A stretch of DNA of 24,862 nt from a virus. The translations under genes and the position numbers were made by a program. The DNA lies in the IMG/VR virus record IMGVR_UViG_3300030419_007939, positions 1 to 24,862 of that record; one strand, given 5' to 3'. Below the pieces are notes generated by a model. The model saw only the letters and a program-made list of their open reading frames with translations, was not told the origin of the DNA and did not search any database. This document shows positions 1 through 24,862 of the stretch, in pieces (the stretch's first letter is position 1; each line of letters opens with the position of its first letter).

Positions 1-39
1 GGCTGGCGCAACCAGCTAAGTCAATTGACTAAGGATTAA
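1..39 (+). CDS. Possible C-terminal end of an upstream gene (partial)
   Basis: The window opens just before a strong terminator, so a gene probably ends here. All three plus frames reach a stop quickly: at 17-19, 30-32 and 37-39. The frame starting at base 1 is the longest (12 codons, ending in TAA at 37-39), but nothing in so few residues identifies the protein or proves which frame is used. In T4-like genomes a head gene would be expected upstream of this position; that is inference only. Confidence 0.25.
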   Translation, partial: GWRNQLSQLTKD

Positions 40-46
40 TTTCCAG

Positions 47-79
47 CCCCCCGTTCTTCGGAGCGGGGGGTTTTCTTTT
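47..79 (+). terminator. Rho-independent terminator with UUCG tetraloop
   Basis: A 10-bp stem (47-56 with 61-70, one G-T pair) closes a TTCG loop at 57-60 and is followed by TTTTCTTTT. C(UUCG)G is an exceptionally stable tetraloop. It ends the transcript of the gene upstream of the window, just before the late-type promoter motif at 87-100. Confidence 0.93.
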
Positions 80-86
80 ATTGTGG

Positions 87-100
87 AACTATTTATAATA
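87..100 (+). promoter_or_regulatory. Putative late promoter motif AACTATTTATAATA
   Basis: The AACTATTTATA core recurs upstream of plus-strand virion genes at 1587, 1874 and 4551. It lies directly after a terminator, where a new transcript should start. The core TATTTATA is the reverse complement of the T4 late consensus TATAAATA, and the site also holds TATAAT at 94-99 without a good -35 element. It could be recognised by a gp55-like sigma factor; this is inferred from recurrence only. Confidence 0.5.
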
Positions 101-220
101 ACTTGAGATTATTCTCCGGGGTTGGGGCCACTTACCCTTAAAGAAGCATAGTCGAAGTGGCTGGGTATGTTTCGTGATTAAAATCAAGTTATTGCAATAA
201 CCATAAAGGAGGAAAAAATT
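101..220 (+). promoter_or_regulatory. Structured 5' leader of the 221-793 gene
   Basis: About 120 nt separate the promoter motif from the ATG, much longer than the leaders of the other genes with this motif. It contains an inverted repeat, GCCACTT (127-133) and AAGTGGC (155-161), with a 21-nt loop, and a perfect palindrome TTATTGCAATAA at 189-200. A strong Shine-Dalgarno AGGAGG ends at 212, eight bases before the ATG. No known riboswitch was recognised; the structure may stabilise the mRNA of an abundant virion protein. Confidence 0.4.
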
Positions 221-793
221 ATGGGTAAGAGATTAGGACTAGGGCAACTTGAGACCTTAGTAGAAAATTTAAAAAGAGAGTTGGCGATGGGCGCCGGCAC
301 AAGCATGATCGGTCATTTAACGACTGTTGAGACCATTACGGCAGACAAAACGCTGACCAGAGCAGACTCTGGCAAGATGTATTTGTTGGATGCTACAGAT
401 GAAACTGGTGCAGTGACTGTCACTTTGCCAACATTATCAACCGATATAGTTGGTACTCATTATACTTTTTGTGTAACGGACCCGTCTGATGGCGGCTTCG
501 GCATTAAAACAGGCGACGTTACCGATACCACGGGCGACATGTTCGTAGGATATGTCATGTTGGGTGCAGATCAGGCTAGTGATACGTCCGGAGGTGCAAA
601 CGGCAGAATGGTCGCTCCAGCGGCCAATGATTCGCTCCTCACGATGGACGGCAATCTTGCCAACGGCGGCGGCGAAGCGGGTTCCACCGTTAAGGTTACT
701 GCCGTTAGTGCCACAACGTGGTACTGCGAGGGGTTTGTTTTGACTGATGATGCGAACTCTACTGGTGCATCAATTTTCAGTAATGCTTCATAA
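221..793 (+). CDS. Virion structural protein, beta-rich (possible head decoration or fibre protein)
   Basis: A 190-residue protein with no signal peptide or membrane segment. After a short charged N-terminal helix (about residues 1-22) it is rich in Thr, Ser, Gly, Ala, Asp and Val in alternating patterns typical of beta-sandwich phage proteins. Segments such as a KMYLLDA strand near residue 50, a VTLP strand near 67 and a TWYCEGF strand near 168 resemble a domain I know from marine phage virion proteins of unknown exact role. It has a very strong Shine-Dalgarno, a long structured leader and a strong terminator right after it, so it is probably a highly expressed single-gene unit. Its place beside the neck genes suggests a head or neck location. 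An exact function cannot be given. Confidence 0.6.
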   Translation: MGKRLGLGQLETLVENLKRELAMGAGTSMIGHLTTVETITADKTLTRADSGKMYLLDATDETGAVTVTLPTLSTDIVGTHYTFCVTDPSDGGFGIKTGDVTDTTGDMFVGYVMLGADQASDTSGGANGRMVAPAANDSLLTMDGNLANGGGEAGSTVKVTAVSATTWYCEGFVLTDDANSTGASIFSNAS

Positions 794-814
794 TATAAGC
801 TTATGAGCTTTTGG

Positions 815-848
815 AAGCCCCCTCCCTTTTGGGAGGGGGCTTTTCTTT
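815..848 (+). terminator. Rho-independent terminator
   Basis: A perfect 10-bp GC stem, GCCCCCTCCC (817-826) with GGGAGGGGGC (831-840), closes a TTTT loop and is followed by TTTTCTTT. Flanking AA/TT can extend the stem by two pairs. It isolates the structural gene at 221-793 from the oxygenase gene downstream. Confidence 0.95.
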
Positions 849-865
849 AATGTATGCTTGATGTA

Positions 866-874
866 TGATATACT
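866..874 (+). promoter_or_regulatory. Putative extended -10 promoter for the oxygenase gene
   Basis: TGATATACT combines an extended -10 TG with TATACT (one mismatch to TATAAT), directly downstream of a terminator. Only a weak TTTAAT lies 17 bp upstream as a -35. Transcription from here would give a leader of about 9 nt containing the GAGG ribosome site. Confidence 0.5.
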
Positions 875-889
875 ATATTTGAGGTGAAC

Positions 890-1576
890 ATGAAAAAAGA
901 TAAAGTAAGGGGAAGGATTATTAGACCATTTGGGCCGTCTATTGGAAAATTTCAACTACCAAAACACATGTTAGATGAGTTAAATCATACTTGTGATTTG
1001 ATATCGGCCGACAAGATGTTATCTGAGAGTTTAGATCATTCAGAACGTCTAGTTGGAAAGGTTAGACAAGAACTTGGCATACCAAGAGAAATAATATCGA
1101 AATATGATAAATATTTTAATCAAGTTGTAAGCGATTATCTAAAACAAATAAACAGATTACCATCATCCATTGAAAGTACTAGAAAAACAGGGCAAAATAT
1201 AATTCCTGAAAATTCTGTGATAGGTACACATATTAAATCAGCGTGGTTTGTTAGTAGTTTTGCAGGAGATTACAACCCAGTGCATATGCATCCGGATGCT
1301 GTTATATCAATCGCTGGATTTTTGAAAGTTCCAGATTGGGATAAAGAGCAGGAGCTAGATAGAGAAGATCATTATGGCTTGACACACGGCTGTTTAACTT
1401 TTCTATTTGGTGATTTATCTGCTCTTTCTAATGCCACCTATGTGATACGACCCAAAGTTGGAGATTTTTATGTATTTCCCGGCTGGCTACAACATGCTGT
1501 TTATCCTTTTAGATCTGAGGGTGAAAGAAGATCATTTTCATTAAATGTGATAACACAAATACAAAAAAAGAATTAA
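890..1576 (+). CDS. 2-oxoglutarate/Fe(II)-dependent oxygenase-like protein
   Basis: A 228-residue protein in the double-stranded beta-helix 2OG-Fe(II) oxygenase superfamily, closest in pattern to the 2OG-FeII_Oxy_5 type often found in marine phages. The iron triad is visible as H134-P-D136 and H202, and R213/R214 sits about 11 residues after the distal His where the 2-oxoglutarate carboxylate is usually held. The stretch FPGWLQHAV at 196-204 is typical of this family. The first ~90 residues are helical and not conserved in my reading. ATG 890 is preferred over an in-frame GTG at 884, because GAGG at 881-884 is correctly spaced only for the ATG. The gene is more AT-rich than its neighbours and sits between its own promoter and the next promoter, as expected of a moron. 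The substrate (protein, nucleotide or DNA base) cannot be told. Confidence 0.8.
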   Translation: MKKDKVRGRIIRPFGPSIGKFQLPKHMLDELNHTCDLISADKMLSESLDHSERLVGKVRQELGIPREIISKYDKYFNQVVSDYLKQINRLPSSIESTRKTGQNIIPENSVIGTHIKSAWFVSSFAGDYNPVHMHPDAVISIAGFLKVPDWDKEQELDREDHYGLTHGCLTFLFGDLSALSNATYVIRPKVGDFYVFPGWLQHAVYPFRSEGERRSFSLNVITQIQKKN

Positions 1577-1586
1577 CTTTTTTATA

Positions 1587-1601
1587 AACTATTTATTTAT
1601 A
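1587..1601 (+). promoter_or_regulatory. Putative late promoter motif AACTATTTATTTATA
   Basis: Second copy of the AACTATTTAT motif, 20 bp before the ATG at 1621 and immediately after the oxygenase gene. It restarts transcription for the small basic protein. The spacing to the gene matches the copies at 1874 and 4551. Confidence 0.5.
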
Positions 1602-1620
1602 AGAAATGGAGGAACGTGAA

Positions 1621-1815
1621 ATGTTCAGTAAAACAAAAAAGAAGGCCGAACCAGCAAAAAAGGCCGCATCTAAGCCAAAAGCTTCGGGCGCCAGCAAGCT
1701 AAAGAAGGAATATGAAGATTTACTTAAGCTAATTAATTCACTGGAAAGCGTTAAAGAGAAGAAAAAACATTATGCAAAGCTAGAAGAATTAAAAGAAAAG
1801 CTGGGACTACAATAA
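1621..1815 (+). CDS. Small lysine-rich coiled-coil protein, function unknown
   Basis: A 64-residue, strongly basic protein. Residues 1-30 are a Lys/Ala/Pro/Ser-rich disordered tail; residues 31-64 are predicted helical with heptad-like Leu spacing (YEDLLKLINSLESV and LEELKEKLG), suggesting a short coiled coil. The start is set at 1621 and not at the in-frame ATG 1606, because GGAGG at 1608-1612 overlaps the upstream ATG and is ideally spaced for 1621. It is transcribed from its own late-type motif and followed by a degenerate terminator, so it is likely a separate late gene, perhaps a minor virion or DNA-binding protein. No family was recognised. Confidence 0.7.
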   Translation: MFSKTKKKAEPAKKAASKPKASGASKLKKEYEDLLKLINSLESVKEKKKHYAKLEELKEKLGLQ

Positions 1816-1832
1816 AAACAAACACATATTTT

Positions 1833-1870
1833 AAGGCCCCTTGTCTTTATAGGCGGGGGGTTCTTTATTT
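1833..1870 (+). terminator. Degenerate rho-independent terminator
   Basis: CCCC (1837-1840) can pair with the G run at 1855-1860 and is followed by TTCTTTATTT, but the inner stem pairs poorly. The right arm and T-tract closely resemble the terminator at 47-79, so it looks like a decayed or weak version. Confidence 0.5.
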
Positions 1871-1873
1871 TAA

Positions 1874-1884
1874 AACTATTTATA
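1874..1884 (+). promoter_or_regulatory. Putative late promoter motif AACTATTTATA
   Basis: Third copy of the motif, 19 bp before the ATG of the gp13-like gene and just after a terminator. It would drive the three neck genes (1904-4527). Confidence 0.55.
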
Positions 1885-1903
1885 GAGATGGGAGAAGAAC
1901 CAA

Positions 1904-3181
1904 ATGGCCAAACCAACTCTTACACCAGCTAGCACTTTAAGCAAAGTCGTCTTACCAGTGACTGGAAATGCAGATAATGTTATCGGCACGCTTCCATATG
2001 GCATATATCAAAACGAATCTACATTTGTTGATGCAGCCAAAGACCAAGTTGCCTTTGTTTACAAAAAATTAGGCGGCGATGTACTTGATGTTGAGTTAAC
2101 GGAGGGGAATGTTTATGCTGCTTATGAGGAGGCGGTGTTAGAGTATTCTTATATTGTTAATATCCATCAGGCCAAAAACTCATTGGGCGATTTGCTCGGC
2201 TCAACCACTGCATCTTTTGACGAAGACGGCGAAATTAAAATAGATGATGACTTAAAAAACGAAAACATTGAGCTTAAATACCCAAGGTTTACGTTTAAGT
2301 ACTCACAAAGGGCAGCAGATGGTGTGGCTGCAGAAGCTTTGTTGGGCGATGCCAATGTTTATTCGGCGTCTTTTGATATTACGAAAGATGTACAAGATTA
2401 CGATTTGCAGGATATTATATATTCCGCCTCTGTTGATACCGACAATTCAGCATTCCCATATTATAATAAAGTTGGTAAAAATAAGATTACCATTCGCAAG
2501 GTTTTTCATAGAACGCCAAGATCTATGTGGAGATTCTTTGCATATTACGGAGGGTTGAATGTCCTTGGTAATTTGTCAACATACGGAATGTATGCGGATG
2601 AATCAACTTTTGAAGTTATACCTACATGGCAAAATAAATTACAGGCCATGCAGTACGAAGACAGTATTAACACAAGAACTTCAAATTACAGCTATGAGTT
2701 GTTTAATAGTAAAATAAGAGTTTTTCCAACACCGATAGATTCAAGCCCTACAAAGTTTTGGGTCAAATTCACCATTGAGAACGAAAGAGAGCCATGGCAA
2801 GAATATATGACAGACAGGAAGAAGGGCGTAGATGGTGTTAACAACATGAATACGCTGCCTTATGCAAATATTTTATATACTAGCATTAATAGTATTGGCA
2901 AGCAGTGGATTCGTAGATTTTCTTTAGCTCTTTGCAAGGAGATGTTGGGACACGTTAGAGGTAAGTTTGGTGGTTCTATACCAATTCCGGGCGAAGCTCT
3001 ATCTTTGAACTCGGGCGATTTGCTCTCACAAGCAAAAGAAGAACAAGACAAATTAAGAGAAGAGTTAAAAGCGGTGCTTGACGAGCTAACATATGCTAAA
3101 TTAGCCGAAAGAGATGCAGCAATAGTAGAGAATGCTACTAAAACTCAACAGCACATCCCTCTTCCATTTTTTGTAGGATAA
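1904..3181 (+). CDS. Neck / head-completion protein, T4 gp13-like
   Basis: A 425-residue protein. Residues ~45-90 carry a pattern typical of gp13-type neck proteins of T4-like marine phages: a helix ending in KKLGG, a VLDVELT strand, then a helix with EEAVLEYSY. A central block (~205-290) is rich in aromatic residues, and the C-terminal ~50 residues form a long charged helix. T4 gp13 is about 309 residues, so this one is longer. In T4, gp13 and gp14 seal the filled head and form the tail attachment site. Support comes mainly from position: it is followed by gp14-like and gp15-like genes in the same order as T4. GGGAGAAG before the ATG supports the start. The assignment is inferred from weak motif similarity plus synteny. 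Confidence 0.55.
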   Translation: MAKPTLTPASTLSKVVLPVTGNADNVIGTLPYGIYQNESTFVDAAKDQVAFVYKKLGGDVLDVELTEGNVYAAYEEAVLEYSYIVNIHQAKNSLGDLLGSTTASFDEDGEIKIDDDLKNENIELKYPRFTFKYSQRAADGVAAEALLGDANVYSASFDITKDVQDYDLQDIIYSASVDTDNSAFPYYNKVGKNKITIRKVFHRTPRSMWRFFAYYGGLNVLGNLSTYGMYADESTFEVIPTWQNKLQAMQYEDSINTRTSNYSYELFNSKIRVFPTPIDSSPTKFWVKFTIENEREPWQEYMTDRKKGVDGVNNMNTLPYANILYTSINSIGKQWIRRFSLALCKEMLGHVRGKFGGSIPIPGEALSLNSGDLLSQAKEEQDKLREELKAVLDELTYAKLAERDAAIVENATKTQQHIPLPFFVG

Positions 3182-3185
3182 GTGA

Positions 3186-3674
3186 ATGTCGAAAGATGAA
3201 TGGACACAACCTGATGCCCCGCCACCACCCTTATTCGCTGGTGAAAAAGAAAAAGCGCTTGTTAAACAAGTCAATGATGAGATTATTGAGCGAGTCATTG
3301 GCCAACAAGTATTATATTATTCAGTTAGCGTAGAACATTCAGAATTTCACGATGTTTATGGCGAGGCAATTAAAAAAACAACACTGCCTCCGATTAGAGT
3401 ATATGCTTTAATTGAGTGGGAAGGATTATCTACTGAAACTGGGAAATTTGGCGTAGATAGAAAATCATCTATAACGATACATTTTCACAAAAGAAGATTA
3501 ACAGAGGATCAGGACATATTTGTAAGAGAGGGAGATTTTGTTTTATATGGTGATATATTTTATGAAATCGTATCTTTAGATGAGCCAAAGCAACTATATG
3601 GACAGGCAGACGCACGCTACGAAATAGTTGCCAAGTGCACAAGAGCAAGAGAGGGCAAGTTCAATGCCAAGTAA
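3186..3674 (+). CDS. Neck protein, T4 gp14-like
   Basis: A 162-residue protein. The core (~38-155) has the pattern of T4 neck protein gp14 homologues: a QQVLYYSV strand, a long strand pair with FGVDRKSSITIHFHKRRL, then DIFVREGDFVLYGDIFYEIVS, where an acidic-Gly-Asp turn precedes a hydrophobic strand and an E-I pair. The N-terminal ~25 residues are proline-rich and probably flexible. T4 gp14 is 256 residues, so this is a compact form. It would form the collar ring joining head and tail. It starts 4 bp after the gp13-like stop with AGGA seven bases before the ATG, and its end overlaps the next gene by 11 bp, so the three are translationally coupled. Confidence 0.55.
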   Translation: MSKDEWTQPDAPPPPLFAGEKEKALVKQVNDEIIERVIGQQVLYYSVSVEHSEFHDVYGEAIKKTTLPPIRVYALIEWEGLSTETGKFGVDRKSSITIHFHKRRLTEDQDIFVREGDFVLYGDIFYEIVSLDEPKQLYGQADARYEIVAKCTRAREGKFNAK

Positions 3675-4527
3675 GACACAAACAAGCGGTAGGGTGTTGA
3701 ATTTAAAACCTTCTACTTTTGAAACGATTGATAAAGCGATATTAAAGTGGGTTGATGAGGCTTTAAACATTCACTCCACAACAAACGACGGGTGGAAAAA
3801 AGTACCAGTTGTTTGGATCACTGCTGAAAGAGCATATCAGATTAAAAATAAGCGCGAAATGAGGAGTGTTGACTCAGAAGCTCTAATTTTTCCTTTAATA
3901 ACAATTGAAAGAGAGGCGATAACAAAAACCCCGGTAAGCGCTAGGCCAATCCCGGCAAATCTTTTTCCAAATGACAAAGGCGCTAGAGGATACAGGGGCG
4001 GCGCTTTTGAATTAACGAGCATAATGAATCAAAGCAAAACTAGGAATTATGCAGCAACTGATGCAAATAAGGTATTGGGGCAATATTACTTTCCCAATAA
4101 AAGAAATAAAAATCAAAAAGTTGTGCGCAAGATGATCTCTATTCCATTTCCGGTGTATTATGATATGACATACAATATCAATTTGCGCACAGATTATCAG
4201 CAGCAAATGAATGAAATAGTGGCTCCATTTGCCACTTATACCGGCGGAATTAACCAGTTTAGAGTAGAACAAGATAATCATTTTTATGATGTCTTTGTTG
4301 AAGATTCTTATTCTTCAGAAAACAACATTTCTTCTTTAGCAGAGGAGGAAAAGAAATATGAAACTGTGGTTAAGCTTAAAGTTCTCGGATATCTGATTGG
4401 AGCAGAAAAAAACCAAGAAACTCCAAAAATCGCAATACGAGAAAATTTAGTAGATCTTAAGTTTAGTAGAGAAAGGGTTATTGTTGGTGATATAAATGAA
4501 ATAGGTAGTGAAGACTTCAGAGGTTAG
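3664..4527 (+). CDS. Proximal tail sheath stabiliser / tail completion protein, T4 gp15-like
   Basis: A 287-residue protein, close to T4 gp15 (272). The diagnostic stretch is around residues 155-195, where an IPFPVYYDMTYNINLRT strand block is followed by QQQMNEIVAPF, matching the conserved centre of gp15 proteins. gp15 forms the ring that ends the tail tube and sheath and joins them to the neck. ATG 3664 is chosen over a TTG at 3628: a purine-rich AGAGAGGG site lies about nine bases before it, and the overlap with the previous gene is then only 11 bp. In T4 the terminase genes 16 and 17 come next; here the tail sheath follows directly. Confidence 0.75.
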   Translation: MPSKTQTSGRVLNLKPSTFETIDKAILKWVDEALNIHSTTNDGWKKVPVVWITAERAYQIKNKREMRSVDSEALIFPLITIEREAITKTPVSARPIPANLFPNDKGARGYRGGAFELTSIMNQSKTRNYAATDANKVLGQYYFPNKRNKNQKVVRKMISIPFPVYYDMTYNINLRTDYQQQMNEIVAPFATYTGGINQFRVEQDNHFYDVFVEDSYSSENNISSLAEEEKKYETVVKLKVLGYLIGAEKNQETPKIAIRENLVDLKFSRERVIVGDINEIGSEDFRG

Positions 4528-4550
4528 CACTTGCATTTTGACTTTTGAAT

Positions 4551-4564
4551 AACTATTTATAATA
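4551..4564 (+). promoter_or_regulatory. Putative late promoter motif AACTATTTATAATA
   Basis: Fourth copy of the motif, identical over 14 bases to the one at 87-100, and 34 bp before the sheath ATG. It also contains TATAAT at 4558-4563, but TTGACT at 4538-4543 is only 14 bp upstream, too close for a normal sigma70 promoter. Confidence 0.55.
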
Positions 4565-4597
4565 GCATCAACATGTGATCACAGGAGAGTGAATAGT

Positions 4598-7500
4598 ATG
4601 GCCAGAAAATTTAAGTTTATTTCACCCGGCGTTTTTTTAAATGAAATTGATAATTCTCAATTGCCCAGTGAACCACAGCCCGTAGGGCCTCTAGTTATTG
4701 GCACGACCCGCAAGGGGCCTGCCATGCGTCCGGTTCGTGTCGAATCGTTTGCGGAATTTGTTGATTATTTCGGAACGCCTACCGCCGGCAACGACGGCGC
4801 CGATGTTTGGAGAAGTGGCGAGCCACAAGCTCCAACTTATGCAGCTTATGCAGCCCAAGCATGGCTCAGAAATTCGCCCACAATTAATGTTGTTAGGCTG
4901 TTGGGCACGGAACATAAAAACAGAACAGCGGCCACTTCAAATAATAGCGGACAGGCTGGCTGGCGAACTGATCAGGTATATACACATGGAACTACGATTA
5001 AAAGTGGCGATGACCTTGGCGGCGCCTTTGGTCTCTGGGTGTTTCCGCCCAAGATCTCCTCTTCCTACCAATCAGCCGCACACTCCATCGCTAAAGCACA
5101 GGCGACAGGCACGCTAGCGGCAATTTGGTATATGAAGGGCGGTTCTATTGGCTTAGACGGCACCAACGCTGCCGGCACTGCATCTATTTCTCATGCAGTC
5201 AATGTATTGATGCAGTCGGACACTGACGGCCGCTTTAAAGCAAGCATTGAAGATTCCGACAACGGTGACAGTGAAACAATTGAGTTTTCTATTGACAGTG
5301 GAGACAGAAATTATATCCGAAGAGTGTTTAACACTAACCCAACGTTGGTTAATTCAGAGATTAGTTCCACAACTTCATCGTATTGGCTTGGGGAAACCTT
5401 TTGCGACACAATAGATATTGAGGCGTCTAGGAATACTGCCATTACAGGCAACTATGCCGCGGCCGACCACGGCTCCTTAACGTATATAAATACAAGCGCT
5501 TCTGTGGCCGCCCGTGCCGCTGATACGCCAAAATATTTAGGTATAATTGCACCAATTCATGCTGCAAACAACACGGACGCCAGCTATGATCACGCTCATA
5601 AATTAGCAGCATTCGCAGATAGTTCTGGCAATCGCAGGAATAGTAAAACTGGCTGGTTTATTTCACAAAATGTTGGCGAAGCAACGTCTTTTGACGCCAG
5701 AAACATGCAAAAGCTTTTCCGCTTTCATGGCTTAGATAATGGCACTTATTGTCAAAATAATTTTAAGATTTCTATTTCAAATATTAGATACTCTAAGAAT
5801 AATGATAATAAATACGGCTCTTTTACTGTTGAGGTCCGCGATTTAAAAGATCGCGATGGAGCAAGAATAGTTTTGGAGCAATTTGATAATTGTAATTTAA
5901 ATCCCGACTCTGAAAATTACATCGCCCGACAGGTTGGAGATATGTATACAGTTTTTGATCCGACTGAGCGTATTTTAAGAGAGCGCGGCACTTGGCCAAA
6001 CCGCTCAAAGTTTATTAGAATAGAAATGAATACTGAGGTTGATAATGGTGCAACCAATGAAGAATATCTCCCGTGGGGTGTTTGGGGTCCACCAAAATAT
6101 CTTGATGTTGCTTGGCATAATGCTCCACAAGGAGCGTGGGCGGGCAACGTCGGCACGACCGCCGCGACTGGGAATATTTGGTACGATTTTGGAACTAGTC
6201 CGAACGCGCCGTCACATGCGACATTTGGCGATTTTGCCGAAGCGAATGCATTTATTGTAGGAGGCACCGCTGACAACAGCGCTATTTCGCTTAGTGCTTC
6301 TTTTCCGCTTGATGCCACAACTGGTTTGGATTTTCAACAAATGGTGTCAGGTACTGGCGATGGATTTTCAACTTCCAATTTCGGCGCATCAAGCTCTTTA
6401 GGGTTTAGATTCCCATCGTTGCCAATGCGACTTTCCGGTACGATCGGTGGAACAAACTACAAGACGGCATACTGGGGAGTGTACACCGGGGTTGCAAGAG
6501 ATAAAAATTATAAAACAAAACACAATGAAGATATTGTCGATCTTGTGCGTGTTGGAGCATCAGCCCTTGTTGATTCTTGGGATGGTGACACGACAAATGC
6601 TTATTTAACACCACAGTTTGTTTTTACACTAGATGATCTTTCACAATCTGTTGGTGATGGTACGCTTACTACGGCCGCGGCCCAGCGCGGAGAGGATTTC
6701 ATTTATATTTCTGGTTCTCATCAAGCAACTGATACATGGGGGACGGACATTATCGGCCGAGCTTTCACTTCTCAGACATCTACAAGCTCTATCAAAGATC
6801 TTATTGATGAGGGGGTTAACAAGTTCACAACTGTTTTCCACGGCGGTGTTGATGGATTAAACATCACAGAACAGCAGCCACTAAGAAGTGGCTTGTTACA
6901 TAATGCTAGCACGACACCAAATGAAAAGAATAGTTATGTATTCAACACTTACAACGAGATTATTGATACAATTAAGGATCCAGAAGTTGTTGAGTGTAAT
7001 CTCTTGGCAATCCCCGGCTTAAAGCATGAGTCGCTTACTGATAAGTTGGTTGATGTTGCCGAATCCAGAGGCGACACCTTGGCCGTCATCGATCTCAAAA
7101 AAGATTTTGAGCCGGCATTTGAAGGCGCCGATTCTAGCAATATTGGCAAACCAGTTTACCGAACAAGCACTAAAGATGTTATCGACAACTTGAAAGATAG
7201 GCAGCTAAATAGCAGCTATGGCTGTGCTTACTATCCGTGGGTGAGAATTAGAGATACCATTGATGGCGGCTTCGTATATGTGCCACCATCTATTCCTGCC
7301 ATCGGTGCAATGTCCTACACAGATAGGGTCAAAGCGCCGTGGTTCGCACCCGCTGGCTTCACTCGCGGTGGCCTATCAAGTGGTGTTGCTGGTCTGCCAG
7401 TTATTGGCGTAACCCAGCGCCTCACCTCAAAGGATCGTGATGACCTTTATGATGCAAACATCAATCCAATCGCCACCTTCCCACAAGAGGGAATTGTAAT

Positions 7501-7858
7501 CTTCGGTCAAAAGACGTTGCAGGTTACAAGAAGTGCACTGGATAGAATTAATGTTCGCAGATTGCTTCTATTTGTTAAGAAAGGAATTTCTACAATTTCA
7601 AATGAGCTTCTGTTTGAGCAAAACGTAAGAGAAACTTGGGAGCGCTTTATTAATCGTGCAAACCCATTCCTTAATGATGTCAAGGCAAGATTTGGCTTAA
7701 CTGATTATAAGCTGATTTTGGATGAAACCACTACAACGCCAGATTTGGTTGATAGAAACATCATGTATGCTAAGATTTTCTTGAAGCCTGCAAGGGCAAT
7801 TGAATTCATTGCAGTTGATTTTATCATTACAAATACTGGTGCAGCTTTTGAGGATTAA
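4598..7858 (+). CDS. Tail sheath protein, T4 gp18-like, greatly enlarged
   Basis: The contractile sheath subunit, which polymerises around the tail tube and shortens to drive DNA delivery. At 1086 residues it is far longer than T4 gp18 (659). The N-terminus has the hallmark SPGVFLNEID (8-17) and VGPLVIGTTRKGPA. A KYGSFTVEVRD strand near 405-415 followed by LEQFDNCNLNPDSENYIARQVGD is the conserved middle of sheath domains. The C-terminal ~200 residues are classic: FGQKTLQVTRSALDRINVRRLL and later a YAKIFLKPARAIEFIAVDF strand. The extra mass lies mainly between ~100 and ~780, rich in Gly, Ser, Thr, Asn and Ala, probably surface domains. ATG 4598 is used because AGGAG at 4583-4587 is well spaced for it and too near the in-frame GTG at 4589. 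Confidence 0.95.
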   Translation: MARKFKFISPGVFLNEIDNSQLPSEPQPVGPLVIGTTRKGPAMRPVRVESFAEFVDYFGTPTAGNDGADVWRSGEPQAPTYAAYAAQAWLRNSPTINVVRLLGTEHKNRTAATSNNSGQAGWRTDQVYTHGTTIKSGDDLGGAFGLWVFPPKISSSYQSAAHSIAKAQATGTLAAIWYMKGGSIGLDGTNAAGTASISHAVNVLMQSDTDGRFKASIEDSDNGDSETIEFSIDSGDRNYIRRVFNTNPTLVNSEISSTTSSYWLGETFCDTIDIEASRNTAITGNYAAADHGSLTYINTSASVAARAADTPKYLGIIAPIHAANNTDASYDHAHKLAAFADSSGNRRNSKTGWFISQNVGEATSFDARNMQKLFRFHGLDNGTYCQNNFKISISNIRYSKNNDNKYGSFTVEVRDLKDRDGARIVLEQFDNCNLNPDSENYIARQVGDMYTVFDPTERILRERGTWPNRSKFIRIEMNTEVDNGATNEEYLPWGVWGPPKYLDVAWHNAPQGAWAGNVGTTAATGNIWYDFGTSPNAPSHATFGDFAEANAFIVGGTADNSAISLSASFPLDATTGLDFQQMVSGTGDGFSTSNFGASSSLGFRFPSLPMRLSGTIGGTNYKTAYWGVYTGVARDKNYKTKHNEDIVDLVRVGASALVDSWDGDTTNAYLTPQFVFTLDDLSQSVGDGTLTTAAAQRGEDFIYISGSHQATDTWGTDIIGRAFTSQTSTSSIKDLIDEGVNKFTTVFHGGVDGLNITEQQPLRSGLLHNASTTPNEKNSYVFNTYNEIIDTIKDPEVVECNLLAIPGLKHESLTDKLVDVAESRGDTLAVIDLKKDFEPAFEGADSSNIGKPVYRTSTKDVIDNLKDRQLNSSYGCAYYPWVRIRDTIDGGFVYVPPSIPAIGAMSYTDRVKAPWFAPAGFTRGGLSSGVAGLPVIGVTQRLTSKDRDDLYDANINPIATFPQEGIVIFGQKTLQVTRSALDRINVRRLLLFVKKGISTISNELLFEQNVRETWERFINRANPFLNDVKARFGLTDYKLILDETTTTPDLVDRNIMYAKIFLKPARAIEFIAVDFIITNTGAAFED

Positions 7859-7859
7859 T

Positions 7860-7869
7860 ACTAATTATA
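7860..7869 (+). promoter_or_regulatory. Degenerate late-promoter-like motif ACTAATTATA
   Basis: Differs from ACTATTTATA at one base and lies 23 bp before the gp19 ATG, the same spacing as the better copies. It may add a promoter for the abundant tube protein. A similar ACTAATTATT occurs at 10053, 16 bp before the tape-measure ATG. Confidence 0.3.
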
Positions 7870-7892
7870 GTAGATTAGGAGAATGAACTGTA

Positions 7893-8441
7893 ATGCCAAA
7901 GCAACCTGACAATATCCCACAGTGGCAATCAATGAATATTGAGCCAAAACGGAAATTTAAATTTATTTTGCGCCTAGGCGGCGTACCAGCTTGGGTGATT
8001 AAAAGCGTTACGCGCCCACAAATTACCGTTTCAGACGGTGCCAAGCATCAATTCTTAGCGCATGAATTTAAATTCCCCGGCAGAGTCACTTGGAATGATA
8101 TTGAGATTACATTAGTTGATCCAATTAATCCTGAAATTGCTGCAACTGTTTTTAAAGTTATTGAGGACTCTGGATATGCGCTGCCAAGCGATTGGAACGG
8201 ACAGAATGAGTCGTGGCGCTTGAGCATGTCAAAGAGGAAAGCTGCTGGCAACGCACTGACGGATGTAACAATTCAAACAATCGATTCTGATGGCAAAAAG
8301 GTAGAAGAATGGCGATTGTACAATGCGTGGATTAAAAACATTAACTATGATGATGTTTCGTATGACAGCGAAGATTTAATGAGCATTACAGTTGGCTTAG
8401 CGTATGATTGGGCTAAGCTTGAATCGTTTGTAGCTGGTTAA
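7893..8441 (+). CDS. Tail tube protein, T4 gp19-like (copy 1)
   Basis: A 182-residue major tail tube protein, near T4 gp19 (163). It forms stacked hexameric rings inside the sheath and is the channel for DNA. Seen in the sequence: a KRKFKFILRLGG strand near residue 19, a KFPGRVTWNDIEITLVDP block near 60-77, and the typical ending where EEWRLYNAWIKNI is followed by a YDDVSYDSEDL turn and a GLAYDWAKLESF strand. Position directly after the sheath gene matches the gp18-gp19 order of T4. The next gene is a clear paralogue. Confidence 0.92.
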   Translation: MPKQPDNIPQWQSMNIEPKRKFKFILRLGGVPAWVIKSVTRPQITVSDGAKHQFLAHEFKFPGRVTWNDIEITLVDPINPEIAATVFKVIEDSGYALPSDWNGQNESWRLSMSKRKAAGNALTDVTIQTIDSDGKKVEEWRLYNAWIKNINYDDVSYDSEDLMSITVGLAYDWAKLESFVAG

Positions 8442-8445
8442 ATTT

Positions 8446-9063
8446 ATGGCTAAATCCATTGTTAATGAAATTAACAGAAGAATATTTGCTTCAAGATGTG
8501 TTGGTGCTAATGCACCGGCGCCTTCTTGGGCTAAAATGACAAAAGACGCTCAACAATCTTTCAGATTTCTTTTGATTGTGGGCGGATTTCACCCAATTTA
8601 TATAAGCCAAGTCAGTCGCCCGGGCTATTCGGTAGAAACTGAACAACATCGGCTTTTAAACTGGCACTTTCACTACCCAACCAACGTTAAATGGGATGAT
8701 GTGACCTTTACAGTAAAAGAAGTTTACAGCCACTCCAATGCGGATACTTTTATGAAAAAACTCAGGGGCTGTGCGTGGGCTTTGCCGGATGATTCAGACA
8801 ATGAAAGGTTAACTGAAAATGACATTAGCAAAGAGGCGTTGGTTAATTCTTTGGGTCCAGTAAAAATTCAAAGTATTAGGCCAGATAGTACTATTCATGA
8901 AGAATGGACGCTAGAGGGAGCTTTTATAAAGGGCGTAAAATTTAGTGAATTAAATTATGCAAATGAGGATATAACTTCTGCTCAAGTTACGCTATCATAT
9001 GATTGGGCAAAGCTTAAAGTTTTTTCCAAAACAGACGATAATACAGTATCCGTTAATTATTAG
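8446..9063 (+). CDS. Second gp19-type tail tube protein (tube paralogue)
   Basis: A 205-residue paralogue of the preceding tube protein. The blocks line up: QQSFRFLLIVGG with KRKFKFILRLGG, PTNVKWDDVTFTV with PGRVTWNDIEITL, EEWTLEGAFIKGV with EEWRLYNAWIKNI, and LSYDWAKLKVF with LAYDWAKLESF. It differs by a ~25-residue N-terminal extension and a short C-terminal tail. It starts 4 bp after the copy 1 stop with no clear ribosome site, so it is probably translated by coupling and at a lower level. Likely roles are a specialised ring at one end of the tube (initiator or terminator, in the manner of T4 gp54 or gp3) or a minor tube subunit. Which one cannot be decided from sequence. Confidence 0.88.
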   Translation: MAKSIVNEINRRIFASRCVGANAPAPSWAKMTKDAQQSFRFLLIVGGFHPIYISQVSRPGYSVETEQHRLLNWHFHYPTNVKWDDVTFTVKEVYSHSNADTFMKKLRGCAWALPDDSDNERLTENDISKEALVNSLGPVKIQSIRPDSTIHEEWTLEGAFIKGVKFSELNYANEDITSAQVTLSYDWAKLKVFSKTDDNTVSVNY

Positions 9064-9071
9064 AGGCGAGG

Positions 9072-9884
9072 ATGAGAGATCGAAACGAAAGTAAAATAAA
9101 TTACCAACCTACACCGCAATCACACTACGCATACACACCACCAACAGACATTGTTCACTTCCCATCAGGGGGAAAGTTTTATCCAGAGGGGCACCCCCTT
9201 CATGGAAAAGAGTCTGTTGAAGTGTATTTTATGACGACAAAAGAAGAAGACATTTTGGTTAATGCGGCATACAACAAAGAAGGCATAGTTTATGATAAAT
9301 TAATTGAAAGTATACTTGTTGATAAAACTATTGATGTATCTTCTTTTTTGATAGGCGACAAAAATGCAATATTAATTAATGCAAGAAAAAATGCATATGG
9401 TCCAGATTATGAAGTAAGAATATCTTGTGAAGAGTGTTATTCTAACAATGAAATCAGCATTGATTTAAATGAGGTTGGCAATAAAGATGTAGACTATTCT
9501 AATGTTGAGACAACTTCGCAAGGCACTTTTCTTTTAAAGTTGCCAAAATCTAATGTAACGGCTGAACTGAGGCTTCTTGATGGTCAAGACGAAAAAGAAA
9601 TGGCGAATGAGGCTGTACAGCGAGCTAAACACAATTTACCAGAAGAAACAGTCACGGGAAGATATTCGCGAATGGTTCGTTCTATAAATGGAAACACAGA
9701 TCCAATTTATATTAAAAGTTTTATTTCTAATATGCCGATTATGGATTCTAGACTTTTTCGAAAAACCTATTTGAATATAATGCCGGATATTGATTTTATG
9801 TATAAATTTTCTTGTCAAGAATGCGGTCACGTCAACAAGGGAGGTGTGCCCCTGACGGGCAACTTTTTTTGGCCTGACGAGTAA
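9072..9884 (+). CDS. Baseplate hub assembly protein, T4 gp26-like (T4_baseplate family)
   Basis: A 270-residue protein of the family that includes T4 gp26. Hallmarks near the N-terminus are FPSGGKFYPEGHPLHG (31-46), then a strand and TTKEEDILVNAAY (54-67), followed by the YDKLIESILVD and GDKNAILINARKNAYG segments. Two CxxC pairs, C119/C122 and C248/C251, suggest a zinc ribbon. T4 gp26 is about 208 residues. In T4 it is needed for hub assembly; in other tailed phages the equivalent position (between tube and tape-measure genes) is held by tail assembly chaperones. It starts 8 bp after the tube paralogue with a good AGAGGCGAGG site. A T7 run at 9864-9870, just before the stop, may allow frameshifting into the next gene. 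Confidence 0.82.
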   Translation: MRDRNESKINYQPTPQSHYAYTPPTDIVHFPSGGKFYPEGHPLHGKESVEVYFMTTKEEDILVNAAYNKEGIVYDKLIESILVDKTIDVSSFLIGDKNAILINARKNAYGPDYEVRISCEECYSNNEISIDLNEVGNKDVDYSNVETTSQGTFLLKLPKSNVTAELRLLDGQDEKEMANEAVQRAKHNLPEETVTGRYSRMVRSINGNTDPIYIKSFISNMPIMDSRLFRKTYLNIMPDIDFMYKFSCQECGHVNKGGVPLTGNFFWPDE

Positions 9885-9888
9885 CTAT

Positions 9889-10044
9889 ATGGATGGCGTC
9901 TACGAGACGTTGTTTATATTAAAAATGCATGGTAATTGGAATTTTTTTGAAGCTTTTGCTCTTCCTATTAGTTTAAGAAACTGGTTTGCGCGCAAATTAG
10001 CAAATCATCTAAAAGAAATAAACGAAGCCCGCACAAAGAAATAA
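9889..10044 (+). CDS. Small tail-assembly protein (possible chaperone partner of the gp26-like protein)
   Basis: A 51-residue ORF from ATG 9889 to TAA 10042-10044. It has a hydrophobic N-terminal helix, a WNFFEAFALPISLRNWF core at residues 17-33 and a basic C-terminus. Small proteins with an E-A-x-x-LP-I-x-x-R-x-W pattern often follow gp26-type genes in myoviruses. Its place between the gp26-like gene and the tape measure is that of the second tail chaperone (GT in lambda). There is no clear Shine-Dalgarno and only 4 bp after the upstream stop, so it relies on coupling or on a frameshift: its frame is open upstream back to 9856, covering the T7 run in the previous gene. Confidence 0.7.
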   Translation: MDGVYETLFILKMHGNWNFFEAFALPISLRNWFARKLANHLKEINEARTKK

Positions 10045-10078
10045 TGTATCTCACTAATTATTAGAGGAGAGTATTGTT

Positions 10079-11512
10079 ATGGCTGTCGATTCTGCTAAAT
10101 TACGCGCTTTAATACGAAATGTCTCCACCGGCAAGGCTAAGGCCGGTGAAGCAAGAACGATGATTAACGGCATGCCCCCCGGGACAGAAAAAGATATGGC
10201 AAAAATTGCCTTAAAGGCCGCAGAGGCCGCGGCCAAATCACCGGCTGCAGGTGCCGGTCTGGGCAGCATGATTCCCGATTTGGCCCAAGAGCGCTTAAAT
10301 AAGGCTATGACTGGCAAACTTGGAACAACAGTAAAGAAGTACGAAAAATTTACTACGCAAATTCAACTTTTGAGCGCCGAATCGGCCAAGGGCGCAGGAC
10401 AAATAACACAGAAGCTACAACTCCTTCAACGCCGTCAGACACAAATGGGTATTTCGATGACGGACACCATGAAGGCCGTACAAAATGCTATGCAACAATA
10501 CGCTGGTGTTGTAACTCCAGCTTGGGAAAACGATTTTGAGGCCGTTACAAAACAAATTTCCGTATATGAAAAACTGGGTATTAGTGCTAACGACAGCATC
10601 ACACTTTTTAACACTTTTGGCGCTGTTTTAGGAAAATCCAGAGCGGAAGTTACTAAAACTTCTCAAACTTTAAATAAATTTGCTCAAACAACTGGTCAAA
10701 GCTATGCACAAGTTTGGCGAGATTTTAATGCAAACCAAGCTCAATTCATGGACATCCTTGATAGCAAGGACATGACAAGGCAAACACTCCTGTTTCAAGT
10801 TAGAGCAAGAAGAATGGGCCTCAGTGTCGGCACCATGATGAGCAATTTGCAACAATTTGAAACTTTAGATGGCGCGCAAGCAGCCGCAGGTAAAATTAAT
10901 GCGGTCATGGGCAGCTTGGGCGGCAGTTTTGATGCAGTTAAGGCCGCATCTATGGATTATCCAGAGCGAATGGAGTATATTGCCAAGTCAATTCAAAGTG
11001 TAATGGGTAGAATTCAACAATCTGGACCAAGAGCCAGCCGTGCCTACATGAAAGCCATGGGCGATGCGTTTGGTATGGATTCTAGAACACTCAGAGCTAT
11101 GATATCTTATAGGCCGGGTGCTGCTTTGCCGGCAGAGCTTAAAGCGGCCGGCGGCATGTTGGGTGCGATGACTTCTGCACAAACGGCCGCTGCAGCACGA
11201 GAAGCCTCAACCGTACAACAGCGCTTGGATGCCATGAAAGATCTTCAGGAACATATAGCACTGGAAACAATTCCAAATATGGGCAAGAAAACCTCCGTTG
11301 AGATCGTCAACGCGTTGGCTCAATCTGCCAGCAGAATAGATAAGCTTCTTGCCAACGCCGCCATGTCTGCTACTCAGAAAGCCGGGACTGCATTCGCGAA
11401 CAAAGCTTTAGAAGTCTTTAAAGGCGGGGTGACGGCCGCGGATGTAATGTCAGTAAACAGCGCTTACAAGGCGATGGCAGATTTTCAGAAAAAACATCTG
11501 GGGAGTACATAA
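10079..11512 (+). CDS. Probable tail tape measure protein (T4 gp29 role)
   Basis: A 477-residue, almost entirely helical protein rich in Ala, Lys, Gln and Met. Residues ~255-300 contain QQFETLDGAQAAAGKINAV followed by MGSLGGSF, a pattern I recognise from tape-measure proteins of marine phages, where an aromatic-E-x-x-x-x-A-Q-x-A-A-x-x-I-N-A motif is typical. Position right after the gp26-like and small chaperone genes supports the role. Tape measures set tail length and leave the tube with the DNA. At about 0.15 nm per residue it would span roughly 70 nm, shorter than in T4, where gp29 has 590 residues; this is a rough inference. No transmembrane segment or lytic domain is evident. AGAGGAGAG precedes the ATG. 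It overlaps the next gene by 1 bp (TAATG). Confidence 0.7.
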   Translation: MAVDSAKLRALIRNVSTGKAKAGEARTMINGMPPGTEKDMAKIALKAAEAAAKSPAAGAGLGSMIPDLAQERLNKAMTGKLGTTVKKYEKFTTQIQLLSAESAKGAGQITQKLQLLQRRQTQMGISMTDTMKAVQNAMQQYAGVVTPAWENDFEAVTKQISVYEKLGISANDSITLFNTFGAVLGKSRAEVTKTSQTLNKFAQTTGQSYAQVWRDFNANQAQFMDILDSKDMTRQTLLFQVRARRMGLSVGTMMSNLQQFETLDGAQAAAGKINAVMGSLGGSFDAVKAASMDYPERMEYIAKSIQSVMGRIQQSGPRASRAYMKAMGDAFGMDSRTLRAMISYRPGAALPAELKAAGGMLGAMTSAQTAAAAREASTVQQRLDAMKDLQEHIALETIPNMGKKTSVEIVNALAQSASRIDKLLANAAMSATQKAGTAFANKALEVFKGGVTAADVMSVNSAYKAMADFQKKHLGST

Positions 11513-12363
11513 TGAGTTTTTTTGATGATATTAAAAGTAAAGCGGCAAGTGAAATTTCAAACGGCTTTGATGCAGCTATGGAAGAGGCTTGGGACAGAGA
11601 TCCCACTTTAGCTACTGCCAGCCCAGCAGAAGCAAATATTAGAAACCAAATTGCATTTTCAACATTGCGGTTTAGTTTCCCAACGACAGCTACAAATTTA
11701 AAGTTGTCCTTTCCGGCCTATTTGACAGCATTTCAGGAAAGTTTCTCTCCTCAGTGGCAAGAAACTCAAGCATTTGGCCGCGCCGATCCAATACCAGTTT
11801 ATAGTAATACTGCAAGATCGGTAACGCTTGGTTTTTCTATTCCAAATTATGATAGTGATGACGCAAATGAAAATTTAAAGAAATTAAATAAGTTAATTCA
11901 ATCTTTATATCCCGGTTATACAAAACTATCAACAGGTGCGACAGTATTGGCCAGCCCTCCGTTATGTAGAATTAAATTTGCAAATCTGTTAATTAATCAC
12001 ACAAACCCATTTAGAGGGCTTCTTGGATATATAAAATCTTTTTCAACAGATTTTCAGATTAATGCAAAGGGCGTTTTTATGAAAAGCCACGTCACGCCGG
12101 GTAGACAGACCATTTTTCCTAGAGTGCTTTCATTCAATATTACGTTTCAGCCGCTTCACGAAAGCCCAATTGGCTGGAATATGGATAAAGCTGGCGAAGA
12201 ATTTTTTGGCAATGCCGATTATCCGTATAGAACCAAGCTGTCGATGGGAGATGTTATGCAGGCACCAATTCAGGCCGCCAGCCGCGCCGCTGGTGAATTT
12301 TTAGAAGGTACAACAGACAAGGGTTTGGCAAAAATTGGAATTTTAAACAATAAAGATGCCTAG
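11512..12363 (+). CDS. Baseplate tube-cap / tube-junction protein, gp48/gp54-like
   Basis: A 283-residue protein. The middle (~60-215) reads like the tube-like domain of baseplate cap proteins: SFPAYLTAFQESFSPQWQ, then RADPIPVYSNTARSVTLGFSI, a long helix with KKLNKLIQSLYPGYT, ASPPLCRIKFANLLIN, and a final FPRVLSFNITFQPLHE strand pair followed by GWN. In T4, gp48 and gp54 sit on the hub and start tube polymerisation. Genes 48 and 54 follow 29 in T4, which fits the order here. An alternative is another hub-adaptor protein of the same fold. The C-terminal ~60 residues are Ala/Gly-rich. The start overlaps the tape-measure stop by 1 bp. Confidence 0.62.
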   Translation: MSFFDDIKSKAASEISNGFDAAMEEAWDRDPTLATASPAEANIRNQIAFSTLRFSFPTTATNLKLSFPAYLTAFQESFSPQWQETQAFGRADPIPVYSNTARSVTLGFSIPNYDSDDANENLKKLNKLIQSLYPGYTKLSTGATVLASPPLCRIKFANLLINHTNPFRGLLGYIKSFSTDFQINAKGVFMKSHVTPGRQTIFPRVLSFNITFQPLHESPIGWNMDKAGEEFFGNADYPYRTKLSMGDVMQAPIQAASRAAGEFLEGTTDKGLAKIGILNNKDA

Positions 12364-12375
12364 AGGAGGAAATAT

Positions 12376-12744
12376 ATGTCTATTTCAAGGTATAAAGAAA
12401 CAGGAGTCATATTCAACAACGATCCGGATTTTAAACAAGCTTTTAAAGAGAGGTTCGGCCGCAAAGGATTGAACGAATTACAGAGAAAAAAGGCAATTAA
12501 ACACTTAGAAACGCTGGAATTAAATTATCCAAACTTTGATCAGATGTTGAACCTTGGAAAAGAGGAATATTTATGGGGACCGGGCGATAGGTTTTATAAG
12601 TTGGCAGACCGCTTTTATGGCGACGCACGCTACTGGTGGATTATTGCCTATTTTAATAAAAAACCGACCGATCATCATGTTAAACCGGGCGAGTTAATTC
12701 TTATACCGACACCATTGGCAGATATATTGCAAATAATAGTATAA
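12376..12744 (+). CDS. Baseplate wedge protein, gp53-like with LysM-type domain
   Basis: A 122-residue protein. The C-terminal half (~72-115) has the LysM-like fold found in T4 gp53: GDRFYKLADRFYGDARYWW, then IIAYFN, and VKPGELILIPTP. Here the domain is a structural clamp between baseplate wedges and hub and not a cell-wall binder. T4 gp53 is 196 residues, so this is a short form. A strong AGAGGAGGA site lies just before the ATG. The neighbouring tube-cap-like gene fits a role in baseplate assembly. Confidence 0.78.
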   Translation: MSISRYKETGVIFNNDPDFKQAFKERFGRKGLNELQRKKAIKHLETLELNYPNFDQMLNLGKEEYLWGPGDRFYKLADRFYGDARYWWIIAYFNKKPTDHHVKPGELILIPTPLADILQIIV

Positions 12745-12760
12745 TAGGTAATTTATAAAG

Positions 12761-15700
12761 ATGGCTTTTTTACCAGCAAAACTTAATCCCCAAGGGTGGC
12801 TCAACGATTTTGTGTTACCATCGATATATGCAGATGAGGCGTATGATATGGGGCCATCTCCTCTGCAAAAGGCCCTTTATCTGGATAACTACCCGGGCTT
12901 AGCAAATAAAATTATAAGTTTACATCCAGAATATAGGAATATATTCATTCAAAGCATGCAAAAGGTGGCATCAAACTCAAAAGACAAAATAATAAATCAA
13001 AAATATGTTAATTTTATGATGAATTTGAAGCCTTATCAAATTGCAGGCATGCAGCCATATATAAGAATCTATTTAAAAACTAAAAAAGGCGGTAAAAAAT
13101 CAAGCTGGGTTTATTCGGATACAAAAGATATTATCTTTAAGCCCTTTACAGACATTGGCGCCCTGAAACAAAAAGACCCCGCAAAAGGCATTTTGCAAAA
13201 CATGTTTATGCGCGGCGCCGATGCTGGAATAGAGAGTGTAACAGTTACACGCGATTTCCCCGCTTGGGGCATGGGCGCCTCGTTTATGATGGATGTAAGT
13301 TATGTATTCAGCAGTTTTCAGGTGTTCGCCCAAGGGCATCCGAACGAGTCGGGAGATCCTGCGCGCAGTCACAAAAAAGATGATTATCTTCTATTGCTAA
13401 GGCCAGATTTAGATAATGATCGGCAAGTTCTTGTTTTAGAATACGGCTGGAGTATAAAAAATAAGGGAGATAGATCTTTTTGGGGCGTTACTGAAGATAT
13501 TCTTAATATAGTTGAGGAGCAAGAAAGAAAATCCTTTAGAATTAGCTGGCAAAAACACGATATTGAATATTCAGAAAAAGGAGAGGTCAAACTGAAGGTT
13601 AAATATTATGGACTACCAGAGAGACTTGCATTTAAAAATCCGAAAATAAGAGATGAAACTGATATTCTTAAGCCCATGAGTATGAGAATATTAAAGTCAA
13701 TAACCAAAAATAAGAATTTGACTGAACATTATAAAGATGTAGAAAAGGCTAAAAAAGAAATTCAGCAACTTGAAGATGATTGTATAAAAGCAACTAATAA
13801 AAAAGAACAAGAAGACAAAAAGAGAAAGAAAGAGAGAAAAGAATTTCTAATAAAAAGAAAAAGCGTGCAATTAGAGAAAATGAAAAGGCAGTTTGCAAAA
13901 AAAGCTGGCGTTTTATATTTGAATCACATTATGAAAAAGGGAAAGCTTTTTCAACTTAAATTTCGTTCGGATAGGAAGAAGGTTGACGACTCGATGAAGT
14001 TTAAAGCGCGCAGACATAGATTAAATGCATATTTTTATAGGGTAACAGAGCTTGATGTACCTAAACCAAGTGAGGCAATTAAGGGGCCACACGATATAGA
14101 TAAAAAGAACTTAATAGATCAGTGGACACCCAAGTATGGCGTTCATAAAAGTTTGCCGCTGGCCAAACTCAGAACAAAGGTGGTAAAGCCAAAAACTAAT
14201 TCAAAGGAGTTTATTGATACACAACTAGATAAAATTCTTGGAGCATTAACTTACAGTAATTTTGGTACAGATAAAACAGTGACTGTTGGTTCTAAGCAAC
14301 CATGCCCAGCCGGCTCGGAACCTATGAAAGAAAAGGCAGCAAAGGGCAAAAAGAAGTGCATGCCAAAATCCTTATCGGCGAGAGGTGAGAGGCGCCATGG
14401 CGCAGATACTTATGGCAACTTTATGTTTTTTCCGCTTAGGGAATTAATTTCTACATTACATGAATTTTCAAAAAGCGACGAAGAAGATGATGGGTTCAAT
14501 AAGTACCCAGTAATCAGCTTGGGCAACGTTGTTTATCGGCCATTTGGTAAAGAGATTAGTGTTAATATAGGTGATATATTGATCGAGACGGACCTATTTT
14601 TAAAATGGTTTTATAAAACCGTGATCACCAGAGAAGCATCAACTATTACTTTTGGTCAATTTCTCTCTTTGATGATGGAAGAATTGGTGCCCATGGCGCT
14701 GGGCCATGGCACCAGCGATTTAAGCTCTGGCATGGTAAGTGATATTGTGCATACGCCCTTTGCCGTTAGTGTTAAATTGGCTCACCCTTCAAAACACGCG
14801 AACAAGGAGCTTGATAAATTATATCTGGAAAAGCCCAACAAGAAACCTGATTTGAAAATAAAAAAAGATTCTAAGGGTAAAATTATTGCGCGCAATTTAA
14901 GTGGAGACGCCTTGCTTTTAAATTATCAAGGGCAGGCAAAATCAAGCGAAGAAAAGCACAACGATCAGCCTGTTTTACATTTCCACCAGAGGGTTACGGA
15001 CGCAACCCAAATAAGCAACACGGGATTTAACTCGCCACAGCTTAAAAAGACTGAAGGCCGCAACTTTAATCGTGAAAAAGACCAATTGGACGGAATGTTT
15101 CATTTGTTTGTTGGAAACTCCGGAGGCTTAATGGAGACAATCAGCTTTTCCTATACAGATAACCCCAATTTAAGAACCGCCTTGGTCTTTGATAAGTTTA
15201 AGGACATTGCATTTCCATATTTGAAATTTGCATATTCAGCTAGCCCAATATTAACTGGTAATAATCTATTTTATAAGGGTGGGTATTTTGTACTTCCAAG
15301 CACACCACTTGGAATCCAACCAGAGGAAGACCCGGGGATTACCGGGTATTACCAAATTAGTAGACTAAGTGATCAATTGGCCATGGGTACATACAAGACA
15401 AGTATACAGGGGTTAAATATATTTTCACCAGCGAACCAAGCTAAAAGAAAATCGCAGAAGGAAATATTGGCAAATTGCGGTGTAATTCCAAAAGAAAAGC
15501 TGCCTAAGCCGCCGCCCATTTTTTTGCTTGTAGGAATTGACGAATACATAGTTGAAGATTTTCTGAAAAATTCAAATTATGCGGCTCAATATGGTTTGGC
15601 GATTATGGACAAAGAAGAGGCTGCAGAGGCGCATGAGGCGGGGCTGCAATTGTCCCATTCGGCCGACTTGACCGGGGAACAATTATTTGGACAAGATGCA

Positions 15701-15871
15701 AGAGATCCAAATGCGAAATATGAAAAAAAAGGTAATAAATTTTTTATTAATGGCAAACCGGCAACTTTAAAACAAACTAAGCAGTTAACAAAAAATTGGC
15801 CTGCAACGCCGCCCACCGCGGCCGCGGCTAGCACAACTGAAGCAGATTTAGCAACAATAGCGGGGACATAA
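12761..15871 (+). CDS. Large baseplate protein, probably hub-related; function not certain
   Basis: A 1036-residue protein without an obvious known family. The N-terminal ~290 residues alternate strands and loops (IAGMQPYIRIYLKTKKGG near 94, then VLVLEYGWSIKN near 222). Residues ~320-385 are a highly charged, Lys/Glu-rich coiled coil. Near 514-532 a Cys pair encloses a Lys-rich loop (CPAG to KKKC). The C-terminal half contains further beta domains, and around 862-885 the pattern GYYQISRLSDQLAMGTYKT resembles the end of hub domains (gp27/gpD type), where a G-Y-Y strand is followed by a G-x-x-x-T strand. The last ~60 residues are low-complexity Ala/Thr. Size and position after the gp53-like gene suggest a multidomain hub or hub-spike carrier, but no lysozyme motif is seen. 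Confidence 0.6.
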   Translation: MAFLPAKLNPQGWLNDFVLPSIYADEAYDMGPSPLQKALYLDNYPGLANKIISLHPEYRNIFIQSMQKVASNSKDKIINQKYVNFMMNLKPYQIAGMQPYIRIYLKTKKGGKKSSWVYSDTKDIIFKPFTDIGALKQKDPAKGILQNMFMRGADAGIESVTVTRDFPAWGMGASFMMDVSYVFSSFQVFAQGHPNESGDPARSHKKDDYLLLLRPDLDNDRQVLVLEYGWSIKNKGDRSFWGVTEDILNIVEEQERKSFRISWQKHDIEYSEKGEVKLKVKYYGLPERLAFKNPKIRDETDILKPMSMRILKSITKNKNLTEHYKDVEKAKKEIQQLEDDCIKATNKKEQEDKKRKKERKEFLIKRKSVQLEKMKRQFAKKAGVLYLNHIMKKGKLFQLKFRSDRKKVDDSMKFKARRHRLNAYFYRVTELDVPKPSEAIKGPHDIDKKNLIDQWTPKYGVHKSLPLAKLRTKVVKPKTNSKEFIDTQLDKILGALTYSNFGTDKTVTVGSKQPCPAGSEPMKEKAAKGKKKCMPKSLSARGERRHGADTYGNFMFFPLRELISTLHEFSKSDEEDDGFNKYPVISLGNVVYRPFGKEISVNIGDILIETDLFLKWFYKTVITREASTITFGQFLSLMMEELVPMALGHGTSDLSSGMVSDIVHTPFAVSVKLAHPSKHANKELDKLYLEKPNKKPDLKIKKDSKGKIIARNLSGDALLLNYQGQAKSSEEKHNDQPVLHFHQRVTDATQISNTGFNSPQLKKTEGRNFNREKDQLDGMFHLFVGNSGGLMETISFSYTDNPNLRTALVFDKFKDIAFPYLKFAYSASPILTGNNLFYKGGYFVLPSTPLGIQPEEDPGITGYYQISRLSDQLAMGTYKTSIQGLNIFSPANQAKRKSQKEILANCGVIPKEKLPKPPPIFLLVGIDEYIVEDFLKNSNYAAQYGLAIMDKEEAAEAHEAGLQLSHSADLTGEQLFGQDARDPNAKYEKKGNKFFINGKPATLKQTKQLTKNWPATPPTAAAASTTEADLATIAGT

Positions 15872-15875
15872 TAGA

Positions 15876-17606
15876 ATGGCAAGTGGATACGGCGGATCAT
15901 CGGCAGGTAGTGGCACTGGAGGCGGCGCTACTAGCACAGGTGCTGGCGGATCCAGCGCCAACACGCAGTATTCTTCAAGTCCCACCAAACCTCAACAGAA
16001 TCAGGCGGGCATGACAAATGCATTTAAATTAGAACTTAGAAAGCGAATAAAGGAGCTTAAAAAAAGTACGGGCAAGCTAAAATTTAGTATAAAAGATTTT
16101 AACGAGGGCAAAAGCAACATTACCAACAACGCTTCGCCGGTAACATATTCAAAGCAGGAAAAGGTGGAGCAAGAGGTGCTGCAACAGTATGGGGTAATAT
16201 CAACAGCAGATAATGAAGATGGTTCTCAAGAGAAATACACTGGTCGTTTAAATTATAAAAGAGTATATAACCAACATTCACGGGCGGTGATTGACACTTG
16301 GTACGATTTACCATTTTTTTCTAGAACTGATGAATATGGCTTAATTTCGTCATTTGACTTGGTTGAGGATGATTTAGTAGATTTAAATGGTGTGCAAATG
16401 GTTAATTTTATTGCAGACGCATTCAAGGATCTGGCAATTGAATATAACGCCCGGGCTAAATCACCAGTTTGCTGTCGCGGCCTCAATAAATCAGACACAA
16501 TGCTTGCACGATTATTTGCTGTAAGAAGTTATGTAAACGAACTGGAAGTACAAGACCAATATTTAGAAAATTTTTATTCACAATTCAGTTCAGAAATTTT
16601 AAGCACACTTAAAGCTAGCGCAAAAATAAAAAATATTGATGATTTTTATAGATATTTGAAGGTTTTTATTAAAAGTAGCGGCATGCCGATTACAACGCCG
16701 GGAATCATGGAAAGCGAACACGCTTCTATATATATGTCAGGGTTGGCGGTGGATGTATTATCAGAAAGTCCAGATGACGACTCAGCAAAAATTAGATTTT
16801 TAGAAGATCCTAATTTTAAAATATTTCAGAATTTAGCATTTAAATATAATTTTAAAGTGGATATTAATGTGCCGTGGAGAATAATATTTGATTATAGGAC
16901 AAAAAAAGCAGCCGAATATTTAAACAAATATCCTGTTTATAAATTAAAATATCAAAAAAACCTTACACCATATGCCAGTTATCATAATTTTTCGACTCGT
17001 TATAATGGCTTTGCGCAAATTTTGGTTAAATTTTACCATAGGTTTATAGGAGAAAATCCAACGTACAATGTTGCTGCAAATTATGGCGAATTTTCAATTG
17101 AAAAACAAAATCGGCCTTTCGAAGTGCAAGCTCTGCGAGGTAAAATTGTCTCTGTTAATAGAAAATATGTCAGTTGGTATGCGGAAATCAGAAATATAGA
17201 AAGGGGCATGCCTTTGGGGCACAAACAGCTTAATTTACTTAAAAAGAGGACAAATAACATAGTCGTCCGAGCGTACACTGGGATAGATTTTGCTGCAGAT
17301 GCTAATGTTGCAATAAATTATATAGAATATGTTATGGGCACCGTTGGTTCTCAATCTTCTGGAAAATCCTTGATTTCTTTTAAAGAAGATCCTATAATGT
17401 TATTTAATATGATGAAACTGCCTAAGAGCGTGGCATCCAATGTTGAAAAACAGCCAGTAGAAACAAAAGAGGACCTTTCGTGTCACCAAGCACAAGGCCA
17501 TAAACAGTGTTATTTTGTTGAACTGCCGGATGGTAAATTTTATTGGACGAAAGATCCTGATGGAGAGATGCCACAACAGAACAAGGAGCAGTGGGGTATC
17601 AAATAA
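15876..17606 (+). CDS. Probable baseplate/tail-associated structural protein, function unknown
   Basis: A 576-residue protein. Residues 1-30 are an extreme Gly/Ser/Thr/Ala linker, followed by Gln/Asn-rich sequence and a basic helix (~48-68). From ~130 to ~520 it is a folded alpha/beta region rich in Tyr, Phe and Lys with no recognised motif; notable are a CCRGL turn near 200 and a long YHRFIGENP-containing segment near 388. The last ~40 residues have two Cys flanking HQAQGHKQ and a GKFYWTKDPDG hairpin. The preceding gene stops 4 bp upstream. Being last of the tail block, it is probably a baseplate or tail-tip protein; this rests only on context. Confidence 0.55.
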   Translation: MASGYGGSSAGSGTGGGATSTGAGGSSANTQYSSSPTKPQQNQAGMTNAFKLELRKRIKELKKSTGKLKFSIKDFNEGKSNITNNASPVTYSKQEKVEQEVLQQYGVISTADNEDGSQEKYTGRLNYKRVYNQHSRAVIDTWYDLPFFSRTDEYGLISSFDLVEDDLVDLNGVQMVNFIADAFKDLAIEYNARAKSPVCCRGLNKSDTMLARLFAVRSYVNELEVQDQYLENFYSQFSSEILSTLKASAKIKNIDDFYRYLKVFIKSSGMPITTPGIMESEHASIYMSGLAVDVLSESPDDDSAKIRFLEDPNFKIFQNLAFKYNFKVDINVPWRIIFDYRTKKAAEYLNKYPVYKLKYQKNLTPYASYHNFSTRYNGFAQILVKFYHRFIGENPTYNVAANYGEFSIEKQNRPFEVQALRGKIVSVNRKYVSWYAEIRNIERGMPLGHKQLNLLKKRTNNIVVRAYTGIDFAADANVAINYIEYVMGTVGSQSSGKSLISFKEDPIMLFNMMKLPKSVASNVEKQPVETKEDLSCHQAQGHKQCYFVELPDGKFYWTKDPDGEMPQQNKEQWGIK

Positions 17607-17619
17607 TTGACGGTTTAAA

Positions 17620-18801
17620 GTGATTTTTCAAACATTAGACAACAAAGACAAATGTAACAAAATATATGCTGATGGCGCAATTCGTACAAAGTTTTTACCG
17701 GATTTGCGCGGCACTTGGGAATATAAAAAGGGCCTGCCGCTTGATGTTGAGTTTGCGAAACTATATTGTAGCGGGGCATCAATAGAACGCGTATGTCCAG
17801 AGCGGCTAAGAGTACAGTGGTCCGCGTCAAGTGAGCGCCTCAAGGCGTATTTGAATTCTTTTATACAAGCTAAAATTTCTTTAAAAGAGCATTGCTTTTA
17901 TGACCTAGTTCCAGAGCATTTTCTTTTAAATTTTTATGAAGTTAAAAACCAAGTAACAGAACATGTCTTGAACAACTATGAAAAACCTGAAAATTACGAT
18001 TTTTTATTGCAATTATCAGAAGTGGTTGAGGATATAAAAAGTCGCCCATTGAATTTAAAATATCAAAAATTAAATTTATTATGCCATCAGATTGCAGCTA
18101 GAAATTTTTTGAAGCGAATTAAAAAAGCTGAAAAGCGAATTAAATACAATATTTTTGGCACAAAAACAGGCAGATTGACGACAGAACCAAAATCTTTTCC
18201 TATTTTGACATTAAAAAAAGAGTATCGTACTATTTTAGAACCAAATAATGATTTATATGTGGAATTGGATTTCAATGCTGCTGAATTAAGGACATTATTA
18301 TCTTTGATGGACAAGAAGCAGCCGAAAGAAGATATACACGAATGGAATGCGAAGAACGTGTTTCAAGGAATACGAAGAAAGGACGCTAAAGAGCGAATAT
18401 TCGCTTGGCTATATAATCCAGATTCTAAAGATCGTTTAGCAAATGGAACTTATGACAAAAAGCAGGTGAAAGAAAAATATTGGGATGGTAAAATAGTGAA
18501 AACGCCTTTTGGCAGAGAGATAGAGGCGGATGATTTTCACGCTTTGAATTATTTAGTTCAGAGCACAACAGCAGATGTTGTTTTGAGACAAGCAATAAAA
18601 GTTTATCAACTACTTAAAGAACGTAAATCACACATGGCATTTATTGTGCATGATTCATTAGTTATTGATTTGGCCAAAGAGGACAAAGTAATCTTAGATG
18701 AGTTGTTTGACGTTTTTTCAAAAACTGATTTGGGAGAGTTTAAGATCACAGTTCATGCTGGTAAGAATTTTGGTGAAATGAAGGAAATAAAATGGAAGTA
18801 G
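17620..18801 (+). CDS. DNA polymerase, family A, polymerase domain only (compact)
   Basis: A 393-residue template-directed DNA polymerase of the Pol I/T7 family. Motif A is DFNAAELRTLL with D217. The O-helix keeps R253, K257, F261 and Y265 at exact four-residue spacing, as in E. coli R754/K758/F762/Y766, but reads YN where YG is usual. NYLVQSTTADVVLRQAI matches the NAPMQGTAADIIKRAMI region. Motif C is H344-D345-S346, with Ser replacing the usual Glu. The two catalytic Asp are only ~128 residues apart (177 in E. coli Pol I), so part of the fingers is missing. No 3'-5' exonuclease domain is seen; residues 1-150 are unassigned. The start is GTG 17620 with a weak ribosome site. It overlaps the next gene by 10 bp. 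T4 relatives use a family B enzyme, so this is unusual. Confidence 0.9.
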   Translation: MIFQTLDNKDKCNKIYADGAIRTKFLPDLRGTWEYKKGLPLDVEFAKLYCSGASIERVCPERLRVQWSASSERLKAYLNSFIQAKISLKEHCFYDLVPEHFLLNFYEVKNQVTEHVLNNYEKPENYDFLLQLSEVVEDIKSRPLNLKYQKLNLLCHQIAARNFLKRIKKAEKRIKYNIFGTKTGRLTTEPKSFPILTLKKEYRTILEPNNDLYVELDFNAAELRTLLSLMDKKQPKEDIHEWNAKNVFQGIRRKDAKERIFAWLYNPDSKDRLANGTYDKKQVKEKYWDGKIVKTPFGREIEADDFHALNYLVQSTTADVVLRQAIKVYQLLKERKSHMAFIVHDSLVIDLAKEDKVILDELFDVFSKTDLGEFKITVHAGKNFGEMKEIKWK

Positions 18802-19622
18802 TTGGTTTTTCTAGTGCTGGGTGCAAAATAGCCAAAGAGTTTGAAAAGTATCCGCAATACAATGTACATTATGTTGATGTCGATATTGGCGGCGAAAATT
18901 GTTATAGTTTGCCGAAAGTTGAGACAATGCAGGATGCTGAAAAGCATGCCCCTAGTGTTTCAAGCTTGGCAGAGGCAATTCAAGATAAGAAAACTTTCTT
19001 TATTTGCGCCGGCGGTGGCATAACCAGCGGCTTTACTTTGAGAATTTTAGAACAAATTAAAAAAGCCCAACTTTATATTATCTATGTACGGCCAGATTTA
19101 ACATTTTTAAATGACGATGAGGCTCGCCGAGAAAAAATAGTATATAGGATTTTTCAAGAGTTTGCTCGCTCTGGCCTTTTTGAGAAAATGTTTGTGTTTG
19201 ATAATGCCAAGATTTCCGATATTATAGGAGAATTATCTATTGTTGAATATTTTGCAAAAATAAATGAAATGATTGCAAGCTCATTACATATGTTCAATTA
19301 TTTATCAAATACAAAGTCAATTATTAGCAATATACAAGAAGCAAAAGAAGCGAATAGAATTTCGACGTTGGCAATTTATGACTTGAACGAGGAGAAGGAG
19401 AGGTGTTTTTTTGATTTAAAAAATATAAGAGAAAAACATTTCTATTTTGCATTTAAAGAAGATACTTTGCAAAAAGAGAAAAACATGTTTAAGAAAATTA
19501 GAGAACAAGTAAAAAAAGCTGGACAACCGGAGTTGACTTCGGTATCATACGATATAACATCAACGACATATGAAAATAATTTTGCATATGTCGCCTCATA
19601 CACAAATTTTATTCAGGATTAA
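18792..19622 (+). CDS. Putative divergent tubulin/FtsZ-like protein
   Basis: A 276-residue protein. Its order of elements resembles the GTP-binding half of FtsZ/tubulin: a first strand and loop GFSSAGCKI (5-13, compare GVGGAGCN), a second strand YVDVD (~27-31), then TFFICAGGGITSGF (68-81), close to the tubulin signature GGGTG[ST]G preceded by F-hydrophobic-x-A-G, a long helix, a strand and RPDLTFL near 98-104, where FtsZ has its K-P-F turn. A KMFVFDNAK segment near 130-138 matches the FtsZ strand ending in P-N-D. After this come a long helix and a short C-terminal domain. The T7 catalytic loop (NxDxxD) is not recognisable and the signature is GGGITSG, so nucleotide hydrolysis is doubtful. It overlaps the polymerase gene by 10 bp with AAGGA upstream. 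The other possibility is an unrelated Rossmann-like protein. Confidence 0.5.
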   Translation: MEVVGFSSAGCKIAKEFEKYPQYNVHYVDVDIGGENCYSLPKVETMQDAEKHAPSVSSLAEAIQDKKTFFICAGGGITSGFTLRILEQIKKAQLYIIYVRPDLTFLNDDEARREKIVYRIFQEFARSGLFEKMFVFDNAKISDIIGELSIVEYFAKINEMIASSLHMFNYLSNTKSIISNIQEAKEANRISTLAIYDLNEEKERCFFDLKNIREKHFYFAFKEDTLQKEKNMFKKIREQVKKAGQPELTSVSYDITSTTYENNFAYVASYTNFIQD

Positions 19623-19625
19623 TGC

Positions 19626-19653
19626 TTGACTTTGTGTGCAAATGAGCTATACT
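19626..19653 (+). promoter_or_regulatory. Sigma70-type promoter for gp32
   Basis: TTGACT (19626-19631) and TATACT (19648-19653), 16 bp apart, each one mismatch from consensus. It lies in the gap between the tubulin-like gene and the gp32-like gene and would give a leader of about 45 nt. Confidence 0.75.
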
Positions 19654-19705
19654 GTATGTGCGGGTTGGGAAAATGACCCTGCCTATAATTTAAGGAGTAA
19701 ATATT

Positions 19706-20431
19706 ATGGCACTAGATTTGAAGAAGATGAAAAAGAAGCAACTTGCCCTACAAGGCAACGGCAATGGCAAGCGGTGGTTCTGGAAGCCGCAGGATGGCGA
19801 GCAGACTATCCGAATTGTTCCAGACGCAGACGGAGACCCCTTCAAGGAGTTTTGGTTCCACTACAATCTTGGCGACAAGCCCGGATTTCTTAGCCCGAAG
19901 CGCAATTTCGGCGAGGACTGCCCATTGGACACCTTTGTTCGCAAGCTTTGGGAAGATGGCTCTGATGAGTCCCGCGAATTGGCGAAGAAGCTGATGGCAA
20001 AGCAGCGCTTCTTTTCGCCCGTTATTGTTCGCGGCGAGGAAGACCAAGGTGTACGACTTTGGGGTTATAGCAAGACGGTCTATGAGAAGCTGCTCAGCCT
20101 CGTCTTGAACCCGGATTACGGTGATATTACCGACCCGGATAGTGGTACCGATCTTGTCCTCAAGTATGGCAAGAAGTCGGGTGCAATGTTCCCAAGCACG
20201 GATCTTGAGCCGCGACGACGATCATCGGCCCTTACTGAGGATCGCGATCTTGCGAAGGAGTTTATTAACACTGAGATTGATTACACTTCAATCTTTCCTC
20301 GTAAGACGACGGCGGAAGTCAAGGAAATGCTTGACGAATACCTTGCTGATGGCGAAGGAAACGAAGATGTAGAGAAGTATAACACAGAGAATACGGTAGA
20401 TAAGGCATTCAATGAATTGCTAGCGAGCTAA
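19706..20431 (+). CDS. 32: Single-stranded DNA-binding protein, T4 gp32-like
   Basis: A 241-residue gp32 homologue (T4 301). It coats single-stranded DNA at forks and recombination sites and works with polymerase and UvsX. Seen: a basic N-terminal arm (KKMKKKQ, 6-12) for cooperativity, the OB-fold start RWFWKPQDGEQTIRIVP (23-39), and the conserved core KQRFFSPVIVRG to GVRLWGYSKTVYEKL (~104-130). The C-terminal tail is strongly acidic, as needed for protein contacts. T4 gp32 binds zinc through His64, Cys77, Cys87 and Cys90; here only one Cys (C72) exists in the whole protein, so the zinc site is lost. The gene is visibly richer in G and C than its neighbours, has its own promoter and terminator and a GGAG site, all signs of high expression. 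Confidence 0.88.
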   Translation: MALDLKKMKKKQLALQGNGNGKRWFWKPQDGEQTIRIVPDADGDPFKEFWFHYNLGDKPGFLSPKRNFGEDCPLDTFVRKLWEDGSDESRELAKKLMAKQRFFSPVIVRGEEDQGVRLWGYSKTVYEKLLSLVLNPDYGDITDPDSGTDLVLKYGKKSGAMFPSTDLEPRRRSSALTEDRDLAKEFINTEIDYTSIFPRKTTAEVKEMLDEYLADGEGNEDVEKYNTENTVDKAFNELLAS

Positions 20432-20445
20432 GTGGGGAGCTTGCG

Positions 20446-20471
20446 GGGGGGGCTTCGGCCCCCCCTTTCAC
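20446..20471 (+). terminator. Rho-independent terminator with UUCG tetraloop
   Basis: An 8-bp stem GGGGGGGC/GCCCCCCC (20446-20453 with 20458-20465) closes TTCG (20454-20457) and is followed by TTTCACTTT. It ends the gp32 transcript; read-through would be needed for uvsX unless another promoter exists, and the next ATG is only 13 bp away. Confidence 0.88.
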
Positions 20472-20483
20472 TTTAGAGGTATT

Positions 20484-21614
20484 ATGGCAAAGGTAAAAAA
20501 AACAAGCGGTCGCTTAAGCATCGCAGACATGAAAAAGCTGATTAATAAGTCAGCAGGCGCAAATGTTGCGTTTTCTTTAAAGGATGAAAATCCAACAGAA
20601 GTTGATGAGTTTATTCCAACTGGTTCTAAATGGCTAGATGGTATTATTCGTCGTGGAAAGTGGGGTGGTATTCCCGTTGGCAAGATCAGCGAGATTGCTG
20701 GCTTAGAGGCCACAGGCAAATCTTACATGGCCGCACAGATTGCTGCAAATGCTCAAAAGATGGGCATTGACGTAATTTATTTTGATTCTGAAAGTGCCAT
20801 TGATCCTTATTTCCTTGCAAACGCTGGATGTAATTTAGAAAATTTGCTTTATATTCAGGCTCAATCAGTTGAGTTTGTATTAGAGACAATTGAGAATTTA
20901 TTAGCAAATAACGACAGTAAAATGCTATTTATATGGGATAGCATGGCAATGACACCTTCAGTTAGTGACATTGAGAGCGATTTCAACCCATTATCAACAA
21001 TGGCAGTGAAGCCTCGTATTCTTTCAAAGGGCATGGCAAAGTTGGTTCAACCGATCGCCAATAGAGATGCGACATTATTGATCTTAAATCAACTAAAAAC
21101 AAACATTACTAGAAGCCCGTCAGAGGCTCTTACAACGCCGTATTTCACGCCGGGGGGTAAAGCCCTAGCTTACGCATATTCTCTGCGTATATGGCTCACA
21201 GCGAGGAAAGGAAAGGCGAGTTTTATCTATGATGACAAGGGGTTTCGCATTGGAACTGAAGTTAGGGTAAAAATTGAAAAAAGCCGATTTGGAAGCCAAG
21301 GAAGGCAGTGCTCGTTTAAGATTATTTGGGGCGGTGACAATATTCATATTATGGATAAAGAAAGCTGGTTTGAGGCTATTAAGTCATCAGAACACTTGAC
21401 GAACGCCGGCGCTTGGTTTACATTGCACTATGACGACAAAACAACAGAAAAGTTCCAAAGTAAAAGCTGGAATGAAAAATTGGAAGATAAAAAGTTTTAT
21501 AATCGAATTATGGAGCTAATGGAGCAAGAGATTGTTCTCAAATTTGATAAGCGGGAAGGCAAAGCAGCAGATTTTTACGATGTTGATAATAAAGAGCCGG
21601 AACAATACCCATGA
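20484..21614 (+). CDS. uvsX: UvsX recombinase (RecA family)
   Basis: A 376-residue RecA-family strand-exchange protein, near T4 UvsX (391). It forms filaments on single-stranded DNA and drives recombination-dependent replication and repair. Walker A is G73-LEAT-G78-K79-S80, with ISEIAGLEATGKSYMAAQIA around it. Walker B is LFIWDS with D152. Further conserved parts are YFDSESAID near 93-101, LILNQLKTNI (the L2 region) near 197-206 and TPGGKALAYAYSLRIWL near 220. AGAGGT before the ATG supports the start. It overlaps the next gene by 4 bp (ATGA). The gp32-like gene just upstream is its known functional partner in T4. Confidence 0.95.
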   Translation: MAKVKKTSGRLSIADMKKLINKSAGANVAFSLKDENPTEVDEFIPTGSKWLDGIIRRGKWGGIPVGKISEIAGLEATGKSYMAAQIAANAQKMGIDVIYFDSESAIDPYFLANAGCNLENLLYIQAQSVEFVLETIENLLANNDSKMLFIWDSMAMTPSVSDIESDFNPLSTMAVKPRILSKGMAKLVQPIANRDATLLILNQLKTNITRSPSEALTTPYFTPGGKALAYAYSLRIWLTARKGKASFIYDDKGFRIGTEVRVKIEKSRFGSQGRQCSFKIIWGGDNIHIMDKESWFEAIKSSEHLTNAGAWFTLHYDDKTTEKFQSKSWNEKLEDKKFYNRIMELMEQEIVLKFDKREGKAADFYDVDNKEPEQYP

Positions 21615-21856
21615 GCGATAGCTTAGACAAACTTACCAAAAAACAAAGGAAGCTCGTTGAAGAGTTTCAAAAAGAGTTTGTGGTGAGTAAAAAATATGAG
21701 TATTTTTTTGGTAAAGATGTGTGTGGAAAAAGCATAGATATTATGCTCCCCAAACACCATGCTGCCCGCGTCAGAAAAAAATTACCTCGTCGTTGGAAAG
21801 GATACAGAATTCTTATAATGTTTCGCGACGTAGATAAAAAGGAGGAGGAAGAATAA
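21611..21856 (+). CDS. Small conserved-looking phage protein, function unknown
   Basis: An 81-residue protein, overlapping uvsX by 4 bp and the next ORF by 1 bp, so it is part of a coupled set. Residues 1-25 form a charged amphipathic helix. The middle has a FFGKDVCGKSIDIMLP hairpin, then a very basic stretch AARVRKKLPRRWKGYR (47-62), a hydrophobic strand (ILIMF) and an acidic tail (DVDKKEEEE). Nucleic-acid contact is possible because of the basic patch; the position after uvsX might suggest a recombination accessory (UvsY in T4 is 137 residues), but no sequence similarity to UvsY is visible. Confidence 0.75.
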   Translation: MSDSLDKLTKKQRKLVEEFQKEFVVSKKYEYFFGKDVCGKSIDIMLPKHHAARVRKKLPRRWKGYRILIMFRDVDKKEEEE

Positions 21857-21993
21857 TGGCTATGAAAAAAAGCACAGATAGATCAGCTTTTACAAGCAAG
21901 AAAACACGACAAGGTTGTGGTCGTTGGACAAAATTTCCACACAACAAAAGGTCAAAATTGTACAAAAAGAAATATCGCGGACAAGGAAGATAA
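21856..21993 (+). CDS. Very basic 45-residue microprotein
   Basis: ATG overlaps the previous TAA by one base (TAATG), and GGAGGAGG at 21841-21848 is a near-perfect ribosome site. The protein is 45 residues with about 16 Lys/Arg and only one acidic residue, and it ends in KKKYRGQGR. Small basic ORFs with a SKKTRQG to KYRGQG pattern occur in T4-like cyanophages as I recall them, without known function. The charge suggests DNA or RNA binding. Confidence 0.72.
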   Translation: MAMKKSTDRSAFTSKKTRQGCGRWTKFPHNKRSKLYKKKYRGQGR

Positions 21994-22003
21994 TTTTCCT
22001 TGT
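21981..22003 (+). repeat. Inverted repeat over a stop codon and a -35 element
   Basis: ACAAGGAA (21981-21988) and TTCCTTGT (21996-22003) form a perfect 8-bp stem with a 7-nt loop that contains the stop codon of the 45-residue ORF. The right arm overlaps the -35 element at 22000-22005. No T-tract follows, so it is not a normal terminator; it might protect the upstream mRNA end or bind a regulator. Confidence 0.45.
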
Positions 22004-22028
22004 ATCGTAGCACTGTTCCTGATATAAT
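22000..22028 (+). promoter_or_regulatory. Sigma70-type promoter for the deaminase gene
   Basis: TTGTAT (22000-22005) and a perfect TATAAT (22023-22028), 17 bp apart. The expected transcription start, seven bases after the -10, is base 22035, exactly the A of the deaminase ATG. Confidence 0.7.
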
Positions 22029-22034
22029 GGGTAC

Positions 22035-22442
22035 ATGCTTATCACAAATACGAGTAAAAAGACACAGCGCACACTTGAGTTGGCCAAAAGAGTAGCTGCG
22101 AACAGCACCTATGGCAAACTCAAGCACGGCGCTGTTTTAGTTAAAGGTGGCAATATTGTAAATGTCGCTTTTAATAAATCTAATTTTACAAGCTTTGGAA
22201 ACAGGTTTAGAAATAACTATACTTGTGGCCACGCAACTGCACATGCAGAAATAGGGGCGATATTGGGAGTTCCGCGCACCAAGACGGAAGGTGCGACAAT
22301 TTATGTCGTTAGGATTAATAGAAATGGCCAATATCGGATGAGTAAGCCTTGCCCTATGTGTGAAAATGTGTTAAAATTTGTAGGAATAAAAAAAGTTGTG
22401 TATACAACAGACGGAAACAATATAGGAGAATATAGACTATGA
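22035..22442 (+). CDS. Zinc-dependent cytidine/deoxycytidylate deaminase-like protein
   Basis: A 135-residue deaminase-fold protein. The catalytic signature is present: H70-A-E72 and, further on, P-C106-PM-C109, which bind zinc and activate water. The substrate-side part KHGAVLVKGGNIV (~30-42) is typical of CMP/dCMP deaminases. It is shorter than T4 dCMP deaminase (193 residues) and lacks the extra zinc site of that enzyme, so substrate is open: dCMP, cytidine or a base in RNA/DNA. In a replication cluster, conversion of dCMP to dUMP for dTTP supply is the simplest idea. No ribosome site precedes ATG 22035, which lies at the predicted transcript start; no other ATG would keep the fold. It overlaps the next gene by 4 bp. 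Confidence 0.82.
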   Translation: MLITNTSKKTQRTLELAKRVAANSTYGKLKHGAVLVKGGNIVNVAFNKSNFTSFGNRFRNNYTCGHATAHAEIGAILGVPRTKTEGATIYVVRINRNGQYRMSKPCPMCENVLKFVGIKKVVYTTDGNNIGEYRL

Positions 22443-22966
22443 ATATTTTTGCTATTGAAGGAAATGAAAAAACGGGCGAAATTGACTGGATTAAATCAGC
22501 AAAGTCGCAAGACAATATGCGAGTAGTTAAGATGATTTTAGAATCTTGTCAAATTTTGTCGACAGTGTTAAATGAACAGGGCGTGAAAGCGCCATATCGT
22601 TCTTTTAACCCAAAACACCCATCTTGCATGTGGGCAGCAGAAAGTTCTGAAAACTTTCGCAATCTTATGAAGCATTGTGCTGCTATGATTCAAGAATATG
22701 AGATGCGTTTTGGCAAGACACATAAGTGCAAGGCTGTATTAATGAAAATTAAGGAAATGTATAAACCAGATAGATTTCCAACTAATAAGCCAACACCTTT
22801 GCGGATGGCAATGCCAAATTATTTTAAGGTGAGAAATAACCCGGTATTGTCTTATAGGAAATACTATGCTAGTAAGCCAAAGATGAGGTATCCAAAAAAC
22901 AAGATCCCAGTTTGGTTTGAAAAGTATCGCGAAGGAAAACCATATACTATTTTGGAAGTAAAATGA
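22439..22966 (+). CDS. Conserved phage protein, function unknown
   Basis: A 175-residue protein. The N-terminal half has the pattern MNIFAIEGN, then RVVKMILESCQILSTVL, APYRSFNPKHPSCMWAAES and HCAAMIQEYEMRFGKTHKC. I know this as a widespread phage/bacterial family, where the usual D-K-H-V-V-K-M-x-L-E motif is here D-N-M-R-V-V-K-M-I-L-E, so the His of that motif is replaced. Conserved His, Cys and Asn residues look like an enzyme site, but I know of no proven activity. The C-terminal 60 residues are basic and Pro/Tyr-rich. It is coupled to the deaminase gene upstream (ATGA) and to a 49-residue ORF downstream (ATGA). Confidence 0.75.
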   Translation: MNIFAIEGNEKTGEIDWIKSAKSQDNMRVVKMILESCQILSTVLNEQGVKAPYRSFNPKHPSCMWAAESSENFRNLMKHCAAMIQEYEMRFGKTHKCKAVLMKIKEMYKPDRFPTNKPTPLRMAMPNYFKVRNNPVLSYRKYYASKPKMRYPKNKIPVWFEKYREGKPYTILEVK

Positions 22967-23112
22967 AAAAAATCAAACAAGAAATAACAAAAATTCTTAA
23001 AAAACATGGAAATTTACAAACAAATTTAAAATCTGAAAATGCGCAAAGGCAAATTACAGAGGAGATTGTTGCGGTGGTTGTAAACAACATTTATGGAGAG
23101 CACCGTGATTAA
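22963..23112 (+). CDS. 49-residue helical microprotein
   Basis: ATG overlaps the previous stop (ATGA) and the ORF ends at TAA 23110-23112. The 49-residue product is largely helical, with a Lys-rich start and a hydrophobic second helix (ITEEIVAVVVNNIYG, 31-45). No family recognised. Coupled start and codon content similar to its neighbours support expression. Confidence 0.55.
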   Translation: MKKIKQEITKILKKHGNLQTNLKSENAQRQITEEIVAVVVNNIYGEHRD

Positions 23113-23218
23113 CCTAGAGGGACCAAAGGAGTGTAGCGAGTGCGGCTGCAATCTTTGGCCGTGTTGTAGAAAAGGTAAAAAAAATGAAAAGAGTATTAAT
23201 TTTAGACGGAACAAATAA
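23105..23218 (+). CDS. Possible Cys-rich zinc-ribbon-like microprotein
   Basis: A GTG-start ORF of 37 codons overlapping the previous gene by 8 bp and the next by 35 bp. GGAGAG about five bases upstream is a fair ribosome site. Five Cys lie in twelve residues: C10, C13, C15, C20 and C21 (CSECGC then PCC), as in a small zinc knuckle. The last ~14 residues lie in the start region of the nuclease gene. It could be a real microprotein or chance; the clustering of Cys and the spacing argue for it. Confidence 0.45.
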   Translation: MINLEGPKECSECGCNLWPCCRKGKKNEKSINFRRNK

Positions 23219-24131
23219 TTTTTATCGAGCGTTTGTCGTGGATCCAAGTATGAGTACCAACGGTAAGCCAATTGGCGGCGTCAAGGGCTTTTTGAAGATT
23301 TTGCAAAAACTTGTTCGTGAAATGAAGCCAGATCAGGTTGTTATTTGTTGGGACGGCGCAGGTGGTTCACAGCGAAGACGACAAATGAATAAAAACTACA
23401 AGGAGGGTCGTAAAACTATTCGCCTTAATAGGAATAACAGTATGTTGACCCAAGAAGAGGAAATGGAAAACCGAGTGGATCAACAGATTCGGCTGGTAGA
23501 GTATATTAACCACATGCCTATCGCTCAGTTTTTGTTTGATAATGTTGAAGCAGATGATTTGATTTCTATTGCGAATCAAGAGTATAAGGGTTGGCAAAAG
23601 GTAATTGTCTCAAGTGACAAAGACTTCTTTCAGTTGCTTGACAATGAAACAATCCTTTATCGGCCGATCCAAAAGAAGTTTTACAACAAAAAAACATTGG
23701 TTGAGGAATTTGGAATCCACCCAACTAACTTTGCCTTGGCTAGGGCTGTCGCTGGTGATAAGAGTGATAATCTACCCGGGGTACCGGGAGCAGGGCTTCC
23801 AACGGTTGCTAAAAGATTCCCATATCTTGCGGAGGAGAAGGATTACACAACTGGCGATCTTGTAAGCACTTGTTTACACGAAGAAAAACCACTTAAAGTT
23901 CATGAGCGGATCATTGAAAATGAAAAACTCATTAAGGAAAATTACAAAATCATGCAGTTGTACAACCCGCTGGTTTCGCCTCAAAACAGAGATAAAATTA
24001 AACAAGTGATTAGTAACTATCCGAAATCTTTCAGCAAAACTGAGATTCGGAAGATGATGACAATTGACGGCTTTCCAGAACTAAGTTGGCATGATTTATT
24101 CGCAGCATTTAATAGAATGACATTGACATAA
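23184..24131 (+). CDS. rnh: 5'-3' exonuclease / RNase H, FEN-type (T4 rnh role)
   Basis: A 315-residue flap/5'-nuclease, near T4 RNase H (305), that removes RNA primers from Okazaki fragments. The metal-binding acids are visible: D8 in LILDGTNNFYR, D57 in VVICWDGAGG, E122/D124/D125 in EADDLIS, D145/D147 in VSSDKDFFQLL, and D192/D195 in GDKSDNLPGVPG, which also starts the helix-3-turn-helix DNA-binding motif. The sequence reads closer to the 5'-nuclease domain of bacterial Pol I than to T4 RNase H. With the separate polymerase gene at 17620 it makes a two-gene equivalent of the outer domains of Pol I. It has an AAAGGT site before ATG 23184 and ends at a strong promoter for the helicase. Confidence 0.92.
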   Translation: MKRVLILDGTNNFYRAFVVDPSMSTNGKPIGGVKGFLKILQKLVREMKPDQVVICWDGAGGSQRRRQMNKNYKEGRKTIRLNRNNSMLTQEEEMENRVDQQIRLVEYINHMPIAQFLFDNVEADDLISIANQEYKGWQKVIVSSDKDFFQLLDNETILYRPIQKKFYNKKTLVEEFGIHPTNFALARAVAGDKSDNLPGVPGAGLPTVAKRFPYLAEEKDYTTGDLVSTCLHEEKPLKVHERIIENEKLIKENYKIMQLYNPLVSPQNRDKIKQVISNYPKSFSKTEIRKMMTIDGFPELSWHDLFAAFNRMTLT

Positions 24132-24151
24132 AGTCGCAGATCTAGTATGAT
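24123..24151 (+). promoter_or_regulatory. Near-consensus sigma70 promoter for the helicase gene
   Basis: TTGACA (24123-24128, perfect) and TATGAT (24146-24151), 17 bp apart. The -35 lies in the last codons of the nuclease gene. The -10 overlaps GATCTAG repeats at 24139 and 24149, and the palindrome GATCTAGATC (24149-24158), which could be an operator. Confidence 0.85.
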
Positions 24152-24173
24152 CTAGATCCAGTTTGAGGCAGAA

Positions 24174-24862
24174 TTGAAACCATTAGACCCCACAGCAAAA
24201 GTTGATTTTTCAAAATTCGGAATTCGTTTTCAAGAAAACTTGGCTAAACTCATCACCCTTGATCGCGTTTTTGCAGATCAAATTGGTGAAGTTTTGGATA
24301 CAAACTTCTTTGAGGTGAAGTATCTGCAGGTTTTTACTAAGATGATTTACGATTATAAGGAGAAATATAAGATACACCCTTCTTTAACGACGCTGGCTAC
24401 GTTGGTTCGCACCATGGAGGGCGACAACGAAGTTATTGAAAAGCAAGTTAGAGACTTTCTTGTTAGAATCCACTCAACTAGAGATGTTGAGGGTAAAGAA
24501 TTTATTAAAGACACCTCTCTTGATTTTTGTCGAAAACAGACATTAAAAGGGGCGATTATTAAATCAGTTGATTTGTTGAACAAGTCTTCTTTTGACGAGA
24601 TCTCAACGATCATCAATAAAGCTCTTCTAATGGGCGAAAGTAATGATTTTGGTTATGATTATGTAAAAGATTTTGAAAAACGATTTGAGATCAAAGCCAG
24701 AGATCAAGTTCCAACAAATTGGAAGGAGTTTGACGACATTACAAAGGGCGGCTTAGGCAAGGGCGAATTGGGCGTTGTTATTAGCCCAACAGGCACTGGA
24801 AAAAGCCATGTTTTGGTGCACTTAGGCGCACAAGCCATCAAAGAAGGTAAAACTGTGGTACA
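24174..24862 (+). CDS. 41: Replicative DNA helicase, T4 gp41/DnaB-like (partial, 3' end beyond window)
   Basis: An open frame of 229 codons running off the window. The N-terminal ~165 residues are helical, as in the DnaB/gp41 N-terminal domain (LAKLITLDRVFADQIGEV near 24, later an FTKMIYDYKEKYKIHPSL segment near 58-75). A conserved TNWKEFDDITKGGLGKGEL block (~179-197) leads into Walker A, P205-TGTG-K210-S211. DnaB-type hexameric helicases unwind the fork 5' to 3' and recruit primase. The start is TTG 24174, because GAGG at 24165-24168 is well placed and no ATG lies near; the strong promoter would then give a short leader. The catalytic Glu, Walker B and arginine finger lie outside the window. 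Confidence 0.9.
   Translation, partial: MKPLDPTAKVDFSKFGIRFQENLAKLITLDRVFADQIGEVLDTNFFEVKYLQVFTKMIYDYKEKYKIHPSLTTLATLVRTMEGDNEVIEKQVRDFLVRIHSTRDVEGKEFIKDTSLDFCRKQTLKGAIIKSVDLLNKSSFDEISTIINKALLMGESNDFGYDYVKDFEKRFEIKARDQVPTNWKEFDDITKGGLGKGELGVVISPTGTGKSHVLVHLGAQAIKEGKTVV

What the first reader, a model, noticed from the sequence alone, without database searches (positions are those of the whole stretch)
9856..10044. Possible +1 (or -2) frameshift joining the gp26-like protein and its 51-residue partner
In the +1 frame relative to the gp26-like gene, reading is open from 9856 straight into the small ORF. The only overlap, 9856-9884, contains ACTTTTTTTGG, a seven-T run ideal for slipping. The small ORF has no clear ribosome site. 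The gene pair lies between tail tube and tape measure, exactly where tail chaperone pairs such as G/GT use programmed frameshifts; -2 shifts are known in Mu-like phages. T4 itself is not known to do this with gp26.
Basis: partly seen in the sequence, partly recalled or inferred. Interest (0 to 1): 0.62.

Follow-up and report, generated by a model that had tools for sequence, protein, structure and literature searches.

The report
Conserved +1 frameshift in tail chaperone
A phage gene for a tail-building helper protein (a distant relative of T4 gp26) ends in a slippery TTT-TTT-TGG site where some ribosomes almost certainly skip one base and add a conserved tail-piece, giving a short and a long version from one gene, a job that phage T4 gives to two separate genes.

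Summary
In detail: the gp26-like gene (9072-9884, Pfam PF12322) ends AAC TTT TTT TGG CCT GAC GAG TAA, and the +1 frame is open from 9856 through the stop to 10044. This is not chance. The same layout stands in 83 of 92 distinct relatives and in 36 of 37 representatives below 60% identity (about 2% expected). The +1 frame encodes the same domain throughout (GLTPEYK..IHEEIF..YGKGGF.F.EVYNMPVYLR), and in many relatives no start codon precedes it, so a shift is the only evident route. A -2 shift is disfavoured: TTC TTT TGG, TTT CTT TGG and GCT TTT TGG relatives cannot re-pair after -2, but all re-pair after +1 at (T/C)TT_T. The system is best read as a tail assembly chaperone (TAC) short/long pair. 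T4 gp51 equals gp26 plus such a C-terminal domain, marine cyanophages and jumbo phages reach it by -1 at T_TTT_TTC, and the predicted N-domain best matches solved TACs. TAC identity of T4-like genes is already published (Vladimirov 2022, not readable here). The +1 shift at YTT_TGG, and the +1 / -1 / two-gene variety, is what looks new. Expression was not tested.

The parts
9072..9884 (+). gp26-like gene; 0-frame product = short form (TAC-N / G-like), 270 aa
   Evidence: PF12322 T4_baseplate 54.1 bits (cut-off 24.5) and phrog_150 E 1.5e-15; lies between two gp19-like tail tube genes and the putative tape measure gene
9864..9872 (+). frameshift core TTT TTT TGG; inferred +1 slip of peptidyl-tRNA-Phe from TTT to the overlapping TTT, one T of 9864-9870 being skipped, with TGG in the A site
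   Evidence: P-site codon is TTT 81 and CTT 2 of 83 relatives, never TTC; next hexamer TGGCCT in 72, TACCCT in 5
9856..10044 (+). +1 reading frame open across the gp26 stop; from 9871 it encodes the C-terminal (T-like) domain GLTSNYMDGVYETLF... added to make the 323-aa long form
   Evidence: conserved in 83 of 92 distinct relatives and by tblastn in Microcystis phage Mel-JY01 (E 3e-3)
   Evidence: no clear ribosome site; ATG inside hairpin 9887-9919; in 13 of 37 diverse relatives no ATG/GTG/TTG precedes residue 25 of the domain
9847..9861 (+). short G+C-rich hairpin TGCCCCTGACGGGCA just upstream of the slip core; possible stimulator, unproven
   Evidence: synonymous-site constraint on such hairpins in 24 of 52 relatives against 2-7 of 52 in three windows further upstream, 16 of 52 in the adjacent one; base-pair covariation not significant
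10079..11512 (+). downstream gene, 477 aa, probably tape measure (presumed client of the chaperone)
   Evidence: position; relatives annotate a tail tape measure or tail protein gene here; weak phrog_25979 match only

Best explanation
The gp26-like gene is the T4-type tail assembly chaperone gene. Most ribosomes stop at TAA 9882 and make the short form (270 aa). A fraction pause with TTT in the P site and TGG in the A site, slip +1 (TTT to TTT, skipping one T) and read on through the stop to make a long form of 323 aa ending ...GNFF-GLTSNYMDGVYETLFILKMHGNWNFFEAFALPISLRNWF... The short form would coat the tape measure protein and the long form's tail domain would recruit tail tube subunits, as gpG and gpGT do in lambda. 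Shown here: frame layout, conserved slip core, conserved C-terminal domain without its own start in many relatives, membership in PF12322, homology chain to T4 gp51. Inferred: that the shift happens, its efficiency, the role in tail assembly.
For: (1) The +1 frame is open across the stop in 83 of 92 distinct relatives, 36 of 37 representatives below 60% identity (2% expected), and 16 of 16 distinct GTDB-contig relatives. (2) The +1 product is one conserved domain with near-invariant Gly267-Leu268, Y295, P298, R302 across 40 fusions. (3) Start codons are dispensable: 52 of 83 lack ATG and 38 of 83 lack ATG/GTG/TTG before residue 25 of the domain; L034 and L059 lack any. (4) Codon choice follows the slip and not the amino acid: P-site TTT 81, CTT 2, TTC 0, although TTC is 22% of Phe codons in the same genes. 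(5) T4 gp51 matches PF12322 over residues 1-201 of 249, and its remaining C-terminus aligns with the cyanophage -1-frame domain (hhalign 97%, E 4e-11), which aligns with the +1 domain (81%, E 1.2e-5; pooled with the -1 group 95%, E 4e-8). (6) The model's N-domain aligns best to the HK97 tail assembly chaperone 2ob9 (Z 5.9, rmsd 4.3, 85 aligned) and B. subtilis YqbN 3klu (Z 5.2), above unrelated rows at 2.6 or less. (7) Gene order tail tube - this gene - tape measure in the window and annotated relatives.
Against: No expression data. L106 and L111 lost the site, and their domain begins with its own ATG two bases after the stop (TAG AA ATG), so separate translation is possible in that lineage; L039/L042 have TTC TTC TGG and the domain in the -1 frame. 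L011 (TTT TTT AGT) re-pairs perfectly only from its first TTT. In the window itself ATG 9889 exists. The HK97/YqbN fold match is middling (Z below 8), and the model is poor in the middle (mean pLDDT 66.8). The direct hhalign of the +1 domain with gp51 alone is weak (3.5%, E 0.012).
Confidence: 0.9

Rival explanations
1. -2 frameshift (Mu-like) at the T-run.
For: In the window and other T7 sites, P-site TTT could move back 2 and still pair.
Against: Relatives with TTC TTT TGG (11 of 83), TTT CTT TGG, GCT TTT TGG, TTC TTT CGT (L009) or AAC TTT CTA (L008) would need mispairing (TCT, TTC on Leu tRNA and so on) after -2, yet keep the +1 layout; every one of them re-pairs as TTT or TTC after +1.
Confidence: 0.03
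2. Two separate proteins: the 51-aa ORF starts at ATG 9889 by re-initiation or coupling after the gp26 stop.
For: ATG 5 nt after TAA in the window; L106 and L111 have an ATG right after the stop and no usable slip site.
Against: Many relatives have no start codon before the conserved part of the domain; no clear ribosome site and the ATG lies in a hairpin in the window; the domain's conserved GL(T/S/P) begins at the slip and not at the ATG; this would not explain TTT-only usage.
Confidence: 0.05
3. Transcriptional slippage on T7: RNA polymerase drops one U (or adds two), giving mRNAs that read into the +1 frame.
For: Seven T preceded by a hairpin resembles a weak terminator; most relatives keep T7.
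Against: Relatives with runs of 3-5 T (TTCTTTTGG, TTTCTTTGG, GCTTTTTGG) keep the layout; such short runs are not expected to slip (established knowledge of RNA polymerase slippage, not tested here).
Confidence: 0.04
4. Sequencing or assembly error in a homopolymer split one gene into two.
For: The site is a seven-T homopolymer and the window is a metagenomic virus record.
Against: The same split is seen in isolate genomes (Mel-JY01, immuto, SP-15, LIS04) and in over 80 contigs, none of which carries an in-frame fusion.
Confidence: 0.01

Closest known systems
T4 gp26 / gp51 (PF12322 baseplate hub / hub-assembly chaperone), identified as the TAC genes of T4-like phages by Vladimirov, Gautam and Davidson 2022 (doi 10.1016/j.virol.2021.11.003; seen here only by title and through PMC10885494)
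   Same: Same family; short form = gp26, long form = gp51, which is the core plus a C-terminal extension of about 48 aa homologous to the shifted domain
   Different: T4 and other Straboviridae carry two separate genes; the window makes both from one gene by a +1 shift
Marine cyanophages P-SSM2 and S-PM2, jumbo phages Atu_ph07, PA5oct, RAS14
   Same: One PF12322 gene with the same kind of C-terminal domain in another frame next to the stop
   Different: The domain lies in the -1 frame at T_TTT_TTC (G_TTT_TTT_A in RAS14), not in +1
Lambda gpG/gpGT and other TACs (-1 frameshift; PMC5009743), including SPP1 gp17.5/17.5* (-1, UUUUUUC; PMC6316719)
   Same: Short and long chaperone from one gene before the tape measure gene
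   Different: Direction of shift and site; no sequence relation tested
Vandenendeviridae/Andersonviridae TAC with -1 shift at GTTTTT (PMC12846349)
   Same: Poly-T site at the end of a myovirus TAC gene, invariant open frame
   Different: -1 frame; +1 here
RF2 (prfB) +1 site CUU_UGA; predicted +1 TAC of haloarchaeal myovirus HSTV-2 (mentioned in PMC5009743)
   Same: +1 re-pairing YTT to TTT; two window-family sites are exactly CTT_TGG
   Different: A-site codon is Trp (or Tyr/Arg), not a stop; no SD 3 nt upstream; the HSTV-2 site was not available for comparison

Membership tests
Frameshift-encoded tail assembly chaperone pair (G/GT type) | gene between tail tube and tape measure genes | tested here: met
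   two gp19-like genes upstream, putative tape measure downstream; annotated so in immuto and LIS04
Frameshift-encoded tail assembly chaperone pair (G/GT type) | downstream frame open across the stop and without need of its own start | tested here: met
   83 of 92; 38 of 83 without ATG/GTG/TTG before residue 25
Frameshift-encoded tail assembly chaperone pair (G/GT type) | conserved slippery site near the end of the first frame | tested here: met
   YTT_T core in the P site in 83 of 83 aligned loci
Frameshift-encoded tail assembly chaperone pair (G/GT type) | TAC fold | tested here: inconclusive
   best matches are TACs (2ob9 Z 5.9, 3klu Z 5.2) but Z below 8 and only residues 12-111
Frameshift-encoded tail assembly chaperone pair (G/GT type) | long form made at a fixed low ratio; binds tape measure and tail tube; absent from virion | not testable with these tools
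   needs expression and assembly experiments
PF12322 T4_baseplate (gp26/gp51) | profile match over the curated cut-off | tested here: met
   54.1 bits against 24.5; T4 gp26 215 and gp51 178 bits with the same model
PF12322 T4_baseplate (gp26/gp51) | long paralogue with C-terminal extension as a separate gene | tested here: not met
   single PF12322 hit in the window record, a 24.9-kb fragment; the extension is in the +1 frame instead
Mu-type -2 frameshift | P-site tRNA can re-pair 2 bases back | tested here: not met
   fails in TTC TTT TGG, TTT CTT TGG and GCT TTT TGG relatives
-1 frameshift (X XXY YYZ) | -1 frame open into the downstream domain | tested here: not met
   -1 frame of the window closed 4 nt before and 38 nt after the stop
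prfB-like +1 site | YTT_T slip with a stop codon in the A site and SD 3 nt upstream | tested here: not met
   slip geometry agrees, but A site is TGG; SD-like pairing peaks about 22-30 nt upstream

The most novel reading that the evidence does not exclude
(T/C)TT_TGG_CCT is a new class of +1 programmed frameshift site with a sense (Trp) A-site codon and an upstream GGG/hairpin stimulator, used by a large set of uncultured and cultured myoviruses; the T4-type tail chaperone has switched repeatedly between +1 shift, -1 shift and two separate genes while keeping the same two products.
Probability: 0.5. Interest if true: 0.7.

Novelty: new variant of a known kind. Interest (0 to 1): 0.58.

Why it matters
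Frameshifted tail chaperones are usually -1. A deeply conserved +1 version in the T4-type family gives a large natural data set (83 distinct relatives analysed; 594 relatives found in one capped scan) for what makes a +1 site work with a sense codon in the A site. It also shows one protein pair reached by three genetic routes (+1, -1, two genes), supports reading T4 gp51 and gp26 as long and short tail chaperones, and means that gene callers misannotate the 3' part as a tiny hypothetical gene (annotated that way in Mel-JY01, immuto and SP-15) or miss it (LIS04, GXN1).

Tried and rejected
-2 shift, transcriptional slippage, independent start and assembly error were weighed and rejected (see rivals). 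SD-like stimulator: pairing peaks 22-30 nt upstream, too far for the known prfB (3 nt) or dnaX (about 10 nt) geometry; left open. Downstream structure: hairpin in the window (z -2.5) but not general (mean z -0.56). Upstream hairpin: synonymous constraint seen and GGG Gly codons enriched at -12 (15 of 27 against 59 of 787, p 4e-10, not corrected for descent), but the wobble-wobble pair -19/-10 does not covary (p 0.27), so a hairpin is not shown. Vladimirov 2022 and the HSTV-2 papers are not held. The 12-sequence alignment A1 was too diverse for a scan. No solved-structure relative by sequence.

Full report
What is in the sequence. The gp26-like gene runs 9072-9884 and ends AAC TTT TTT TGG CCT GAC GAG TAA; the T-run is 9864-9870. 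The +1 frame has a TGA at 9853-9855 and is then open to the stop at 10042-10044. The -1 frame is closed on both sides of the gp26 stop. The protein matches PF12322 (54 bits, cut-off 24.5) and phrog_150 'baseplate hub'. The 51-residue ORF matches nothing in Pfam or PHROGs.

Related genomes. The nearest IMG/VR relatives L001 and L002 (71% protein identity) keep ACTTTTTTTGGCCTGACGAGT letter for letter. Isolate phages at 25-34% identity keep the layout with different bases: Microcystis phage Mel-JY01 AAC TTT TTT TGG CCT, Flavobacterium phage immuto AGC TTT CTT TGG CCT, LR756508 AAC TTT CTA TTC, Streptococcus phage GXN1 GAA TTC TTT CGT, Bacillus phage SP-15 GAA TTT TTT CAC, Listeria phage LIS04 GAG TTT TTT AGT. 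In 83 of 92 distinct loci the +1 frame stays open at least 140 nt past the stop; the -1 frame does so in 7. After thinning to 37 representatives below 60% identity it is 36 against 2, with 2.1% expected from shuffles. The 16 distinct GTDB-contig loci that reach a stop agree (17 rows, two of them identical).

What the +1 frame encodes. It is a single conserved domain, consensus about GLTPEYK..IHEEIFQL.YYGKGGFTF.EVYNMPVYLR.FYLKKL. Of 83 loci, 52 have no ATG and 38 have no ATG/GTG/TTG before its residue 25, so independent initiation cannot make the conserved part in those genomes. tblastn with the window's +1 peptide finds the same place in Mel-JY01 (E 3e-3) and, below significance, in immuto (E 0.9).

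Direction of the shift. The P-site codon is TTT in 81 and CTT in 2 of 83, never TTC, although TTC is 22% of Phe codons in the same genes; the preceding codon may be TTT, TTC, GAC or GCT; the following hexamer is TGGCCT in 72 and TACCCT in 5. Re-pairing one base forward is perfect in all these (TTT or CTT to TTT, or to TTC where C follows). Re-pairing two bases back fails in the TTC TTT TGG, TTT CTT TGG and GCT TTT TGG genomes. Hence +1, not -2 (inference from codon-anticodon rules). The same genomes have runs of only 3-5 T, which argues against transcriptional slippage.

Which system it is. T4 gp26 and gp51 both match PF12322 (215 and 178 bits). gp51 matches over residues 1-201 of 249 and carries an extra C-terminus, while gp26 ends where the slip site lies in the window family. 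Marine cyanophages P-SSM2 and S-PM2 have one gene ending (AGT or TCT) TTT TTC GYA TAA, and in the -1 frame a domain aligning to the gp51 C-terminus (hhalign 97%, E 4e-11). Jumbo phages Atu_ph07 and PA5oct and the LR756511 group also use the -1 frame at T_TTT_TTC, and RAS14 at G_TTT_TTT_A. The +1 domain aligns with the cyanophage domain (81%, E 1.2e-5) and with the pooled -1 group (95%, E 4e-8); its direct alignment with gp51 alone is weak. So gp26/gp51 (two genes), the -1 phages and the window family (+1) appear to make the same short/long pair by three routes. An AlphaFold2 model of the window fusion (made with the code TGGC=G) is confident at residues 21-110 and 270-323; its N-domain aligns best with two tail chaperones of known structure, HK97 gp13 (2ob9, Z 5.9) and YqbN (3klu, Z 5.2), other rows being at 2.6 or less. 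That YqbN is a tail chaperone is from my own knowledge of the XkdN family. Z of this size alone would not prove a shared fold.

Likely working. By analogy with lambda gpG/gpGT (PMC5009743), the short form would coat the tape measure protein and the long form would add a domain that recruits tail tube subunits. The comparative evidence shows the coding arrangement; the shift itself, its rate and the role in assembly are inferred. In the window a hairpin at 9887-9919 covers ATG 9889. Upstream of the slip, short hairpins or G-rich codons seem selected at synonymous sites, but covariation does not confirm pairing.

Exceptions. L106 and L111 have lost the slip core and their domain begins with its own ATG next to the stop; L039/L042 (one sequence) have TTC TTC TGG and the domain in the -1 frame. 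These show that the arrangement can change, and that a separately started domain may exist in one lineage.

What is already known. The title of Vladimirov, Gautam and Davidson 2022 says that the TAC genes of T4-like phages were identified and that a mechanism other than frameshifting makes them; PRFect (PMC10885494) describes a short gene plus a longer fused gene. PMC12846349 reports a -1 TAC shift at GTTTTT in Vandenendeviridae and mentions poly-T -1 signals in T4-like TACs. I found no description of a +1 shift in this family in the held papers, but the key paper could not be read, so novelty is provisional.

Noticed in passing
L133 (P-SSM2) and L134 (S-PM2), end of the PF12322 gene: Marine cyanophages have a T_TTT_TTC -1 site right before the gp26 stop and a gp51-like domain in the -1 frame.
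   Followed up: partly
L015, T4 genes 26 and 51: T4 gp51 looks like gp26 plus the C-terminal chaperone domain; the two genes stand back to back on opposite strands.
   Followed up: partly
L106 and L111, just after the gp26 stop: The C-terminal domain has its own ATG (TAG AA ATG) and the slip core is lost: a possible separate-protein state.
   Followed up: partly
L039/L042, end of the gp26-like gene: TTC TTC TGG instead of TTT TTT TGG, and the domain lies in the -1 frame: an apparent change of shift direction.
   Followed up: partly
window 7893-8441 and 8446-9063: Two tandem gp19-like tail tube genes (phrog_4542 E 5e-22 and 1e-14).
   Followed up: no
window 17620-18801 and 23184-24131: Family A DNA polymerase catalytic part (393 aa) and a 5'-3' exonuclease (315 aa) encoded as separate genes about 4.4 kb apart, with RecA-like and gp32-like genes between.
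   Followed up: no
PHROG family phrog_20255 (63 aa, unknown function): Matches the C-terminal domain of L034 (E 0.014): probably a family of misannotated 3' fragments of frameshifted chaperones.
   Followed up: no
12 nt upstream of the slip codon across relatives: GGG is strongly over-used for Gly at this position (15 of 27 against 59 of 787 elsewhere), suggesting a stimulatory element.
   Followed up: partly
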